A stretch of 64,000 bases of DNA, taken from NCBI GenBank assembly GCA_017347445.1, contig AP021856.1, positions 2,240,613-2,304,612 of the forward strand. The letters are read 5' to 3'. Shown one piece after another: positions 1-64,000 of the stretch; positions within the stretch are counted from its first letter, which is position 1; the number at the start of each line of letters is the position of its first letter. The notes under the pieces were generated by a model. That model was not told the DNA's origin, did no database searches, and saw nothing but the letters and a program-made list of their open reading frames with translations. Source of the stretch: Candidatus Brocadia pituitae (GTDB taxonomy: Bacteria; Planctomycetota; Brocadiia; Brocadiales; Brocadiaceae). The position numbers were made by a program, and so were the translations under genes.

Positions 1-670
1 ACATTTCCAATTCAACACCTTCTTCCAGTTTATGAAGAACCGCATTCTTCAGATCAAGCGCAAGTGGTGTCTCCTCTTCATACGTAAGAGCATAAGCCGA
101 TACGTGTTCCGGATCCAATTCAACAGCAGCCGTTAAGTCTTTTTCCCAATCATCAAGCGCCTGTTCCGGGCAACCAAAGATTAAATCAAGATTAATATTC
201 TGAAAGCCGTTCGTTCTCAGTAGCGTGAATGCTGTTCTTGCATCATCACCAGAATGAATGCGTCCGAGAAGTTTTAACTGGTGATGCTGAAATGACTGGA
301 CGCCTAAACTGATACGGTTCACGCCATATTCTTTTAGCAACACAACCTTATCTTTTGTTAAGGTACCTGGGTTTATTTCACAGGTATATTCTTTGATTTC
401 AGATGCCGGAATGTGCTCTATGATACTGGAAAGCACTTTCTCCAACTGAAACTCGTCTAAAACACTGGGCGTACCACCTCCTATATAAACCGTTTTAAAG
501 AGGTACTGTCCTTGCAGAATGTTTAACTCTTTTTCAAGGGCGTGCAGATAGCGATCAATCGTTTTTGTGTCTGATACCAACGAATTGAAATCACAGTAAT
601 TACACTTTCTTGCGCAAAATGGAATGTGTATATAAAGGGCGTGAGGAATGGTATCTTTTTTTTCTGTCAT
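1..670 (-). CDS. hemW: HemW-type radical SAM protein (5' part; runs off the left edge)
   Basis: The minus strand is open from an ATG at 670 to the window edge. The N-terminus contains HIPFCARKCNYCDF, a radical SAM CX3CX2C cluster motif followed by Asp-Phe. It lacks the fourth cysteine typical of oxygen-independent coproporphyrinogen oxidase HemN. A YIGGGTP motif and LGVQSF follow, as in the HemN/HemW family. The Cys-to-Phe difference favours HemW, a heme chaperone that binds [4Fe-4S] and SAM and passes heme to target proteins, over true HemN. The gene lies 25 bp downstream of the glycosyltransferase gene on the same strand, so the two could be co-transcribed. Only about 223 codons are visible, so the C-terminal HemN domain cannot be checked. 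Family assignment is secure; the HemW versus HemN call is an inference from the motif. Confidence 0.88.
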   Translation of the reverse strand, partial: MTEKKDTIPHALYIHIPFCARKCNYCDFNSLVSDTKTIDRYLHALEKELNILQGQYLFKTVYIGGGTPSVLDEFQLEKVLSSIIEHIPASEIKEYTCEINPGTLTKDKVVLLKEYGVNRISLGVQSFQHHQLKLLGRIHSGDDARTAFTLLRTNGFQNINLDLIFGCPEQALDDWEKDLTAAVELDPEHVSAYALTYEEETPLALDLKNAVLHKLEEGVELEM

Positions 671-695
671 TCTGAAACTTTAAATCAGAAAGGTA

Positions 696-1445
696 TTAAT
701 ATCTCACCACTCTTTGCATTCTGCTTCCCGGGGCATTATGATAGCCGGTATCCGAGAGTTCCTTGCGAATGATCGTTTTGTAATACTGCAACCTTGTGTC
801 CGGATTTTCCAAAATACCATGAAAACGTTTTGTCAGGTCTTTATAAATCAGTTTAACGGGTATTTCCCGTACAAGCAATCCTGCCTTCCATGCCTGCATC
901 CATAGTTGCAATGGCATTCCGTAACCATGCTCAGTCAGATGCAACAGCTTTAATTTTTCTACCCTATACGCCTTAAAACCGCAAAAGGAATCAGTTAAAC
1001 AAAAACCCGTGATACGGTTTAAGATGGCGGTGATCTTCCTGTTGATGATATATCGCTCCCTGGGCACCTCTTCATCTAATTCGCCGGGGAAAAAATACCG
1101 TGAACCCGACAGAATATCATACGTAAAGAATGGAATCTTCTCCAAAAACAACCGAATCTCTTCAGGTTCATGCTGCCCATCTCCATCAATGGTTAATAAA
1201 TAATCATAGTTATTCTTCCTTGCGTACCTAAACGCACTGATGATCGCCTTGCCGTATCCCAGATTTCTTGGATGCACAATCATACGGATGTTTTCTACCT
1301 TAGTTAATTCCTTATGAAGATTCATGGTTGAACCATCGTCAATCACCAGGACGTCAAGTGCAAAATTTTTGACCTGCTGTACAATGTGAAATACAGCAAC
1401 TTCATTGAAGACGGGTATTGCAACTAGGATATTTTTTCTATGCAT
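696..1445 (-). CDS. GT2 family glycosyltransferase (polyprenyl-phosphate sugar transferase-like)
   Basis: This 249-residue GT-A fold glycosyltransferase starts with a strand-loop typical of family 2 (VAIPVFNE). It has a VIDDGS nucleotide-binding motif near residue 36 and a metal-binding DGDGQH around residue 88, as in dolichol/undecaprenyl-phosphate mannosyl- and glucosyltransferases. SGSRYF near 116 and the later CGFKAYR segment also match that subfamily. No membrane segment is evident, so it is probably a cytosolic or peripheral enzyme charging a lipid carrier with a sugar. It precedes hemW on the same strand. No clear Shine-Dalgarno is seen before the ATG, but no better start exists because the conserved fold begins within ten residues of it. 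Donor and acceptor cannot be read from the sequence. Confidence 0.85.
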   Translation of the reverse strand: MHRKNILVAIPVFNEVAVFHIVQQVKNFALDVLVIDDGSTMNLHKELTKVENIRMIVHPRNLGYGKAIISAFRYARKNNYDYLLTIDGDGQHEPEEIRLFLEKIPFFTYDILSGSRYFFPGELDEEVPRERYIINRKITAILNRITGFCLTDSFCGFKAYRVEKLKLLHLTEHGYGMPLQLWMQAWKAGLLVREIPVKLIYKDLTKRFHGILENPDTRLQYYKTIIRKELSDTGYHNAPGSRMQRVVRY

Positions 1446-1625
1446 AGTGTTTCGATAACGTACGGAAGGAATGAAATAAAAAGAACTTCACTCTCCTTGG
1501 AGAAAAGATTCTCACGATAATCCTGTTTTATGATAGATGTTTTCAAAAGTATCATTATAGAAAAACAGCTAATTATATAGCAAGGAAAAACCTTATTGCC
1601 CTGCTTTTATTCTGACATTAAAACA

Positions 1626-1654
1626 TTGACATCCCTTACGGTACCTGATACAAT
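1626..1654 (+). promoter_or_regulatory. Sigma-70-type promoter ahead of the ispH fusion gene
   Basis: TTGACA at 1626-1631 and TACAAT at 1649-1654 are separated by exactly 17 bp, close to the bacterial consensus. Transcription would begin near 1661 and leave a leader of about 195 nt before the GTG at 1856. I recognise no riboswitch class in that leader. The rest of the 1446-1855 gap holds no convincing gene. Confidence 0.7.
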
Positions 1655-1855
1655 TGCCCGCATTTAACACGAATTCACCTTCCTTTTGAAAGAAATTACT
1701 TGAGATACACACCTTATAAGAAACAAGGCAAGTCACCGGTGGCTTTTCCCCTCACGGTAGTCAGCTTGTGGGATATTTCAGATGGGGCTTTATAATAAGA
1801 TGAGAGCACGCATCTTCTTTTTTGGTTTTCATGGCACCTTGTCCGGGGTAATAAT

Positions 1856-3598
1856 GTGAGAGTTAAAGTTGCTAAAACTGCAGGATTTTGCATGGGTGTC
1901 CGGCGGGCAATGGACATCCTCCTGGACGCTGCAAACGAGAAGAATGGTGATGGCAAGGTGTACACGGATGGTCCTCTGATTCACAATCCTCAAGTGCTAG
2001 AATATTTGGAAAAGAGGGGAATTCATGTTGTTGACGGACAAACGGATCTTTCAAGGACTACTGTCGTCATACGGGCGCATGGCGTCACCCCGAACCGAAG
2101 AAAGGAAATCGAAGGCAGGGGAGCAAAGGTCTGTGATGCCACATGCCCCCACGTAATGAGGGTTCAATCCATTATAAAGAAATATGCCGCCCAGGGATAT
2201 TCAACGGTGATTGTGGGTGACAAAGGGCATGCCGAGGTTATTGGCTTGTTAGGATATGCGGAAGGCAAGGGATATGTTGTTCAGGAACTCGAAGAAATTG
2301 AATCTCTGCCTCCCATGGACAAGGTATGTATTGTAGCGCAAACAACCCAGGACAGACGTATGTTCAAGGAAGCGATAGAGAGACTAAAAAAACGCTATGC
2401 AAACTGTGAATCTTTTGAAACCATCTGCAGTTCCACATACAAACGACAGGATGAAATCATCAGCCTGAGCAAATCGGTCGATGCAATGATTGTCGTTGGC
2501 GGAAGAGGAAGCGCCAATACCACAAGGCTCGTTAAGATCTGCGAATCACAGGGAACACCGACTTTCCATGTTGAAACTGACGCAGAGTTAGACCTGGAAA
2601 AGCTGAAAGAATATGACACCGTTGGGGTAACAGCAGGCGCTTCCACACCGAATTGGATGATCAAGCGGGTCGTTGATAAAGTGCATTCCTTCAAGGTAAG
2701 TAACTATAGACGGCTTTTATTCGGTATGAAAAGTATTGCGAGTTATTGTATCTGGAGTTGTATGTACGCAGCGCTGGGCGCGGCCAGTTTAAGTTATGCA
2801 AGCACGGTGTTACTGGGAATTCAACCCCGGTTCAGTTTTTGTTTGATTGCAGCGCTCTTCATTTTTTCCATGCAGGTACTGAATCGTTTCTCCAACAAAG
2901 AAGCCGTAGCGCTTAATGAGCCCGCAAGTGAGAAATTCTATGAAAAAAAACGGACTCTTTTTATCTGCCTGGGAATCACCGGAGCAGTGGCGTCTTTTAT
3001 TCTCGGCCTTATGCTTAGCAGATCCATATTTTTCTGCATCTTTCTTGCAAGCCTTTTTGGTATTTTTTACCGGTTGGAAATAATACCAAAGCGCATGTCG
3101 AAGATTATCCGCTATAGAAGTCTGGAAAAAATCCCCGGTTCAAAAGAGATTTTTTATAGCATTGCGTGGGCAGTGAGTACCGCGTTAATACCCTTTCTTG
3201 AAGTACAGCGAAGCTTTGTGCCTTCACTTCTTACCGCCATGGCATTTGCATTCAGTCTTGCGTTTGTCAGGGCAGTAGTCATCGACATACGGGATATTCA
3301 GGGTGACCGTATTTTAGGAAAGGAAACTATTCCTATTGCCATTGGAAAGGAGCGCACAAAGACCATTCTCATTATCATTACGGCGGTGATTGCGGTTTTA
3401 TTACTCTTAAGCCCGTGGCTTGGATGGGTAACTACCCTGGGTTATTATTTGCTCCCCTGCGTTGCCTACGCCTGTGGTTATCAATACCTGTTTCAGAAAA
3501 AGATGGTAACAGAAGGACTCTTACCGGAAACTATCGCCGATTTCAATTTTATTCTTGCCGGCATTATGGCTTTTATTTGGAAATCAGGCCACTTTTAA
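1856..3598 (+). CDS. ispH: IspH (HMBPP reductase) fused to a UbiA-like membrane prenyltransferase domain
   Basis: Residues 1-280 are a complete 4-hydroxy-3-methylbut-2-enyl diphosphate reductase, the last enzyme of the MEP pathway. Three [4Fe-4S] cysteines are visible (C12 in GFCMGV, C97 in DATCPHV, C191 in ETICSSTYKRQ), with the substrate-binding HNP at 43-45, H75, H125 and the catalytic E127. Residues about 295-580 add several hydrophobic segments and a UbiA-type second motif, DIRDIQGDRILGKET. The position of the first Asp-rich motif (NDxxDxxxD) instead reads NRFSNKEAV, so it is degenerate. The start is GTG. The fusion suggests coupling of IPP/DMAPP formation to membrane prenyl transfer, but the substrate is unknown and the altered first motif could mean divergent or lost transferase activity. 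DUF502 follows 14 bp downstream, so the two are probably one operon. Confidence 0.9.
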   Translation: MRVKVAKTAGFCMGVRRAMDILLDAANEKNGDGKVYTDGPLIHNPQVLEYLEKRGIHVVDGQTDLSRTTVVIRAHGVTPNRRKEIEGRGAKVCDATCPHVMRVQSIIKKYAAQGYSTVIVGDKGHAEVIGLLGYAEGKGYVVQELEEIESLPPMDKVCIVAQTTQDRRMFKEAIERLKKRYANCESFETICSSTYKRQDEIISLSKSVDAMIVVGGRGSANTTRLVKICESQGTPTFHVETDAELDLEKLKEYDTVGVTAGASTPNWMIKRVVDKVHSFKVSNYRRLLFGMKSIASYCIWSCMYAALGAASLSYASTVLLGIQPRFSFCLIAALFIFSMQVLNRFSNKEAVALNEPASEKFYEKKRTLFICLGITGAVASFILGLMLSRSIFFCIFLASLFGIFYRLEIIPKRMSKIIRYRSLEKIPGSKEIFYSIAWAVSTALIPFLEVQRSFVPSLLTAMAFAFSLAFVRAVVIDIRDIQGDRILGKETIPIAIGKERTKTILIIITAVIAVLLLLSPWLGWVTTLGYYLLPCVAYACGYQYLFQKKMVTEGLLPETIADFNFILAGIMAFIWKSGHF

Positions 3599-3612
3599 AC
3601 AGTTGATGATTT

Positions 3613-4305
3613 ATGAAAGAAAAGAAGCACGGAGTATTCACTCATTTTAAAAAAGACGTGAGAAAAAGGATGTTGACTGGCCTGCTGTTGATTCTGCCCG
3701 TCTATGTAACCTTTTTTGTCGTAAAATTTCTTTTTAGCTTTGTTGGAGGTACGCTTTCCCCCGTTGTTAAAAAAATATTACAACTTAACGGCGTTGCTTT
3801 GCCGAAAACGAGCCTTGATGAATTTTTTGTCACCTTTTTTGGACTTATTCTCACCTTTATTGCATTATACTTTATTGGTATCTTTGCTGCTAATTTTATA
3901 GGGAAGGCCATCATCACTTATTTTGAAAACCTTTTAACAAAAACCCCCATCGTTAGAAATATCTATTCATCCGTAAAACAAATCATTCATTCAGTTAGCA
4001 TGCCCGGCAAGCAGTCGTTTAAACGTGTGGTTCTCATAGATTTCCCAAAAGAAGGAGCAAAATCTATTGGATTTGTTACCGGTGTCTCAAATTACAATAA
4101 CGATAAAAAGTTATGTATATTTATTCCAACCATACCAAATCCAACAACCGGATTTTTAATATTTACCACAGAAAGTGAAATCATCGATACTAATCTTACG
4201 GTAGAAGAGGCATTTAAAGCGCTATTTTCAGCAGGCGTGCTGATACCTGATAATATAGCTGCATCATTCAAATCAAAAGATACCCGGACAACCGGTTCAC
4301 AATAG
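3613..4305 (+). CDS. DUF502 family membrane protein
   Basis: The 230-residue protein matches DUF502 in length and layout. A short cytosolic N-terminus (residues 1-18) is followed by a transmembrane helix at about 20-45 with LLLILPVYVTFFVV, and a second at about 70-95 (FGLILTFIALYFIGIFAANF). A soluble domain then carries KTPIVRNIYSSVKQ and the FPTIPNPTTGF-like stretch FIPTIPNPTTGFL typical of the family. Its biochemical function is not known to me. It lies 14 bp after the IspH-UbiA fusion and just before the selenocysteine tRNA gene. The operon position suggests co-expression with the isoprenoid enzyme, though no functional link is established. Confidence 0.85.
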   Translation: MKEKKHGVFTHFKKDVRKRMLTGLLLILPVYVTFFVVKFLFSFVGGTLSPVVKKILQLNGVALPKTSLDEFFVTFFGLILTFIALYFIGIFAANFIGKAIITYFENLLTKTPIVRNIYSSVKQIIHSVSMPGKQSFKRVVLIDFPKEGAKSIGFVTGVSNYNNDKKLCIFIPTIPNPTTGFLIFTTESEIIDTNLTVEEAFKALFSAGVLIPDNIAASFKSKDTRTTGSQ

Positions 4306-4359
4306 CTTCGTGAATAGTATATTGTTATGCTTTGAGGCAAATGTGATGTGATATTTTGT

Positions 4360-4456
4360 GGGAGTGCATGTCGGCTGGTGTCGGCGACGGACTTCAAATC
4401 CGGTCTGTCCTGCTTCTAGCGGGATAGGTGGGTTCGATTCCCACACGCTCCCGCCA
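4360..4456 (+). tRNA. selC: tRNA-Sec (selenocysteine, anticodon UCA)
   Basis: The gene folds as a selenocysteine tRNA. The acceptor GGGAGUGC pairs with ACGCUCCC through seven pairs, with the eighth a C-A mismatch. The D-stem has six base pairs (two GUCGGC arms around UGGU), as is typical of tRNA-Sec. The anticodon loop CUUCAAA places UCA at the anticodon. A long variable arm (UCCUGCU paired with AGCGGGA) is present, and the T-arm reads GUGGG UUCGAUU CCCAC. The 3' end GCCA is encoded, giving 97 nt. The organism therefore probably decodes UGA as selenocysteine. No selA, selB or selD gene lies in the window. The 3' end is directly followed by a truncated hsdR remnant on the other strand. Confidence 0.95.
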
Positions 4457-5128
4457 TCTTCCATGCCATAAAACGGATGTAACCTGCCGGAGTACTGCCA
4501 GCCTTGCATTCGTGACCGTCTGAAATTAGACAAAAGGCGTTGAAAGTAAACAGGCTTGGAATAGTCGCCTTGTAGGTTTGTATCTGGACAAAGGCCTTCC
4601 TGATGGTAGTATTTTCATCGGCTGGATTTTTTAATTCAACCAGCACTTAGGGAATGTCATTAATTAAGATCGGAATATCAGGCCGTTTGTTCTGGTTGTT
4701 TTCAATGACAACATACTGATTGACCACCAGAAATACATTGTTGAGATGATTAGTAAAGTCTATAAGCCAAACGTAATCACCTTTTTCTGCCCCCCCCCAC
4801 CGACCCCTCTCTCCGAGAGAGTTCTATAAGTAACCGGAACACCATCGGTAAGGAAACGGTGAAACGCCTCGTTATTGGCAAGTAACTCAGGTGAATTGAT
4901 ACGCTGCATTTCACGAAGTGCCTGTTCCCTGGCACCCACAGGGATGTTTGGATCAATCCTTTGTATGGCAACTCTAAGCCGGTACACCAAAACAACATTA
5001 CTGTAGGCCTGCCGTTCGGGAAACCCACCATCGGGAGCAATATCTGGCCTGTGAGGGAACTGAAAGCCCGGATCTTCTCATACCTCAATGGTGTATTGCT
5101 CAATATCGCTTTCAATGATTTTGGTCAT
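4457..5128 (-). pseudogene. hsdR: Decayed 5' part of a type I restriction endonuclease R subunit gene
   Basis: Reading the minus strand from an ATG at 5128 gives MTKIIESDIEQYTIEV, a TGA stop, and then in the same frame PDIAPDGGFPERQAYSNVV, LLANNEAFHRFLTDGVPV and a frameshift at a C-run near 4791-4799. Another frame continues with VENN-like residues and LVELKNPADENTTIRKAF, ending in IRFMAWKM. These are hallmark N-terminal HsdR segments, including the nuclease ELKNPAD core. Homology stops within a few bases of the 3' end of the selenocysteine tRNA, so everything beyond about 220 codons is missing. With one nonsense codon, at least one frameshift and a large 3' deletion, it cannot make a functional enzyme. 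Confidence 0.85.
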
Positions 5129-5268
5129 GTATCTCGGCTTTTATGTACTCAAAGGATGAAAACCGCACATATCCTCAACTGACAAAAGACTACCCTCGCC
5201 TGTCATTGCGAGGGCATTTTCCGAAGCTGTCTCGTAATTCTCTTGATAAAAACTTTAGCTCAATGTCT

Positions 5269-5385
5269 TCAGTAGTCTTTCTCGATGTCCAATATAATGT
5301 GCTTGTATTCAGCAGCATCTATATTCTCTCTCAGCTTCTCGGTTGCTTTTCAGAGTTTCTTTTCTTCATGAATCAATTCGTTCAT
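5269..5385 (-). pseudogene. hsdM: N-terminal scrap of a type I DNA methyltransferase M subunit gene
   Basis: An ATG at 5385 overlapping the end of folA reads MNELIHEEKKL, then TGA, then KATEKLRENIDAAEYKHI, and ends at another TGA. The second segment is the characteristic HsdM N-terminus (xxKLRxxxDAAEYKHxVLGLIFLKY). The internal TGA sits where many homologues have Trp, so it is probably a TGG-to-TGA change. The rest of hsdM and all of hsdS are gone. The next 140 bp up to the hsdR scrap hold only a short inverted repeat (CCCTCGC, then GCGAGGG near 5193-5214). Confidence 0.75.
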
Positions 5386-5875
5386 AGATCGATAATGTGT
5401 ACGGAATTATATCTTCATGATATTCCGATCTTATCTTTTTGAATTCCATAAAGGGAATCTCAGGAAAAAATACGTCTCCTGAAATCTCTCGATGGATGAC
5501 TGACAAATAAATCCGATCTGCTATTAGAAGCGCTTCTTTATAAACTTGTTCCCCGCCACAGACAAATATCTCAGTTTCGCCTTGAGGGCAAATTTCAATT
5601 GCAGACGGCAAATCTCTTGCAAGAGCACATCCAGGTGCATAATAGTCCATGTTGCTGGTAAGAACAATATTGATCCTCCCTGGAAGTGCATGACCAATTG
5701 ATTCATAGGTCTTCCTGCCCATAATCACGGTATGCCCCATAGTGATGCTTTTAAAACGACTTAACTCGGTCGGGATCTTCCATGGTATATCCCCCCGATT
5801 CCCAATAACACAGTTTGACGCCATCGCGGCGATCAGTGATATCACCATACCCGGTCGTTTTTTGTAGATTGCCAT
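5366..5875 (-). CDS. folA: Dihydrofolate reductase
   Basis: This type I dihydrofolate reductase reduces dihydrofolate to tetrahydrofolate with NADPH for thymidylate and purine synthesis. Visible motifs are ISLIAAMASNCVIGNRGDIPW at the start of the fold, KSITMGHTVIMGRKTYESIG (NADPH binding), LPGRINIVLTS and EIFVCGGEQVYKEAL. The end, YTLSIYERI, matches the usual C-terminal strand. I prefer the ATG at 5875, preceded by GGGTGAG, over an in-frame GTG six bases upstream. The gene ends inside the hsdM scrap on the same strand, so its final codons overlap the old hsdM start. It is divergent from the HTH gene that opens the chemotaxis cluster. Length (about 169 residues) is normal. Confidence 0.93.
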   Translation of the reverse strand: MAIYKKRPGMVISLIAAMASNCVIGNRGDIPWKIPTELSRFKSITMGHTVIMGRKTYESIGHALPGRINIVLTSNMDYYAPGCALARDLPSAIEICPQGETEIFVCGGEQVYKEALLIADRIYLSVIHREISGDVFFPEIPFMEFKKIRSEYHEDIIPYTLSIYERIDS

Positions 5876-6060
5876 AATCACTCACCCTAATCGAATATGT
5901 ATATTTTTGTGGATTCTTTTATCTGCAATATACAACATATTAACGAAGCATGCCAAATAATACATGAATATTTTTCCGGTTAAATTATTTATTTGTTATT
6001 CCGATAATGCAAGGTAACACATGCCACAAAAAGACACCGTATGCAAAAAGGGAAATAGAT

Positions 6061-6264
6061 ATGCAAAATCCAAATATCCTGACAATAAAGCAAGTTGCAG
6101 AATATCTGAAAATAAGTCCTCGGACCGTATACAAATTAGTGAAAGAAGGAACGATTCCATCTTTTAAGATAATGAATATGTGGCGGTTTGAACAATCCAA
6201 GATTGACCAGTGGATACAAGAAAAAAGTGAATTTAATGATTTTAATGCAACTGGAGGTAAATAA
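6061..6264 (+). CDS. Excisionase/MerR-type HTH DNA-binding protein leading the chemotaxis cluster
   Basis: The 67-residue protein is almost entirely a helix-turn-helix excisionase-family domain. LTIKQVAEYLKISPRTVYKL forms the HTH, followed by a wing (GTIPSFKIMNMWRF) and the terminal helix DQWIQEK. The start at 6061 has AGGGAA nine bases upstream and is preferred over an in-frame ATG at 6007. Its stop is separated from the first cheY by one base, and its final codons supply the cheY ribosome binding site (GGAGG), so the two genes are translationally linked. Proteins of this family act in phage excision or as small transcription regulators. Fusion to a che operon points to a regulatory or architectural role, which is an inference. 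Confidence 0.85.
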   Translation: MQNPNILTIKQVAEYLKISPRTVYKLVKEGTIPSFKIMNMWRFEQSKIDQWIQEKSEFNDFNATGGK

Positions 6265-6265
6265 G

Positions 6266-6643
6266 ATGCCAAAAGTATTGATCATCGATGATTCGGCGGT
6301 TATGCGTAAGATTATTCAAAGGAATATTCAACAATCGGGGCTTTTAGTAGACGAGTTTGTTGAAGCCGGAGACGGAAGGGAAGGTCTTGAAAAGGCAATT
6401 TCTAATAATATTGATTTAATTCTCTGTGACTGGAATATGCCCAATATGACAGGAATAGACTTTGTTAAGGCTTTTAGGAGTTCTGGGCAAAAAAGTAACA
6501 TTCCTATCGTAATGGTGACTACAGAAGGCGGCGAGACAAAGATTGAAGAGGCTAAAAGCAATGGCGCAAACGGCTACCTGACAAAACCGTTTACACCGGA
6601 ACAGTTAAAGTCAAAATTAGGAAATTTTTTACTCGTAAAATGA
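6266..6643 (+). CDS. cheY: CheY-type single-domain response regulator
   Basis: The 125-residue receiver domain has the acidic pair D8-D9, phospho-acceptor D55 (LILCDWNMPN), the conserved Thr in MVTTEGG and Lys in LTKPFTP. It has no output domain. It would be phosphorylated by the CheA encoded downstream and dephosphorylated by the CheX/CheC-type proteins in the same cluster. GGAGG lies ten bases before the ATG, inside the preceding HTH gene. This is one of two stand-alone CheY genes here (the other is at 17781). Which one contacts an output device cannot be told, because no flagellar or pilus gene is nearby. Confidence 0.93.
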   Translation: MPKVLIIDDSAVMRKIIQRNIQQSGLLVDEFVEAGDGREGLEKAISNNIDLILCDWNMPNMTGIDFVKAFRSSGQKSNIPIVMVTTEGGETKIEEAKSNGANGYLTKPFTPEQLKSKLGNFLLVK

Positions 6644-6716
6644 TAATAACTGCATCCTTTTTATGCGTACTTTAATAAACCAAATAATTCACTAGAGAAA
6701 AAGGAGAGAACGGACC

Positions 6717-7244
6717 ATGACACCGGAAAGTATGATGGAAACCGTCTGTTTAGATATTACCGAATCCACAAAGACATTGTTTGAAACAATGATTATGATG
6801 GATTTGAAGTATGACGAGGCATCATTGGTAGACGACACGCAAATAAAAACAGATGTTATCGGTATGGTAAGCTTTACCGGTAAATACCATGGGGTGATAG
6901 CCCTTTTTTGCTCAAAAACGTTTGCGTTAAAGGTTGCATCAGCCCTACTGATGACAGAACTAAACGAGTTTACGAGTGAAGTAAAAGATGCGATAGGTGA
7001 GATATCAAACATGATCGCAGGAAACGTGAAGACAAAACTTACTGCACAATACGGTGACATGCATCTTTCCATCCCAATTGTAATTGCAGGAGAGGGTCTA
7101 TCGATTACCGCCGTTAATAATCACCCCGTTGTAGCAGAAACCACACTTTCATGTTTTAGTAAAGATCCCTGGCTCATGACGCCTTTTGTCTCCAATAATG
7201 AAAAATTTAATATTGGCTTGTTGTTGAGAGAGTCAAATAAATAG
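6717..7244 (+). CDS. cheX: CheX family CheY-P phosphatase-like protein
   Basis: The 175-residue protein matches the CheX/CheC/FliY fold. It carries the catalytic ExxN signature as E95-I-S-N98 in DAIGEISNMIAGN, followed by a beta-rich half. Such proteins hydrolyse the aspartyl phosphate of CheY and set adaptation or signal lifetime. GGAGAG stands about 11 bases before the ATG. It is longer than typical CheX (about 155 residues), with an added C-terminal tail after residue 150. The gene sits between cheY and a second CheX-like protein fused to a receiver domain, 22 bp away. The presence of three CheC/CheX-type genes in one cluster suggests dephosphorylation is an important control point. Confidence 0.85.
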   Translation: MTPESMMETVCLDITESTKTLFETMIMMDLKYDEASLVDDTQIKTDVIGMVSFTGKYHGVIALFCSKTFALKVASALLMTELNEFTSEVKDAIGEISNMIAGNVKTKLTAQYGDMHLSIPIVIAGEGLSITAVNNHPVVAETTLSCFSKDPWLMTPFVSNNEKFNIGLLLRESNK

Positions 7245-7266
7245 CTTTCCTTCGATAAAAGCAAAA

Positions 7267-8274
7267 ATGGAAAATCCTACAATCAAAAAGTCATCTTCGT
7301 CCAAGCTGGAGGAAACTCTGGTAAGTACCTTTCCTCGGATTTGCACCGATTGTGGTAAGTTAACAAACAAACAGTTCTTGCTGACAAATCCTGTGCTGCA
7401 AAGCACAAGTCTGAACGAATTCATTAAGAATGCCAATACAAGCCACATATTGGCAAAATTGGCTATTGAAGAGTTTTACGAGGGAGAACTGTACTTAATC
7501 TTTACTATAAAAGAGGCTATTACGATAGGAAGTCTTTTGTTAACCATTGAAGATGCCATAATAAGGGAAAATGCAGACAAGGGTATATTTGAAGGTGATT
7601 GTACGGATGCATTTAAGGAATTTACGAATCAGGTCTGCGGTATGTTAGACAACGAATTAAGACCGAAGCTACCTAAACCCATCCACCTGAAATTAACAAG
7701 CACGGTACTCATAAACAAAGAAAATGCACATACTGTGCTCAGTGAAGAAGCCCTGAACGAAGAATGTCTGATTCTAACGGCCACCTTGCGAATTCTTGGT
7801 TTTAATGACGGCAAATTCATGTTAAGCATTTCCAAACTGCTTGGTGAAGAGTTTTTTTGTGAGGTCATCGAAGAAAATACGAAAAAGTTCAGGGGTACGA
7901 TACTCGTTGTAGATGATTCTAATACTGATTTACGCATCATTCGAAAACTTTTGGGTAATGAATATAAAGTATTGGTCACAGATAATCCAAACAGCGCACT
8001 CTCCAGGCTTCAAAAAGACCATATCGACCTTGTTTTGATGGATGTTCACATGCCCGGTGTTAGCGGGATAACACTTTGTGAACGATTTAGAAGGAATGCT
8101 ATGTCTAATGCTATACCAATTATAATATGCTCCTCATCCCCAACCCAGGAAAACGTGATACAAGCCATCCGGGCAGGAGCAGAAGACTTTCTGGTTAAGC
8201 CATTCACCAGACAAAAATTAATTGAAAAGATTAATAAGCACTTAATAAACAGCAACGTACTCTTAAATTCTTAG
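7267..8274 (+). CDS. CheX/CheC-like phosphatase domain fused to a receiver domain
   Basis: Residues 1 to about 200 resemble the CheC/CheX phosphatase fold and retain an ExxN motif (E118-F-T-N121, followed by QVCGML). Residues 209-330 form a full receiver domain with D216/D217, phospho-acceptor D259 in VLMDVHMPG, Ser/Thr in IICSSSP and Lys in LVKPFTR. The architecture implies a CheY phosphatase whose activity is itself gated by phosphorylation, or a phosphate sink that hydrolyses its own phosphate. Both readings are inferences. An N-terminal CTDCG motif (C26, C29) is also present. It follows cheX by 22 bp with no obvious Shine-Dalgarno, which suggests translational coupling. Confidence 0.82.
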   Translation: MENPTIKKSSSSKLEETLVSTFPRICTDCGKLTNKQFLLTNPVLQSTSLNEFIKNANTSHILAKLAIEEFYEGELYLIFTIKEAITIGSLLLTIEDAIIRENADKGIFEGDCTDAFKEFTNQVCGMLDNELRPKLPKPIHLKLTSTVLINKENAHTVLSEEALNEECLILTATLRILGFNDGKFMLSISKLLGEEFFCEVIEENTKKFRGTILVVDDSNTDLRIIRKLLGNEYKVLVTDNPNSALSRLQKDHIDLVLMDVHMPGVSGITLCERFRRNAMSNAIPIIICSSSPTQENVIQAIRAGAEDFLVKPFTRQKLIEKINKHLINSNVLLNS

Positions 8275-8309
8275 TATGGTATCACTTTAACCAAACAAAG
8301 ATACGATAA

Positions 8310-8394
8310 CCATAGATTTCACAAATAACGCAGATGTATTATTTTTATTTGTGATCTGTGTTCTACTTTTAACTGTAGCTATGGCACATTGTGA
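8310..8394 (+). repeat. Imperfect inverted, iterated repeat in the gap before cheA
   Basis: The gap contains CCATAG (8310-8315) and CTATGG (8389-8394) enclosing ATTTCACAAATAACGCAGAT and ATTTGTGATCTGTG, which are roughly complementary. The style matches the flanks of the four-helix-bundle cassettes elsewhere in this cluster, but no coding remnant is left between them here. It is possibly a flank pair that lost its cassette. Confidence 0.4.
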
Positions 8395-8437
8395 TATTTG
8401 TGGCTTCCTTTAAACATGATTAATGAGGACACAGCAT

Positions 8438-10237
8438 ATGGAAGACAATATGAATCTTATGGATGATGTTGAAATTGTTAAGGAATTTCTTGTCGAATCT
8501 AATGACCATCTGGATGACGTTGAATCCAAAATATTGGAGTTGGAAAAGAGCCCCGAAGATATTGATATTATAAACAGCATATTCCGTCCGATTCACAGCA
8601 TAAAAGGTAGCGCTGGTTTCCTGGGTTTGAAAGATATCGGCAAAGTAAGTCACGAATTAGAAACACTCCTGGACGAAGGCAGGAAGGTTAAAATAAAAAT
8701 TACGCCAGAAATCATTGAAGTCCTCTACGAAGGCGTAGACATATTGAAAAAATTAAGAAATACCGTAGTTATAAAGGTTGATAACAAGCAAGCCTCAACA
8801 GATGTGGTTGATTACTACCCATTTATATCAAAAATACCTGTTATTTTAGGATACAATCAAGGGATCGTGCAAAAAGAAAAGACCATGGATAATCCTCCAA
8901 AAGAAAAGCATATTGGTGAAATTTTAGTGGAAACTGGAAATATTAGCAAAGATCAACTGGAAATAGCATTACAAGAACAAACACAGGGAAAACGATTAGG
9001 TGAAATATTGGTCGAAAAAGGAATGACTACATCAGATAAAATTAATGAAGCACTCAAGATCCAATCTATTATAGGCAAACCATCTTCTGAAACAGTTAAA
9101 GTAGATACCCAAAAATTGGACAACCTGATCAATCTTGTGGGCGAACTGGTGATTGCCAATGCCCTTATCTGTGAAACATCAGGAAATACCAATAATGGCT
9201 CAAACAAAAACCTTTCCCACCTCAGCAAGATCGTCAAAGATATACAGGATCAGGTCATGTGCATGAGGATGGTACCTTTGAAATCAACTTTCCAAAAGAT
9301 GGCCAGGCTTGTGCGGGATGTTTCCGCAAAGGTAAACAAGAAGGTTAGGTTGGAAATTGCTGGTGAAGAAACGGAACTGGACAAGACAGTAATTGATGAG
9401 ATCGGTGATCCGCTTGTACATATTATCAGAAACTCAATCGACCATGGAATCGAGCCTAAAGAAGAACGAATGGCGAAAGGGAAACCGGCAGATGGTCTTG
9501 TGCGGTTGAATGCATTCCATCGGGCCGGCAACATCGTCATTGAAATTGAAGATGATGGTAAAGGCCTTTGTAAAGAGAAGATCTTAAAAAAAGGAATTGA
9601 AAAGGGTCTAGTCGAGGAAAATACAACTCTCTCAGATCAGCAAATCTATAATCTCATTTTTGCCGCAGGATTTTCTACAGCAGAAAAGATAACCGATGTC
9701 TCTGGTCGAGGCGTGGGGATGGATGTCGTAAAAAAGAACGTTGAGCGTCTGCGGGGAAAGGTAGATCTTTATACAACAGAAGGAAAAGGAACAAAATTTT
9801 CCATCAAACTGCCGCTTACCTTGGCAATTATTGATGGTATGATTGTACAGGTTGGTCCTGAAAAATACATCGTCCCCATGCTTTCCATCGAGGAATCCAT
9901 CCGTCCAAAGAAGGAAGACGTCTCTACCGTGCAACAACGCGGAGAATTGATTAACGTGCGGGGCGATTTACTACCTATGGTGCGTCTCCATAATTTGTAT
10001 AACGTTGAACCGAAAAGAATGAATCCGTGGGAAGCTCTCATCCTGGTTGTTGAAGGTGAGGGACAAAGATGTGGAATTCTTGTCGACGATCTCCTCGGGC
10101 AACAGCAGATAGTCATTAAGAGTCTGGGGGAACAGTTCCACAATATCAGGGGTATCTCTGGCAGTGCTATACTGGGAGACGGACGCGTTGGCCTTATCTT
10201 AGATGTCGGTGGAATTATGAGCATGGCGCTGAATTAG
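8438..10237 (+). CDS. cheA: Chemotaxis histidine kinase CheA with an MshEN/T2SS-E-like insert
   Basis: This is the central kinase of the cluster, about 599 residues from the ATG at 8438 (TGAGGA eight bases upstream, preferred over an ATG at 8423). The domains are: HPt (residues 1-115, phosphorylated H53 in RPIHSIKGSAG); an unusual insert at about 155-205 with two copies of a GEILVE-G-x(7)-A-L-x(2)-Q type unit, resembling the N-terminal domain of type II secretion ATPases; P3 dimerisation (DNLINLVGELVIANAL); P4 ATPase with HIIRNSIDHGIE (N box), DDGKG (G1) and GRGVGMDVVK (G2); and a C-terminal CheW-like P5. A recognisable P2 CheY-docking domain is not seen, so the insert may take its place. It would phosphorylate both CheYs, CheB and perhaps the CheX-REC fusion. 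Confidence 0.93.
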   Translation: MEDNMNLMDDVEIVKEFLVESNDHLDDVESKILELEKSPEDIDIINSIFRPIHSIKGSAGFLGLKDIGKVSHELETLLDEGRKVKIKITPEIIEVLYEGVDILKKLRNTVVIKVDNKQASTDVVDYYPFISKIPVILGYNQGIVQKEKTMDNPPKEKHIGEILVETGNISKDQLEIALQEQTQGKRLGEILVEKGMTTSDKINEALKIQSIIGKPSSETVKVDTQKLDNLINLVGELVIANALICETSGNTNNGSNKNLSHLSKIVKDIQDQVMCMRMVPLKSTFQKMARLVRDVSAKVNKKVRLEIAGEETELDKTVIDEIGDPLVHIIRNSIDHGIEPKEERMAKGKPADGLVRLNAFHRAGNIVIEIEDDGKGLCKEKILKKGIEKGLVEENTTLSDQQIYNLIFAAGFSTAEKITDVSGRGVGMDVVKKNVERLRGKVDLYTTEGKGTKFSIKLPLTLAIIDGMIVQVGPEKYIVPMLSIEESIRPKKEDVSTVQQRGELINVRGDLLPMVRLHNLYNVEPKRMNPWEALILVVEGEGQRCGILVDDLLGQQQIVIKSLGEQFHNIRGISGSAILGDGRVGLILDVGGIMSMALN

Positions 10238-10294
10238 CGATCAGCTATCAGATGTCAGGGGTCTGGTGTCGGGAGTCAGGGATCGGAGATTGGA
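10237..10294 (+). repeat. Iterated simple repeat bordering a four-helix-bundle gene remnant
   Basis: The sequence just after cheA is built from degenerate units related to GTCAGGG, GTCTGG and GTCGGGA, directly abutting the truncated four-helix-bundle reading frame. Comparable but differently worded iterated repeats flank the other copies of that gene family in this cluster. Confidence 0.45.
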
Positions 10295-10435
10295 GTGATT
10301 AGCTATGTCAGACAGTATCGGAGTTATCGAGATTTAGAGGTTTGGCAGAAGTCAATGGATTTAGCTGTAAAATGTTATCAGATAACAAAAGACTTCCCCA
10401 AAAATGAGTCGTATGGCATGAGCAGTAAGGGCTGA
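10295..10435 (+). pseudogene. Truncated four-helix-bundle (23S-IVP family) gene, N-terminal fragment
   Basis: From a GTG at 10295 the frame reads SYRDLEVWQKSMDLAV and then KCYQITKDFPKNESYGMSS before a TGA at 10433. This is the signature N-terminal half of the TIGR02436/S23 four-helix-bundle family. Full proteins have about 120-146 residues, whereas this frame has 46. A degraded tail (reading KCNDALKLLTDQYY in one frame near 10475) may be the C-terminal rest. It lies in the gap between cheA and the first mcp. See the intact copy at 18186. Confidence 0.7.
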
Positions 10436-10543
10436 TATTCCTTTTTACCAGTTATAAAGGAGGTGCTATTCAATAAATGTAACGATGCCCTCAAATTACT
10501 TACAGACCAATATTATTGTTCCATAAAGAAGGAGTAAAATTGA

Positions 10544-12703
10544 ATGAAGGTGAATTTAAGTACAAAGATTATCTCATTGTTTATTATTGGTGGTTTAGTG
10601 CCCCTGGCTGCAATTGGTGTCTTGAGCTATTCTAGCTCAAGTAAGGCATTGAAAGAACAGGCATTTAACCAACTAGTTTCTGTGAGAAATGTCAAACAAG
10701 CCTTTATTGAGGATTGGTTTTCAAAAAGAAGATGTGATGCGGTAACTCTTTCACAAAATGAGATGGTTGTTAATGCCATAAAGGAATTTAAAAAGGCATT
10801 TAATGAATTGGGGGCTGAAAAAGTGCGAGACTTGTATATCACCAAAAATCCGTTTCCAACAGGCAAGAAACTGGAATATGTTGATGCACAGGACGGTAGC
10901 AATTACAGCAAATTACATGCACGTTATCATCCGGTCTTCAAACAATACCTTGAAGAATATGGGTATTACGATATTTTCCTTTTAGACGCAGAAACTGGAA
11001 ATATCCTTTATACCGTATTTAAAGAACTTGACTTTGGCACCAGTTTAGTCTCAGGACCTTATAATACCAGTAACATTGCAAGATTATATAAAGACGTTAT
11101 TTCTGCAAATACCATCAATGACCATAGTTACGCAAAATTGATCGATTTTGAACCTTATGCCCCTTCGAATGGTGACCCTGCTTCTTTTATAGCAAGTCCT
11201 GTTTATGACGGTACTCATAAAATTGGCGAACTCATGTTCCAATTGCCTATTAATAAGATAGATGCTGTCATGCAGGAACGTTCGGGTTTGGGTGAAACGG
11301 GAGAAACCTATCTGGTAGGATCGGACAAACTGATGCGCTCTAATTCCCGATTTTCAGAAACGCCAACTATCTTTGTCACTAAGGTTGATACAGAAGCTTC
11401 CAAGGATTCCTTAGCCGGTAAGACCGATTCTAAAACTATAAAGGATTATCGTAACATGGCTGTTTTAAGTGCATATGCGCCATTCAATGTACTCGGCCTA
11501 AATTGGTCAATAATAGCAGAGATCGATGAGGCAGAGGCACTCATGGCCGTCAACAATCTAAGGAAGTGGATGATTATCATCGGGCTCGCCTCTGTGGGTT
11601 TTGTTGCTGGGTTAGGTATCCTCGTAATTAAGATTACCAGCAAGATATCAGGACTCTTTAGGGCGCTCCTGGATGACTTAACCGAGAGTTCAACACAGGT
11701 AGCCTCCGCATCAGAACAGATTTCAGCATCAAGCCAGAGTCTTGCACAAGGTGCTACGGAGCAGGCCGCCTCCATCGAAGAGACTTCATCATCCATGGAA
11801 GAAATGTCTTCTATAACGAAACAGAATGCGGAGATTGCCCATAAAGCCTCAGAGTTAGTAACCTCGTGTTTCGTGTCTGCCCAAACAGGCGACGAGTCCA
11901 TCACGAAAGTAAGCGATTCAATGCAGAAAATTAATGAAAGCAGCAATAATATCGTAAACATTATCAAGGTTATTGACGGCATTGCCTTTCAAACTAATCT
12001 TTTGGCGCTCAACGCCGCCGTGGAGGCTGCAAGAGCAGGGGAACACGGAAAAGGTTTTGCAGTCGTTGCTGAAGAGGTGCGAAATCTTGCACAGCGATGT
12101 GCCAGCGCTGCAAAGGATATTACTCAACTGATTGAAGACAGTACAAAAAAGGTTACATCAGGCACAGACCTTGTCAAACATTCAAGTGAAATTCTCAAAG
12201 AAATTGTTTCAAAAGCAAAAAAAGTTACCGATCTCGTAAATGAAATATCCAACGCCTCGAAAGAACAAGCGGAAGGTATTGACCAGGTCTGCAAGGCCAT
12301 TACCCAGATGGATCAGGTTACCCAACAAAATGCTGCGAATGCAGAAGAAACAGCCTCATCCAGTGAGGAACTCTCAGCACAGGCAGAAAGTCTGAAGGCG
12401 CTTGTGGACAGAATTGCCAGGGAGGTTGGTACAGAGAATGAGAATGGCATGGCTTCAGGTAAGAAAGATGTTCAAGTAACGAAGAGACAAGTATATGCTC
12501 CTTCAAGCAAAAAAATCCGATCTCTTCAGAAAAAGGCAGACTGCAGTACAGTAAAAAGATGCAAAGACGAGGGACATAAAGAATCATGGCATGATTCGCT
12601 GGACGAAACTTTGCAGGATGATAAGAGGAATATACATACTGTGTCGGTTACAAAGTCCAGTCGTTTGATTCCCATGGCGGATGACGAATTTAAAGATTTT
12701 TAA
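10544..12703 (+). CDS. Methyl-accepting chemotaxis protein with a periplasmic Cache-type domain
   Basis: This 719-residue transmembrane chemoreceptor has TM1 at about residues 9-28 and a large periplasmic sensor at about 30-338 with the Cache signature [12 protein letters not shown] near 250-262. TM2 is at about 341-363, and a cytoplasmic coiled coil follows with almost no HAMP region. The signalling hairpin tip is canonical ([20 protein letters not shown], then [14 protein letters not shown]). The C-terminus ends [11 protein letters not shown] after a long low-complexity linker, and the other receptor in this cluster ends almost the same way. This is a possible tether for CheR/CheB or CheD. 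The ligand is unknown; Cache domains often bind small organic molecules. The gene lies between cheA and the bacteriohemerythrin. GGAG occurs a few bases before the ATG at 10544. Confidence 0.92.
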
Positions 12704-12749
12704 TAAGACAGTTTGTCCTTGCGTTACTGTTCCACAACAAACGACAATC

Positions 12750-12790
12750 ACCCCTCATTCCCTACCGTTGTATGGTAAGGAATGAGGGGT
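12750..12790 (+). terminator. Strong hairpin after the first mcp
   Basis: ACCCCTCATTCC-C-TACC (12750-12766) pairs with GGTA-A-GGAATGAGGGGT (12774-12790) with one mismatch and a seven-base loop. No T-run follows, so it may end or attenuate transcription only partially, or protect the 3' end of the mcp message. Confidence 0.55.
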
Positions 12791-12845
12791 AGTAAGAACT
12801 TACCAAATTTTATTTATTGAATATTACGATAGGGAGACTGAAGGC

Positions 12846-13250
12846 ATGGCAACGAAATGGAGTGAAGATCTGGCGATAGGTGTAAAAGCAATTGATGAGC
12901 AGCATAAGGGTATATTTAACAGAGTAGATAACTTGCTCAATGCAATGAGGCAAGGTAAGGGTAAAGATGAAATAGGCAAGGTATATGCCTTTTTAGCAGA
13001 TTATGTCGTCAGGCATTTCAAAGATGAAGAGGATTTAATGTCCAAGTACAACTTCAACGGTTGTTCAAAACAAAAAGAAGAGCATACACGATTTATAAAA
13101 GAATTTTCCGGGTTAAAAAGGGAGTTTGAAACAGCCGGCACAAAACCAAATCTGGTGATTGATACACAACGAAAATTGTGCGACTGGTTGACAAATCACA
13201 TAGCCAACGAGGATAAAAAAATAGGTGAATTTATAAAGATGAAGGAGTAA
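12846..13250 (+). CDS. Bacteriohemerythrin
   Basis: This 134-residue single-domain hemerythrin is a non-heme di-iron protein that reversibly binds oxygen. Expected ligands are visible: His in DEQHKGIF (H22 region), H57 and E61 in VRHFKDEE, a His in KQKEEHTRF, and the C-terminal NHIANED (His and Asp). At the position four residues before the HTRF histidine, where HxxxH is usual, the residue is Gln (QKEEH). One iron ligand therefore appears substituted and the oxygen chemistry may differ. GGGAG precedes the ATG by about ten bases. Its place inside a che cluster, next to a heme-c receptor, suggests a role in oxygen sensing or scavenging for an anaerobe. This role is an inference. Confidence 0.88.
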   Translation: MATKWSEDLAIGVKAIDEQHKGIFNRVDNLLNAMRQGKGKDEIGKVYAFLADYVVRHFKDEEDLMSKYNFNGCSKQKEEHTRFIKEFSGLKREFETAGTKPNLVIDTQRKLCDWLTNHIANEDKKIGEFIKMKE

Positions 13251-13258
13251 CCCTTCTA

Positions 13259-13300
13259 TAGATGAAAAATGAAAAATGAAAAAACAAAATGTGAAATGCC
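13259..13300 (+). repeat. Iterated AT-rich repeat in the hemerythrin-cheW gap
   Basis: Three tandem copies of an ATGAAAA unit (near 13262-13283) are followed by degenerate variants and AATCAAAATCAAAT. The wording resembles the simple iterated flanks of the four-helix-bundle cassettes, but no coding trace is visible between here and cheW at 13430. Confidence 0.4.
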
Positions 13301-13429
13301 CAATCAAAATCAAATACAAGAGGTAGGGTTGGTCAAGCGAAGTTATTCACCGCCATGCATGTGGTATCAGCACAAGAAACTGTACCGCATATAACAAAGT
13401 ACTACTTTTCATAACGAAAGGAGAATTAC

Positions 13430-13942
13430 ATGCAAGCAGTAATGGATAAAGAGAAAAAAACAAGCGACCCGGGGGCATTGTCACGTAAAGGAAAATACTT
13501 AACCTTTGTGCTTTGCGATGAGGAGTATGGTATAGAAATACTCAAGGTACGGGAGATTATAGGGATTATGAATATAACACCTGTACCTCAGACGCCCGAT
13601 TACATGAAGGGAGTTATAAATCTCAGGGGAAAGGTGATTCCCGTTATAGACCTGAGATTAAAATTTGGATTTCAAGAGGTTGAGCATACAAAAGAGACAT
13701 GTATCATCGTCGTAGAGGTCAAAAATAAACTTACAGGAATTCTTGTAGATACTGTCTCAGAAGTACTTGACGTCCGCGGCCAAGATTTGGAACCTGCGCC
13801 ACATCTTGGAGATGGTATTAATACGGAAATCTTTTTGGGTATGGCAAAGATAAAAAACAAGGTCAAAATTCTTCTCGACATCGATAAAGTCCTGGGTGCG
13901 GAGGAGATTAATATAGCCGAGAGTTTAACTAGTGTGAGCTAA
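13430..13942 (+). CDS. cheW: Chemotaxis coupling protein CheW
   Basis: This 170-residue CheW-domain protein links the receptors to CheA in signalling arrays. Characteristic segments are YGIEILKVREIIG, the PxxMKGVINLRGKVIPVIDLR core (here TPDYMKGVINLRGKV), and GILVDTVSEVL. A C-terminal extension of about 20 residues follows the domain. GGAG lies eight bases upstream of the ATG at 13430. It is the only stand-alone CheW in the window, so both chemoreceptors probably use it. A decayed four-helix-bundle cassette separates it from the heme-c receptor gene. Confidence 0.93.
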   Translation: MQAVMDKEKKTSDPGALSRKGKYLTFVLCDEEYGIEILKVREIIGIMNITPVPQTPDYMKGVINLRGKVIPVIDLRLKFGFQEVEHTKETCIIVVEVKNKLTGILVDTVSEVLDVRGQDLEPAPHLGDGINTEIFLGMAKIKNKVKILLDIDKVLGAEEINIAESLTSVS

Positions 13943-13970
13943 TTTTGACTTTTAAAAAAATGACTATTTA

Positions 13971-13995
13971 GGTTCAGTGTTCAAAGTTCAGGGTT
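13971..13995 (+). repeat. Left flank of a decayed cassette between cheW and the second mcp
   Basis: GGTTCAGTGTTC followed by AAAGTTCAGGGTT is an iterated GTTCA-type repeat. Its reverse complement resembles the right flank at 14124-14150 (AACCATGAACCC then GGAACCATGAACCT), so the two form an imperfect inverted pair around a four-helix-bundle gene remnant. Confidence 0.55.
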
Positions 13996-14001
13996 AAAGA
14001 C

Positions 14002-14132
14002 ATGAAGATTGAAAGGTTCGAAGATTCAGAGAAGCCTATGAGCAAGCGGGGAGAACCCGTGCTGCCGTCCATGGATTTATCAACTATCTTAAAAAATATG
14101 AACAAAGTAAAGCAACCATCTGTAAACCATGA
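14002..14132 (+). pseudogene. Internally deleted four-helix-bundle (23S-IVP family) gene
   Basis: An ATG at 14002 reads MKIERFED, a typical family N-terminus. After a frame change near 14028 the sequence reads REAYEQAGRTRAAVHGF and INYLKKYEQSK, which resembles a family C-terminus, and ends at TGA (14130-14132). The middle of the gene is missing. The remnant fills the cheW-mcp gap and is flanked by imperfect inverted GTTCA-type repeats. Confidence 0.6.
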
Positions 14133-14150
14133 ACCCGGAACCATGAACCT
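14124..14150 (+). repeat. Right flank of the decayed cassette
   Basis: An iterated AACCATGAACC-type sequence forms the imperfect reverse complement of the left flank at 13971-13995. It overlaps the last codons of the pseudogene. Confidence 0.5.
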
Positions 14151-14237
14151 AATAACCGATTTTTTGTATTTTTAACATTATTATCGTTTTCAGATTCTGA
14201 TTGTTCGTAGCTCATACATAATAAACGGGAGAAAAAA

Positions 14238-15980
14238 ATGATTGGTAAAATGAATTTAATGACAAGACTCATTGTCACGATTATTGCGGTCATTGTGGTT
14301 TCAACGAGTATTCTGACATATATCAATACAAAAAGACAAAAGGCACAGATGTTGGCTGAGGTGCGTACCCAGGCGAGAATGGCAGCAGATCAGCTCATTT
14401 CTACGAGAAAGGTGGTCGCAGAGAAACAAAAGGCAATTAATACCGACTCAAAAGGCAACTATGAATTCAAGGGCGTGATCCCGGCAATTGTGGGACGTGA
14501 GATTGCCGAACATTTCAGTCAAACGACTATTTTCAGGATGAAACAGACGAGCATTAAATACAGAAACTCATCGAATAAGCCAGATGCTTGGGAGGTCCAT
14601 CAGTTAGAAAGATTTGAGAGAGAGCCCGGCTTAGCGGATATATCAGAAATAACGAAATTAGAGAACGGCTCGGAGTTTTTTCGTTTGATGGTTCCCCTGA
14701 AGATTGAGGAGGCATGCTTGAAGTGTCATGGTGACCCTGCAACAAGTTCTACCGGGGATGGCAAAGACATCACGGGCAGACAAATGGAGAATTACAAACT
14801 GGGGGATATACGAGGTGCGATAAGTGTAACTGCGCCAATGACAGCCGTAAATGCGGCGATTGCCTCTAATAGAAATTTCAGCATCTTAGGCAATGGAATT
14901 TACGTGCTTCTGGTAGGCACAATAGTCTTTTTCATCGCTCGAAATATTATCGCCTTATTGAAACGGTTGGTTTTTAACTTAAAAAATGGCGCCGAAGAAG
15001 TTCGTTCGGCAGCAAACCAGATTTCCTCTTCCAGCCAGTCCCTTGCTGATGGAGCTTCGCAGCAGGCTTCTTCCATTGAAGAGACATCTGCATCGATTGA
15101 AGAAATGGCCTCAATGACAGCAAAAAACTCTGATAATGCAAAAGAAGCAAATCAACTCGCAATCAAGGCAAAAACATCGGCTGAAAGTGGGGATGAGGCC
15201 CTGGATACCCTGCAGACAACAATGCGGGACATCAATTCGGGCAATGACAAGGTTCTTTCGATAATCAAATCTATAGATGAAATAGCATTTCAAACGAACC
15301 TTTTGGCCCTCAATGCTGCTGTTGAGGCGGCAAGGGCAGGAGAGCACGGAAAAGGCTTTGCTGTCGTTGCAGAGGAGGTGCGCAATCTCGCACAACGGTG
15401 TTCTGTGGCATCTAAAGAAACTGCAGATTTAATTAACTCAAGGGTGGTAAGCACCGAAAACGCAGCAAAGATTGCCGATAAATTCGCGGCAAATCTTAAA
15501 GAAATTGTAACCGAGGCAAAGAAGGTAACGGATCTTGCCGGTGAAATTGCCGCTGCCTCGCAGGAGCAATCTGATGGTATTAGCCAAATATCCAAGGCAG
15601 TTACGTCAGTAGATACAGTTACTCAGCAAAATGCGGCAAACGCGGAAGAACTAGCGTCATCCAGCGAAGAATTGTCTGCACAAGCGGAAAACTTGAATGC
15701 GATTATTCAAGAACTAGCCATGGAAATTGGGAATATTGACAATGGTTTAAAAACCGATGAAAAACCACAATCTCATACGCATTTCGAAACGAAATCTCGG
15801 CATTCCTTAAATGATGATCTTGGGAATAAAAACAAACAGATGATGCGGGCAAAAAAAGCCAATAATTCTGCAAAGCAAGGCAATAAAGCAAATGGAAGTA
15901 GTTTTAAGAAAAACGAGACCCCACGAAACAGGATGTCAGATGAATTAATACCTCTTAGTGATGATTTCAAAGATTTTTAG
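14238..15980 (+). CDS. Methyl-accepting chemotaxis protein with a heme-c-binding (Tll0287/DUF3365-like) sensor domain
   Basis: This 580-residue receptor has TM1 at about residues 11-29, a periplasmic domain at 30-212 and TM2 at about 217-236. A HAMP-poor linker leads to a full signalling coiled coil ([20 protein letters not shown] tip). The periplasmic part matches the DUF3365/Tll0287-like family and contains CLKCH at residues 160-164, a c-type heme attachment motif placed after [14 protein letters not shown] covalent heme on the outer side of the membrane makes it a candidate sensor of redox state, nitric oxide or oxygen. The ligand is an inference. The protein ends [11 protein letters not shown], nearly identical to the end of the other receptor. 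CheD follows. AGAAAAAA is a weak ribosome site before the ATG. Confidence 0.92.
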
Positions 15981-15996
15981 TGCCTTGTGATTGTCA

Positions 15997-16035
15997 TTCA
16001 CTGGGCATGAATCGATATGATTTGTGCCCAGTGAA
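15997..16035 (+). terminator. Hairpin after the heme-c mcp
   Basis: TTCACTGGGCA (15997-16007) is perfectly complementary to TGCCCAGTGAA (16025-16035), with a 17-base loop. It sits 16 bp after the mcp stop. No T-run follows, so it is either a weak terminator or an mRNA-stabilising hairpin. Confidence 0.5.
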
Positions 16036-16154
16036 CAGAAGGAAATTACCGTGGTAATAAAATGATATGGATATCGCATTGAGGAAATAAATTACCGCAT
16101 AGGCACATATGCACTGCCGTTATGAATGGAAAACGCAAAGGGGAAGCTTACAAC

Positions 16155-16634
16155 ATGAATAATGTTCAAAATGCTATTACGGTTGGTGTGGGTGATCTAA
16201 AGATTACGCAAGCACCTAATGAGTTAAAAACATTACTGGGATCCTGTATAGGAGTTGTATTACACGACCCTGTTAACAGAATTGGCGGGTTGTTACATGT
16301 AATGTTACCGAAAAAACAAGGTAATGATTTAAAGATTACCAAGTATGCTGACACAGGACTCCCATATTTTATTTATCAGATGGTCACCCATGCAGGCGCA
16401 TCCAGAGGGGCACTTTATGCCAAGATATTTGGCGGTGCAAAGATGTTCGAGACCAATGGCCTGCTTAATATTGGAGAATCAAACGAAAAAGAGGTTCGAC
16501 GAATCTTAAAAGACGCAGGGATCAGGATTGTATCGGCGAAAACCGGCGGTACGAAAGGATACAATATTTTGTTTGATACGGACACGGGTGAGGTAACATG
16601 CCGCATATTCGGCGAGGCAATCGTAATTTATTAA
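16155..16634 (+). CDS. cheD: Chemoreceptor glutamine deamidase CheD
   Basis: CheD deamidates Gln residues of chemoreceptors, and in systems with CheC the two proteins bind each other to tune phosphatase activity. The 159-residue protein shows the catalytic Cys31 in LLGSCIGVVLHD, His48 in GGLLHVMLPK, and the later AKIFGGAKMF and NIGESNEKEVRRIL segments typical of the family. The ATG at 16155 is preferred over an in-frame one at 16122 because AAGGGG lies upstream and the conserved region starts about ten residues in. cheC lies downstream beyond a decayed cassette, consistent with a CheC-CheD adaptation pair. Confidence 0.92.
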   Translation: MNNVQNAITVGVGDLKITQAPNELKTLLGSCIGVVLHDPVNRIGGLLHVMLPKKQGNDLKITKYADTGLPYFIYQMVTHAGASRGALYAKIFGGAKMFETNGLLNIGESNEKEVRRILKDAGIRIVSAKTGGTKGYNILFDTDTGEVTCRIFGEAIVIY

Positions 16635-16674
16635 AATCAGTATAATGCTTGCTAAGCACCAGAATACAAGCACC

Positions 16675-16716
16675 AAATAACAAATAAATTCCAATGAAAT
16701 AAATTCAAATGTCTAA
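16675..16716 (+). repeat. Left flank of a decayed cassette between cheD and cheC
   Basis: Iterated AAATAACAAATAAATTCC and AAATAAATTCAAATG units precede the pseudogene. They are approximately the reverse complement of the AATTTATTTGTGATTTGAAAT-type stretch at 17078-17130. Confidence 0.5.
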
Positions 16717-16721
16717 ACAAT

Positions 16722-17056
16722 ATGATTGAGAAGAAAGAACATTCTGTTTTGCCAAGAATGTGACCCTTTATGTAAGGCAATTATCATAAAATGTTTCAAC
16801 CTAGGAACATGGTAAACAAGTAATACGCGCTTCTGGTTCTGTAGGGGCTAATTATATTGAAGCCAATGAAGCCCCTAGTAATAAAGATTTTATCATGAGA
16901 ATAAAGATATGCCGTAAAGAGGCAAAAGAATCTGCTTATTGGCTAAGACTAATAACCGAGACAAATGATGAGCAATATAAACAAGGAGGAGATAAGCTTA
17001 TAAATGAGGCAACTGAGCTAAAGAAGATTTTTTCCGCTATTCTTCTAAAATCATAG
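16722..17056 (+). pseudogene. Frameshifted four-helix-bundle (23S-IVP family) gene
   Basis: The C-terminal two thirds are open from 16805 to a TAG at 17056 and read KQVIRASGSVGANYIEANEA, then KDFIMRIKICRKEAKESAYW, then LRLITETNDEQ. This is a close match to the four-helix-bundle family core. The N-terminal third is broken: from an ATG at 16722 fragments such as FAKNVTLYVRQLS appear in another frame with stops between. It lies between cheD and cheC and has AT-rich inverted flanks. Confidence 0.75.
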
Positions 17057-17077
17057 TAGTTTTCTTTTTGGCTATCA

Positions 17078-17130
17078 TAATTTGTAATTTATTTGTGATT
17101 TGAAATTTACGATTTGGAATCTTTGATTAT
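17078..17130 (+). repeat. Right flank of the decayed cheD-cheC cassette
   Basis: Iterated AATTTATTTGTGATTTGAAA and TTTACGATTTGGAAT units occur here. They are the imperfect reverse complement of the left flank at 16675-16716. Confidence 0.5.
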
Positions 17131-17178
17131 GAGCCCTTTGTGGTTATGAAAGTTTAATGAAAATTGAAAGGTAAAATT

Positions 17179-17784
17179 ATGAATATTACTCAAGATCGTA
17201 TGAAAGTGATTGAAATAATGTCTAGGCTTAGTATCGACAGGGCTTCCAGGGCTCTCTCCAAGACACTAAAAACCGGCGCTATGATTTCACTTTCAAATGT
17301 GTACATAGCAGATTTAAGCGAGACGACTGAAAAGATGAATGATGATTTCCGGGAGATGACTGGTGTTATGGTCGATTTTAAAGGGAACATTCGTTGTAAG
17401 CTTTTATTCATGCTGCCGGTAAACGGTTCATTCATTCTCACCGATCTCTTTCTCAGACAACCTGCCGGCACCACAAAAGAATATAATGAATTTACTGAAA
17501 GTGTAATTCAGGAATTAGGAAACATTCTTGCGAGTCATATCAGCAATGCCCTGGTATCCGATTTTGACGCTACATTAGTACCAGAGCCCCCACATGTGCA
17601 TAATGATTATGCAGGAGTTATGTTTGCAAATCTAGTCATGGAACAAGGCATGAGTGATGACAAACTATTGCTGATGGAGACAAAATTTGTAATTAGTAAA
17701 AATGAACTCGAATGTTACCTTTTTTTAGTACCGGAGATGACGTCATTTGTAAAGCTGTTAGACAATATAGGAGTAAAAACATGA
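17179..17784 (+). CDS. cheC: CheC-like CheY-P phosphatase
   Basis: This 201-residue protein is of the CheC/FliY-type phosphatase family. A catalytic ExxN is visible as E112-L-G-N115 in QELGNILASHISNAL. The first CheC active site, normally ExGNIGxxNA near the N-terminus, is replaced by IEIMSRLSIDRASRALS, so only the second site looks functional. The ATG at 17179 with AAAGG about eight bases upstream is preferred over a TTG at 17164. The stop overlaps the start of the next cheY (ATGA), which is strong translational coupling between a phosphatase and its probable substrate. With CheD present, the classical CheC-CheD regulation is plausible. Confidence 0.85.
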   Translation: MNITQDRMKVIEIMSRLSIDRASRALSKTLKTGAMISLSNVYIADLSETTEKMNDDFREMTGVMVDFKGNIRCKLLFMLPVNGSFILTDLFLRQPAGTTKEYNEFTESVIQELGNILASHISNALVSDFDATLVPEPPHVHNDYAGVMFANLVMEQGMSDDKLLLMETKFVISKNELECYLFLVPEMTSFVKLLDNIGVKT

Positions 17785-18173
17785 AGAAGATATTAGTAGT
17801 AGACGACGCCAAAGTCATAAGGATGGTAATAAAACGACTTTTGATACAACACGGATATCAGGTTGCAGGTGAAGCTGGGAATGGCAGGGAGGCATTTGAA
17901 AAATACAAAGAATTAAGGCCTGACGCCGTAACAATGGATATTATAATGCCAGAGGTGGACGGAATTCAAGGGTTGAAAGAGATCCTTGCCTTTGATAAAC
18001 AAGCAAAGGTAATCATGATTTCAGCCATAGACCAACGTGATTCTTTAACGGAGGCAATCAGAAACGGCGCTACCGATTATGTGGTAAAGCCATTTGAAGA
18101 CGACCGGATGATATCGACATTAAAAAATATTTTTGGCGAGAATCAAGGAGCTGCAGTAGGCAGTAGGCAGTAG
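17781..18173 (+). CDS. cheY: CheY-type single-domain response regulator (second copy)
   Basis: The 130-residue receiver domain has D8-D9, phospho-acceptor D53 (AVTMDIIMPEVDG), a Ser in MISAIDQ and Lys in VVKPFED. It overlaps the cheC stop by four bases (ATGA), so the two are translated together. Its last codons (GAAVGSRQ) are encoded by the left iterated GCAGTAG repeat of the following cassette. The natural C-terminus may therefore have been replaced or extended when that repeat arrived. Compared with the first CheY (6266) it is closer to the classic flagellar-type CheY of CheC-containing bacteria, which is a subjective judgement. Confidence 0.92.
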   Translation: MKKILVVDDAKVIRMVIKRLLIQHGYQVAGEAGNGREAFEKYKELRPDAVTMDIIMPEVDGIQGLKEILAFDKQAKVIMISAIDQRDSLTEAIRNGATDYVVKPFEDDRMISTLKNIFGENQGAAVGSRQ

Positions 18174-18175
18174 GC
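18153..18175 (+). repeat. Left iterated flank of the intact four-helix-bundle cassette
   Basis: Three tandem GCAGTAG units (18153-18173) occur here. The reverse complement (CTACTGC repeats) closely matches the right-hand CTTACTGCTTACTG at 18646-18659. The repeat runs into the last codons of the preceding cheY. Confidence 0.65.
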
Positions 18176-18185
18176 AAAATAAACA

Positions 18186-18626
18186 ATGGATACAACGGAT
18201 ATCAATAATTTTAAAAGTTTAATGGTTTACAAAAAGGCTTTTTGTCTGGCAATGGAAATTTATCACCTTACGAAGAGTTTCCCTAAAGATGAACTTTATT
18301 CGTTAATAAGTCAAATCAGGAAGTCGTCACGCTCGGTTTGCTCAAATATTGCTGAAGGATACAGAAAACGCCAATACCCTGCACATTTCGTAAGCAAAGT
18401 ATCTGACGCAGATATGGAGAATAGCGAGACTCAAGTATGGATAGATTTTGCCTTTCATTGCAAATATATAAACGAACAAACTCAAACAGATTTGCTCAAT
18501 AAATCAACAGAAGTTGGAAGACTGCTAAATTATATAGTTGAAAATCCTGAAAAGTATTTAAGAAAGAACATGAAAACCGTTCCTGACAGGTGCAGGAATA
18601 ATCACAGAGAAACGAATGGCAAATAA
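18186..18626 (+). CDS. Four-helix-bundle protein (23S rRNA intervening-sequence protein family), intact
   Basis: The 146-residue protein belongs to the TIGR02436/S23 four-helix-bundle family, whose first members were found in intervening sequences of 23S rRNA. FKSLMVYKKAFCLAMEIYHL, FPKDELYSLISQIRKSSRS, VCSNIAEGY and LGRLLNYI-like GRLLNYIVENPEK segments are typical. No enzymatic motif is known. Related Avd proteins of diversity-generating retroelements share the fold, but no reverse transcriptase is present here. It interrupts the cheY-cheR gap and is bordered by imperfect inverted iterated repeats. It is the only intact one of four family copies in this cluster. The gene looks like a mobile or recurrently inserted passenger rather than a chemotaxis component. 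Confidence 0.85.
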   Translation: MDTTDINNFKSLMVYKKAFCLAMEIYHLTKSFPKDELYSLISQIRKSSRSVCSNIAEGYRKRQYPAHFVSKVSDADMENSETQVWIDFAFHCKYINEQTQTDLLNKSTEVGRLLNYIVENPEKYLRKNMKTVPDRCRNNHRETNGK

Positions 18627-18643
18627 TGTATCATACCGCTGGA

Positions 18644-18684
18644 TGCTTACTGCTTACTGTCAACGGTAAAATGCCAACTGCCCA
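18644..18684 (+). repeat. Right iterated flank of the intact four-helix-bundle cassette
   Basis: TGCTTACTGCTTACTG (18644-18659) followed by TGCCAACTGCCCA. This is the imperfect reverse complement of the GCAGTAG repeats to the left of the gene. Confidence 0.6.
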
Positions 18685-18747
18685 TTTTTAGGAGCAGACA
18701 AAATAGTTACTAAAATACTTTGAAAAGGGTTTTTAAAGGAAATACCT

Positions 18748-19581
18748 ATGGACATGGAAATCAACGATAAAGAATTTGGGCTTTTTCAGCGTTTAATCTA
18801 CAATAAAAGCGGAATAAATCTTACTTCTTCAAAAAAAGAGTTGTTAAAATCCCGTTTAATGAAGCGCTTACGAGAAAAATCGTTGTCCTCATTTAAGGAA
18901 TACTATCAATACATTACGGAAGAAGACACGACGGGCGAAGAACTGGTGAGCATGCTGGATTGCATCTCCACAAACCTCACAGAATTTTTTAGGGAATCGG
19001 CCCATTTTAACTTCCTGTCAGAAAGTGTACTTCCTGTCTTATTAGAGAATAAAAGAAAAAACCGTGAAAAAAAGATCAGGATATGGTGTGCAGGATGCTC
19101 AACCGGAGAAGAGCCGTATAGTATTTCTATGATACTATCAGATTGTATAGAACAGCCTTTAGAATGGGATATAAAAATATTAGCTACCGATTTGTCAACA
19201 CGAGTATTAAAAAAGGCCTCGCAAGGAACATACGCAAAAGACCGGCTAAGGGGTATTCCCAATCAAATGCTTAACACGTATTTTGAAAGAGGAGTGCATA
19301 ATCTCAAAGACTGCTATCAAATAAAAGATTTCTTGAAAAACCTAATTGTCTTTAGAAGACTTAATCTGACCGATGAAATATTTCCCTTCAAAGGGCAATT
19401 TGATTTTATATTTTGCAGGAATGTGATGATTTATTTTGACAAACAAACCCAGACTGAACTGATATCAAAATTTTATAAACATCTTGCCCTTTATGGATAT
19501 CTTTTTATAGGTCATTCAGAAAGCCTTGCTGGCACTGAGACCAGATTCCGGTACGTACGCCCTACGATTTATCAGAAGTAA
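18748..19581 (+). CDS. cheR: Chemoreceptor methyltransferase CheR
   Basis: The 277-residue CheR has an N-terminal all-helical domain (residues 1-70) and a SAM-dependent methyltransferase domain. IWCAGCSTGEEPYS forms the SAM-binding loop, ILATDLSTRVL the second strand, and FIFCRNVMIYFDK the active-site region. The end GHSESLAG is typical. It methylates glutamates of the chemoreceptors in opposition to CheB. GGAAA lies upstream of the ATG at 18748. There is no TPR or other extension. The receptors' conserved FKDF tails are possible docking sites, though that is not shown. Confidence 0.94.
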   Translation: MDMEINDKEFGLFQRLIYNKSGINLTSSKKELLKSRLMKRLREKSLSSFKEYYQYITEEDTTGEELVSMLDCISTNLTEFFRESAHFNFLSESVLPVLLENKRKNREKKIRIWCAGCSTGEEPYSISMILSDCIEQPLEWDIKILATDLSTRVLKKASQGTYAKDRLRGIPNQMLNTYFERGVHNLKDCYQIKDFLKNLIVFRRLNLTDEIFPFKGQFDFIFCRNVMIYFDKQTQTELISKFYKHLALYGYLFIGHSESLAGTETRFRYVRPTIYQK

Positions 19582-19767
19582 CAATCTCGAGCAATTTATT
19601 TTAGTACGGGCAGACAATTCCAGCCATGTTTAATCACCTGTCTGCGGTACATATGTCGCGTCATGAGACAATTCTGGCAGGCTAGACGACTTCGCGTACT
19701 TTATGCCTTTGCGATTCAAACACATATATAAGTTAAGAAACCAACGTAGTGGAAAAGGAGCTTTATT

Positions 19768-20862
19768 ATGCCAAAAAAAGTAAAGGTATTGATTGTAGAT
19801 GATTCTGCCGTAGTTAGGAAAATATTATCCACCGGCTTGAGCCACGATCAAGGGATAGAAGTAGTTGGAACGGCTGCAGATCCGTTTATTGCCAGGGACA
19901 AAATCATAAATTTAAAGCCTGATGTAATCACCCTTGACGTAGAAATGCCCAGAATGGACGGCATTTCTTTCCTGCAAAGATTAATGACCTATTATCCATT
20001 ACCCGTCATTATGGTTAGTTCCTTGACGCAGGCTGGCTGCGAGACAACGTTAAAGGCACTGGAAATAGGAGCATTGGACTATGTTGCAAAACCGTCATTA
20101 GACATATCACATACGCTTGATGAAATAATAACCGAACTGGCGGAGAAGATAAAAGAGTCGGCACATATTAAGGTGAAAAAGAAAGAATATTTTAAGGATG
20201 CCGGCAATAAAAATACCAATACCATACAACCTAAAACAAATCATGCATTGATAAATAGTACACACAAGATTATTGCAATCGGGGCATCGACAGGGGGAAC
20301 TGAGGCGCTCAGGGAGGTATTGATCCATATGCCATCAAATGCACCGGGAATATTGATTGTGCAGCATATGCCACAGTTGTTCACAAAATCATTTGCTGAC
20401 AGATTGAATTCTCTTTGTTCTATCGAAGTGAGAGAGGCAAAGGACGGAGATAGCATTATTCCTGGACTGGCGCTGATTGCACCAGGAAATTATCACATGG
20501 AGTTACGAAGAAATGGCGCCCGATATTACGTAACAACAAACCAGTCACCTCCGGTTCGTCGCCATAGACCATCTGTAGAAGTGCTATTTGACTCTGTTGC
20601 AAAATATGCTGGCGCTAACGCCGTTGGTGTGATCATGACAGGCATGGGCGATGACGGCGCAAATGGCCTTTTGAAAATGAAAGAAGCAGGCGCTAAAACG
20701 ATCGCTCAGGATGAAGATAGCTGCGTAGTATTTGGCATGCCCAAGGAAGCAATCAAATTAGGCGCGGTTGAAGCGGTCGTTCCACTCAATAAAATCACCC
20801 CTTCTGTTTTATCAGCATTAGAAATGAAAACACCACAACCTCTCCTCTGTCAAAAGGGTTGA
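19768..20862 (+). CDS. cheB: Chemotaxis response regulator protein-glutamate methylesterase CheB
   Basis: This 364-residue two-domain CheB has a receiver at residues 1-125 (D11/D12 pair, phospho-acceptor Asp in VITLDVEMPRMDG, Lys in YVAKPS) and a linker of about 45 residues. The C-terminal methylesterase carries the Ser-His-Asp triad in IGASTGGTEAL, IVQHMP and MTGMGDDGANGL. It removes methyl groups from, and may deamidate, receptor glutamates. GGAG stands about nine bases before the ATG. The 186 bp gap after cheR contains a possible hairpin (GGCAGACA near 19608 with TGTCTGC near 19640) but no gene. It is the last gene of the chemosensory cluster and is followed by a terminator. Confidence 0.94.
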   Translation: MPKKVKVLIVDDSAVVRKILSTGLSHDQGIEVVGTAADPFIARDKIINLKPDVITLDVEMPRMDGISFLQRLMTYYPLPVIMVSSLTQAGCETTLKALEIGALDYVAKPSLDISHTLDEIITELAEKIKESAHIKVKKKEYFKDAGNKNTNTIQPKTNHALINSTHKIIAIGASTGGTEALREVLIHMPSNAPGILIVQHMPQLFTKSFADRLNSLCSIEVREAKDGDSIIPGLALIAPGNYHMELRRNGARYYVTTNQSPPVRRHRPSVEVLFDSVAKYAGANAVGVIMTGMGDDGANGLLKMKEAGAKTIAQDEDSCVVFGMPKEAIKLGAVEAVVPLNKITPSVLSALEMKTPQPLLCQKG

Positions 20863-20898
20863 TGGTATAAGACACAATGGATTTTCAGCACATCGTAT

Positions 20899-20925
20899 AT
20901 ATTTCATATAACATGAAATATTTTT
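20899..20925 (+). terminator. Intrinsic terminator after cheB
   Basis: ATATTTCAT (20899-20907) and ATGAAATAT (20913-20921) form a nine-pair stem with a short loop, followed by a T-rich tail. It lies between the convergent cheB and cobB/cbiA genes and would end the che operon. Confidence 0.65.
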
Positions 20926-20934
20926 ATTTGTACA

Positions 20935-22326
20935 CTAGATCCTATCTGCAATTGTGTATAAAAATTGTTTCGCCAACTTGGGATTGGCCGAAAAATGTAC
21001 GTGGCAATAAGAACCAAGTACGCGGTCGGCAATAAGCCCGTCTTGTTTTGGCACACTGTCACCGTATCTGGACACATCATACGCATATTGTGTTCCTGCA
21101 GGTACGTGTAAAGAGGACCAGTGAAATTCGTGTGCTTTGAATATATCACCCTTCATACACAGAACCGTACCATGGAGTGCCTTTACCAGTACATAACCCA
21201 ATCCCTGCCGTTTATTTTCCATCTTTGTAGTTCCCTTCAGTATGCTACACATCTCATGGGTCTTATTTTTAAAATCAATCAGTTTTTCAAGCAGATACAT
21301 CATTCCACCGCATTCTCCGTAGATAACAACACCGTTCCTATGCGCCTTGAGAATGGACTCCTTCATGGTGGTGTTTGATGCAAGCATGGAGGCATATAGT
21401 TCCGGGAAACCACCTCCGATGTACAGCCCGTCAATGTCTGCGGGCAGGTACTTATCATACAAGGGGCTAAAATACGTCAGCTCAGCCCCATACAACTCCA
21501 GAAGATCCAGGTTATCCTGATAATAAAAATTGAAAGCCTCATCCATGGCAACAGCAATCCGGCAGGGAAATCGTTCATGGATACCACAAAACACGGTCTT
21601 CTTAAAGGCCGGAAGATTTTTTGAGGAAGACGCAATACTGATTAATTTGTCTATATCCACGGCGGCCGACAACCGCTTTCCAATCTTTTGATATGTGGAT
21701 TTTGAAAGCTCCTGTTCTGCTGATGGTACCAGTCCGAGGTGGCGTTCCGGCAGCATTATTTCATCATCAAAAGGAAGATACCCTAATACCGGGGTTTTAC
21801 CATGATCTTCGATAGAATTTTTTACTGAAACGTAATGTCTTTCACTTTTGATTCTGTTTAAGATCACCCCTGCAATTTCAACGTCTTTGTCAAAATTCTT
21901 ATATCCCAATACGATTGCGCCTGCACTACGCGATAATCCCTTTGCATCCATTACCAGCACCACAGGCACATTCAACATCTTGGCAATATGCGCTGTGCTT
22001 CCTGATTCTGTCCCATCGAGACAACCGTCGTACAATCCCATCACGCCTTCAATTACAGCCATGTTTGCCCCCTGAAAGGCATGCTCAAATAATTCCAGGC
22101 ATACATCCCGGTTCATGAACCATGTATCCAGATTGCGGGAAGGTCTTTCTGTAATGGCTGTATGGTGTGAAGGATCAATATAATCCGGTCCTACCTTAAA
22201 GCCCTGAACGGCATAACCCATGTCTTTCAGGATAGACATAAAACCAAGGGTAATCGTCGTTTTACCCACGCCGCTATGGGTGCCAGCAATCAATATTCTT
22301 GGAAGATAAGCTGAACTCTGTTTCAT
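20935..22326 (-). CDS. cobB: Cobyrinate a,c-diamide synthase (CobB/CbiA)
   Basis: The 463-residue enzyme performs ATP- and glutamine-dependent amidation of the a and c side chains of (hydrogeno)cobyrinate. The N-terminal dethiobiotin synthetase-like ATPase has the P-loop GTHSGVGKTTITLG, GFKVGPDYIDPSHH and VIEGVMGLYDG. The C-terminal class I glutamine amidotransferase-like domain has the nucleophile Cys in YGECGGMMYL and a late His in HFSANP. Cobalt is normally inserted late in the CobB route and early in the CbiA route; which route is used cannot be told here. It sits at the 3' end of a minus-strand block with a YkgJ-like protein, CbiQ and CbiB/CobD. The start at 22326 places the P-loop at about residue 15, as expected. 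Confidence 0.92.
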   Translation of the reverse strand: MKQSSAYLPRILIAGTHSGVGKTTITLGFMSILKDMGYAVQGFKVGPDYIDPSHHTAITERPSRNLDTWFMNRDVCLELFEHAFQGANMAVIEGVMGLYDGCLDGTESGSTAHIAKMLNVPVVLVMDAKGLSRSAGAIVLGYKNFDKDVEIAGVILNRIKSERHYVSVKNSIEDHGKTPVLGYLPFDDEIMLPERHLGLVPSAEQELSKSTYQKIGKRLSAAVDIDKLISIASSSKNLPAFKKTVFCGIHERFPCRIAVAMDEAFNFYYQDNLDLLELYGAELTYFSPLYDKYLPADIDGLYIGGGFPELYASMLASNTTMKESILKAHRNGVVIYGECGGMMYLLEKLIDFKNKTHEMCSILKGTTKMENKRQGLGYVLVKALHGTVLCMKGDIFKAHEFHWSSLHVPAGTQYAYDVSRYGDSVPKQDGLIADRVLGSYCHVHFSANPKLAKQFLYTIADRI

Positions 22327-22366
22327 AAGGCAAGTATTGTGCGTAATAATACAATGACTGTTTGTT

Positions 22367-23143
22367 TTATTTCCTCGTTATGCTATTTTCCTTTTCAATT
22401 GCACAATTTATTCGGTTCTGCCACGTACTGCCATAATGTTTTTCCAACCAGCTTTCAATATGCCCCTGCCAGTGTTGGTATGCTTGTTTTATACTTTCAA
22501 TCTTTGGATGCACCCTGGAAGTATACAAAACACCTTCTGTCTTTGGTACCTCTAAAAGAAAATATTCTGCAGGTTTTTCATTCCAGGCAGCACTAATCTT
22601 GACTATCTTTTCACAGAGATGCAACTTTTTTCGTATCTCTTCCGTGGTAAAACCGGGGGCAATTTTTTTTAAAAGTTTATGATCGTCCCTGATAGCGAAA
22701 TACAAGCGAAAGACGTGTTTATGTTTCAGCGTAATGTAGTCCGCTGAGGCAAGATATTCATTGTAGATGCAAGGTGCAGGAATATCGTGCATAAAACTAT
22801 CTGGTTTATCAGGGAATTCATTGCAGGTATAGGGGCGGCACTTCTTATCAAATATTCCGCATCGTAACAATACGCTGATAGAATACCCTGTCGGTGTGCT
22901 CAATTCTTTCAAATAAAATTCAAGACATTTACAAGGATTGTACACGATATCCTTCGACTGAAGAGCTGTGTAAAGCAGCTTAATACCATAAGACGCACTC
23001 CTTCGTTTCAGAAAAATCTTTGCTATCCCTAGATGGGTGTGATCCCTGGGTATGCTCATAAAACAGCATATCCCATCTGCACAGATATCATTGACAAAGG
23101 CAATGTCCTTATTGCAGCCAACGATGCTGGATTCTGTTTTCAT
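22367..23143 (-). CDS. YkgJ-family cysteine-cluster protein
   Basis: The 258-residue protein is rich in cysteine. ADGICCFM near residue 25, NPCKCLEF near 70, RCGIFDKKCRPYTCNEFPDKP near 95-115 and APCIYNEY resemble the YkgJ (zinc- or iron-chelating, UPF0153) arrangement CxIxxxRPxxCxxFP. Its function is not known. Members are thought to bind Fe-S or metal clusters. It lies between cobB/cbiA and cbiQ on the same strand with short gaps, in a cobalamin and cobalt block. That position makes a metal-related role attractive but unproven. Its C-terminal half shows no recognised domain. Confidence 0.7.
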   Translation of the reverse strand: MKTESSIVGCNKDIAFVNDICADGICCFMSIPRDHTHLGIAKIFLKRRSASYGIKLLYTALQSKDIVYNPCKCLEFYLKELSTPTGYSISVLLRCGIFDKKCRPYTCNEFPDKPDSFMHDIPAPCIYNEYLASADYITLKHKHVFRLYFAIRDDHKLLKKIAPGFTTEEIRKKLHLCEKIVKISAAWNEKPAEYFLLEVPKTEGVLYTSRVHPKIESIKQAYQHWQGHIESWLEKHYGSTWQNRINCAIEKENSITRK

Positions 23144-23158
23144 AATAAATGTCCAAGT

Positions 23159-23965
23159 TTAAAATAGCGATAATCCATGCCAAACATGAACATCCCTTCT
23201 TTTTATATATTCTATCTTGTAGACAAGACCAGAAACAATACAGAGTAACGAAACGATTATACCCGTTATAAATATAAAATCCAGAGAGGAGATACTAAAC
23301 TCCTTGGCTTCATGTATTTCTGCATGCAATTCAAGAAGGTTCTTTGGTTTATTCCTTTTTTCAGGCCTCTCGTGTGTCCCGCCCATCAACTTTCTGGTCA
23401 TGTATCCGGAAACTTGAGACGGTTGACCGTGCGGAGAGTCTGTAAATCTGAGATACTTAGCCTGAAACATCCGCGGTGTCTTCGATAAAAACACGAAGAG
23501 AGAACGACACATAAAATACAGGATCTTAATCGAAAGACGTGGAAAGTGAAGTAATTCTAATCCCTTCATAAAATCTGAAAAAGTTGTAGTTAAAGAGGCA
23601 ATTATGAGTAAAAGCGCTGACAGCCCCGACTTAATAATGATATTGAGAAATGCCCAGGCACCTTTATCTGTGATCTCAAACTTCCAATACCCTAAGTTCA
23701 TGGACCAACAGACAAATCCTTCCTTTACAAAAGGCACGAATGCTGCCATTATAAATATCCATGGAATCAAAATTGATGTTCTTTTTAATATCTGTCCTGG
23801 TGTAACCTGCGAAAGGAGCATTATTGTCAATATTACCAGGAAATACAGTTCAAAATCCTTGAAACGGACAATGGGAGTCAGGATGATGCAACAAATCAGT
23901 GCGAGAAACGATATGATTTTAGAACGTGGGTCAAGATTTTCTAAAATACCAGGTATTTTAAGCAC
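23159..23965 (-). CDS. cbiQ: CbiQ-like T component of an ECF cobalt transporter
   Basis: The 268-residue membrane protein matches the energy-coupling-factor T component for cobalt (CbiQ). It begins LDPRSKIISFLALICCIILT, the typical EcfT entry with an Asp-Pro-Arg after the N-terminus. Several transmembrane helices follow (about 15-45, 50-65, 75-100, 115-140, 235-260), and a cytoplasmic section contains AKYLRFT, where EcfT coupling helices usually lie. Neither CbiM/CbiN nor a CbiO ATPase is present nearby, so the transporter would need partners encoded elsewhere. It starts with GTG inside the end of cbiB/cobD (25 bp overlap), so it is translationally coupled. Confidence 0.8.
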   Translation of the reverse strand: MLKIPGILENLDPRSKIISFLALICCIILTPIVRFKDFELYFLVILTIMLLSQVTPGQILKRTSILIPWIFIMAAFVPFVKEGFVCWSMNLGYWKFEITDKGAWAFLNIIIKSGLSALLLIIASLTTTFSDFMKGLELLHFPRLSIKILYFMCRSLFVFLSKTPRMFQAKYLRFTDSPHGQPSQVSGYMTRKLMGGTHERPEKRNKPKNLLELHAEIHEAKEFSISSLDFIFITGIIVSLLCIVSGLVYKIEYIKRRDVHVWHGLSLF

Positions 23966-24927
23966 AGCACAACCCCAATTCCACTGAGCAAAAACAATAG
24001 TGATGTAATATAGAGGATCTTTACGGCGTGATCAATCGACTTCAAAGATAATTGATTTTGAGCATCGCCAATCAAAGGTTTGTCAACCACCTCACCCTGA
24101 TAGGTACTCGGCCCCCCTAGCTGTACCCCTAAAGCCCCTGCCATTGCTGCCTCCGGAATTCCGCTATTGGGACTTTCGTGCTTACGGCCATCACGGAAAG
24201 CAATCCGTAAAGACCTGAGAAAGCCACTGCCGCAAAGAAATGACGCGGCTGGAATTAAAACCGCACTGATCCTTGCAGGGATATAATTGGCTGCGTCATC
24301 AAAATATGCCGACGCCCAACCGAACCGGATATACGTATCGTTCTTGTATCCCACCATAGAATCCAGGGTATTTACTGCCCGATAAGCCATTGCGCCGGCA
24401 GGCCCCCCCAGAAAGGAATAAAACAATGGCGACACAACACCATCTACGCTACCCTCCGCAACGGTTTCCACACATGCCCTTACTATTTGTTCTTCAGTAA
24501 GATGTGCCGTATCTCTCCCTACAATCAGTGACAACGTTTGCCGGGCACTTATTACATCATTTTCTCTGAGACAAGCCATGATCTTTCTTGCCTCGCCAGC
24601 CAGGCTTTTCACGGAAATTGTGAAATAAATACAAATCGTACCAATTATTATTTCAAAAAAGAAGCGGCCTTGTTTGGCAATGGACATTACGGAAAAAATT
24701 GCCAGATATGTTCCCATAACAACGATCAGGGTTAACAATATTCCACTCATACGCTCTGGAAGAGAGAATTTTCGTAATACGAATTCTGTTTGTTCAATAA
24801 ATCTTCCTATGAGTCGAACCGGGTGATATGACCATTGAGGATCACCAATGACAATGTCTATAAGAAAGGCTACCGCTATTTGAATAAGGTTAAGATGCAA
24901 GGGAGCAGGCATGATGAAGAAAAACAT
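23941..24927 (-). CDS. cbiB: Adenosylcobinamide-phosphate synthase (CbiB/CobD)
   Basis: This 328-residue integral membrane protein attaches aminopropanol phosphate to adenosylcobyric acid. Diagnostic segments are FLIDIVIGDPQWSYHPVR near the N-terminus, LSLIVGRDTAHLTEEQI, ETVAEGSVDGVVSPLFY, AYRAVNTLDSMVGYK, and GRKHESPNSGIPEAAMAGALGVQLGG near the end (shown in parts). Overlap with cbiQ and closeness to cobB/cbiA make a B12 block. GGGG lies four bases before the ATG at 24927. In B12-dependent lineages such blocks are often riboswitch controlled, but I see no cobalamin riboswitch in the 260 bp upstream. Confidence 0.92.
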   Translation of the reverse strand: MFFFIMPAPLHLNLIQIAVAFLIDIVIGDPQWSYHPVRLIGRFIEQTEFVLRKFSLPERMSGILLTLIVVMGTYLAIFSVMSIAKQGRFFFEIIIGTICIYFTISVKSLAGEARKIMACLRENDVISARQTLSLIVGRDTAHLTEEQIVRACVETVAEGSVDGVVSPLFYSFLGGPAGAMAYRAVNTLDSMVGYKNDTYIRFGWASAYFDDAANYIPARISAVLIPAASFLCGSGFLRSLRIAFRDGRKHESPNSGIPEAAMAGALGVQLGGPSTYQGEVVDKPLIGDAQNQLSLKSIDHAVKILYITSLLFLLSGIGVVLCLKYLVF

Positions 24928-25186
24928 AACCCCAGCAAACAGAAAAAAAGAGCCAGAAACCAGAATTCAACAGTCAGAATGGATTACCACTGCACTACAA
25001 AATGTGGATTTCTATTCTGAATCCTGAACCCTGGCAACTGACTCCTTTTAAAAAAAGATACATAAATTTTAGCTATCGATTCTCAGACGTGTAATTCACG
25101 GAAAAGCGACCACAGTTATATACTCGTGGTGTTCATAAAAAATAAATTTTAACGTAATACATCGTGAGTCGCTTGAGTATGAAAAC

Positions 25187-27055
25187 CTATTCTTTCACTT
25201 CATAATCCGCGTCGATTATTTCACCCTCTCCACCCGCCTCCTTCTTCCCCTTATTTTTTTTCCCTTCATCTCCCGGTGGCGGTGGTGGTTGCTGTTCTCC
25301 TTGTTTGGCAGATTGTTCATACACCTTAGCGCTGATTTCATGCAAGGCACTGGTTAAGGTATCCATCTTTTGCTGTATGTCTTTTTCATCTTCCGTTTTA
25401 ATCGATTCCCTTAACTCCTTAATTGCGGACTCAATCTTCTCTTTTTGGGAGGCATCGATCTTCCCGGCCACGTCTTTGAGTGTCTTTTCTGAACTGTAAG
25501 CCAGATTATCCGCCTTGTTTTTTATCTCGGCCCTCTCTTTTGCACGTTTGTCCTGATCTGCATATTCCTGTGACTGCTTGACCATACGATCAATTTCATC
25601 CTTATTTAATTTGGTCGATGCAGTAATGGTGATCTTTTGCTCATTTCCTGTTCCCAGGTCTTTTGCATGGACATTAATGATGCCATTGGCATCTATATCA
25701 AATGACACCTCTACCTGAGGGACGCCTCTTGGAGCAGGCGGGATACCTGATAAATGAAATCTTCCCAGGGTTACATTATCCCGGGCCATTGACCTTTCAC
25801 CCTGAAGTACATGCACTTCGACGCTGGTCTGATTATCTTCAGCTGTTGTAAAGACCTGGCTTTTTTTCGTTGGGATCGTAGTATTTCTTTCAATCAAATG
25901 GGTAAACACACCACCAAGGGTTTCTATGCCAAGCGAGAGGGGTGTTACATCCAGAAGAACAAGGTCTTTCACCTCTCCGGATAAAACACCTGCCTGGATC
26001 GCCGCGCCCATGGCTACGCACTCCATAGGATCAATGCCACGCTCGATCTTTTTTCCAACATAATCTTCCACAAATTTCTGAACGATGGGCATCCTCGTTG
26101 GACCACCCACCAGAATAATCTTGTGAATGTCGTTCGGCGTCAATTTGGCATCTTTTAGTGCCTGTTCAACCGAATGGCCGCATCGGTTAACAATCGGTGA
26201 TACTAATTGCTCCAGTTTTGCGCGGGTTATAGCATGGGTGAAGTGTTTCGGTCCCGATGCATCAGCTGTGAGAAATGGCAGATTGATATCCGTCGTCAAC
26301 GTTGTGGAAAGTTCAATCTTGGCTTTCTCTCCTGCCTCCCGTAACCTTTGCATGGCCATCTTGTCATTTTTGAGATCAATTCCATATTCTTTCTTGAACT
26401 CAGACACCAGGTAGTCGACAATAGTGTTATCCATATCGGTACCACCCAATTGGGTATCACCGCTCGTTGAGACAACCTCAAAAACACCCTGGCCAAAATC
26501 CATAATGGTACAATCCAAAGTACCACCGCCCAAATCAAATACCAGGATCTTTTGAGATTCTTCAACCTTGTCCAATCCATAGGCAAGTGATGCTGCGGTA
26601 GGCTCATTAATAATACGGACAACATCCAATCCGGCAATCGTCCCTGCATCTTTCGTGGCCTGCCTTTGGTTGTCGTTGAAATAAGCCGGAACCGTGATTA
26701 CCGCCTTTTCAACCCGCTCACCAAGAAATGCCTCAGCGTCCTGTTTTATCTTTTGCAGAATAAATGCTGAGATTTGCTGAGGGGTAAAGGTTTTGCCCCG
26801 AATGGTGACTTTGTAATCGGTGCCCATCTTTCTTTTAATTGCATAAATTGTACCTTCTGGGTTGCTGACAGCCTGTCTCCTTGCAGGTTCACCCACCAGC
26901 TTTTCTCCGTCTTTGGTGAAGGCGACATAAGAAGGAAATGCCTTTCCACCAACAGTTGCGCCCTCTGCACTGGGAATAATCGTAGGTTTGCCACCGATCA
27001 AAACAGATGCAGCTGAGTTGCTTGTCCCTAAGTCTATACCAATAATCTTTGCCAT
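25187..27055 (-). CDS. dnaK: Hsp70 chaperone DnaK
   Basis: This 622-residue ATP-dependent chaperone has an N-terminal actin-like ATPase with [27 protein letters not shown] and [11 protein letters not shown]. The substrate-binding domain contains [12 protein letters not shown], and a helical lid leads to a Pro- and Lys-rich C-terminal tail (a run of P and [12 protein letters not shown]). It ends IDADYEVKE, a variant of the conserved EEVD-like tail. It is three bases downstream of grpE, forming a grpE-dnaK pair without dnaJ. No CIRCE element (TTAGCACTC-N9-GAGTGCTAA) is seen upstream of grpE, so HrcA control is not evident. The 260 bp downstream holds only an ACCAC/GTGGT weak inverted repeat. 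Confidence 0.96.
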
Positions 27056-27058
27056 TTC

Positions 27059-27670
27059 TTAACCTCCTTTTTCCTCTTCTTGCTTTTCTGGATTCTGAGT
27101 AGTTTCCGGTATTTGTGATTTCTGAGATACTACTACTTTCGCGGTTCTTAATACTAAGTTATTCAAGAGATATCCTCTTTGGATTTCTTCCAATACGGTA
27201 TCTTCTGGCACCTCATCATTGACCTTTTGCATCATGACCTCATGCTTATAAACATCTAAGTGCAAACCCACAGAAGGTATAGGTTCAAGACCTTCAGACT
27301 TCATGATGCGTGAAAATTCTTTGTAAATCATTTTAATTCCTGAAAAAAAATCATTTCCCTGTGTATCTTTTATTGTACAGACTGCTTTTTCTAAACTTTC
27401 GTAAATATCCAGGAGTTTTTTAATCAGGGATTCAGCAGCTGTGCGCTCGATTGTTTGTCGTTCTTTTATAGCCCATTTTTTATAGTTTTCAAAATCTGCT
27501 GCCAGGCGTCGCATTGAGTCCTGAAATTCGCCAATCCTTTTCTTATTTACTTCAATTTCCTGTTTTTGAGATTGAATTATTATTTGTTGTTCTGCAAACA
27601 ATACCTCGGAAGGCTGTACGACTTCCATTTTTTCGGATGGACTGGCATCCTTTTCTCTTCCATTTGACAT
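27059..27670 (-). CDS. grpE: Nucleotide exchange factor GrpE
   Basis: GrpE accelerates ADP release from DnaK. The 203-residue protein has the N-terminal long coiled coil (about residues 25-95) and the conserved MRRLAADFENYKKWAIKER dimer segment. The C-terminal head contains YKEFSRIMKSEGLEPIPSVG, DVYKHEVMMQ and VLEEIQRGYLLNNLVLR, typical of the family. It is immediately upstream of dnaK and presumably co-transcribed with it. The 117 bp before the start shows no CIRCE or other operator that I can identify. Confidence 0.95.
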   Translation of the reverse strand: MSNGREKDASPSEKMEVVQPSEVLFAEQQIIIQSQKQEIEVNKKRIGEFQDSMRRLAADFENYKKWAIKERQTIERTAAESLIKKLLDIYESLEKAVCTIKDTQGNDFFSGIKMIYKEFSRIMKSEGLEPIPSVGLHLDVYKHEVMMQKVNDEVPEDTVLEEIQRGYLLNNLVLRTAKVVVSQKSQIPETTQNPEKQEEEKGG

Positions 27671-27787
27671 GGTGGTCCCGCCCTAAATAGTCTTCACAAA
27701 ATACAACTTTCGCAATCTTATTTTACAAATTCAACAATGATAATACAATACTTAAAATCTCTGCCAATGAATTGCCGGCAAAATCAG

Positions 27788-28483
27788 CTACATCCCGCCT
27801 TCTCTTAAAATCTTTGCAAGGAGTTCAATCTGATGAGAAGGTATGTTTGTTTCGTTCAACCCTTTCACGGTGTTTTCTATGTCATAATGAACCCGTTTTA
27901 TCTCAATACGGCCATCCTCCCAAATTGCATACGATGCCTTAGGAATGCCGTCACGCGGCTGCCCCACACTTCCGGGATTTACAACGGTAACACCACGAAT
28001 TATACGCACCATGGGAATGTGGGTGTGACCAAGAAAGACGACTTCTGCAGATACATCCGCGAGTTCTGACTTCCATTGTTCATCGGAGGTATCAGGCCTA
28101 AGGTATTTATAAGAATCACCTCCGGGTGACCCATGTGATAATAAAAATTTCTTTCCTTCTTTTTCTATAAGTGACGTTATTGGTAAATTACCGAGATAGT
28201 CTTTTTCCTCAGTATTCATAACACCATTAGTAAACACTTTCCCTGCATTGCTAAGTTCCCGATATTTTAGAGAACATCCACACTCCATATTTCTGCCAAT
28301 AGCATTATCATGGTTTCCCCGAACCACGATATTGGTTAAATCTCTGATTCTCTCCAGGCAGCGCCTGGGATAGGGTCCATAATTCACAATATCGCCAAGG
28401 CAAAAAACCATGTCGGCGCGTTCAGCCACCGCATCTAATGCTGCCAGATTGCCATGAATGTCTGAAATGATAAGTATCTTCAC
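27788..28483 (-). CDS. YfcE/MJ0936-type metallophosphoesterase
   Basis: The 231-residue calcineurin-like phosphoesterase has all metal-binding motifs: SDIHGNLAALDAV (D-x-H), LGDIVNYGP (GDxxxxG), VVRGNHDNAI (GNHD), LLSHGSP and LGHTHIPM (GHTH). NPGSVGQPRDG is the family's closing motif. It hydrolyses phosphodiesters such as 2',3'-cyclic nucleotides in characterised relatives, but the substrate here is unknown. The gene is downstream of grpE-dnaK but separated by 117 bp, and it is divergent from the malic enzyme gene. Confidence 0.9.
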   Translation of the reverse strand: MKILIISDIHGNLAALDAVAERADMVFCLGDIVNYGPYPRRCLERIRDLTNIVVRGNHDNAIGRNMECGCSLKYRELSNAGKVFTNGVMNTEEKDYLGNLPITSLIEKEGKKFLLSHGSPGGDSYKYLRPDTSDEQWKSELADVSAEVVFLGHTHIPMVRIIRGVTVVNPGSVGQPRDGIPKASYAIWEDGRIEIKRVHYDIENTVKGLNETNIPSHQIELLAKILREGGM

Positions 28484-28642
28484 GTCTTGTATCTTTCATC
28501 ACTCAACATAAATAATTAGCAAAATATTGTATTATACTGATATAATACCGTTAATCAAGCGCTATCTGACACCATTGAACAACCTTACAAGTTTAGGTGA
28601 TCTGCGCCTGTGTTTATACTATAGATCGGAGGTGAGGAATTT

Positions 28643-30055
28643 ATGAGGATGGTCGAAAATCTTGTGACGTTTCGGTTAAAACTTAAAAACGCCCCGGGGA
28701 CCTTGGGCAAGGCACTTATGGTCATCGGCAAGTCTGGTGGAAGTATGGGGAATATTCAAATTATTACGGCCGAAAAGGATTTTAAAATCAGAGATCTGGC
28801 TGTTTACGTTCGTACGGACGAACAAGTCAAAGAAATCGCAAATACCCTTTCGGCTCTTGGAAAAGATACCATAGAAGTCCTTGCTGTTAAAGACAAGGTC
28901 TTTGAACTCCATGAAAAGGGAAAGATTTACTTAAGTAACCGCATTGGCATTACAACCTTTGAAGACCTTTCCCGGGTATATACCCCTGGCGTGGCGAAAG
29001 TATGCAAGACGATTCAGGCACGTCCGGAACTGGCCAGAGAGTATACCATCATCAGGAATACGGTCGCCGTTGTTACCGACGGCACAGCAATCCTGGGATT
29101 AGGTGATATTGGCCCGGTAGCCGGGATGCCTGTTATGGAGGGCAAAGCTATGCTGTTCAAGGCTTTCGGCAATATCGATGCATTTCCCATTTTACTGAAT
29201 ACCAGGGATACTGATGAAATCGTTAAAACGATTATTAACATTGCTCCAACTTTTGGCGGCATTAATCTTGAGGATATTGCAGCTCCCCGGTGTTTTGAGA
29301 TTGAGAGGCGTTTGAAGGAGGCCTTATCGATTCCCGTGTTCCATGATGACCAGCACGGCACTGCCGTGGTCTGTCTTGCCGGCCTCCTTAACGCTTTAAA
29401 AGTGGTTAAGAAAGAAATAGCACATGTTTCTGTGGTCATCAGTGGTGCAGGCGCTGCCGGAGTATCGATTGCCCAAATGCTTATTCGTGCCGGGGCAAAG
29501 GACATTGTGGTTTGTGATACTTCCGGTATCATTTATAAAGGGAGAAAGGCCAATATGAATTCAGCGAAAGACGCACTTGCACGGATTACGAATCCGAAAA
29601 ATGAACAAGGGACGATTGCTGATGCGATGAGAGGAAAAGATGTTTTTATCGGTGTCTCTGGTCCCGGTCTTATTACAAGAGACATGGTAAAGACCATGCA
29701 GAAAGATCCCATTGTATTCGCCATGGCAAATCCCAATCCGGAAATTGAACCGGATTCAATTGAGGATATTGCAAGGATAATTGCCACTGGCCGGTCTGAT
29801 TATCATAATCAAATCAATAATGTTCTGTGTTTTCCTGGTCTCTTTCGCGGCGCGCTCGATAGTGGAGCAACAACGATCAATGATGCCATGAATATGGCTG
29901 CAGCTTTTGCCATCGCGCATGCAATTAAAGAAGAACATCTCTCTGAGGATTACATTATACCAAGTGTCTTTAATGACACGGTACATAAAGAGGTGGCTAA
30001 GGCTGTAGCGGATGCGGCGGTTAAAAGTGACGTGGCCAGACGACACGTGCTGTGA
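28643..30055 (+). CDS. NAD(P)-dependent malic enzyme with N-terminal ACT domain
   Basis: The 470-residue protein has an ACT-type regulatory domain at residues 1-85 (LVTFRLKLKNAPGTLGKAL, then GGSMGNIQII). A malic enzyme catalytic core follows with YTPGVAKVC, VTDGTAILGLGDIG, NLEDIAAPRCFEIE, PVFHDDQHGTAVV, the GAGAAG dinucleotide-binding loop and FAMANPNPEI. It decarboxylates malate to pyruvate with reduction of NAD(P), or runs in reverse. The ACT domain implies allosteric control by an amino acid. GGAGGTGAGG lies upstream of the ATG at 28643. It is divergent from the phosphoesterase and convergent with the HD-GYP gene. Confidence 0.92.
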   Translation: MRMVENLVTFRLKLKNAPGTLGKALMVIGKSGGSMGNIQIITAEKDFKIRDLAVYVRTDEQVKEIANTLSALGKDTIEVLAVKDKVFELHEKGKIYLSNRIGITTFEDLSRVYTPGVAKVCKTIQARPELAREYTIIRNTVAVVTDGTAILGLGDIGPVAGMPVMEGKAMLFKAFGNIDAFPILLNTRDTDEIVKTIINIAPTFGGINLEDIAAPRCFEIERRLKEALSIPVFHDDQHGTAVVCLAGLLNALKVVKKEIAHVSVVISGAGAAGVSIAQMLIRAGAKDIVVCDTSGIIYKGRKANMNSAKDALARITNPKNEQGTIADAMRGKDVFIGVSGPGLITRDMVKTMQKDPIVFAMANPNPEIEPDSIEDIARIIATGRSDYHNQINNVLCFPGLFRGALDSGATTINDAMNMAAAFAIAHAIKEEHLSEDYIIPSVFNDTVHKEVAKAVADAAVKSDVARRHVL

Positions 30056-30079
30056 CAAGTGCATCTCGTTAAAGATGCC

Positions 30080-31342
30080 TTACCAAATACATTCCATTTC
30101 TATGCCAATACCTTCTGAGCTGAAATCGATTTCGACAGGAGAAATTTTGTTTTTCATATTGTCGGCCAGAAGTTTTACCTTTGGTTTCGCCATCTGGCGG
30201 GTATTTAATGAAGATACCACTCCGGTAAAATTCATGTAGTTGCCATTCTTGATTCTTATTTCACAACCTACCGGATATTTCGGCACCACACTTAAAAAAC
30301 AGTCAACCAATTCTTTGTTGAATTGTGTTCCTGCCCCATTTTTTATCAGTTCATATACCATGTCAGGCGGCAATCCTGGACGATATGGTCTGTCTGAACT
30401 ACAAGCATCATAAACATCTGAAAGCGCTGCAATTTCTGCAAACATAATCAATTTCTCCCGATCAGTGAAAGCAACGCCTTTGTCGTCAAGTTTATTTGTA
30501 CCCCTCAATCCCCGCGGATACCCTCTGCCATCCTGTCTTTCGTGATGCTGGTATGGAATATGTGCTACTACCGTCCCAATGCTGTGAATATCTTTCAATA
30601 ATTCATATCCGTAGGTTGGATGATATTTTATGGCGTTGAATTCTTCCGCCGTTAATTTCCCTGGCTTGTTAATTATTTTTTCGTCGATAAAGATCTTTCC
30701 AATGTCATGCAAAAATTCACCAATTGCAATCTGTACTAATTTTTCTCTGTTAAGAAGAAGCTTTTTTCCGATAATTATGGATATTACTGCTGTATCAACA
30801 GAATGTTCATAGGTATAGTTATCAACACTCTTTGATGAATTCAGCCCGGACATAACATCCTGTTTCATAATTTCATCAATGAAATAGTGTATGCCATTAC
30901 ATAGATGTTCAAAGGCTTGACTTTCATGAAATGACTTCTTGATCTTTGGCGTATTAATGCACTTTATGATAGACTCGGTGTTTTCAGCCTTTATATTTGT
31001 TATAGCGGACTGAGTTACTTTATAGGTCTTAAAAATATCTCTCACCGACATAATCCGTATTTTATCCGATATCGGGTCATGCAGGACAATGTCCGCCGTT
31101 TCATCATCATCAATATATATACGGACATACCCCCTATTTTTCAAAAGGTTGATATAGGCACTTGTTAAGGCAACCCCCTTATTTAACAGCACCTCATAAT
31201 TATATCCGTAAATTGTTTTGCCAAGCACCATGCCTGGCACTACTGAATTTATTTTAATGCGTCTCATACGGTCAATTATCGGTTCATTTATCTCTTCATT
31301 AAAATCGTATTGCTCATGATATTTCTGCGACTGCCCCGCCAT
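30080..31342 (-). CDS. HD-GYP domain protein (likely c-di-GMP phosphodiesterase)
   Basis: The 420-residue protein has an N-terminal domain (about residues 26-180) like that preceding many HD-GYP modules. The HD-GYP catalytic region follows with EFLHDIGKIFIDEKI, HPTYGYELL, IPYQHHERQDGRGYPRGL (HHE and GYP signatures) and SDVYDACSSDRPYRPG. Such enzymes cleave c-di-GMP to pGpG or GMP. A C-terminal extension from about 345 begins PKYPVGCEIRIKNG, a DUF3391-like tail. The listed start overlaps hpnB by 55 bp; a later ATG at 31267 (MRRIKIN) would remove the overlap and I consider it the likelier start. A c-di-GMP riboswitch elsewhere in the window supports c-di-GMP use. Confidence 0.85.
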   Translation of the reverse strand: MAGQSQKYHEQYDFNEEINEPIIDRMRRIKINSVVPGMVLGKTIYGYNYEVLLNKGVALTSAYINLLKNRGYVRIYIDDDETADIVLHDPISDKIRIMSVRDIFKTYKVTQSAITNIKAENTESIIKCINTPKIKKSFHESQAFEHLCNGIHYFIDEIMKQDVMSGLNSSKSVDNYTYEHSVDTAVISIIIGKKLLLNREKLVQIAIGEFLHDIGKIFIDEKIINKPGKLTAEEFNAIKYHPTYGYELLKDIHSIGTVVAHIPYQHHERQDGRGYPRGLRGTNKLDDKGVAFTDREKLIMFAEIAALSDVYDACSSDRPYRPGLPPDMVYELIKNGAGTQFNKELVDCFLSVVPKYPVGCEIRIKNGNYMNFTGVVSSLNTRQMAKPKVKLLADNMKNKISPVEIDFSSEGIGIEMECIW

Positions 31343-32460
31343 TCACGACGACCAAAAACATGATTTCCGGCAGAAGATAACGTCATTGCAAGATACAAAA
31401 AACCTGCAACGGGCAATGAAAATATCCTCCCACAGTTCATATTAAAAAAACGAATGGTTGGCAGATAGGTAATGGCCATTGATACAAGAGCAATACCAGA
31501 AGGCACAATCATAACAGATTTGCCAGCAACAGAAAAACATATCCCTGCCACCGGCGATACAAATATAAGAAACAGTCCCATTACCGTTCCCGCTAAAAGC
31601 AACCATGAATAGTGCAACTGTGCAAAGGCATTACGGGCAATCATACTCCAAATCTCGCAGAATTTCAAATAAGGGCGAATACTTATTGCCGATTTCGTCA
31701 GGGAAAGCGAGATCAGCATACCAGCGCGTTTAATTCTGATTGCAAGTGCTACATCATCTATCCATGCATCGCTGTAGCTGGCTATCCCGCCTATTTTGCT
31801 TAACGCCTTTCGCGAAATAAGAATACAGCCACCGGCAGCGGCGGCAGTTTTAGATCGTGTGTCTTGCACTTCTGCAAAGGGATACAGAAAATGAAAGAAA
31901 TAAACAAAGGCAGGAATGAGTAATTTTGCCCAGAATCCGTGGGTATCTAAGAACGCCATCAGGGAAACCATTTCACGTTGCTCCGCTCTAGCCTTTGCGA
32001 CCAGCCCCTGCCATAGAAGCGGTTTGTGAAAAATATCCGCATCGGTGAACAACAACCATTCGCCCGATGAAACCCTTATCCCCTGTTCCAATGCCCAGAG
32101 TTTTCCACTCCAGCCAGGTGGAGGTGGAGTGCCGTCAATAATGTGTACCTTACGATTTTCTCGCGCTGAAATTTCCCTGGCGTATGCTGCTGTACCATCG
32201 CCTGATTCATCGTCTACCAGAATAATTTCTGATGCCGGATAGTCTTGTTTTAACCACGAAGGTAAGGTTGCCGGAAGCGATGCACGCTCATTGCGTGCCG
32301 GAACTATGACAGACAAGGTCGGCCATGGATAATTCATGGCCGGCAAATCGACGGATATATCCCACTGTTCAGACATGCGCCAGCGTATGGGCATAAAGAG
32401 TAATACGAGCCAGATGCCTGCAGAAATAACGACCGCAAGGAATAAGATCAAGCTACCCAT
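31288..32460 (-). CDS. hpnB: Hopene-associated glycosyltransferase HpnB
   Basis: The 390-residue GT2 protein has an N-terminal membrane anchor (about residues 3-25) and PTLSVIVPARNERASL as the family 2 entry. VDDESGDGTAAYA and the Asp-rich LLFTDADIFHKP metal motif follow, with TAAAAGGCILISR and WIDDVALAIRIKRAGM (acceptor, catalytic Asp pair). Three C-terminal membrane helices come after residue 280. This layout matches HpnB, a transferase linked to hopanoid genes, though its precise glycosyl transfer has not been settled to my knowledge. No shc or other hpn genes adjoin it. It overlaps the start of the HD-GYP gene. Confidence 0.85.
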   Translation of the reverse strand: MGSLILFLAVVISAGIWLVLLFMPIRWRMSEQWDISVDLPAMNYPWPTLSVIVPARNERASLPATLPSWLKQDYPASEIILVDDESGDGTAAYAREISARENRKVHIIDGTPPPPGWSGKLWALEQGIRVSSGEWLLFTDADIFHKPLLWQGLVAKARAEQREMVSLMAFLDTHGFWAKLLIPAFVYFFHFLYPFAEVQDTRSKTAAAAGGCILISRKALSKIGGIASYSDAWIDDVALAIRIKRAGMLISLSLTKSAISIRPYLKFCEIWSMIARNAFAQLHYSWLLLAGTVMGLFLIFVSPVAGICFSVAGKSVMIVPSGIALVSMAITYLPTIRFFNMNCGRIFSLPVAGFLYLAMTLSSAGNHVFGRREWRGSRRNIMSNTILMKR

Positions 32461-32478
32461 AATTGAGGAATATGAGAT

Positions 32479-34713
32479 TTAAGGTGTTTCCAGGAGCTTT
32501 ACGATTTTGTCTACATCACAGATTGGCGCCTTGCAGGCATAGTTCTCGCACAGATAAACCGTGGCCCTGTTGTCAATGGGTTTGTATCCTTTTACAAACG
32601 GTGCGATTTCTTCAAGAGACCAGTCTTTTTGAGAACGAAGGAGCAAGACCTTTCTCGGCAGGAAACGCCTCCCGATCTCCTCGAGTATCCGTTCTGTGTC
32701 CTTCTGGTCAGGTTCACCGGCAATGACGATCTCTTTTGTCGGTCCCAGGGCAAAATCCAGGGCACACAAAAATTGGGTATAGCCTGATGGATACTGGCGT
32801 ATCGTTTCAGCAAAGGTTTTCATTATGCGTTCCGCCATTTTTTCCCAATCCTGATTTCCCGTTATCCGTCCCAGACGCAAGAGATTCAGGAAAGCAACCG
32901 AATTTCCCGAAGGAGTCGCCCCATCATAGATCTCCTTTGCCTGAGCGATCAGTTGTTCATTCTTTTTGCCACTGAAGAAAAACCCCCCCCCTTTTTCATC
33001 CCAGAAATTGTCAATCATGCCTGTATGGATCTCTACTGCTGTCTTCAGGTATCTTGTCTCAAACGTAGCTTCATAAAGCTCAATTAAGCCCCAGACAAAA
33101 TAGGCATAGTCGTCCAGATATCCCGAAATTACAGCTTCGCCCTGGCGATACCTTCTCAATAACGCTCCCTTGTTGTCACGTAAGGCCCTTAAAATAAAGT
33201 CCGTTGCATGCACTGCCACCTGTGCAAATCCTGGTTCGTTGAAAGTCCGTGCACCTTTAGCAAAGGCGGCAATCATTAAACCATTCCAGGCGGTAAGTAT
33301 CTTATCATCCTTATGAGGATGAATGCGTTTCTTTCGTACGGCAAAGAGTTTTTCACGGGCGGTGCCTAATATTTCCTGCAGCTTCTCTGCATTCACACCT
33401 TCCAGCCTGGCAAAGGCATCGAATGCCTTATCAACATGAAGGATATTCTTTCCTTCAAAATTGCCTTCATCGGAGACATCATAGTAGTCACAGAAAATCT
33501 TGCCATCTTTTTCACCCAGAGTCTTTATAATCTCATCAGGTGTCCATACATAAAACTTGCCTTCGACACCTTCACTGTCAGCGTCCTCAGCAGAATAAAA
33601 ACCGCCGTCAGGAGAAGTCATATCCCGTAAAACATACCGGAAGATATCTTTTACGATTTCGGCATAATAGGTCTTGCCTGTGGCCTGAAACGCCTCTGTA
33701 TAAGCAATGGCGGTTAATGCCTGATCGTAAAGCATCTTTTCAAAATGAGGGACAAGCCAGTATTCATCCGTGGAATACCGATGAAATCCACCGCCTAACT
33801 GGTCGTACATACCGCCCCGTCCCATCCGTTCCAGGGTTTTTTCCACCATCTCCAGAGCCGTAGGGTCGTTGCTCCGTTTCCACCACCGCAGGAGAAAGGT
33901 GTAGTTATGTGGTGTGGGAAACTTGGGAGAAGAGCCAAATCCGCCGTAAATGGAATCAAATGCGTCCCGTAATTGTTCATAGGCATGTTTGAGCGTCTCA
34001 CCGGTAAGACGCTCGCCCGGTGTAGTGACAGCCATAGATTGAATGACCTTGGTTACCTGTTCGCTTGAGGCAAGAACACTTTCAGCATTTGTCTTCCATA
34101 AATTGGCTATTTGTTTAAGAATAGCAATAAACCCGGGGTTTCCATACCGTTCTGTTTTAGGAAAATAGGTGCCGGCAAAAAATGGTTTTCTTTCCTGAGT
34201 CAAAAAGATATTAAGAGGCCAACCGCCGCTTCCTGTCATGGCCTGGCAAACGGCCATATAAATAGTATCAATATCAGGCCGTTCTTCCCTGTCAACCTTA
34301 ATTGACACGAAATTATCATTCAATAGTTTTGCTACTTCCTCATCCTCAAACGATTCAGCCTCCATAACATGACACCAATGGCAGGTCGAGTAACCAATGG
34401 AGAGAAAGATCGGTTTATTTTCCCTCATAGCCTTCTGAAAAGCCTCTTCACCCCAGGGATACCAGTCAACAGGATTATATGCATGCTGTAACAGGTAAGG
34501 ACTTTTTTCATGAATTAAGCGGTTTGTTTTTCCTTTATGAGAAGCCTTCGTTTCCTGCTGTGGTGTTAACGGATTTCTGTTATTGCCTGCATTCATATCG
34601 TTAAAGACACAACCTTTCATAAAAATTGCGATAATAATACTTCGGACGGGAAGAAAGTAGCGTTTGCAGGTAAAAATTGATAATAATTTACCCATAAAGT
34701 ATCTGTGTAACAA
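32479..34713 (-). CDS. DUF255/YyaL-family thioredoxin-domain protein
   Basis: The protein of up to 744 residues has an N-terminal thioredoxin-like domain with [16 protein letters not shown] (CxxC type) and [11 protein letters not shown], followed by an alpha/alpha-barrel. That barrel contains [44 protein letters not shown] and [13 protein letters not shown], all typical of the YyaL/SPATA20 family (usual length about 680-700). Function is unknown; the barrel resembles cellobiose epimerases. The first about 39 residues are unusual for the family. A start at an ATG at 34596 (MNAGNN) would give a normal length of 705, and the open frame back to 34713 includes a TTG start with a hydrophobic segment. 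No strong ribosome site distinguishes them. Confidence 0.85.
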
Positions 34714-34742
34714 ACCCTCAGCAGACGATATCGCCTGTCAAT

Positions 34743-35084
34743 TTATTTGCGGGCATTTTTTTTCTTCTTGTTTTTTATGATATCTTCAGCCCAGGTTACC
34801 GCGGCAATAACAGTTGGAAATCCGATGGTACTGGTGAGGAGGAGTAATGCATGATATATTGCTTCTGGCGCTACCCCTGCCTCAAGAGCCCTCCTTACAT
34901 GACTATGCACAGCTCCTTCAGAATGAACCGTTGCCGCCGCAGCAAGTTGAATCAGACAAATGGTTTTTTCATCCAAAGGACCTTCCTGTTTTACCACTTT
35001 ACCAAGCTCCTCGACTGCGTTGAAAAACTTCTCATGTCTCTTTTTAATCTGGAGAAACTGTTGTGGCAATTTTCCCTTTGACAT
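34743..35084 (-). CDS. Carboxymuconolactone decarboxylase (CMD) family protein
   Basis: The 113-residue all-helical protein of the CMD/AhpD family carries CLIQLAAAATVHSEGAVHSH and VRRALEAGVAPEAIYHALLL. It lacks the CxxC (ExxxCxxC) redox pair of AhpD-type peroxidases: the usual CxxC position reads HSEGAVH. Peroxidase activity is therefore unlikely, and the protein is closer to redox-inactive CMD members of unknown role. AAAGGG is present before the ATG at 35084. It is on the same strand as the MDR dehydrogenase and the DUF255 gene, spaced by 123 and 29 bp. Confidence 0.82.
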   Translation of the reverse strand: MSKGKLPQQFLQIKKRHEKFFNAVEELGKVVKQEGPLDEKTICLIQLAAAATVHSEGAVHSHVRRALEAGVAPEAIYHALLLLTSTIGFPTVIAAVTWAEDIIKNKKKKNARK

Positions 35085-35207
35085 AATTTTCCCCTTTCTT
35101 TTTGATCGATAAGGTTATTGATTCATATCCCCCCGATATAGAATAATTATAGCATGATGCTCTCATGAGTGCATGACAATAATTACCGTGATATTTTTTA
35201 TTAACGC

Positions 35208-36236
35208 CTAAATCTTCAAAATAATCTTGCCAAAATTTTCCCTGTTAAGCATCTTCTGCTGGGCGGCGGCGGCCTCTTTTAGGGAAAATATGCTGTCAAT
35301 GACCGGTTTCAGCCTTCCTGATTCTACGAGATTCAATACGTCCAGCAGTTCCTTTTTACTGCCCATGTAACAACCGATGATCGCATGCTGCTTCATAAAT
35401 AAAAACCGGAGTTCCATAGTCGCCTGAGGTCCGCTTGTCGCCCCGCATACCACCATCCGGCCACCCTTGGTTAAACATTGTAAATTCTTTTCCCACGTAT
35501 CGGGCCCAATATGCTCAAAGATAAGATCTACTCCCTTATTATTCGTTAGCACCTTTACCCTTTCTGCATAATTCTCTTTTGAATAGTCTACGACCTCGTC
35601 TGCTCCCAATTGCTTTGCTTTTTCTAATTTTTCCTTTCCACGGGCAGTCGCAATCACCCGTGCACCTGCCAGACGGGCAATCTGAATCGCCGCGCTTCCG
35701 ATACCGCTGCCAGCCGCATGGATCAGAACCTGCTCCCCCGGTCTAAGTTGCCCCCGGGTAATCAGCATGTGCCACGCCGTTATAAAGACCAAGGGAACGG
35801 CTGCCCACTCCTCAAAAGACAGCTTTTGGGAAACGGGAATGATATTATCAACGTGGGCCTTTGCATACTCAGCATATCCCCCCTGCACCTGAAATCCCAT
35901 AATCTTGAAGCTATTACACATGCTGTCGTTGTTGGTAATACACGAGACACACTTCCTGCAGCGAACCCCGGGGGCAATGATGACCTTGTCACCCGGCCGG
36001 AAATTCTTAACTTCAATCCCAACTTCTGATATTTCCCCGGCAATGTCACTCCCTGAAATATGGGGCATTGGGATCTCAATGCCAGGCAATCCCTGTCTTA
36101 CCCATATATCTAAATGATTAAGCGCACATGCCTTTACCTTTACCAGCACTTCATAGGGAGTAATCTTCGGCTTTTCCATATCTGTATAGGTCAATTTGTC
36201 TACTCCACCATGTTCACAAAAAACCGTTGCCTTCAT
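35208..36236 (-). CDS. Zinc-binding MDR family alcohol dehydrogenase/quinone oxidoreductase
   Basis: The 342-residue medium-chain dehydrogenase/reductase has KVKACALNHLDIWVRQG, a GSDIAGEISEVG segment and four structural-zinc cysteines (C-x2-C-x2-C-x7-C in RCRKCVSCITNNDSMC). The NAD(P)-binding HAAGSGIGSAAIQIARLAGA and GADEVVDYSKENY follow. The catalytic zinc ligand Cys of classical ADH is absent after KACALNHLD, as in many zinc-lobed quinone oxidoreductases. The start at 36236 has AAGGAAGGGG upstream and begins MKATVF. An upstream in-frame start at 36323 would add 29 atypical residues. The substrate is not deducible. Confidence 0.85.
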   Translation of the reverse strand: MKATVFCEHGGVDKLTYTDMEKPKITPYEVLVKVKACALNHLDIWVRQGLPGIEIPMPHISGSDIAGEISEVGIEVKNFRPGDKVIIAPGVRCRKCVSCITNNDSMCNSFKIMGFQVQGGYAEYAKAHVDNIIPVSQKLSFEEWAAVPLVFITAWHMLITRGQLRPGEQVLIHAAGSGIGSAAIQIARLAGARVIATARGKEKLEKAKQLGADEVVDYSKENYAERVKVLTNNKGVDLIFEHIGPDTWEKNLQCLTKGGRMVVCGATSGPQATMELRFLFMKQHAIIGCYMGSKKELLDVLNLVESGRLKPVIDSIFSLKEAAAAQQKMLNRENFGKIILKI

Positions 36237-36416
36237 AGCTATTTCCCCTTCCTTAACTTTACGTACTGAGTAGTAATACCACAAAAAACCTAGAGATCGT
36301 CTTTTTCTTTCATGTGCTTGCATTCCAATACCGTGGTTATTGTATCAGAATCCGGCGGTTATCTTAAGTAATTGCTAAAATATTGTCAAATTTTTTTAAA
36401 ATATTCCAGAAAATAC

Positions 36417-36445
36417 TTGATTCAGAAGTTTATTTAAGGTATTCT
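36417..36445 (+). promoter_or_regulatory. Sigma-70-type promoter ahead of the HU gene
   Basis: TTGATT (36417-36422) and TATTCT (36440-36445) are separated by 17 bp, about 55 bp upstream of the HU start, in AT-rich sequence. Confidence 0.55.
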
Positions 36446-36498
36446 AGCGCCGAATTTAACACCTTTTATTTAATCACTTTTTGAAAGGAGGTTGTTGG

Positions 36499-36774
36499 AT
36501 GAATAAGCAGGAGTTGGTTGAAATCGTGGCAAAAGAGTGTGAGGTGTCGAAGGCTTGCGGAGAGGCAGCGGTAAATGCCGTGTTAAATGGCATAAAGAGT
36601 GGCGTTAAGAAGAGCAAGGAAGTACGTTTGATTGGCTTTGGCACCTTCTCGGTAAGAGCCAGGAAGGCGCGAAAAGGGCGCAATCCGCAGACTGGAGCGG
36701 TGATTAATATCAAAGCCAGCAAGGCAATAAAATTTACTGCAGGACAGGACTTTAAAAACGCCGTCAACAAATAG
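36499..36774 (+). CDS. HU-family DNA-binding protein
   Basis: The 91-residue nucleoid protein has the beta-arm signature GFGTFSVRARKARKGRNPQTG and the helical dimer core (NKQELVEIVAKECEVSK). It binds and bends DNA with low sequence preference. An ATG at 36499 preceded by AAAGGAGG is the start. The C-terminus (FTAGQDFKNAVNK) is complete. A strong bidirectional terminator follows at 36800. The single-subunit type cannot be assigned to HupA or HupB. Confidence 0.93.
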   Translation: MNKQELVEIVAKECEVSKACGEAAVNAVLNGIKSGVKKSKEVRLIGFGTFSVRARKARKGRNPQTGAVINIKASKAIKFTAGQDFKNAVNK

Positions 36775-36799
36775 ACTATCCCCATTTCCCACATGCAAA

Positions 36800-36831
36800 C
36801 AAAAAAGCAGGCTTTTTGGCCTGCTTTTTTG
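36800..36831. terminator. Bidirectional intrinsic terminator between HU and typA
   Basis: AAAAAAGCAGGC and GCCTGCTTTTTT are complementary around a TTTTTG loop. The A-run and T-run on each side give a terminator for HU (+) and, on the opposite strand, for typA (-). Confidence 0.85.
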
Positions 36832-36859
36832 TTCTCTTTCGTTTTGTATTGCAAAAACC

Positions 36860-38725
36860 TTACGAGAGCTTTTCTCCTGATGTTTCAACTGACTCTAAGG
36901 TTTGTTGCCTGCGGGTAATCCTTCGGTCATTCTCGGTAAGCAGTTTCTTTCTCAACCGGAAGGTCTTGGGGGTGATTTCCACTAATTCGTCATCCTCAAT
37001 ATACTCAAGGGCCATTTCGAGCGAGAACTCCCGGGGTGGTGGAAGCTTGATTCCCTTTTCTGCCGTTGCACACCGGATATTCGTTGCCTTCTTTGCCCTG
37101 ATGATATTCACCGTAATATCATTTTGCTCGCAGTGCTCACCCACAATCATCCCTTCATACACCCGGTCTCCTGGTTTTATAAACATAATGCCTCTGTCCT
37201 GCAGCCCGTCCAGGGCATAAGCGGTCGCCTCACCATTCGCCATAGAAATTAATACCCCCTGGATACGATGAGCAATGTCGCCTTTGTACAGTTCATAGTC
37301 ATAAAAATTGTGGTACATCACCGCTTCTCCTCGGGTAGAACTCAGGAGACGGTTTCGAAGACCAATCAAACCACGGGAAGGCACTTTAAACTCAAAGTGG
37401 GTAATGTCCTTGTCCGTATCCATGCTCAGCATCTCTCCCTTGCGTGCACCCATCATGGAAATTACCTGTCCTTCATATTCTTTGGGCACATCAATCACCA
37501 CATATTCCACCGGCTCTGCTTTTTCCCCATGCAATTGTTTGAAGATCACCTTCGGTTTGGAGACCTGCAGCTCATATCCCTCACGGCGCATATTTTCAAT
37601 CAGCACAGAAAGATGCAAAAGTCCCCGTCCCGATATACGAAAGGCGTCGGGTGTCTCCGTATCGTCCACCTTGAGGGCCACATTTGACCGGAGTTCCCGG
37701 TACAGCCTTTCCCTCAGATTCCGGCTTGTAACGTATTTACCGTCCTGACCGCAGAAGGGGGAATTATTTACGGAAAATATCATGGAAAGCGTAGGTTCGT
37801 CAATGCTGATTTTTGGCATCGCCTGTGGATTTTCAACTGATGCAATCGTATCACTGATGTCGATATTCTCAATCCCGGTCAAAGCGACGATATCTCCCGC
37901 CTGAGCCGATTTTACCGCCTGCCGCCCCAGCCCGGTAAAAGTGAACAATTCAGTCACCCTATGCGCGGTTTGCCGGTTGTCCTTGTCAATCCGCACAATC
38001 TGCTGTCCGGCATTGATACTCCCCATAAATATCCTGCCGATCCCAATACGGCCTACATAATCATTGTAATCCAGCGACGTTATCTGCAACTGCAAAGGCG
38101 CATTCGGATCACCGCTCGGCTTTGGAATATAATGTAAGATAGTATCAAGCAGCGGGACAATATCTTCATTCTTATCCTCTAAAGCCAGTTTCGCGTACCC
38201 CTCCCTGCCACTCGCATAAATTACGGTAAAATCCAACTGTTCATCCGTTGCATTGAGTTCGACGAAGAGGTCAAAGACCTCATTCAATACCTCTTCACAG
38301 CGGGCATCGGGACGGTCAATCTTATTGATCACCACGAGGGGTCTGAGATTATAACTCAACGCCTTGCGGAGTACAAACCGTGTCTGCGGCATCGTTCCTT
38401 CCGCCGCATCGACCAGCAATAACACCCCATCGGCCATCTTGAGGACGCGTTCCACCTCACCGCCGAAATCAGCATGTCCCGGTGTATCAATGATATTGAT
38501 TTTTATGCCTTTATAGTTGATTGCGGTATTTTTCGCCAGGATCGTGATACCACGTTCACGCTCCAGGTCGTTAGAATCCATAATCCTTTCCACGTTTTGA
38601 ATCTGCTGATTCGACCGGAATGTACCGCTTTGCTTCAGCAACTGGTCCACCAAGGTGGTCTTGCCATGATCAACATGGGCAATAATTGCCACATTCCGCA
38701 CATCATCTCTTACTAATTGCGTCAT
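36860..38725 (-). CDS. typA: Ribosome-associated GTPase TypA/BipA
   Basis: The 621-residue translational GTPase has G1 [15 protein letters not shown]3 [17 protein letters not shown]4 NKIDRPD and G5 in [12 protein letters not shown]-like domains II, III and V follow, and a C-terminal domain includes [17 protein letters not shown] and [14 protein letters not shown]. BipA acts in 50S assembly and stress or cold adaptation. GGGGAG nine bases before the ATG at 38725 fixes the start over a GTG 12 bases upstream. The gene is flanked by terminators on both sides, so it is likely monocistronic. Confidence 0.95.
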
Positions 38726-38785
38726 AACGCTCCCCAAAATATACTACAGAGTATTATGCAACCGGCACTGCACGATTGCCAAAAT

Positions 38786-38822
38786 AAAAAAAGCCGCAAC
38801 GATAAATCGTAGCGACTTTTTA
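38786..38822. terminator. Intrinsic terminator upstream of typA
   Basis: AAAAAAGCCGC-A-ACGAT and ATCGT-A-GCGACTTTTT pair with one mismatch (loop AA), and A/T runs flank both sides. It probably ends the transcript of the minus-strand gene at 39032. Confidence 0.75.
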
Positions 38823-39031
38823 AAATATGACCTCATCACGTAAGCCTTCAATACTACGTTTTATAATAAATTAGAGAAACATTATCACAAATAAAACCCT
38901 GATTGTCAATAGCATCTGTTGGCACGGAATCAATCGTGAACGATTGACGCGGTATAAAGGTATTATCTTATTTGACGGATACGCATCGTTGCTTGCCCTG
39001 GCCTACTCCAGAATTCCCATCGCTTGCACCG

Positions 39032-39487
39032 CTATTTCCGGACGAGCATCGACTGGATAGCCTTTTTGCAATCAATGAGGTTGGAGAAGGTCAGGCCAAA
39101 GATACGTTGACCAAAATTGGGAACCCACGCCCGCAAAGACAGCCGGCAGCGTCGTTTCCCATTTTCAGGTGTGTGCGATGGATAGATCGCCACGTCGTAA
39201 CCCGATGCCTCCCTGATTACCTCTTCTTGCGTTTGCTGCCAGGCCTTTTCATCAATCTCCAGATCTAGCCCAAAACGGATGAAATGTTCACCCAGCGGCG
39301 CCTCGCAGTATAACCGGTCTTCCGCCGGGTTATCCCGAAATTTCACGAGAAATACCCCATTCCAATTCCCATCAAAGGGAAAATCCTCCGATTCAAGCTG
39401 AAAATCGTGCTTTGTACAGGCAAAATCGAGTATCTGAATTCTGACGGCCTCTAAATCTGATCGATCCGGTTTTCTTTTTTCCTTCAT
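39032..39487 (-). CDS. Hypothetical protein (no recognised family)
   Basis: The 151-residue soluble protein is rich in charged and aromatic residues, with AYG-like beta strands (GNWNGVFLVKFRDN, EHFIRFGLDLEIDEKAW) and an acidic N-terminus. No motif I recognise is present. GAAAGG lies about a dozen bases upstream of the ATG at 39487. It is separated from typA by a terminator and lies just downstream of the radical SAM gene on the same strand, at a 61 bp distance. Function is unknown. Confidence 0.6.
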   Translation of the reverse strand: MKEKRKPDRSDLEAVRIQILDFACTKHDFQLESEDFPFDGNWNGVFLVKFRDNPAEDRLYCEAPLGEHFIRFGLDLEIDEKAWQQTQEEVIREASGYDVAIYPSHTPENGKRRCRLSLRAWVPNFGQRIFGLTFSNLIDCKKAIQSMLVRK

Positions 39488-39548
39488 AAATTGTATATCC
39501 TTTCTCTCTGTTTTTACTCACCATGGAAGGCCATGGCTTGCATGTACG

Positions 39549-41126
39549 TTAGTAAAATGCTCTCGTATGCAAAGGGTTGCATGATTCCATCACTCCCCTG
39601 ACTTCATGATTCAATCTGTGACTCATTTCCTCAATTACTTTCGGACTATGAGTATTTTCATGGGTTTCAAAATACTGAAGGGTATTCGCAAATATCGTGA
39701 TTAAGGTATTGTTGAGCATTGCTAACGCTGATGTATTGCTCAGGACTGACTCCGTTGAAGCATGGGTTGCACAGTCAAAGGTCTTTGGCATTAATGATAG
39801 GGCGGTGCCACAGACATGGGTAATAATCTCTGAAAACGTCTCAACGTTTTGATCTTTTATCAAATACAGGGTTTCATAATGTGAGAATGACATATCACAA
39901 CCGGAATAGGGTGTTTCCGGCAGCATCGTTTGGTAGTCCGGTGTTCCCTGAAAAATGGTTTGCCGGTGATGCAGCAGATGGGCAGTTACGGCAGGGATCC
40001 TCATGATGTCCATTTCCTTCAGAAATTCAAAATTGTTTCGCACACTCTTTAGGGTGGAATACGGTTCAAACATGATAAAACCGTAGGTAGGCTCTATTCC
40101 ATACTCCTGCAGCAACTGAATGGCCTTTTTGTTTTCTTCCACGGTAAGGTGCTTTTTCAATCGCTTCAATGATGCCGGATCACCACTCTCCAAACCCAAA
40201 AAAACATTGGTAAGGCCTGCCATGACGAGCCTTGAAATGGAATGTTCCTCGATATCATTTGCGCGACACTCGAAACCAAAGGAGATCTCCAGATTATGAG
40301 CAAGGAAAAGTTCTGCAAGGGTCATTGCGCGTTCTTTTCCGGCTTTCCCCGGACCAAAGAAATTGGCGTCTGAAAAATAAAAATTCGTAATACCGTCTTC
40401 CGCGTATAATCCGAAAACCTCATCAAAGATATTTTTTGCGCTCCTGCCACGCCACTGGTTTATCTTCCCATAAAAGGGATTGAGATAACAAAAGGTGCAC
40501 TGCCCGTAACATCCGCGACTTCCCAGTATGTACGTCACAATGCCCTTTTTCTGATAAAGGGATATATCTTGTCTATCAGGAAAGGGAAGCTGATCCAAAT
40601 CGCAGACTGGTGAACGTGGGTGAAAGACAACCTTTCCCCCGTTCCCCCTGACGGCGAGACCCGGTATATTCATTAGTGGTGAAACATCTTCTTCCGAAAG
40701 AAGACACCTCGCAAGATCAAGAATCGTAATTTCAGGTTCGCCAACCGTTACAGAATCTATACCAGGGAAACACTCAAGGATATTTTTATAGGCAAACGTG
40801 GGATAGTACCCGTAAAGGTTAATATGCGCAGTGATATTCCTCTCTCTCAGGTTTGAAAGTAGTTCAAAGATGTCCCTTGTCTTTTCCCACAGGTAAATGG
40901 CATGAACACACAAAAGACGGAAGGATTTTTGTGAAAGATATGTGGCTGTTTGTTCTGACGACCAGTCACGGAGGCGTGCGTGGACGATTTCGACCCCTAT
41001 CGCATTTTTTTGTAATAATGACGAAACATAACCGGTAAAGAGACAGGCGGAGAGGGGAGCATTGACCACCTCCTCCAACCGTATCGGATTTCCCGGTCGC
41101 GAGGGTTCCAGCAAGATCACGGTCAT
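39549..41126 (-). CDS. Radical SAM protein with an N-terminal B12-binding-like domain
   Basis: The 525-residue protein has an N-terminal Rossmann-like domain (about residues 1-170; ACLFTGYVSSLLQKNAIG) of the kind found in cobalamin-dependent radical SAM enzymes. The CxxxCxxC cluster follows (GCYGQCTFCYLNP, near residue 219), then a TIM-barrel section with FSDANFFGPGK and NVFLGLESGDPASLKR. The typical DxHxxG cobalamin loop is not evident, so B12 binding is uncertain. Such proteins catalyse methylations or rearrangements in lipid, tetrapyrrole or natural-product pathways. The substrate is unknown. A C-terminal helical extension of about 150 residues (from 375) has no recognised domain. The start is MTVILLEPSRPG at 41126. 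Confidence 0.82.
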   Translation of the reverse strand: MTVILLEPSRPGNPIRLEEVVNAPLSACLFTGYVSSLLQKNAIGVEIVHARLRDWSSEQTATYLSQKSFRLLCVHAIYLWEKTRDIFELLSNLRERNITAHINLYGYYPTFAYKNILECFPGIDSVTVGEPEITILDLARCLLSEEDVSPLMNIPGLAVRGNGGKVVFHPRSPVCDLDQLPFPDRQDISLYQKKGIVTYILGSRGCYGQCTFCYLNPFYGKINQWRGRSAKNIFDEVFGLYAEDGITNFYFSDANFFGPGKAGKERAMTLAELFLAHNLEISFGFECRANDIEEHSISRLVMAGLTNVFLGLESGDPASLKRLKKHLTVEENKKAIQLLQEYGIEPTYGFIMFEPYSTLKSVRNNFEFLKEMDIMRIPAVTAHLLHHRQTIFQGTPDYQTMLPETPYSGCDMSFSHYETLYLIKDQNVETFSEIITHVCGTALSLMPKTFDCATHASTESVLSNTSALAMLNNTLITIFANTLQYFETHENTHSPKVIEEMSHRLNHEVRGVMESCNPLHTRAFY

Positions 41127-41203
41127 GGGTTTCCGAACTCCACAAGAGTTGTCATGAGGCAGGTACTAGCAGGTGCTGCAACGGACATGCGTCTCACAGT
41201 CTA

Positions 41204-41611
41204 TTATCCGTGCAGTTTCTGGGGCACTTCTTCCACATCCAGCCGAAAACCCTTTGCAAATGCCCCGTTAAAATAGAGTTTAAAATAATATTTCCCTGGC
41301 TCTGGTATCGTTAAATTTGCGGTCTTTATTGCTAAATCCGGTTGATGCAACCGGGATTGAATCGACAAGCTTATTCCTTCAAACAGAGCCAATACATGGT
41401 CGCTCGTATCACAGAACTCAACCCGCACATCATAATGCCCTTCTGCATCTGCAAGACGAATGTAAAGGGACAAACCGGGATGAATGTAGGGAAAACTTGC
41501 AGCGCGGATTCTGTCAAATATCCCTATCGCACTCCACTTGTTCGTACCCTTCTCCTGAATGAGCATGTCTGCAATGAGAAAAGAGATAATTTCAGGTTTT
41601 ACCGGTATCAT
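41204..41611 (-). CDS. DUF6941-like protein
   Basis: The 135-residue protein begins KPEIISFLIADMLIQEKGTN and continues with KWSAIGIFDRI, a pattern I associate with a small conserved planctomycete family (DUF6941-like). A beta-rich body and FKLYFNGAFAKGFRLDVEEVP follow at the end. The predicted fold is a beta-sandwich. Function is unknown. It is transcribed convergently with the IS630 remnant and on the same strand as the radical SAM gene, 77 bp upstream of it. The family assignment is from memory of the sequence style only. Confidence 0.55.
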   Translation of the reverse strand: MIPVKPEIISFLIADMLIQEKGTNKWSAIGIFDRIRAASFPYIHPGLSLYIRLADAEGHYDVRVEFCDTSDHVLALFEGISLSIQSRLHQPDLAIKTANLTIPEPGKYYFKLYFNGAFAKGFRLDVEEVPQKLHG

Positions 41612-41862
41612 ACCAACCTTTCTTTAGCAGTCATTACGGTTGTTTTTCTCAATTATCTTATCGTTGATTTGCATAATATCAACAAAATATTGGTAGAGTT
41701 GAAAAAAAGTTACTTGACTAAAGAAAAAGCCCTCCATAATATGGTAAAAATAGTTTTAGTAAAAAACAAAACCATAAGGAATCGGCGATTTGCGTAGATG
41801 AGAAAAGCAAACAGCACTTACAGCAGATCCGGACACCGATTGCAGCCAGATCGCGCGCGCCA

Positions 41863-42186
41863 ATCAAGAAGGATTACGAATATCGGTGTGCTGGTACGCG
41901 TAACATCTGCCTGGCAGTCGATCCAAAGGGCGGACATCGCCGAGCGAAGGTGACCGCCCGGCGCACGAACCCTGATTTTGTTCGGTTCATAGGCCGGCTG
42001 GTAGAAAAGGTCTATGCCGGAGCACAGAAGATTCATTTGGTGATGGACAATCTGGACACGTTTTTCTGTATGAGTTTTGAGGATGTCTTGAGAGTCGAAC
42101 GTGCGGAACAGATGTTGGCAAGGATAGGGTTTCACTGTACACCAAAACACGCCAGCCGGCTGAATATGGCGGACATTGAAATTTGA
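41863..42186 (+). pseudogene. IS630-family transposase, C-terminal remnant
   Basis: The frame from about 41863 reads IKKDYEYRCAGTRNICLAV, then DPKGGHRRAKVTARRTN, HLVMDNLDTFF, and HCTPKHASRLNMADIEI before TGA. These correspond to the DDE catalytic region of IS630 transposases (D-N-L-N-T-H and P-K-H-xSWLN-x-A-E-I-E). The catalytic MDNLDTFF replaces the usual DNLNTH. The N-terminal half and the terminal repeats are missing. It precedes the polysaccharide region. A short AGCTGGTAG/CTATCAGCT inverted repeat lies at 42191-42234. Confidence 0.75.
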
Positions 42187-42317
42187 TAAATAGCTGGTAG
42201 TCTGGGACCTATAAGCCTTCAGCCTATCAGCTAGGTATGGTTTAAGGGATACTTAGCTACGTTATTCAAAGTGCCTGGTGACGAATGGGGGCCGGGAGCC
42301 TCATTTATTTAATATCG

Positions 42318-43280
42318 TTACCTGGTTATCCTTTTGATTACAACTTTTGTTGTGTCTAGCACCATTCTATGCCAAGAATATATTATGGAGTCCTTAATTG
42401 TCAATTTGTCTAACATATTATTCAATTGGGTTTTACTAAAGCCATGATAATCGCTGTAACATCTCAAATAGTCCTTTGTTCTTTTACTTACTTGACGGCG
42501 AATAGAAGGCGAATATTTTTGTTTCGTATACACATCAAATTGTTCATACATTTGAAACATTTTTATCAGATGTTCCTTCGATTTATCTCTATCTTTTAAG
42601 ACTCTTTCACTCCACGAACCAGGCACATTTGTTCGATATACCGACATGCATTCATCAATATAATAAACAGACCCTTCTGCAGCACAAAGTAAAATAAGTG
42701 GAGTGTCTCCCACCGGTGCCTCTAAATAAAATCGCGGTAGATTTTTTATAATATTTTTTTTAAACACCAAGGAGTTCGTAGCTAAATAACCTCCTCCTCC
42801 CAATATTATTTCATCTGTAGTAAATACACTGTTTTTACATTTTGGTCTCAATAAACCATCTGATATATTCCTGCCTTCATATTTTATTTTAACCGCGTGA
42901 GCAGACATAGTACATTCAGGGTTAGATTCCATTGTGTCCATTTGTTTTTGCAACTTCTTCGGGTCAGTCCAATAATCATCCCCTTCACAGAGCGCAATAT
43001 ATTTGCCACGCGCCCTCGGGAAATTATAGGCCGGATTCGGCTTAACGCTTTTAGAATACTGATTTTCTGTCTGATATATAGGCCTAATTATATCAGGATG
43101 CTTTTGTTCGTATTCTTTGATGATTTCTGCAGTTTTATCTGTAGATGCATCGTCGTGAATAAGTATTTCTAACGGGAAATCGGTTTCCTGTATTAAAAAG
43201 CCTTCTATGGCCTCCCTAATGTAGGGTTCGTGATTATAGGTAATACAACAAATACTTACAAGTGGTTCTTCTCTCATCAT
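42318..43280 (-). CDS. GT2 family glycosyltransferase
   Basis: The roughly 320-residue family 2 glycosyltransferase has VSICCITYNHEPYIREAI, ILIHDDASTDKTAEII (nucleotide-binding Asp), the RARGKYIALCEGDDYWTDP metal-binding motif and a C-terminal helical region. The start ATG at 43280 has GGAAAG upstream, in preference to a TTG at 43307. It opens the minus-strand polysaccharide block after the IS630 scar. The sugar donor cannot be read. Two consecutive Met codons at 43280 and 43277 make the exact start slightly uncertain. TAG/TAA-rich sequence follows it, with no terminator seen. Confidence 0.85.
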   Translation of the reverse strand: MMREEPLVSICCITYNHEPYIREAIEGFLIQETDFPLEILIHDDASTDKTAEIIKEYEQKHPDIIRPIYQTENQYSKSVKPNPAYNFPRARGKYIALCEGDDYWTDPKKLQKQMDTMESNPECTMSAHAVKIKYEGRNISDGLLRPKCKNSVFTTDEIILGGGGYLATNSLVFKKNIIKNLPRFYLEAPVGDTPLILLCAAEGSVYYIDECMSVYRTNVPGSWSERVLKDRDKSKEHLIKMFQMYEQFDVYTKQKYSPSIRRQVSKRTKDYLRCYSDYHGFSKTQLNNMLDKLTIKDSIIYSWHRMVLDTTKVVIKRITR

Positions 43281-43372
43281 CTCTGTTCTTTCCAAAAGTG
43301 TTCTCAATCATATCACGGTGGCACTTTTGAGTCTTCCGGAAAATAAAGCCGCGTGGTCTATTTAAGGATACA

Positions 43373-44083
43373 TTACTTAATTTCGCTCGTTCTGTTTTCC
43401 CAGGGAAATTTATCATATATCGAGTCAATTCCTAAAAATTTGCAGAAATTATGGTATGATCCTCTTTCAGCGAGATTAACAACAAGTAAATCCTTCGGTC
43501 TTTTTTCAAAGTATTTAAGGATTGCATTATTATGTTCATTGTAATGATGTATTAACGTATTTTTATCGTAAGGGTTGTCCTCGGTCGTGTTATGTAGCTT
43601 AAGGAGATGATACACCCAGCCTTTCCACACATAATCGGCGTCTTTTAATTGCTCAGCAGTTGGGATACTACCATTGCCAAATTTTTTTGAATGAAATCGA
43701 ATAAGCGATTCATACCACTGCTCAGCACTATTTCGTATAGTCAGGATGAATTTACTTCCAGGAAAAGCTTTGTCTAAATGTTTGAAAGTTTCCGGGTAAC
43801 TAAAGGGCACATCCTGAAAGACTTGCGCAGTCCGACAATATCGGATTATCGGCTGAAAATTCCCTTCGAAATAATGAGATATCAGCCGCTCCGCCATCCT
43901 CTGATCCCCGACAATAAAGCCCAAGTCTGAAAAAGCCTTCTTTATCGAAGTGGTGCCGGTTTTATTTCTGCCGATACAGAATATCTTCTGTTTATGATAC
44001 ACCCTGATTTTGTTGAATATGTTGTTAACTATAAGTCTGCGAATGTCTCTTTCGAGTTTTAAGCCCGCTTTAATTTTTCCCAT
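43373..44083 (-). CDS. Sulfotransferase-family protein
   Basis: The 236-residue protein shows a PAPS-binding-type start, KIFCIGRNKTGTTSIKKAF (a GxxKTGTT 5'-phosphosulfate loop), then QDVPFSYPETF and ILTIRNSAEQWYESLIRFH (3'-phosphate-type loop). It resembles the Sulfotransfer_4/NAD-dependent epimerase-linked subgroup. It would transfer sulfate from PAPS to a sugar or lipid. Its start overlaps the flippase gene end by 25 bp, indicating coupled translation and probable modification of the exported glycan. A second sulfotransferase lies at 60054. Confidence 0.85.
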   Translation of the reverse strand: MGKIKAGLKLERDIRRLIVNNIFNKIRVYHKQKIFCIGRNKTGTTSIKKAFSDLGFIVGDQRMAERLISHYFEGNFQPIIRYCRTAQVFQDVPFSYPETFKHLDKAFPGSKFILTIRNSAEQWYESLIRFHSKKFGNGSIPTAEQLKDADYVWKGWVYHLLKLHNTTEDNPYDKNTLIHHYNEHNNAILKYFEKRPKDLLVVNLAERGSYHNFCKFLGIDSIYDKFPWENRTSEIK

Positions 44084-45507
44084 AATTTACTCTTATACCG
44101 CATAAATTCGTTATACAGTAATGTATTAAACAAATAACAGCACAAAGAGAATAAAGTCACAAATAAGCCTATACGAATACCGGCAAAAATGACCGATCTT
44201 TCATAAGGAACAATAAAATGAATTCCAGACACTATGCCCCCTGTAATCAATAGATAGGGCAGCACGGCATTGGCCTGTTCCATGAAAGAAACACCCAGCG
44301 AGCGGGTTACAAAGTAATTATTCAATAACCAATTAATGAAATTTGTCCCTACTAAAGCATATAAATACTCCTCAAAACCATAGAAAAATGCCGGAATGAA
44401 AGGCATTAACCGCAATATTTTGCGAATATTCCCGTAGTTAAAATTCTCCTTAGATTTCCCTTTTGCCAAAAATGCATTGACAATCATCGAGCTAATGGGA
44501 TAGGTAAATCCATTTAAAATTAACAACTTAAAAATGAAAACCGATGGTTCCCATTTTTCTCCAAACAAGACAATGATCAATTCCTCACCACACAAAAAGA
44601 ATATGCCCGTCAGAAAAATGGAAATTCCCGCTACAATATTTACGGCTTTTAAGTAAACCTGTCTGAACCTTTCAGCATCATCCTGAATGATGCTGAGTAC
44701 GGGGAAAAATACTTTGGTAATGCTTTGTGCACTATTTTTATTGATTAAGAGATTGAGGCTATTTGCCCGGCTAAAAAATCCCAGGGCAGCCGGACTAAAA
44801 AGTTTTCCCACAACTAAAGTATTCGCCTGCTGTATTAATTGGTCTAAAGAACTTTCAGCAATAATATAGGCAGAAAAAGAGGTGAGCTTTTTCACTTCCT
44901 TCCATGAGAATTCCAGTTTCGGATACCACTCAGTCACCTTCCACAGAAGGAAGGTATCAATAACGGCCGATAAAATATTTTGAATAACCAGGGCATATAC
45001 ACTAAACCCTTTGAAAGCAAAAGCAATAGCAGCAATACCTGCGATAATCTGTGAAGTTAACGCCCGGATGCTTAATGCCCTAAAATCGAGCTTTCGCCCT
45101 AGAATGGTACGCTGAACGATGTTAAAGGAATTTACTACAAAAGCAAGGGAAAAAAGGCGTACTAACGTAGTTACTTGCTCATTTCCATAAAACTTACCCA
45201 CCAGGGGGGCAGAGAGAAGGATAGATCCTGCCAGCGTAAAACCAGCCAGGATGTTGATATAAAATACGGACGAATACGTGAGTGAAGTGTTATTTTTATT
45301 TTGTACTAATGCACGGACAAAACCTAAATCTGTGAAAATATTCAGCACATTAATAAACACCAAGGACATACCTACGAGGCCAAACTCCGAGGGCTCCAGT
45401 AATCGCGTTAGGAATATGGATATGAGAAAGCCTGTCATTTGGCCTGAGTAATTACCAATCAGGTCCCAGCCCAAAGCTCTTCCCGCCTTACTTCTTAATG
45501 AAACCAT
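44059..45507 (-). CDS. Wzx-type polysaccharide flippase (MOP/PST family)
   Basis: This 482-residue integral membrane protein with about 12-14 predicted helices begins SLRSKAGRALGWDLIGNYSG, QMTGFLISIFLTRLLEPSEF and GLVGMSLVFINV, the family start. It would export lipid-linked oligosaccharide units across the inner membrane. It sits with GT2, sulfotransferase, WbqC and DegT genes. No Wzy polymerase or Wzz chain-length regulator is visible nearby, so the polymerisation route is unknown. No Shine-Dalgarno is evident just before 45507. Confidence 0.88.
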   Translation of the reverse strand: MVSLRSKAGRALGWDLIGNYSGQMTGFLISIFLTRLLEPSEFGLVGMSLVFINVLNIFTDLGFVRALVQNKNNTSLTYSSVFYINILAGFTLAGSILLSAPLVGKFYGNEQVTTLVRLFSLAFVVNSFNIVQRTILGRKLDFRALSIRALTSQIIAGIAAIAFAFKGFSVYALVIQNILSAVIDTFLLWKVTEWYPKLEFSWKEVKKLTSFSAYIIAESSLDQLIQQANTLVVGKLFSPAALGFFSRANSLNLLINKNSAQSITKVFFPVLSIIQDDAERFRQVYLKAVNIVAGISIFLTGIFFLCGEELIIVLFGEKWEPSVFIFKLLILNGFTYPISSMIVNAFLAKGKSKENFNYGNIRKILRLMPFIPAFFYGFEEYLYALVGTNFINWLLNNYFVTRSLGVSFMEQANAVLPYLLITGGIVSGIHFIVPYERSVIFAGIRIGLFVTLFSLCCYLFNTLLYNEFMRYKSKLWEKLKRA

Positions 45508-45692
45508 GAAAGTATCGAATCCCCCGCAAATTATATATCTCTTTGATTAATTCTCCCCCAAGTACAGCAGATAGAAAAACCATGACTATGCCAAAGATTG
45601 CCGTATTGCTTTGCCTGCTATAATTAGCTATGGTGTTTTTTAAAGAGATGTCATTTCCAGCGAAGAACGATCCAGTTTTCGCGAATGACTGT

Positions 45693-46394
45693 TTAAATCA
45701 AATCATAATTCATAAGATGATGCATGATCTCAACCGGCCCGATCTCCATCAATGCGTCAATGATCGAAAGATAGGGAACAAACCAGGAGGCTCTTTGTTT
45801 GTAAGGCAAAGGGCGCATAACGATGAAATGAAGGTCTAAGCCCTCAGCGCGAAAGGCCTCGGTAGCGTAAAGCGTTCGTCCGCCTTGAGGGTTGATGTAA
45901 GTAGTCGCTCCTTCTCGTCTGCAGATGTCTAACACTCGCGCCTGACCGGATAAGTGAGCATTCTTATAACAACGACTGGTCATCACGAATTCGGTGTTGA
46001 TGCCCATGAACGTAACCATCGTTTGCAGTTGGTACGTCAGATAATCCGAAAGATTCTCAGCTTCATGTCGAATTAACCTTTCTACCACTGGAAACACCAC
46101 GGCAAAGAATGGGGCTCTTCGATAGGCGTGTTCAATCGATTTGACCATCTGGTTCTGCCAGACAGGCCCAGGCAGCAAGGATATGCGGCAAATATGCTTA
46201 TTTTGGGATGCATGCGACAGCGGCATCGTGATATAGGCCGGATCACCATTGATCAAGATACGATTCCGGTTGATCCAACCCCCGGTGATGTAATTCACAT
46301 CATCGCAAATGACAAAGCGATTGACGGCATGGATCAACTGCCAGTAGCCGATGTAGGGGAAAAAATAGGGCTGCATAATGGCAATGGTCATCAT
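45693..46394 (-). CDS. wbqC: WbqC family protein
   Basis: The 233-residue protein matches the WbqC family of O-antigen loci: IAIMQPYFFPYIGYWQLIHA at the start, FVICDDVNYITGGWINRN, and a C-terminal helical bundle. Its function is not established; some relatives are proposed to act on nucleotide-linked dideoxyamino sugars. Its ATG overlaps the end of the DegT aminotransferase gene (ATGA), so the two products are probably made together, consistent with an amino-sugar modification step. Confidence 0.88.
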   Translation of the reverse strand: MMTIAIMQPYFFPYIGYWQLIHAVNRFVICDDVNYITGGWINRNRILINGDPAYITMPLSHASQNKHICRISLLPGPVWQNQMVKSIEHAYRRAPFFAVVFPVVERLIRHEAENLSDYLTYQLQTMVTFMGINTEFVMTSRCYKNAHLSGQARVLDICRREGATTYINPQGGRTLYATEAFRAEGLDLHFIVMRPLPYKQRASWFVPYLSIIDALMEIGPVEIMHHLMNYDLI

Positions 46395-47515
46395 AAGCCG
46401 CTTTTTATAATACCAATGATTCTGTTTTGATCATCTTTTGCCAAATCTGTGTAGATCGGCAAACAAAGCACCCGTTCCGATACCAACTTCGCGACCGGCA
46501 AATTGGTAGCTACTGCCGAAGGAAGCCCGCGATACATCGGAAAATCACTGATGAGGGGATAGAAGTATCGGCGGGCATAAATACCCTGGTCACGGAGCTT
46601 CTGATACAATGCATCCCGGCTCAGAGGGTAATCTGGTTCGATGAGTATGGGGAAATACGAGTAATTCTGATGGCTCTCTGCGAGTCGATGCGGCACGCGA
46701 ATACCCGGGACACCATTGAGCTCTTCACGATAGTGACAGTCAATCTCTGCGCAACGTGAAAGGATGTGACCCATATATTTGAGCTGTAGCAATCCAAATG
46801 CAGCTTGAAGTTCACACATCTTGGCATTGATGCCTGAAGTAAGAACAGTGACCTCGTCGGCAATACCGAAATTTTTGAGTAAATCGATGCGACGCTTCAT
46901 CTCCTCATCATGGCAAACAATAGCACCTCCCTCAAAGGTGTTGAAAATCTTTGTTGCATGAAAGCTTAAAACAGATAGATCTCCATAATTAAGAACCGAT
47001 TTTCCATTGCAGCGAACCCCGAAGGCATGAGCGGCATCGTAAATCACCTTGAGGTTGTAAGTATCAGCGATGCGCTGAATTTCGTCCACATCGCAAGGGT
47101 TGCCATAGACATGGACCGGTACGATTGCAGTGGTACGGGAGGTAATAGCCTCCTCTATCTTTTGGGGATTAATGTTGAAGGTAAGCGGAGTAATATCAAC
47201 GAAGGCAGGATGGATATTGTTCCAAAGCAGGGTGTGGGTCGTAGCAACAAAGCTGTAAGGTGTGGTGATAACCTCACCAGTAATATGCAGGGCTTGCAGA
47301 GCCACCATTAGCGCAAGCGTACCATTGGAGAAGAGGGAAACATAAGGCACCTCCAGGTATTTGCACAACTCTTTCTCCAATTGCCGGTGATAATACCCGT
47401 TATTGGTTAACCATTTAGAGTCCCATATCTGCTCAAGATAGGGTATGAATTCCTGCAAAGGCGGCATATAGGGTTGTGTGACATACACTGGCTTCTTGGA
47501 ATTCATAAGCGCCAC
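46391..47515 (-). CDS. DegT/DnrJ/EryC1/StrS PLP-dependent sugar aminotransferase
   Basis: The 374-residue PLP enzyme of the sugar aminotransferase family contains SLFSNGTLALMVALQALHI, YDAAHAFGVRCNGKSVL, and the PLP-binding Lys in LSFHATKIFNTFEGGAIV. GINAKMCELQAAFGLLQL and ARRYFYPLI close the fold. It converts a 3- or 4-keto nucleotide sugar to an aminodeoxy sugar (keto precursor not identified here). It overlaps wbqC and lies just downstream of an IS1634 element, 80 bp away. The start ATG at 47515 has no strong ribosome site but begins the conserved KPVYVTQPYMPPL region. Confidence 0.9.
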   Translation of the reverse strand: MALMNSKKPVYVTQPYMPPLQEFIPYLEQIWDSKWLTNNGYYHRQLEKELCKYLEVPYVSLFSNGTLALMVALQALHITGEVITTPYSFVATTHTLLWNNIHPAFVDITPLTFNINPQKIEEAITSRTTAIVPVHVYGNPCDVDEIQRIADTYNLKVIYDAAHAFGVRCNGKSVLNYGDLSVLSFHATKIFNTFEGGAIVCHDEEMKRRIDLLKNFGIADEVTVLTSGINAKMCELQAAFGLLQLKYMGHILSRCAEIDCHYREELNGVPGIRVPHRLAESHQNYSYFPILIEPDYPLSRDALYQKLRDQGIYARRYFYPLISDFPMYRGLPSAVATNLPVAKLVSERVLCLPIYTDLAKDDQNRIIGIIKSGL

Positions 47516-47595
47516 CTATAAACATTCGTGAAGTTAATACCTGAATTTTGCATAAAAGACAAGAAAAGGATAAAATTATGACGATTACCTTATCT

Positions 47596-49269
47596 TTATA
47601 GACTTTTACGGCGAACAGGAAATTTTTTTTTCGTGACTACCCGTAGGTTCCGGCTCGGCAATACCTCCGGCATCGTTATCTGCAATGCCTCTAAGAGTTC
47701 TTGTGATTGTTGTCGCGGGCGTGGTATCTTCTGACACTGCGCCTTTTGACCCTTCACCTTCACTTCCATGGAACAAATGGTCGTCAATTGTTTGAGACCT
47801 TCCTCGACCGTCAGATCAAAACCCGTCCACGCATCGCGTAACCTTCGGATTACCATATATGCAAGCATTACTGCAAACACATGCCCTCGCGTACTCTCCT
47901 CCCTCCTTACGTACACGGGACGCACCTCAAGATTCACCGCCTTGCACGTCCGAAACACCTTCTCCACCTCCGACAAGTCCTTGTATCGGTCGTGTACCAT
48001 GTATTTGTCCGCTTCGCTCTCCTTCAGGTCCGTCTTGATTACATAACATCCGTCAAGATGCGACTCCTCCTGTAATGCGACACCATCCCTCTCTATCCTC
48101 AGCGTACCGGCTTCGTCTCTTATCTGTACCCATGTCTCCAGCTTCAGCTTCCTGAGCTTCTCCTTTGCTGCGTCCAGCGCCTTTGCCACCGATGCCCTCG
48201 GATGCTCTCTCAGATAACCATTCTTCTTCCCGATGTATCTCTCCATACTCTGCAATTTTGATATGCGGGTATTCGCCACCTCTACCGCCCTCACCGGATT
48301 GCGCCTCAGAATATACCGCACCCCCTTATCCTTTATCTCGCAGAGCTTTTCTTCAAACAACTCTAATTGCAGAAGCCCTTTTTTTATCAACGCCTCTATC
48401 TGCGGTTTGGTTATTGCCGTTATGGAACGAAATCTTTCCGGGAGATATTCGATTTGCATCGTCTTGATCATGCCCCAATCCCCTACGAATGTCACTTCTA
48501 TGCACCCAAATCGCCCCAATACCTTCCTTATCTGAGACTCAAAGGTCTTTGGGTCCTGAGTGTTACCAGCAAAAACCTCCGTTGATACCGGCTCCCCATA
48601 TTCATCACATAACACACCAATTACGATCTGCTTTTTCCTCTTCTCGCCGTCACGATTATACCCGTACTCGCCAAAATGATTCCGCTCCCCTTCCAAATAA
48701 CTGCTCGTCACGTCATACAGAAACAACTTCGGCTTCTTGTCCCCTCGTCTTACCTCAAACAGCTTTCGCTCTATCTTCGCCTGGTTCTCCGACAACCACG
48801 CCAAATTCTCGTACAAATCATTCTCGTCAAATCCCCGCTTCATATCCAAAACATCACCCGCTGCATGTACCTGCGCCAGTCTTAACGCTGAGAGTTTTGA
48901 CCCCTGATCTATCACCCGCGCCATTATCTGCCACAGCGCCAGCTTTCCCTCAAAGTCCTTCCCCAAGGCCTCCTCTATCCCTAATCCCTTTGCCACCTGG
49001 TATACACTCCACGATGCTCCAACGGACAACCCCTCCTGAAGTCCTACCTCTGAGAGTGTACCCAATGCACAGAGGTCGTCTTTATGGCTGAGCGCAAGCT
49101 TTATCGCTTTGATCTCCTGGGGCGTGCAATTCGACAGATTTGCAATGGTACGTTTCTTGACTTTCCCTTCCTCGCGATACGATTCTCTCAGAAGAATAGA
49201 CCGATAGATTTTTTTGCCGGATTTTGATTTGTTCTCTACAATATGCATGTCCACAAAAACATACCACAT
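47596..49269 (-). mobile_element. IS1634-family transposase gene (intact)
   Basis: The 557-residue DDE transposase is of the IS1634/IS4 superfamily type. FLYDVTSSYLEGE carries the first Asp region. GVLCDEYGEPVSTEVFAGNTQDP and VTFVGDWGMIKT carry the second, and KDLSEVEKVFRTCK the Glu region. The reading frame is complete without stops, suggesting recent activity. No terminal inverted repeats could be defined by eye in the 80 bp outside the gene, so the element borders are unknown. It splits the polysaccharide region between the DegT/WbqC block and the secreted-protein gene. Confidence 0.85.
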
Positions 49270-49274
49270 TATTT

Positions 49275-49292
49275 ATAATGTCTTGACATTAT
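49275..49292. promoter_or_regulatory. Perfect palindrome just upstream of the transposase start
   Basis: ATAATGTC-TT-GACATTAT is a perfect eight-base inverted repeat, five bases before the transposase start codon. It overlaps a TTGACA-like hexamer. It could be an operator or a leader hairpin limiting transposase expression. Confidence 0.5.
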
Positions 49293-49434
49293 AAAATCAA
49301 GTATGTTGTTAAATAGTACCAATATATTAGTGACTACATATTCACTAGCAAAACGACGACAACTACTACATTACCACTGCTTGTGCCTTTTGACTGAGGT
49401 GATCATCCGTTAATCAGGAGTATGCTAAGGTAAA

Positions 49435-49620
49435 ATGGTTATTCAAGCCCCAGGCACATTTTCATCATTTCCCGGTGCAGCAAAGGAGGCAGGATGGCTT
49501 GTCATAATTAAGGCAGATGGGTATGTGTTAGAGAGCGACGTACACTTTCCTATAGATATGAATTTGTTGTGGGATGCATTTTTACAAACAGATTACCCTT
49601 CCTTGAAAGAAAAATATTAA
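49435..49620 (+). pseudogene. Small transposase-like remnant
   Basis: The 61-codon frame contains SDVHFPIDMNLLWDAFLQT, which resembles the E/DxxVHYPTDxNLLWD motif of several DDE transposases (after the first catalytic Asp). The preceding part, MVIQAPGTFSSFPGAAKEAG, has no resemblance and seems to be from another source. The remnant is too short to be functional. This reading is tentative. Confidence 0.4.
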
Positions 49621-49774
49621 AGCTGCGTGCTAAAGAACAATAACCTTCTTTTCTCGTGAGAACGATATTATAAGGAGCCAATCTGATAGAGGGCAAGGTT
49701 GAATTATGCAGAAAAAAATGTTTGATTTAACTCAGGCCATTTTGTCACGTTGCCCTTGACATCTCCAGATCACA

Positions 49775-49810
49775 TTGGCAGGTTGGAGTCTTATACCTCC
49801 AACCTGCCAA
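49775..49810 (-). terminator. Perfect 14-bp hairpin after the large secreted-protein gene
   Basis: TTGGCAGGTTGGAG (49775-49788) and CTCCAACCTGCCAA (49797-49810) are perfect complements with an eight-base loop, ending ten bases before the stop codon of the minus-strand gene. There is no T-run, so rho-independent termination may be incomplete. It could stabilise the 3' end of the mRNA. Confidence 0.65.
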
Positions 49811-49819
49811 CGATATTAA

Positions 49820-52800
49820 TCAGATTGAGCCATTTGTATATAAATTTTGCACTTCCTGGCTGCTCAATGCCTTGCTATGAACCTCTACATGGTCAACTTT
49901 GCCATTGAAGTGACCATAATTCGGCATTAATGTCCCTATGGCCATATACGACGCTGCGGAATATGGCACAATTGTATTCCCCGCCGGGTGAGTTTGTGTA
50001 TTCACGAGCTGACCATCCACATATAATTTCTGTTCACCCGTCGATTTATTGTATGTGCCCACAACATGAAACCACTTGCCAGTAGACGTTATCAAATCCT
50101 TGATTGCATACTTTTGAGTTTTCGTGCCCCCGGATGTTTTACTCGTTACGATAAACTTTATGGTATTTTTCGTACTGCCGTACTGATCAAAATACAATCC
50201 ATATCCCTGCACATTGGACCATGACCAGCCGCCAAAAATAGTATCCGGATTCGCCGTATCGACTGAATTCCGGTAAAACCACGCTGAGACTGAAATCTCA
50301 TCATAGTTTAAGTAAGGAATCGATACATAATTACTGGTACCATTAAAATTCAATGCCCCCCCGAATTTTCCAGCAGTCCGGGTAGCTCCATTAACAGTTC
50401 CATGCTTCCCATTTCCTGAAGAATCTGTCGCCGTAGTTCCACTCCCTTCATCAAATTTGTAAAGTCCTTTCACATTGGTAGACGTAATTATTGTTGTATC
50501 CAAAGTAATGGAATCGCTGACAGTATTTGACACATTCCCTGCGGCATCCTTGTACCAGGCATAAACTGTCTTAACCCCATTCCCGCTGCTTAACGTATAC
50601 GAAACATTTCCGGTGTAATCAAAAGTGGAGGCAACAGACGTCCAACCCGTAGCAGATGACAGGGGTTTGGTTGAACTCATTGAGAGATAATACCCTGTTA
50701 TTCCCACGTTATCCGTAGCCGAAAGTGTTAACGTAACCGTTGTGGAATTGGTATGGGTGGCGTCACTGTTGATACTGATTGAACACTGCGGTGCTATGGT
50801 GTCCACGCTTGAGACAGCTGTTGGTGGCGGTAATTTCCACGTACCATAAGAACCGCCTACATAAACATAGCTATCGTTAGGTCTTACCGTTATTGTATGC
50901 GCAGTAAAACACGTGCTTAAATTTCCAGAAATATTACTCCAGGTATTTCCGTAATCAAGCGAACGAAAAATACCGTTTGCGGCCCCTTTATATGCTGAGT
51001 ATTGTCCAGCGTAAACAACATTTGGATTATTAGGGTCAGCCGACACAAGATAATAATTCATTTCACCGAATTGATCTTTACTCAACCCATGATTAGAATT
51101 CTTCAGTGTAGCAATACCACCGTTTACCGCTGTGTTATTGATTATCCATATACCAGCACTATGATATGGTGTTGTCCCTTTCATCGCAATATATATCCTG
51201 TTTTCATCATTGGGGGCTACGGCAATTTGTCCTACATGCCCACTTGCCGGTATTGTAGGATATGGCGATGTCCAGGTATAACCACCATTCGTTGATTTAT
51301 ATACCTTTGTAATGCCCCCCCCACTTGTTACTGAGTAAACAATATCACCATTGCCAGGATACATCTCAGAAATGGGCATTGGAAGTGTTGTATAATTATT
51401 ATTAGTTTGTATGCTGGTAAATTTGTATCTGCCAGCATAAACAATTTGTGCATTTGTGGGATGAAATCTAATAAGGTTATACACACCCCCAGTGCCTGAA
51501 ATTTCCGTCCACGTTAGCCCTAAATTTCTTGTAACCATAAGCTTTTGATTATTCCAATCACCTGACGCAGCTATTGCTATCTGCGAACCCGGGGTATGAT
51601 CAAGCGCACCAGCATTAGTTGATCCCCAGCCAATAGATCCAACCGCTTTTCTTTTTACAAAAGTACTTCCGCCATCAGTAGTTAAAAATGGCCCCCAGTC
51701 TGTCAAAAACAACATATATCTATTAGGATTATTCTTATCCCAACCAACAGTGCCTCCAAAACTTCCGCCCGTATATTTGTCACCACACCACGTCCAGTTG
51801 AGTCCCCCATCAGTAGTCCTTCTTGGTTGTTCTCCACTACAGAGAGTAATTGCAACGTTTTTGTTAGTCGGATGGACGGCTGTTGGTGTAATATAACCAT
51901 GTCCTTTTACCATGTTGAAATAATTTTCAATAGAACCCAAATAGTTGTTTACATCCATGTTGACGGGAGCATACCAATTTGCCCCACCATTTTGGGTGTA
52001 AAAATATCCATACGGTGAATACGCACTATCTCGATCATAACTTACATACAGATAGTTAGGATCAACAGGACTTATTGTAATGCTGTATGCCCTATATCCA
52101 GCGGTAAGTGTACTCGACATACCAGTATTTCTGGCACTAAAAGTTGTTCCTCCATCTGTGGAACGATAAACCCCGTAAGAACCCAGGGTAACATACAGCA
52201 TGGATGGATTATTTTTATCTATGGCTATTTGATAGGGGTAACTTGGTAGTGCTAGTCCTATCCTTGTCGTTGTTATCGATCCTGAATCTTTTACCCGATA
52301 CAAACCATTTGTTGTGCACATATATAAAATGGTCGAATCCTTGGGATGTATTTTTATGTCGGTGATATAGCTAGGGCTGCTCACAATGGTCGTCCATGTA
52401 GTACCGCCATCAGTTGACCGCAATAACCCTGCTCCATGTGTACCTGCGTAAACAGTGCTTGCACCAGAAAATGCAAACAGATTTGCGCCTTTAGAACGGC
52501 TATCCCGTCGATACAATGTCTCTTTTACCTTTGTCCAGCTACTCGCCCCATCACTCGTCCTGTAAATGCCCTGGGCAGAACCGGCAGGACCTGCCCCACT
52601 GAGATACATTGGGCATCCGGCAACAAACACTATGTTGGAGTTTGTTGGGTGAATGCCCAAGGATTGTCCGCCGAGTGCACCAAAGCCATTTATTGCAGGT
52701 TGCCACGTTATTTTGCCGCTGCTATCAGTCCCTTTCCAGACTCCGGAAACATCTATTACCATATATAAAACACTAGGGTTAGACGGTGCATATTTTATAT

Positions 52801-54511
52801 CCTGAACCGCCTGAAACCCTTCGCCACCAAAGAATCCTGCTGCTTTTTGAGCACTCGTTCTTATAGGTACCTGTTGCCAGATATGCGAAGAGACAGCCTG
52901 CTGAGCGAGCGTAGCCTTTGTGCCGATATCTTTTTTATTCCGCTTTTTGGAAGAAACAGACTCAACCCACGCCATATCCGACAATCCATTGTTATTTTCT
53001 CCTCCACGAGAAGCCTCGCTACTGGATGTTCTGTCTGGCTCTGAATTGGTGGCCACGGTTGACTGACTACCCCCAGACCGACCACCATCCGTTGATACCG
53101 TTACAATGTACCCCTTCCCCAAATCATCTTTGCTCTTTAATCGTATCTCGTTGCCAACAATACTAACGTCATTCTTCCCATCCCCCGACTCAATAAAATG
53201 GCTATTCGCACGCTGTACCGTGGTTACCGTTTCACCGGCATTGAGTGTTATTGCCCCCGACAGCGTTAAAAATACCGCAAATAATTTTCCTGTCACCGGA
53301 TGCCGTGAATACATAACATCTCCACTCGCATAACTCTTTGTGCTTCTATACACACTTCCGTCCCATGCCCGATCAGGAAGCGTCACCTTATTAAGATTAT
53401 CCCAGTTGGGTAAACACCGGATGAGTTTCAGCCGGGGATGTATCTCAGAGATGTCATGAAACTCAGGCATGCCATCCCCACACCAATTATACCATGCCCC
53501 GTGAATGCCCGCCTTGGCTGCAAAGAGACGATTCTTATATTCATCCGCTTCGCCAGACTGGGAGATGCCAACCGCGTCTTTCGTAATAGCCACCCCTGAA
53601 TTAAAATTCTTCTCTTCATCCACAAAATCCGCGTGCCCTCCATGTTTCTGACTAAGCATGTCTGGCGTTAGCACATCCTTATCTGCACGATCCTTTATCT
53701 GATAGATCCATTCATCCGTATCCACTTCACTATACAGTACTGATGGCTGGACAATCCATCTCGGATTCTCAAACTCCTCGGCAAGTCTTGCCCTCAATTG
53801 CCTATAAAAGGCAACCTTTCCATCCGAATACGTCGCATACTCATGGGTAATAGTATCATGCACCAAACCAGAATCTGTTCCAGTCCAATAAGACAAACCG
53901 ACCGGTATGTTCTTTCCCTTTTCATCTAACCGATAGAACTCACCCTCAAGCCTCGGCTCATCCATTATATATCCACCAAAGGTAAATGGCAAACCCTCAC
54001 CCTCATAACTCTTTGCCAGACGAATAATCTGCTCCACAACCTCATCAATAACCGCCTGCTGCTGAAAATCCCATATCACGGAAATTTTCTCAGCATCACC
54101 GGCATGCTGATACCCGGTCGCCAAATTATGGGGAAATGGATCGTTACTCCTCCATACCATCCGCTGATTATAATATTCCTTTGCTGCCTCTGAAACAGGT
54201 TTAGTAATATCGATATCCCTCTCATACCCTGCTAAGACTTGCGGATAAAAATGGGGATTGACAAGATAAAATTTAAGGCCAGCACATTCGGTGTTTCTAT
54301 GGTACTCTTTGGGAGAAACCGATGGATTTATAGCAATATACTCATATCCCATCTGTCGTGCATATTTGATATCCCCGTCTGGTTTTGTATTCCCTGCCAT
54401 GCCATAATAATTCCGGTAACCTTGCTCCGACGCTGTAACCTGCTGACTTATAAAAAACGACTGCGTGAAAAGAAAAAATAAACACCCCAACAAATGCATA
54501 GTCACTTTCAT
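49820..54511 (-). CDS. Large secreted modular protein (glycosidase-like, propeller, Ig-like, LamG)
   Basis: The 1563-residue protein starts at an ATG (54511) with AGGAG nine bases upstream. A signal peptide is clear: MKVTMHLLGCLFFLFTQSFF then cleavage near QQVTASEQ. Residues about 30-470 form an alpha/beta domain with FTFGGYIMDEPRLEGEF, resembling a TIM-barrel glycoside hydrolase active site (proposed by motif only). A Ser/Lys-rich linker lies at about 490-560. Residues about 570-1225 are repeated blocks with STDGGTTW, SNPSVLYM and similar units, typical of BNR/sialidase or VPS10-like beta-propellers. Residues about 1230-1335 are an Ig-like domain (CSISINSDATHTNSTTVTL), and 1345-1563 a LamG-type lectin (KFDEGSGTTATDSSGNGKHG). 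A c-di-GMP riboswitch lies just upstream. Likely an extracellular or surface glycan-interacting protein. Confidence 0.85.
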   Translation of the reverse strand: MKVTMHLLGCLFFLFTQSFFISQQVTASEQGYRNYYGMAGNTKPDGDIKYARQMGYEYIAINPSVSPKEYHRNTECAGLKFYLVNPHFYPQVLAGYERDIDITKPVSEAAKEYYNQRMVWRSNDPFPHNLATGYQHAGDAEKISVIWDFQQQAVIDEVVEQIIRLAKSYEGEGLPFTFGGYIMDEPRLEGEFYRLDEKGKNIPVGLSYWTGTDSGLVHDTITHEYATYSDGKVAFYRQLRARLAEEFENPRWIVQPSVLYSEVDTDEWIYQIKDRADKDVLTPDMLSQKHGGHADFVDEEKNFNSGVAITKDAVGISQSGEADEYKNRLFAAKAGIHGAWYNWCGDGMPEFHDISEIHPRLKLIRCLPNWDNLNKVTLPDRAWDGSVYRSTKSYASGDVMYSRHPVTGKLFAVFLTLSGAITLNAGETVTTVQRANSHFIESGDGKNDVSIVGNEIRLKSKDDLGKGYIVTVSTDGGRSGGSQSTVATNSEPDRTSSSEASRGGENNNGLSDMAWVESVSSKKRNKKDIGTKATLAQQAVSSHIWQQVPIRTSAQKAAGFFGGEGFQAVQDIKYAPSNPSVLYMVIDVSGVWKGTDSSGKITWQPAINGFGALGGQSLGIHPTNSNIVFVAGCPMYLSGAGPAGSAQGIYRTSDGASSWTKVKETLYRRDSRSKGANLFAFSGASTVYAGTHGAGLLRSTDGGTTWTTIVSSPSYITDIKIHPKDSTILYMCTTNGLYRVKDSGSITTTRIGLALPSYPYQIAIDKNNPSMLYVTLGSYGVYRSTDGGTTFSARNTGMSSTLTAGYRAYSITISPVDPNYLYVSYDRDSAYSPYGYFYTQNGGANWYAPVNMDVNNYLGSIENYFNMVKGHGYITPTAVHPTNKNVAITLCSGEQPRRTTDGGLNWTWCGDKYTGGSFGGTVGWDKNNPNRYMLFLTDWGPFLTTDGGSTFVKRKAVGSIGWGSTNAGALDHTPGSQIAIAASGDWNNQKLMVTRNLGLTWTEISGTGGVYNLIRFHPTNAQIVYAGRYKFTSIQTNNNYTTLPMPISEMYPGNGDIVYSVTSGGGITKVYKSTNGGYTWTSPYPTIPASGHVGQIAVAPNDENRIYIAMKGTTPYHSAGIWIINNTAVNGGIATLKNSNHGLSKDQFGEMNYYLVSADPNNPNVVYAGQYSAYKGAANGIFRSLDYGNTWSNISGNLSTCFTAHTITVRPNDSYVYVGGSYGTWKLPPPTAVSSVDTIAPQCSISINSDATHTNSTTVTLTLSATDNVGITGYYLSMSSTKPLSSATGWTSVASTFDYTGNVSYTLSSGNGVKTVYAWYKDAAGNVSNTVSDSITLDTTIITSTNVKGLYKFDEGSGTTATDSSGNGKHGTVNGATRTAGKFGGALNFNGTSNYVSIPYLNYDEISVSAWFYRNSVDTANPDTIFGGWSWSNVQGYGLYFDQYGSTKNTIKFIVTSKTSGGTKTQKYAIKDLITSTGKWFHVVGTYNKSTGEQKLYVDGQLVNTQTHPAGNTIVPYSAASYMAIGTLMPNYGHFNGKVDHVEVHSKALSSQEVQNLYTNGSI

Positions 54512-54542
54512 ACGTACTTCTCCTAACAAAAGATTATTCAAA

Positions 54543-54626
54543 CAAATATGGCAACCTGGCTGTCTTCATGGAAGACCCATGGCTTTGCGTCCCAACCTCA
54601 CGGTTGGCTTGCCCTTTTCAAATTTG
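54543..54626 (-). promoter_or_regulatory. c-di-GMP-I (GEMM) riboswitch
   Basis: On the minus strand the leader reads GGGCAAGCC, a CCAACC stem with a GUGA tetraloop and GGUUGG, then GGACGCAAAGCC. A second stem (GUCUUC with GAAGAC) and ACAGCCAGGUUGCC follow. This is the GEMM-I consensus, including the GNRA loop and its receptor-like strand. A closing stem CAAAU/AUUUG is possible. Its 3' end is about 32 nt from the start codon of the secreted protein. The sequence between has no terminator, so control is likely at translation initiation (the SD is AGGAG). Whether c-di-GMP turns it on or off is not decided by the sequence alone. Confidence 0.9.
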
Positions 54627-54699
54627 TCCCTTGATTTCAGTTTTTTTGATTATGCGCTCTGGCCCTCTGCGGTAATCTGGTTTTTTACATTTTTGAAAC

Positions 54700-54738
54700 A
54701 AAAAAAGCCTTTGATGACATTTCGTCAATTACAAAGGC
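54700..54738 (-). terminator. Orphan intrinsic terminator upstream of the riboswitch
   Basis: On the minus strand GCCTTTG (54738-54732) pairs with CAAAGGC (54713-54707), followed by seven T residues. It lies about 75 bp upstream of the riboswitch with no annotated minus-strand gene feeding it. A short RNA ending here is possible, or it insulates the riboswitch promoter. Confidence 0.65.
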
Positions 54739-55401
54739 ATTAATTATTACGCTAGATAATTACTTAAAGAAATCTTTCTCTATCTCTGAAAAAATACACT
54801 ATAATCTTCCTGTACCTCGAAATTTTTTATTTTGATCCAATAACGGTTTATGCTTCATGCCGATAATACAAAAGCACAGAGAATGCCATGAACTTTAAAA
54901 AAAATATATTTATGCTCTTAAGGTTGTAAAGCTCTAGATATCAGCATATTGTTAGTTATAACAATTCTTTAATTCCATAATCTGTCACAAGAATAATTTA
55001 CAAATGGTGACATGTTTTCTATACGTGATATGTTTGAATCCTTTGAAATGCCTGTAAAATGGGCAGAGCAAGCATGCAACTTTTTGTAGCACAGGTTATA
55101 TGTAACGATTGTAACCAAAGCCAATACTATATCGGTGGCGAAACCGTTATTTACTATTAGTATTGCCCAGTTAAAAAAGGAAAAGAGATGATTAGTTATT
55201 GCTTTTTTGATTGACTTCTTTTACCGAATCAAATACGATGACTGGCGAAGTGAGGGGATCTGTTTGAGGATCCATATTCTAAAGTCATTGTGAACGAGAT
55301 TTGTTGGCAAATGAGCCGTTTTTTCTTACCTTTTAACAACCAGATTCGTTTAATTCATCACGTTTTTAAGATAAACATTTTGATGTAAAGATATATTTTT
55401 A
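54739..55401. other. Intergenic region, no gene recognised
   Basis: This AT-rich 660 bp stretch precedes the divergent GT4 gene. I find no open frame of convincing coding character and no further GEMM motif. It could contain a small RNA read toward the terminator at 54700. Confidence 0.4.
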
Positions 55402-56529
55402 ATGAATAAACTGAAAATTGCATATATTGGTCAACGAGGAATTCCCCCTACTTTTGGCGGAATTGAACGTTATGTTGATGAAATAGTAAGACGGCTACCG
55501 AAACATGAAGCTGAGACATACACATACTGCAGAAGACATTACGTTGAGAACAATTACGTTGATTATACCAAACAGTTGTTTGTTCCTAGCTTAGAAACCA
55601 AAGGACTCGAAGCCTTTAGCCACTCATTTTTTAGCTCGGCTGATTCTCTAAGACATAATTTTGATATAATACATTTTCAAGCCCTTGGCCCTTCTTTGTT
55701 TTCATGCATTCCAAAAATTATTGGCACAAAGATCGTCGTTACTATACACGGACTTGATTGGGAAAGGGCAAAGTGGGGGCAAGTAGCAAAATCCATTTTA
55801 AAACTTGGCGATTGGATGGCTGGCCACTCTGCTTCGGCACTTATTAGTGTTTCGAAAAAACTTAAAAATTATTATGAGGATAAGTATAAAACGCCTGTAT
55901 TTTATATACCTATAGGCTTTAGCGAACCAAAATTCGTTGAAATTAACGAGATATATAAAAATTTTGGATTGGAACCTTTTCAATATTTATTATTTTTGAA
56001 TCGTCTTGTTCCTGAAAAAGGCGCACATTATCTTATTGAGGCATTCAAAAACATAAAACAAGAAAATTTTAAGCTTGTAATTGCTGGTAGTTCCTTCCAA
56101 GGAGATACGTACGTAGATAATCTTAAAAAAATGGCGAGGGATGATTATAGAATCATTTTTACTGATCATGTGTCTCGTCAAATGGTTCACGAATTATACT
56201 CGAATGCCTATCTTTTTGTTTTACCTTCAGAATTAGAAGGTATGCCTGCGGTGGTTTTAGAGGCTTTAAGCCATAAATGTCCTGTGTTGATCAGTGATAT
56301 TGAAGAAAATTTGGCTGTTATTAAAACTGAAGACAGGCTATATGGATTTACCCATAAAAACAAGGATGTCGTGGATCTCGAGAGGCAAGTAAGATTTCTG
56401 CTAGAACATCCCGGATCGGTACGAGAGCTGCGTCAACCAGGATATGATTTTGTATATCAAAATTATTCCTGGGATAAAGCCGTTCAGATGACATATGATG
56501 TTTATAAGTATATCATGGGGAATAAATAA
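55402..56529 (+). CDS. GT4 family glycosyltransferase with DUF1972-type N-terminus
   Basis: The 375-residue GT-B protein begins KIAYIGQRGIPPTFGGIERY, a DUF1972-like donor-loop start used by rhamnosyl- and related transferases. HFQALGPSLF and TIHGLDWERAKWGQVAKS follow, and the C-terminal Rossmann half has LFLNRLVPEKGAHYLIEAF and LPSELEGMPAVVLEALSH, the family 4 E-x7-E motif. The start ATG at 55402 has no strong ribosome site. It opens a + strand operon with an epimerase, HddC, HddA and GmhA, with gaps of a few bases or overlaps. It probably uses the GDP-heptose or related sugar made by that operon, though this is an inference. Confidence 0.88.
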   Translation: MNKLKIAYIGQRGIPPTFGGIERYVDEIVRRLPKHEAETYTYCRRHYVENNYVDYTKQLFVPSLETKGLEAFSHSFFSSADSLRHNFDIIHFQALGPSLFSCIPKIIGTKIVVTIHGLDWERAKWGQVAKSILKLGDWMAGHSASALISVSKKLKNYYEDKYKTPVFYIPIGFSEPKFVEINEIYKNFGLEPFQYLLFLNRLVPEKGAHYLIEAFKNIKQENFKLVIAGSSFQGDTYVDNLKKMARDDYRIIFTDHVSRQMVHELYSNAYLFVLPSELEGMPAVVLEALSHKCPVLISDIEENLAVIKTEDRLYGFTHKNKDVVDLERQVRFLLEHPGSVRELRQPGYDFVYQNYSWDKAVQMTYDVYKYIMGNK

Positions 56530-56531
56530 AA

Positions 56532-57482
56532 ATGAAAATTCTTGTTACTGGTGGAGCAGGATTTATCGGGAGCCATTTGGTTGATTCTTTTTTGAACAAA
56601 GCATACCAGGTTATCTGTGTAGATAATCTTTATCTCGGTAAAATCGAAAATATAAGACATCAGTTTGATAATAAGTATTTCAAATTCGAAAAATTTGATA
56701 TCCTTGAATTTGAAAAATTAAATAGCTTGTTTAAAAAGGAGCAATTTGATGCAGTATTTCATCTTGTTGCAAACTCAGATATAAAACAGAGTTCAATCGA
56801 TACAAAATTGGATCTTAACCTTAATTTTTTAAGTACGTATCATGTGCTTGAGGCAATGCGGATTCATCAGGTAAAAGAGATCGTTTTTGCCTCAACTTCC
56901 GCTATATTTGGTGAAACAAATAAGGTGATAACTGAAGATATGGGTCCTATGATTCCTATATCTTTCTATGGGGCAAGTAAATTAGCGGCTGAAGCCTATA
57001 TTTCAGCGTATGTTCATAATTTTGGAATGAAGGCGTGTCTTATTCGTTTTCCTAACGTAGTTGGTGAACGTGCAACGCATGGTATCTTGTTTGACCTCAT
57101 GAACAAACTGAAGAAAAATCAGAAAACATTAACTGTTCTAGGTGACGGAAGGCAGGAAAAACCCTATCTATACGTGAAAGAATTAGTTGAAGGATTAATT
57201 TTTATCTGGCAGAACACCAAGGAGAATTACAATTACTTTAATCTTGGTTCAGATTCGACGATTAAAGTTTCTAAAATTGTTGATATTCTGCTTGATGAGT
57301 TAGGCCTTAACGGAAAGACGGAAGTAAAATATACCGGTGGAGACAGAGGATGGATAGGAGATGTGCCAAAATTTAAATATAACCTGGAAAAAGCGCATGC
57401 ATTTGGATGGAGGGCGCATCTGGATTCAGAGCAGGCTATTCGTCATACCGTCAGGAAACTTAAGGAGGAATTTGGGTTTTGA
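56532..57482 (+). CDS. NAD-dependent sugar epimerase/dehydratase
   Basis: The 316-residue extended short-chain dehydrogenase has the NAD-binding TGGAGFIGSHLVDSFL, the VDNLYLGKIENIRH loop and the catalytic Tyr-Lys in SFYGASKLAAEAY (YxxxK). NVVGERATHGILFDLMNK and the C-terminal GGDRGWIGDVPKF follow, as in UDP-glucose 4-epimerase and related enzymes. The substrate sugar is not known, but a nucleotide-sugar of this operon is likely. It begins two bases after the GT4 stop and is followed by an overlapping TTG start of the next gene. Confidence 0.88.
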   Translation: MKILVTGGAGFIGSHLVDSFLNKAYQVICVDNLYLGKIENIRHQFDNKYFKFEKFDILEFEKLNSLFKKEQFDAVFHLVANSDIKQSSIDTKLDLNLNFLSTYHVLEAMRIHQVKEIVFASTSAIFGETNKVITEDMGPMIPISFYGASKLAAEAYISAYVHNFGMKACLIRFPNVVGERATHGILFDLMNKLKKNQKTLTVLGDGRQEKPYLYVKELVEGLIFIWQNTKENYNYFNLGSDSTIKVSKIVDILLDELGLNGKTEVKYTGGDRGWIGDVPKFKYNLEKAHAFGWRAHLDSEQAIRHTVRKLKEEFGF

Positions 57483-58201
57483 AAGAAATTGAACAAGCCG
57501 TTATTTTAGCAGGTGGAAGAGGTGAAAGGCTCAGACCTCTTACCGACAAGGTACCTAAACCTATGGTAATGGTTCGTGATAAGCCATTCTTAGAGCACCT
57601 AGTTGTTCTTTTAAAAGAGCATGGAATTAAAAATTATCTTTTTCTTGTGGGCTATCTTGGTAATCTTATAAGGGATTATTTTGATGATGGCCATAAGTGG
57701 GGAATAACGATAACTTATTCGTTTGAAGAAAAACCCCTGGGTACAGGTGGGGCATTGAGGCTCGCAAAGACACATTTAGAGGAAAATTTTTTTTTGCTGT
57801 TTGGAGATTCATATTTGCCCATTGATTATAGGCTAATGGCAAAAGATTTTCTCGTGAGCGAAAGAAAAGTTTTTCTGGCTGTCTATGATAATTCATGCGA
57901 TACAAACGTGCCTTTCAACATAAAACTAAATAACAGCAAGCATATCGTTGTTGCATATAATAAAAAAAAGGACAATCCTGCCGATTTTAATTATTGTGAT
58001 GCAGGCGTAATTGCGGTGAGCAGGGAAGTAGTGAAATTGATTGAAGGAGCGGATCCCATTTCATTTGAAGAAGTAATCTATCCCCGTTTAATCAAGATGG
58101 AACAATTAGGATATTATATCGCAGAAAAAAGATTTTATGACATAGGAACAATTGAAAGACTTAAAATTTTTGAACAGTACCTATCCCACAAAATAAAATA
58201 G
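57479..58201 (+). CDS. hddC: HddC-like sugar-1-phosphate nucleotidyltransferase
   Basis: The 240-residue NTP_transferase has the nucleotide-binding signature ILAGGRGERLRPLTDKVPKP, then GTGGALRLAKTHLEENFFLL and FGDSYLPIDY. The protein is closest to D-glycero-D-manno-heptose 1-phosphate guanylyltransferases and related enzymes; that subtype is supported mainly by neighbouring HddA and GmhA. It starts with TTG overlapping the previous stop (TTGA). The start codon is inferred because the frame has no ATG before the signature. Confidence 0.8.
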   Translation: MKEIEQAVILAGGRGERLRPLTDKVPKPMVMVRDKPFLEHLVVLLKEHGIKNYLFLVGYLGNLIRDYFDDGHKWGITITYSFEEKPLGTGGALRLAKTHLEENFFLLFGDSYLPIDYRLMAKDFLVSERKVFLAVYDNSCDTNVPFNIKLNNSKHIVVAYNKKKDNPADFNYCDAGVIAVSREVVKLIEGADPISFEEVIYPRLIKMEQLGYYIAEKRFYDIGTIERLKIFEQYLSHKIK

Positions 58202-58209
58202 GTAGCGAG

Positions 58210-59223
58210 ATGATTATTACGCGGACTCCCTTTAGAGTAAGTTTTATTGGTGGTGGCTCAGATCTTAAGGAATTCTATTCTAATACCCCTGGTGCTGTGT
58301 TGAGTACGACTATTAATAAGTACATGTACATCAACTCTCACCCATTTTTTAACCGCAGAGCTTTTCAATTAAAATATTCCAAGACAGAATTGGTGGAGTC
58401 TCTGGATGGAATCCAGCATCCTATTTTCCGTGAAGTCCTAAGGAAGTTTGGAATACATGGCGGGGTTGAAATTTCCTCGATTGCTGATATTCCCGCCGGT
58501 ACCGGATTAGGCTCATCAAGTGCGTTTACGGTAGGTCTTATCCATAATATACATACTTTCAAATCAAGATACATAAGAAAACATAAACTGGCGGAGGAGG
58601 CATGTGAATTAGAAATTGATATCTTGAAAGAACCCATAGGCAAACAGGATCAGTATGCTTCTTCTTTCGGAAATTTAAATGTAATTGAATTCTTACAGGA
58701 CGGCAATGTTAGAGTTGAGCCAGTTACCATCTCCAGTGAAAACAAAAAGTTATTGCAGCAAAACATTCTTATGTTTTATACAAAAAGTCAACGTTCGGCA
58801 TCAAAGATTCTAAAAAAACAAAGATACTTTATGGCAGATAGCGATAAATATGGTTTGATAAAAGAAATGATTCCTTATGTTTATAAATTAAGGGACGCTT
58901 TCTATCAGGAACAATTTGATTATCTTGGTGAGGTATTGCATATTGGTTGGTGTCTTAAGAAAAAAATTACAAAAGAAATCAGTAACGAAAATATAGATCG
59001 GTATTATAATGCGGCGCTTAAGGCAGGGGCAATAGGCGGTAAGTTATTGGGTGCAGGAGGCGGCGGTTTTTTGCTCTTTTATTGTCCTCTAAAAAAACAA
59101 AAAAAGTTGCGGCAAGCTTTAGATGACCTTTTTGAACTTAAATTTTCTTTTGAATATGAGGGGTCAAAAGTTATATACATAGGAGAAAACGATGGGGATG
59201 GTGAAACTGGATTTTTTGAATGA
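58210..59223 (+). CDS. hddA: D-glycero-alpha-D-manno-heptose-7-phosphate kinase-like GHMP kinase
   Basis: The 337-residue GHMP-family sugar kinase has RTPFRVSFIGGGSDLKEFY, the ATP-binding PAGTGLGSSSAFTVG loop, QDQYASSFGNLN and GGKLLGAGGGGFLLFYC at the end. This layout matches HddA, which phosphorylates heptose-7-phosphate at C1 for the GDP-D-glycero-alpha-D-manno-heptose pathway. It lies between HddC and a GmhA-like isomerase. The last 32 bp overlap the gmhA start, implying coupled expression. A phosphatase (gmhB) needed for the bisphosphate is not in the window. Confidence 0.88.
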   Translation: MIITRTPFRVSFIGGGSDLKEFYSNTPGAVLSTTINKYMYINSHPFFNRRAFQLKYSKTELVESLDGIQHPIFREVLRKFGIHGGVEISSIADIPAGTGLGSSSAFTVGLIHNIHTFKSRYIRKHKLAEEACELEIDILKEPIGKQDQYASSFGNLNVIEFLQDGNVRVEPVTISSENKKLLQQNILMFYTKSQRSASKILKKQRYFMADSDKYGLIKEMIPYVYKLRDAFYQEQFDYLGEVLHIGWCLKKKITKEISNENIDRYYNAALKAGAIGGKLLGAGGGGFLLFYCPLKKQKKLRQALDDLFELKFSFEYEGSKVIYIGENDGDGETGFFE

Positions 59224-59788
59224 CATTGATGGATATTTTAATAAATTAAAAATGTCTATCGATAAAATTGACACGACTGATATCAACCATTTTGCAAATG
59301 TATTGCTGTGTCATTACGAAAATAATAGCACCATATTTATTTTTGGAAATGGTGGAAGTGCCGCAACGGCTTCCCACAGTATCTGTGATTTTAATAAGGG
59401 CGTCTGTTTAGATTTAGACAAGAAATTTAAATTTGTTTGTTTAAATGATAATCTACCGTCAATATTAGCGTATAGCAACGACATTTCTTACGATGATATC
59501 TTCTTGTTACAGTTGAAAAACTTTTTAACGCCGAGAGATTTGGTTATTGGAATATCCGGAAGTGGAAATTCAAAAAATATTATTAAAGCTATTGACTTTG
59601 CCAAGCAAACGGGGTCTAATACTTTTAGCTTATGTGGATTTAATGGTGGAAGATTAAAAGAGATTGACCCGAATAATTGTATCCATGTCCCATCACATGA
59701 TATGCAAATTGTCGAAGACTGCCATATAGTTATTTTTCATTTACTAATGCAATGTATATATAATTACTTGCATAAACAAAGTATTTGA
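59192..59788 (+). CDS. gmhA: SIS-domain phosphoheptose isomerase (GmhA-like)
   Basis: The 198-residue SIS domain protein has IFIFGNGGSAATASHSICDF, the sugar phosphate-binding GISGSGNSKNIIKAI, and a C-terminal helix rich in Asp/Glu. It converts sedoheptulose 7-phosphate to D-glycero-D-manno-heptose 7-phosphate, the first step of heptose synthesis. It overlaps hddA by 32 bp. The end of the operon lies here; the 265 bp to the next gene has no convincing reading frame. Together with HddA and HddC it forms the known GDP-heptose path except the bisphosphatase. Confidence 0.88.
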   Translation: MGMVKLDFLNDIDGYFNKLKMSIDKIDTTDINHFANVLLCHYENNSTIFIFGNGGSAATASHSICDFNKGVCLDLDKKFKFVCLNDNLPSILAYSNDISYDDIFLLQLKNFLTPRDLVIGISGSGNSKNIIKAIDFAKQTGSNTFSLCGFNGGRLKEIDPNNCIHVPSHDMQIVEDCHIVIFHLLMQCIYNYLHKQSI

Positions 59789-60053
59789 ATTTTCTACCAT
59801 TGAAAAGCAAAATTGGCCAAAAGTATTTGAGCCTTTTTGGCACACATATCGCTCTGTCAGACAAATGCCTTACCCACTCATCATCATGCTTCAGTAATAG
59901 ACACATGGTTATATTTTGCCTTTGCCATCTACGCACGCTATCAGAGAATAAACATCTTGCTCACGGCTATTTAAGGTTACATCGAAACGACTGAAGAAGA
60001 AATTCGCCGTTTAAGCAATTATTTTAACTGATGAGGGTAACACACATTTTGGG

Positions 60054-61037
60054 TTAGTATTTATAATGTTTGTTTTGTTTCAATGATGTCATTATTGCAT
60101 TGCCAACACGATATATTGAGTATTTTCTTTTAAAAACTAATAATACGAGAACATGAATTTTGTCCAACCATTTTAAGAAAAAGAGTCTTATTCTCCCAAT
60201 ATCCTTGTTTCCTGTTTTAAACATCGTTTCATATCCAAGATTTACAAGGGTTTCACCTGCGATACCTTCAAGTTTTTTGATCTGTGGCATCGTAAAACTT
60301 TTACGCCATTTACCATAATTAGGAACTATGGTTCCTTTTTGTCGGCTTAATACTTTTGCCTCATACATGGGCATTTTGGAATTTAACACACGCTCGTCGA
60401 ACGGAACACCAAGAAACGAACAGATATTCTTCATACAATATTCCGGAGAATTGGTCAGGTCTTCATATCTTATTTCAAAATATCTCTCTGCTCCTGCAGA
60501 TAAACCATCACTTCTCGCTTTTTTTATCAATGTTTTCCATTGAAAGATAGTTCGGTAAATATTATGACCAAATCGTCGTTTTAATGATTGCGCATTATCC
60601 CTGCCATCTCTGATGAGATGTATAATTTTTGATTTAGGAAAAAGATCAATGAGTTGAGGAATAAATAATGCGTATTTGGGAGAATGTTCTCCCCATATAG
60701 CTTTCTTTACCTTTGATGCAAAAAAAGAAAAAGTTACATGAACTACCTGTGAAAGATTCTTCTCTTCCAAATCATCGAAATTAATAGGTATTTCTAAAGG
60801 TAACCATTTATTGCAAGAAAGAAATCCTGGATTATTACAGAAATCCTTAAGGAGTTTGTTAAAGTTATTCTCGTTTTGTAAATCACCATATTTCGACACA
60901 TTATAATAATAATACGGTATGGTTAATATTTCCTGGCTGTGAATATAAATCAAGGGATGATTGTTCAAACAATCAGCTAGCATATGTGTACCTGAACCAT
61001 TCATACCTAAAATAAAAATACATGTTGTATTGTTCAT
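60054..61037 (-). CDS. Sulfotransferase-family protein
   Basis: The roughly 327-residue protein begins CIFILGMNGSGTHMLADCLN, a PAPS 5'-phosphosulfate-type loop. IIHLIRDGRDNAQSLKRRFG gives the 3'-phosphate motif, and YFEIRYEDLTNSPEYCMKNI a later family segment. The start ATG at 61037 has AAAGGAG upstream and is preferred over an ATG at 61061. It would sulfate a glycan or lipid, like the other sulfotransferase at 43373. It is transcribed opposite to the heptose operon and next to a transposase scrap. Confidence 0.85.
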   Translation of the reverse strand: MNNTTCIFILGMNGSGTHMLADCLNNHPLIYIHSQEILTIPYYYYNVSKYGDLQNENNFNKLLKDFCNNPGFLSCNKWLPLEIPINFDDLEEKNLSQVVHVTFSFFASKVKKAIWGEHSPKYALFIPQLIDLFPKSKIIHLIRDGRDNAQSLKRRFGHNIYRTIFQWKTLIKKARSDGLSAGAERYFEIRYEDLTNSPEYCMKNICSFLGVPFDERVLNSKMPMYEAKVLSRQKGTIVPNYGKWRKSFTMPQIKKLEGIAGETLVNLGYETMFKTGNKDIGRIRLFFLKWLDKIHVLVLLVFKRKYSIYRVGNAIMTSLKQNKHYKY

Positions 61038-61085
61038 GCTATTGCACTCCTTTTTAATCAATCTATAGTATTACAATCGTATCAT

Positions 61086-61451
61086 TCAACAGGGATTATC
61101 ACGTGAACTAAAAAGCACTAAATTTAACTTGTCCCATAGTACCTTATTAAGGGAATTGGCAATCAAGGTCTTTGCTATATCAAAATTTACCCTTGCAATT
61201 ACCGGAAAAGAAAGGGCATTAAGGCTAAAGAAATCAATGTTTTTCTGGATATTGTTTTCAATAAACCAGCAAAGGACATAGGTTGCAAAGATATCTTTTG
61301 TGCTTGTTTCAAATCTTCTGTTCGTATAAAAAAGAGGCATTCCCTCAGGATAACATAAGAAGGATAGTAATGTCCCTTGGATGATTATTTTGTCATAGCA
61401 TAAAAGAACACCTCGGATACGGTCTGCACTGGTTTTAGTTATCAGCATCAT
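61086..61451 (-). pseudogene. Composite transposase-derived remnant
   Basis: The 121-codon frame has an N-terminal part DRIRGVLLCYDKIIIQGTLL (a start seen in a family of transposase-like proteins) and a C-terminal part FSLNALSFPVIARVNFDIAK, then TLIANSLNKVL. The latter resembles the end of a different DDE transposase, where FHLNALSS and TVIAN-type residues are found. It appears to be two unrelated scraps joined, with no catalytic residues between. I do not regard it as a functional gene. Confidence 0.45.
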
Positions 61452-62089
61452 GGTTTATGGTAGAGAGAAAATGCCTATTAGTTATATTCCGACTAAACCG
61501 ATTGAGTCGTCTGTAACCGATACATTATATATTACTTCTACCAAATCTTAAAACAAAATACTCTCTTGGATCAGGGTCAATGGTAAAATTGTTGGCAAGG
61601 ATTTGTGGTTACTTTGGTAGCTTCAGTAATCCGCTACCTGGGCACCAGGTAATTTGGAATCGTAATTCTTAATTGCAACTCATGTACGAAGGGTTTCTCT
61701 TTAGGTGTTTGGACAAAATGCTGAAGGCGTTTAAAAGATATTGTACACTGGGCATGTTCCCGTGTTGGTCGTGAATTTGCAAAAGTTGGGAAGCGTGCTT
61801 CAGGAGAAGGCACGAAAAAAGCGTGAAAAGTTGAGAAAAACAGTCTAAAAAAACTTGAAAAAACAGTATGGTAGAGAGATAATATAAAAAAACGAGTTAA
61901 AAATACGTGGAATACAAAAAAATGAGAACAAGAACCGTGCTCTTACCTAAAATCTAGCAACAAGCTTTCAGGAAAGATTTTCGTAAACGAAAATTATTCT
62001 GACGTTTTTTTTAACATGTTTTTGTTCAAATACTACTTACGGTTGAAATTCGATGCTGTTCTTTATTCCTATATTATTACTCTACTTCT
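61452..62089. other. Intergenic region with repeat scars, no gene recognised
   Basis: The 640 bp hold a 13-bp direct repeat, TATGGTAGAGAGA, at 61456-61468 and 61867-61879, and a perfect palindrome TACCTGG-GCA-CCAGGTA at 61634-61650. There is otherwise no convincing coding sequence, and the region is probably the decay of mobile DNA. Confidence 0.45.
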
Positions 62090-63928
62090 ATGTCATTGTT
62101 CTACCTCCCTTCAACTTTCTTACGAATGAGCCGATATTTAAAGACTATGAAAGAAACAACTGACAAAATACTTCACTGCGGGATTATAATTCTGTTCCTA
62201 CTCTTAGCAATATTTTTAAGGGCTGGATTACTTAGCTGGCAGCTCCCCTACTATTCGGTAGATGAAAATGATGTTGTTGAACCAGCGCTTGCTTTTCTTT
62301 GCGGCGATTGGGACCCGCATTGGTATAAATATGGTCCGCTCTTTAGTTATCTGCTTGCTTTTATTTACAAGATTTGGATGTGGATGGGTAACTTGATATC
62401 AGGATACAGTGCGGAGGATTTCTTTTATGCTGCTTTTTTTGAGTCGAAGCCTTTCTATATGGTGGCGAGGGCTTTTCACGTGTCAATAGTTCTAGGGATT
62501 GCCGGTGTCTCCTGGCTCTTTGCCCGGCGATATTATGACTATCTGACTTCACTGGCAGCATTCATTCTTGGTCTTTCTCCGTTTCTCGATCTAAATACTA
62601 ATTTTACGATCAGGGTCGATACCCTTGTAGGTTTGTTCAGCCTTCTCAGTCTTTTTTTTGCTGTTCAGTTTGGCAAGGACAGGATAAAATTCCGTCCCTA
62701 TATTTTATCAGGTATCTTTGCAGGATTTGCTATAGCTTCAAAGCCTGTCGCAGGCTTTCTGGTGTTACCAGCCTTGGTGTTTGGTCATTTTTTGCACGCC
62801 TGGCAGGATTCAAACTTGCCGCCCAGAAAAAAAATTAAGTTTGCAGTAATAAGACCTGACCTATGGATACTTGTATGTGCTGTATTTCTCGCCCATTCAT
62901 TAGCAAACCCTTATTCTATACTCAATTTTAACGGCTTTTTTCTGGAACAATATAATCTTTTTTTTTCTGAGAAAGAATCAGCACAATTCACTTATTATCA
63001 TTCATCGTATGATTTCAGCTGGTTAGTAAACAAATGGGGCTGGATTATGGTCCTGGCGATTGCTGCATCGTTGCTGACTTCTTTAAGGCGTCCAGATAAT
63101 GCTACCCGCATATTGCTGGTTTATATAACAGCGTTTGTTGTTGGTTTTCTTCCATTTAAGTCACGAGAATATTGGTATAATGCCATGTTCCCGGCAGTTA
63201 TTCTCGTTGTTGCCCGGCAGATTACCGTTTTTGACAGGTCCGTTATCAAATATATCATAGACCGGGTCCGCTGGAAAAGGACCGATAAGGAAAAAAAGTT
63301 ATTTGAGAATACTCAATATCTTGAATTAACAACCATGGTTTTGTTGACGATTGTAGTTACTGCATATCCTTTCTTGAGAACGGGGAGCATGGTTTATAAT
63401 AATTTGTTCTCCCCGGTGAGCCCATTGAAAAGAAGGGCAGATTATGCAGCCCAGTTATGGATTGAAAAAAATTTACCTTCACATAGCTCTATTCTTATCA
63501 TAGGCAGGCATGCTGTAAACTTACCTCGTATAACGGCTGACAATCCATCGGTACAAGCAGACTGGGGAGAATACTTTAGTTACCATCGAATAGAAAACGT
63601 GTCTTGGAGAAAAAAATTCGAAAATGCATACTTTCAGCACCAGCAGACTAATAGACCGGCTTATAATTTGTTAAATATACGTGAAAAATATGTTCTTTCA
63701 AGCGATACGAAGACTAATTTGATTATAAGGGAGAATATGGCAACAACCGCGAATGATAATGGGTGTAAGTTTGTTGTGGTAGCGTCTGGAAAGAACCTTA
63801 AAGGAAAATGGGAAGAGAACGATAATATTAGATTAATTGCTTCTTTCAATCGTTCAACTGGCCATACCGGGGATGAAGTAAAAATATTTGAAGTGCTGCA
63901 GCCGGCAGTACCTGAATTCAGCAAATAA
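62090..63928 (+). CDS. GT39-family (PMT/ArnT-like) membrane glycosyltransferase
   Basis: This 612-residue membrane protein has about 10-12 predicted transmembrane segments. The N-terminal cytosolic tail is followed by a helix at about 29-48 and the extracytoplasmic loop YYSVDENDVVEPALAFL, whose D-E is the catalytic metal-linked pair of GT39 enzymes. Helices include FLLLAIFLRAGLL and TTMVLLTIVVTAYPF. It would transfer a sugar from a polyprenyl-phosphate donor to protein or lipid on the outer side. The exact start is uncertain: the ATG at 62090, a later ATG at 62126 or one at 62147 are all in frame, with no clear ribosome site. It is followed by a partial frame at 63936. Confidence 0.85.
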   Translation: MSLFYLPSTFLRMSRYLKTMKETTDKILHCGIIILFLLLAIFLRAGLLSWQLPYYSVDENDVVEPALAFLCGDWDPHWYKYGPLFSYLLAFIYKIWMWMGNLISGYSAEDFFYAAFFESKPFYMVARAFHVSIVLGIAGVSWLFARRYYDYLTSLAAFILGLSPFLDLNTNFTIRVDTLVGLFSLLSLFFAVQFGKDRIKFRPYILSGIFAGFAIASKPVAGFLVLPALVFGHFLHAWQDSNLPPRKKIKFAVIRPDLWILVCAVFLAHSLANPYSILNFNGFFLEQYNLFFSEKESAQFTYYHSSYDFSWLVNKWGWIMVLAIAASLLTSLRRPDNATRILLVYITAFVVGFLPFKSREYWYNAMFPAVILVVARQITVFDRSVIKYIIDRVRWKRTDKEKKLFENTQYLELTTMVLLTIVVTAYPFLRTGSMVYNNLFSPVSPLKRRADYAAQLWIEKNLPSHSSILIIGRHAVNLPRITADNPSVQADWGEYFSYHRIENVSWRKKFENAYFQHQQTNRPAYNLLNIREKYVLSSDTKTNLIIRENMATTANDNGCKFVVVASGKNLKGKWEENDNIRLIASFNRSTGHTGDEVKIFEVLQPAVPEFSK

Positions 63929-63935
63929 TTTTAGT

Positions 63936-64000
63936 ATGCAAGAATTGACTTCAACAATAGTTTTACCAGTCAACAATCAATACTCACGATCAAACCTGAG
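63936..64000 (+). CDS. Start of a possible GT2 glycosyltransferase (cut by the window edge)
   Basis: An ATG at 63936, seven bases after the previous stop, opens a frame beginning MQELTSTIVLPVNN. This resembles the first beta strand of a family 2 glycosyltransferase (usually VIPVYN). Only 21 codons are visible, so this is a weak call. Confidence 0.4.
   Translation, partial: MQELTSTIVLPVNNQYSRSNL

What the first reader, a model, noticed from the sequence alone, without database searches (positions are those of the whole stretch)
8310..18684. Recurrent four-helix-bundle gene cassettes in the gaps of the chemotaxis cluster
Four copies of a 23S-IVP-type four-helix-bundle gene lie in four different gaps of one cluster: 10295 (N-terminal piece), 14002 (N plus C pieces), 16722 (frameshifted) and 18186 (intact). 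Three are bordered by imperfect inverted, internally iterated simple repeats whose wording differs between copies: GTTCA-type at 13971/14124, AAATAA-type at 16675/17078 and GCAGTAG-type at 18153/18644. The copy at 10295 has an iterated repeat on its left only. Similar flanks without a gene lie at 8310 and 13259. No transposase is attached. The pattern implies repeated insertion and decay of a small cassette with self-similar flanks, not ordinary gene duplication. The mechanism and the protein's role are unknown to me.
Basis: partly seen in the sequence, partly recalled or inferred. Interest (0 to 1): 0.8.

Follow-up and report, generated by a model that had tools for sequence, protein, structure and literature searches.

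The report
Mobile hairpin-bounded IVP gene cassettes
Small genes of a widespread but unexplained bacterial protein family sit between inverted arrays of 7-letter DNA repeats, and these packages have entered gaps between genes, and even a coding gene, again and again and nearly always in the sense direction, which points to a little-noticed kind of mobile element.

Summary
The observation largely holds. [quoted passage not shown] PF05635, TIGR02436). In ten congeners the same four gaps are variously empty, occupied by other IVP subfamilies, occupied by GxxExxY cassettes, or left with gene-less arms, so insertion and decay were repeated.

The unit is an ORF bracketed by inverted, iterated arms. 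In 68 congeneric copies and 79 loci across Bacteria, arm pairing is far above controls and the arms have a period of 7 nt. The 5' arm is mostly G-rich. At different sites, copies at least 80% identical share arm wording and copies under 60% do not, so arms travel with the gene. Copies lie in sense between co-directional genes (47 of 51) and the ORF is under purifying selection (dN/dS about 0.1). In six genomes a cassette sits inside a DNA-methylase gene with both reading frames open for about 120 codons.

Best reading: an IVS-like, transcribed mobile cassette, related to the classical 23S IVS but living in mRNAs. How it moves is inferred, not shown. The gene-less sites at 8310 and 13259 are weak.

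The parts
10238..10294 (+). 5' arm of remnant 1 (iterated GATCAG/GTCAGG-type words); 3' arm lost
   Evidence: right arm present in G009 copy of the same gap; no pairing in the window
10295..10435 (+). N-terminal IVP remnant in the cheA-mcp1 gap
   Evidence: PF05635 E=1.7e-9
13970..13998 (+). 5' arm of remnant 2 (GTTCAGG-type)
   Evidence: RNA duplex with 14118-14166, 1/500 shuffles as good
14002..14117 (+). IVP remnant with internal deletion of about 260 bp, cheW-mcp2 gap
   Evidence: blastn to the G010 copy, N and C pieces
14124..14150 (+). 3' arm of remnant 2
16673..16715 (+). 5' arm of remnant 3 (CAAATAA-type)
   Evidence: local alignment with the 3' flank 0/100 shuffles
16722..17054 (+). 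frameshifted IVP remnant, cheD-cheX gap
   Evidence: HMM 49.7 bits with 2 stops
17080..17120 (+). 3' arm of remnant 3
18153..18176 (+). 5' arm of intact cassette (GCAGTAG heptamers), overlapping the 3' end of the cheY reading frame, whose stop codon lies in the array
   Evidence: heptamer detector 18149-18181; duplex 0/500; ORF 17712-18173
18186..18626 (+). intact IVP/S23 gene, 146 aa, cheY-cheR gap
   Evidence: PDB relatives 2rld and 2gsc
18643..18658 (+). 3' arm of intact cassette (pairing extends towards 18678)
13256..13291 (+). one-sided 7-nt array (ATGAAAA) without gene; possible relic, weak
   Evidence: heptamer detector; pairing not above chance

Best explanation
The four genes are members and remnants of an IVS-like mobile cassette: an IVP/S23 ORF held between a usually G-rich 5' arm and a complementary 3' arm, each a short tandem array of one 7-nt word. 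The cassette lands in sense orientation in permissive parts of transcribed regions (operon gaps, a surplus loop of a methylase gene and, in the published cases, loops of 23S rRNA). There the arms fold as a helix with the ORF in the loop, so the insertion does little harm, and the host transcript supplies expression. Cassettes later decay by frameshift and internal deletion, leaving gene-less arms. Arms are carried with the gene; their wording drifts by slippage within an array plus copying between the two arms, so each subfamily has its own word but keeps the 7-nt period and the pairing. Shown here: anatomy, period, sequence complementarity, arms travelling with the gene, occupied/empty polymorphism, sense bias, purifying selection, decay. 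Inferred: that the helix forms in RNA, that expression is by read-through, how arm wording changes, and that IVP (related to the Avd protein of diversity-generating retroelements) binds the arms and helps movement with an enzyme supplied in trans.
For: Different IVP subfamilies, empty sites and gene-less arms in the same gaps of ten congeners. Arm pairing in 44/68 genus copies against 1/70 small control ORFs and in 57/79 loci across Bacteria. Period 7: autocorrelation 0.61 against 0.32 and 0.59 against 0.31. Different-site copies of >=80% identity share arm wording 11/11, of <60% 0-2%. Sense orientation between co-directional genes 47/51 against 51% baseline. dN/dS 0.02-0.27. In-gene cassette with both frames open. 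Coxiella 23S IVS has tandem heptamers before its S23p start and is cut out by RNase III (PMC4990558).
Against: No mobilising enzyme identified and no clear target-site duplication. About a third of copies show no significant arm pairing. No near-identical copies at two sites of one genome were seen, so recent movement is not caught. RNA structure and expression were not measured. Synonymous divergence at shared sites is lower in IVP than in flanking genes, which the simple model of old insertion and decay does not predict.
Confidence: 0.62

Rival explanations
1. A non-autonomous DNA transposon (MITE-like) moved in trans by an IS or Y1 transposase, with IVP as a passenger; the sense bias is what selection left.
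For: Inverted flanks and repeated insertion; two L006-type copies (L123, L127) lie inside a larger element with inverted ends CATAAGCGCTAAGTTG; the genome has Y1 transposases.
Against: No shared terminal sequence: arm wording differs between subfamilies and the flanks of the Y1 genes are a different kind of palindrome. Strong sense bias. No clear target duplication. The ORF is under purifying selection, unlike a mere passenger.
Confidence: 0.2
2. The cassettes are host regulatory modules: the arms control processing or stability of polycistronic mRNA and the IVP is an RNA-binding regulator kept for the host.
For: Purifying selection on IVP, position between co-directional genes, both reading frames kept open in the methylase gene.
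Against: Rapid turnover of presence and type in the same gaps and frequent decay.
Confidence: 0.13
3. Homing-like spread: cassettes jump between species into the same sites, guided by site sequence, more recently than the hosts diverged.
For: At shared sites IVP dS is lower than in flanking and che genes in 12/14 groups, median 0.46 against 1.13, p=4e-4.
Against: No co-conversion tract and the arms are less conserved than the neighbouring genes; extra constraint on synonymous sites would give the same. In the methylase copies double coding itself lowers dS.
Confidence: 0.25
4. Chance: short AT-rich spacers with accidental repeats, plus one old gene family duplicated in the cluster.
For: The flanks of 10295, 8310 and 13259 are not significant for pairing.
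Against: Control ORFs, mismatched arm pairs and shuffles; 0 heptamer arrays in 395 kb of background; different subfamilies and empty sites in the same gaps.
Confidence: 0.02

Closest known systems
23S rRNA intervening sequence (IVS) with S23p ORF (Leptospira, Coxiella and others)
   Same: Same protein family; ORF in the loop of a stem formed by flanking inverted repeats; in Coxiella three tandem GACAGAT heptamers just before the start codon (PMC4990558); sense orientation
   Different: Here the cassettes lie in protein-coding transcripts, not rRNA; many subfamilies with differing arm words; both arms iterated; RNase III excision not tested
Rickettsia palindromic elements (RPE)
   Same: Palindromic inserts kept in frame inside protein-coding genes, as in the methylase gene here (RPE from general knowledge; one search found papers that mention them)
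   Different: RPEs carry no IVP ORF and are families of similar sequence; here arm wording differs between subfamilies
Heptamer repeats of bacteria (STRR of cyanobacteria; GGGAATC of Xanthomonas; TAACTGA of Beggiatoaceae)
   Same: 7-nt units; in Xanthomonas about 70 pairs in inverted orientation (PMC4692102)
   Different: No link to IVP genes was found in the passages read (PMC4692102, PMC4679880); the TAACTGA arrays are direct repeats
REP elements with RAYT transposases
   Same: Dispersed palindromes between genes
   Different: In this genome the flanks of two of the Y1 genes are palindromes of another kind and the rest have no strong arms; no heptamers
Avd of diversity-generating retroelements
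   Same: Related protein: bAvd E=1e-9 and DivGenRetAVD E=4e-7 to the window protein; structural relation of Avd and IVP stated in PMC10053308
   Different: Both matches lie below the curated cut-offs; no adjacent RT was seen in the cluster
Integron gene cassettes (general knowledge)
   Same: Small mobile gene with variable imperfect inverted repeats, one orientation
   Different: attC lies wholly on one side of the ORF; here the arms bracket it; attC core sites and integrase were not searched for

Membership tests
IVP/S23 protein family (PF05635, TIGR02436) | Score over the curated cut-off | tested here: met
   18186: 113 bits (cut-off 33.8) and 100.6 bits (cut-off 24); 10295 piece 38.3 bits in Pfam; 16722 by whole-genome search 49.7 bits
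23S rRNA IVS | Location inside a 23S rRNA gene | tested here: not met
   The window copies lie between chemotaxis genes
23S rRNA IVS | Flanking inverted repeats able to form a stem around the ORF | tested here: met
   18186 and 14002 in the window; 44/68 in the genus; 57/79 across Bacteria
23S rRNA IVS | Excision from the transcript by RNase III | not testable with these tools
   Needs RNA data
DNA transposon / MITE | Conserved terminal inverted repeats within the family | tested here: not met
   Arm wording unrelated below 60% protein identity
DNA transposon / MITE | Target-site duplication | tested here: inconclusive
   Gap alignments show no clear duplication
REP/RAYT | Same palindromes at the Y1 transposase genes | tested here: not met
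Diversity-generating retroelement Avd | Score over the Avd cut-off | tested here: not met
   PF22296 39.3 bits (cut-off 40); NF033474 30.4 bits (cut-off 80)
RPE-like in-frame palindromes | Insert keeps the host reading frame open | tested here: met
   Methylase gene in six genomes; not applicable to the intergenic window copies
Integron cassette | One-sided attC with core sites and an integrase | not tested
   Arms bracket the ORF instead of lying together on one side, so not pursued

The most novel reading that the evidence does not exclude
IVP is the dedicated protein of a bacteria-wide class of mobile cassettes that act at the RNA level: its ring reads the heptamer arms, perhaps one unit per subunit, and brings a reverse transcriptase or other enzyme to insert the cassette in sense into transcribed permissive sites. 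Many of the unexplained 7-nt repeats of bacterial genomes would be its solo or decayed arms, and the 23S IVS its rRNA-resident branch.
Probability: 0.2. Interest if true: 0.92.

Novelty: new variant of a known kind. Interest (0 to 1): 0.74.

Why it matters
IVP/S23 genes are common in bacteria but have no agreed function, and the excess of 7-nt repeats in bacterial genomes has no accepted cause (PMC4692102). The data here tie the two together: the same 7-nt period brackets IVP genes from Planctomycetota to Bacteroidota, Clostridia and Cyanobacteria, and the arms are carried by the gene. That makes direct tests possible: does IVP bind its own arms, do the arms pair in RNA, is the transcript cut there. 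The methylase case is also a well-supported dual-coding insertion, about 120 codons open in two frames in six genomes.

Tried and rejected
Target-site duplications: alignments of occupied and empty che gaps gave no clear one. A common outer motif (GTAACTANTTAGG) appeared at only a few copies. RAYT as mobiliser: flanks do not match. Co-conversion around shared sites as a mark of homing: none seen. Phage carriage: no match in 50,697 phage records with one query at E 1e-5; plasmids: 32 records, mostly cyanobacteria. A search centred on a cyanobacterial locus was not accepted by the tool. Literature: no paper found that links IVP genes to iterated inverted flanks, apart from the heptamer note for Coxiella; the library holds open-access papers only. 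Whether the Xanthomonas GGGAATC arrays flank IVP genes could not be checked here. No structure prediction was run, because solved relatives exist (2rld, 2gsc).
Full report
What was checked. The window is 2240613-2304612 of a 4.08-Mb single-contig genome, which I take to be an anammox planctomycete of the Brocadia group (inference from gene content and size; no name was given). The chemotaxis genes run from about 6.7 to 20.9 kb. HMM scans confirm an intact IVP/S23 gene at 18186 and remnants at 10295 and 16722. The 14002 remnant is confirmed by blastn against the copy in the same gap of congener G010: N and C ends are fused by a deletion of about 260 bp. Three of the genome's ten HMM matches lie in this 10.4-kb stretch (p=2e-6), and 14 of 97 genus-wide matches lie in the che cluster against 0.33 expected. 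The cluster is a hotspot, although this test was chosen after seeing the data.

Occupied and empty sites. The cluster was taken from ten congeners and seven more distant relatives. In the cheA-mcp1, cheW-mcp2, cheD-cheX and cheY-cheR gaps the congeners hold IVP genes whose best matches are six different IVP genes of the window's genome, GxxExxY-type genes, gene-less arms, or nothing (94 bp in G007 cheW-mcp2, 31 bp in G004 cheD-cheX, 41 bp in G009 cheY-cheR). In G009 cheW-mcp2 the arms remain without the gene.

Arms. For 68 congeneric copies the left flank was aligned with the reverse complement of the right flank. Forty-four score 25 or more, against 4% of left/right pairs taken from different copies, 9 of 278 control ORFs and 1 of 70 small control ORFs of the same genome. 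In a GTDB-wide scan (Nitrospirota, Bacteroidota, Clostridia, Acidobacteriota, Cyanobacteria, Planctomycetota, CPR and others), selected by protein similarity and not by flanks, 57 of 79 loci score 25 or more and 53 beat all 50 shuffles.

Period. Autocorrelation of the 5' arms peaks at lag 7 and its multiples: 0.61 and 0.54 at lags 7 and 14 in the genus; 0.59, 0.56 and 0.51 at lags 7, 14 and 21 across Bacteria; about 0.31 in shuffles. The 5' arm has more G than C in 49 bacteria-wide arms and fewer in 4; in the genus 29 and 8. A strict heptamer detector finds none in 395 kb of background, two in the window (13256-13291, 18149-18181), and arrays within 150 nt of 28 of 68 copies. The Coxiella 23S IVS has three tandem GACAGAT heptamers just before its S23p start (PMC4990558), so the classical IVS shares this unit length. 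Cyanobacterial plasmid copies show the same (four of five fetched), two of them in the cas6-cas4 gap of CRISPR loci with different words.

Arms travel with the gene. Among different-site pairs of at least 80% protein identity 11 of 11 share arm wording; at 60-80% 21% do; below 60% 0-2% do. L124/L127 (G005) and L005/L007 (window genome) are pairs within one genome. Reading copies side by side shows that similarity ends shortly outside the arms.

Orientation. Where both neighbours could be called, 47 of 51 copies lie between two genes on their own strand, against 51% for any gene triple in this genome (p=3e-10) and 36% for random insertion into gaps (p=5e-17). Copies at shared sites are not independent, so the p-values are too small, but the bias is clear. 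In the bacteria-wide set 53 of 72 are co-directional on both sides.

Selection. dN/dS between related copies is 0.02-0.27 where it could be computed. The protein is kept even though single copies decay.

A cassette inside a gene. In G000, G004, G007, G008, G009 and G031 a cassette lies in a DNA-methylase gene between LIGQPD and GFDYYN. G022 has a plain 20-residue linker there; G005, G010, G012 and G027 have other short inserts. The host frame is open through the cassette while the IVP frame overlaps it: 120-122 codons with 0 stops in the host frame where about 7-8 are expected, P at most 4e-4 per genome by synonymous randomisation, and 0 of 48 other intact IVP genes have an open second frame. 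The six genomes are not independent, and the host gene is interrupted elsewhere in G000 and has stops in G009, so the host protein may be functional only in some. The same gene carries gene-less iterated hairpins in frame whose words match that species' cassette arms in G004, G007 and G008.

Age at shared sites. IVP dS is below that of che genes for the same genome pairs in 12 of 14 groups (median 0.46 against 1.13, p=4e-4), and mostly below the flanking genes too. Late spread into the same sites or extra constraint on synonymous sites would both give this. Arms are less conserved than neighbouring genes and no co-conversion tract is seen. I leave it open.

How it most likely works. Shown: a unit of gene plus iterated inverted arms, inserted repeatedly into permissive transcribed places, in sense, with selection on the protein and loss by decay. 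Inferred: the arms pair in RNA and limit harm to the host transcript, the ORF is read from host transcription, and IVP binds the arms and recruits an enzyme for movement. The genome has reverse transcriptases and Y1 transposases, but nothing here ties either to the cassettes.

Limits. Neighbour calls use ORF length only. Starts of some copies are approximate. Flank tests for the single window copies are mixed: strong for 14002 and 18186, dependent on method for 16722, absent for 10295, 8310 and 13259. The literature search covers open-access papers only.

Noticed in passing
L153-L157, L168 (methylase gene of G000, G008, G004, G009, G007, G031): IVP cassette inside a DNA-methylase gene with host and IVP frames both open for about 120 codons; other short palindromic inserts occupy the same spot in G005, G010, G012 and G027.
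   Followed up: yes
che cluster gaps of G003, G006, G007, G010 (L050, L037, L035, L036); L051-L055 in the window's genome: GxxExxY (PDDEXK_3) genes occupy the same gaps and have iterated inverted arms of their own (CACAAAGA, CGCAGAG words, longer units); 5 of 7 own-genome matches show arms. A second cassette type of the same style.
   Followed up: partly
L273 (Pseudanabaena galeata plasmid), L277 (Anabaena sp. 90 plasmid): IVP cassettes sit between cas6 and cas4 in two cyanobacteria with different heptamer words, another recurrent gap.
   Followed up: partly
window 17182-18173 (cheX, cheY) and L035-L050: cheX and cheY come in two divergent forms among congeners (about 91/73% against 75-78/44-53% identity to the window), as if alleles had been exchanged.
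   Followed up: no
window 12846-13250 and L038, L042: The hemerythrin-like gene between mcp1 and cheW in the window is found next to cheB instead in G008 and G009.
   Followed up: no
L123, L127: Two L006-type cassettes lie inside a larger element with inverted ends CATAAGCGCTAAGTTG / CTTAGCGCTTATG, MITE-like.
   Followed up: no
G000:C1:2396368-2397824: A Y1 transposase match lies directly beside a reverse transcriptase match on the same strand.
   Followed up: no
window 18149-18181: The stop codon of the cheY reading frame lies inside the GCAGTAG array, so the cassette arm supplies the end of CheY.
   Followed up: partly

Follow-up and report, generated by a model that had tools for sequence, protein, structure and literature searches.

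A predicted c-di-GMP class I riboswitch upstream of a large exoprotein gene in an anammox bacterium of the genus Candidatus Brocadia

The aptamer and the exoprotein gene

A complete c-di-GMP-I (GEMM-I) riboswitch aptamer lies upstream of a gene encoding a 1563-residue protein. Both are contained in a 64-kb stretch of DNA, the whole of which was analysed and is referred to here as the window. The relevant features of the window were as follows.

54622 to 54627, minus strand: 5' arm of P1 (ACAAAU), pairing with AUUUGU in the folds
54546 to 54622, minus strand: complete c-di-GMP-I aptamer
54542 to 54547, minus strand: 3' arm of P1 (AUUUGU), pairing with ACAAAU in the folds
54520 to 54524, minus strand: Shine-Dalgarno sequence AGGAG, 8 nt before the ATG, at a position conserved in homologues
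49820 to 54511, minus strand: target gene, an ORF for a 1563-aa protein with an N-terminal signal peptide (Sec-like, by inspection); its ATG is conserved in homologues
53078 to 54427, minus strand: N-terminal domain (aa 29-478), modelled as a TIM barrel followed by a beta domain
50867 to 52834, minus strand: BNR/Asp-box beta-propeller (about aa 560-1215, limits approximate)
50477 to 50815, minus strand: Ig-like module (about aa 1233-1345), with many separate matches in relatives and recurrent in their exoproteins
49847 to 50344, minus strand: LamG/concanavalin A-like module (aa 1390-1555; PF13385, E 6.9e-21)
30080 to 31342, minus strand: HD-GYP-type c-di-GMP phosphodiesterase (HD_5; motifs HDIGK and HHERQDGRGYP), given as context

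The aptamer was evaluated by running cmscan over the whole 64-kb window. The clan member preferred by cmscan was RF03167 (c-di-GMP-I-GGC), which matched over the full length of the model (positions 1-80) at 68.2 bits (gathering score 59, E 5.1e-14), and RF01051 matched the same place at 70.5 bits. The original prediction had called a GEMM-I motif and proposed a covariance search with RF01051 as a check. Indeed, the element is a complete aptamer above both gathering cut-offs, the RF01051 threshold being 35, and the GGGACGCAAAGCC core, the GUGA loop and the CAGCCAGGUUGCC end were all found in it. The interval proposed at the time, 54511-54626, spans aptamer plus spacer: the aptamer itself stops at 54546, on the minus strand, and a spacer of 34 nt separates it from the ATG at 54511.

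The secondary structure was assessed using an alignment of nine homologous leaders. The aptamer pairs were intact in 99.4% of cells, versus 27-46% after the pairing partner was slid, and P1 cells were paired in 97.8%. Three pairs of P2 showed two-sided compensatory changes. Among the aptamers of the genome, the window copy ranks within the top five. We consider it highly probable that this is a genuine riboswitch of c-di-GMP class I, with the 1563-aa exoprotein gene as its target.

The N-terminal domain of the protein yielded no Pfam match for residues 29-478 at E values up to 10 and no credible PDB match in a family profile search. A structure model built with 23 homologues reached a pLDDT of 91.5 and a pTM of 0.91; an earlier 520-aa model from 17 sequences had a pLDDT of 58 before distant homologues were added. 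The structural neighbours of the domain were GH36 (Z 14.4), Cwp19 (13.9), GH20 (13.6) and GH168 (13.5), and nearly all of the top matches were glycosidase TIM barrels (Z 12-14 over 255-305 residues, approximately 10% identity). The domain thus resembles GH36/GH168-type glycoside hydrolases in its TIM-barrel fold but differs from them in having only about 10% identity and no sequence-profile match. The only acidic residues invariant over the 23 sequences were D148 (in WDFQQQ), D284 and E441. In the propeller region, NCBIfam NF045728 (E 8.9e-27) and BNR both matched below their cut-offs, the former curated, and PDB 3b7f also matched.

Based on the model, the N-terminal domain is predicted to be a glycoside-hydrolase-like TIM barrel. 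The target is probably a large exported carbohydrate-active protein with a putative enzymatic activity, and it may have a role in the extracellular matrix. An IS1634-family transposase (window 47596-49269) adjoins the gene.

The ligand-binding pocket

In the covariance-model alignment, the pocket of the window aptamer consists of a G just 5' of P2 (Vc2 G20), an A in J2/3 (A47) and a C in J1/3 (C92). To verify this mapping, we compared it with the junction of the cGAMP aptamer, in which J1/2 is A9-A14, P2 is C15-G40, J2/3 is A41 and J1/3 is G74-C75 (PMC6274999). The element thereby shares with c-di-GMP-I (RF01051, GEMM-I, the Vc2 type of Vibrio cholerae) the full aptamer, the P1/P2/P3 junction, the GUGA tetraloop in P2 and G20/A47/C92, whereas its anammox Planctomycetota host, its target family and its terminator-free leader set it apart. 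It scores above the cut-off of c-di-GMP-I-GGC (RF03167) but has an A in J2/3 where the consensus of that family has a G (CGCGAAG), and because of this A the pocket was classed as an ordinary c-di-GMP pocket. We read the "GGC" of the RF03167 name, from the model consensus, as referring to the J2/3 G.

Many GEMM-I riboswitches of Geobacter (GEMM-Ib type) respond to 3',3'-cGAMP, including 12 of the 17 in G. sulfurreducens (PMC8835794). The window aptamer has the same fold as these, and three of the 48 aptamers in its genome carry an A at the specificity position; it is nevertheless very improbable that the window aptamer itself binds cGAMP, as it has a G at that position, and in the Gmet_0970 riboswitch A20G alone switched the ligand from cGAMP to c-di-GMP (PMC6456294). 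The genome encodes 16 GGDEF and 6 EAL domains. A Ser at the GGDEF selectivity position is the mark of Hypr cGAMP synthases; the residue was Asp in all 15 of the 16 sequences in which it could be read, and Ser in none. We therefore rejected cGAMP specificity on the basis of G20 and the absence of Hypr GGDEFs among the 15 readable sequences. The pocket residues and the lack of Hypr-type cyclases support c-di-GMP as the ligand that the window aptamer would bind. The HD-GYP protein at 30080, put forward in the original prediction in support of a c-di-GMP economy, does possess intact HD and GYP motifs (HDIGK and HHExxDGxGYP).

The Geobacter cGAMP riboswitches also resemble the present set in the size of their regulon, which covers many surface and extracellular genes in each genome, G. 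sulfurreducens containing 17 GEMM-I riboswitches (PMC6456294). The host genome differs in having about 48 aptamers. The three aptamers that share the A of cGAMP riboswitches at the specificity position are L041 (2823847), L060 (128045) and L064 (3564239). One of them sits before a sigma-54 response regulator, in a genome in which no Hypr GGDEF was found.

The riboswitch set of the host genome

The host, an anammox bacterium, belongs to the genus Ca. Brocadia. Its genome, a single contig of 4.08 Mb, contains two hydrazine synthase alpha loci. RF03167 gave 47 matches in this genome, 17 of them over the cut-off, and RF01051 gave 45, of which 44 exceeded it. Together, these correspond to 48 places. 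Genus mates had 22-57 matches per genome. Among 119 sampled planctomycete genomes, with at most 33 candidates scored in each, none outside the genus had more than 6; other members of the family had up to 24 matches with RF03167.

At 31 of the 48 aptamers, the 3' strand of the aptamer is matched just downstream by an exactly complementary segment of 7-11 nt that precedes a T-run (GCCUUACUGC ... GCAGUAAGGC-UUUUUU). Near-exact versions of this terminator occur at several more, and at 3305260 the two arms vary in concert (CCUUCCUG/CAGGAAGG). Ligand binding would keep the 3' strand within the aptamer, which would prevent the terminator from forming and leave transcription ON. From this anatomy, we infer that the terminator-type copies act as transcription ON switches. 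A terminator of this kind is absent from the window copy, its paralogue and a few others.

Downstream genes were assigned mechanically: the gene taken was the largest of the ORFs beginning within 900 nt, a rule that can misassign individual genes. Their products included PKD/cadherin and FG-GAP exoproteins, an autotransporter beta-domain, Big-domain proteins, a pseudopilin, and Kelch and SBBP propellers. Also among them were a polysaccharide epimerase, a glycosyltransferase, two sigma-54 activators, an amidase and a cytochrome c'.

In approximately ten aptamers other than the window copy (e.g. L014, L035, L038, L040 and L060), the P3 loop contains a TTTAAAC-rich palindromic repeat of which the rest of the genome has almost no copies; four contain or adjoin a ACCGCAAAGACGC repeat. 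The aptamer appears to have spread together with its P3-loop insert. We considered the P3-loop repeats as freely mobile elements and rejected this, as they are almost confined to aptamers or their edges and look like part of the cassette.

Conservation of the leader and possible modes of switching

Homologues of the protein were sought in genome contigs; the full protein gave no match, and matches were obtained with the alignment of the domain. The same genome encodes a paralogue, a 2091-aa ORF with 98% identity over the first 480 residues and 69% over 1393, whose leader contains two tandem aptamers (70.9 and 72.2 bits). Other Brocadiaceae homologues, with 51-72% identity in the N-terminal domain, likewise have an aptamer directly upstream, as does a homologue (43% identity) on a contig labelled Omnitrophica and possibly misbinned, approximately 190 nt upstream. 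This conservation of the aptamer-gene link in the paralogue and relatives bears out the earlier assignment of the large secreted protein as the target. The Shine-Dalgarno sequence, its spacing and the ATG are also conserved. Because the ATG and Shine-Dalgarno sequence recur in homologues, a longer ORF beginning with TTG is an unlikely start.

The aptamer is missing from homologues in Jettenia and Loosdrechtia, whose leader sequences are different, and some further Brocadia copies are likewise without it. The leaders suggest that, in Jettenia and Loosdrechtia, another regulator may have taken the place of c-di-GMP. Four of these leaders (L072, L073, L075 and L076) have TGTGACATG-type palindromes, resembling a CRP/FNR site, and a TTGCA...TGCAA hairpin. 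Just upstream of the riboswitch leader of another homologue (L085, 4293-4363) is a weak group II intron match of 41.6 bits (cut-off 40).

A pattern scan of 54300-55450 revealed no terminator-like site, and the genome-wide comparison of aptamers likewise revealed none between the window aptamer and the gene, in agreement with the original prediction. Approximately 80 nt upstream of the aptamer (54700-54740, minus strand), a hairpin GCCUUUG...CAAAGGC followed by UUUUUUU looks terminator-like; it has no preceding gene on the minus strand and is absent from the pattern-scan list.

Without a terminator, translational control, which had been thought probable from the start, remains the best reading: the window copy and its paralogue probably act on translation. 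Neither leader folds nor the covariation check revealed an anti-Shine-Dalgarno element common to all homologues. In the window leader, base-pair probabilities indicated an alternative pairing of UAUUUGUUUGAA, comprising the P1 3' arm and spacer, with UUAGGAGAAGUA in the Shine-Dalgarno region, which competes with P1. In constrained folds of 143-171-nt leaders, this alternative lay approximately 3 kcal/mol above the P1 fold, a difference within reach of ligand binding energy. The predicted accessibility of the Shine-Dalgarno sequence was nearly equal in the two states, at 0.56-0.60 with P1 formed versus about 0.48 with P1 open, and the competition in the window leader, which has no covariation support, is suggested by these models.

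In the corresponding mechanism, c-di-GMP produced by the cell's GGDEF enzymes would bind the junction and stabilise P1. With P1 formed, its 3' arm could not pair with the Shine-Dalgarno sequence, and translation would be ON at high c-di-GMP. We lean towards this polarity for the window switch, which is in line with the terminator-type ON majority among the other c-di-GMP-I riboswitches of the genome.

The opposite polarity, in which P1 and an outer helix sequester the Shine-Dalgarno sequence and the exoprotein is made at low c-di-GMP, involves the same aptamer and target and would suit a glycosidase-like product of the dispersal type, such as a matrix-releasing enzyme. In five distant homologues, UCUUUUG-AGGAG has a possible pairing partner upstream, CUUCU/UCUCC-CAAAAGA, so that the two would enclose the aptamer. 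When the ligand is absent, the anti-Shine-Dalgarno segment would be captured by an upstream hairpin that competes with P1. The window copy, however, has neither the upstream hairpin nor the anti-Shine-Dalgarno segment, the outer helix has no covariation support, and most other switches in the genome have ON-type terminator anatomy, which makes an OFF switch unlikely here. A conserved outer helix P0 with an anti-Shine-Dalgarno segment was rejected, being present in five homologues but lacking covariation and absent from the window copy.

That the leader is a decayed relic, having lost a first aptamer and its expression platform so that the remaining aptamer no longer regulates, is more doubtful still. 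The intactness of the window aptamer, its rank in the genome and the conserved Shine-Dalgarno sequence, spacing and ATG all argue against decay, even though the window has one aptamer where the paralogue and two other loci have tandem copies, two homologues have a half aptamer beside an intact one, and the folds show no clear switching. The L070 and L071 leaders, and position 1639348 in the host's own genome, each have an intact aptamer with the 3' half of a second, decayed one downstream of it. The region between the two in L071 includes a 12-bp stretch complementary to the Shine-Dalgarno sequence (GGUAUUUCUCCU/AGGAGAAAUACC).

Little is known about how the granules and biofilms in which anammox bacteria operate are regulated. 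No pure culture of Ca. Brocadia exists (PMC11224092), and c-di-GMP has been linked to anammox aggregation (Guo 2017, as cited in PMC8851195). The literature searched, which covered few subscription papers, contained no earlier report of c-di-GMP riboswitches or RNA effectors in anammox bacteria. The riboswitch class is already known; what is new relative to that literature is that it occurs in anammox bacteria, and on this scale, and that it is linked to an undescribed family of glycosidase-fold exoproteins. The conserved riboswitches provide a concrete list of c-di-GMP targets for a genetically difficult organism, and the set points to what may be an undescribed family of carbohydrate-active exoproteins.

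A broader reading can be offered tentatively. In Ca. Brocadia, c-di-GMP may act to an unusual extent through RNA, with an aptamer-terminator cassette multiplied to about 40 near-identical ON switches preceding exported, adhesin-like, polysaccharide and regulatory genes, and a second, translational subtype driving the glycosidase-fold exoprotein family. If true, this RNA-centred arrangement would tie the building and remodelling of the granule matrix directly to the second messenger.

Elsewhere in the window, a selenocysteine tRNA was detected at 4360-4452 (67.9 bits).
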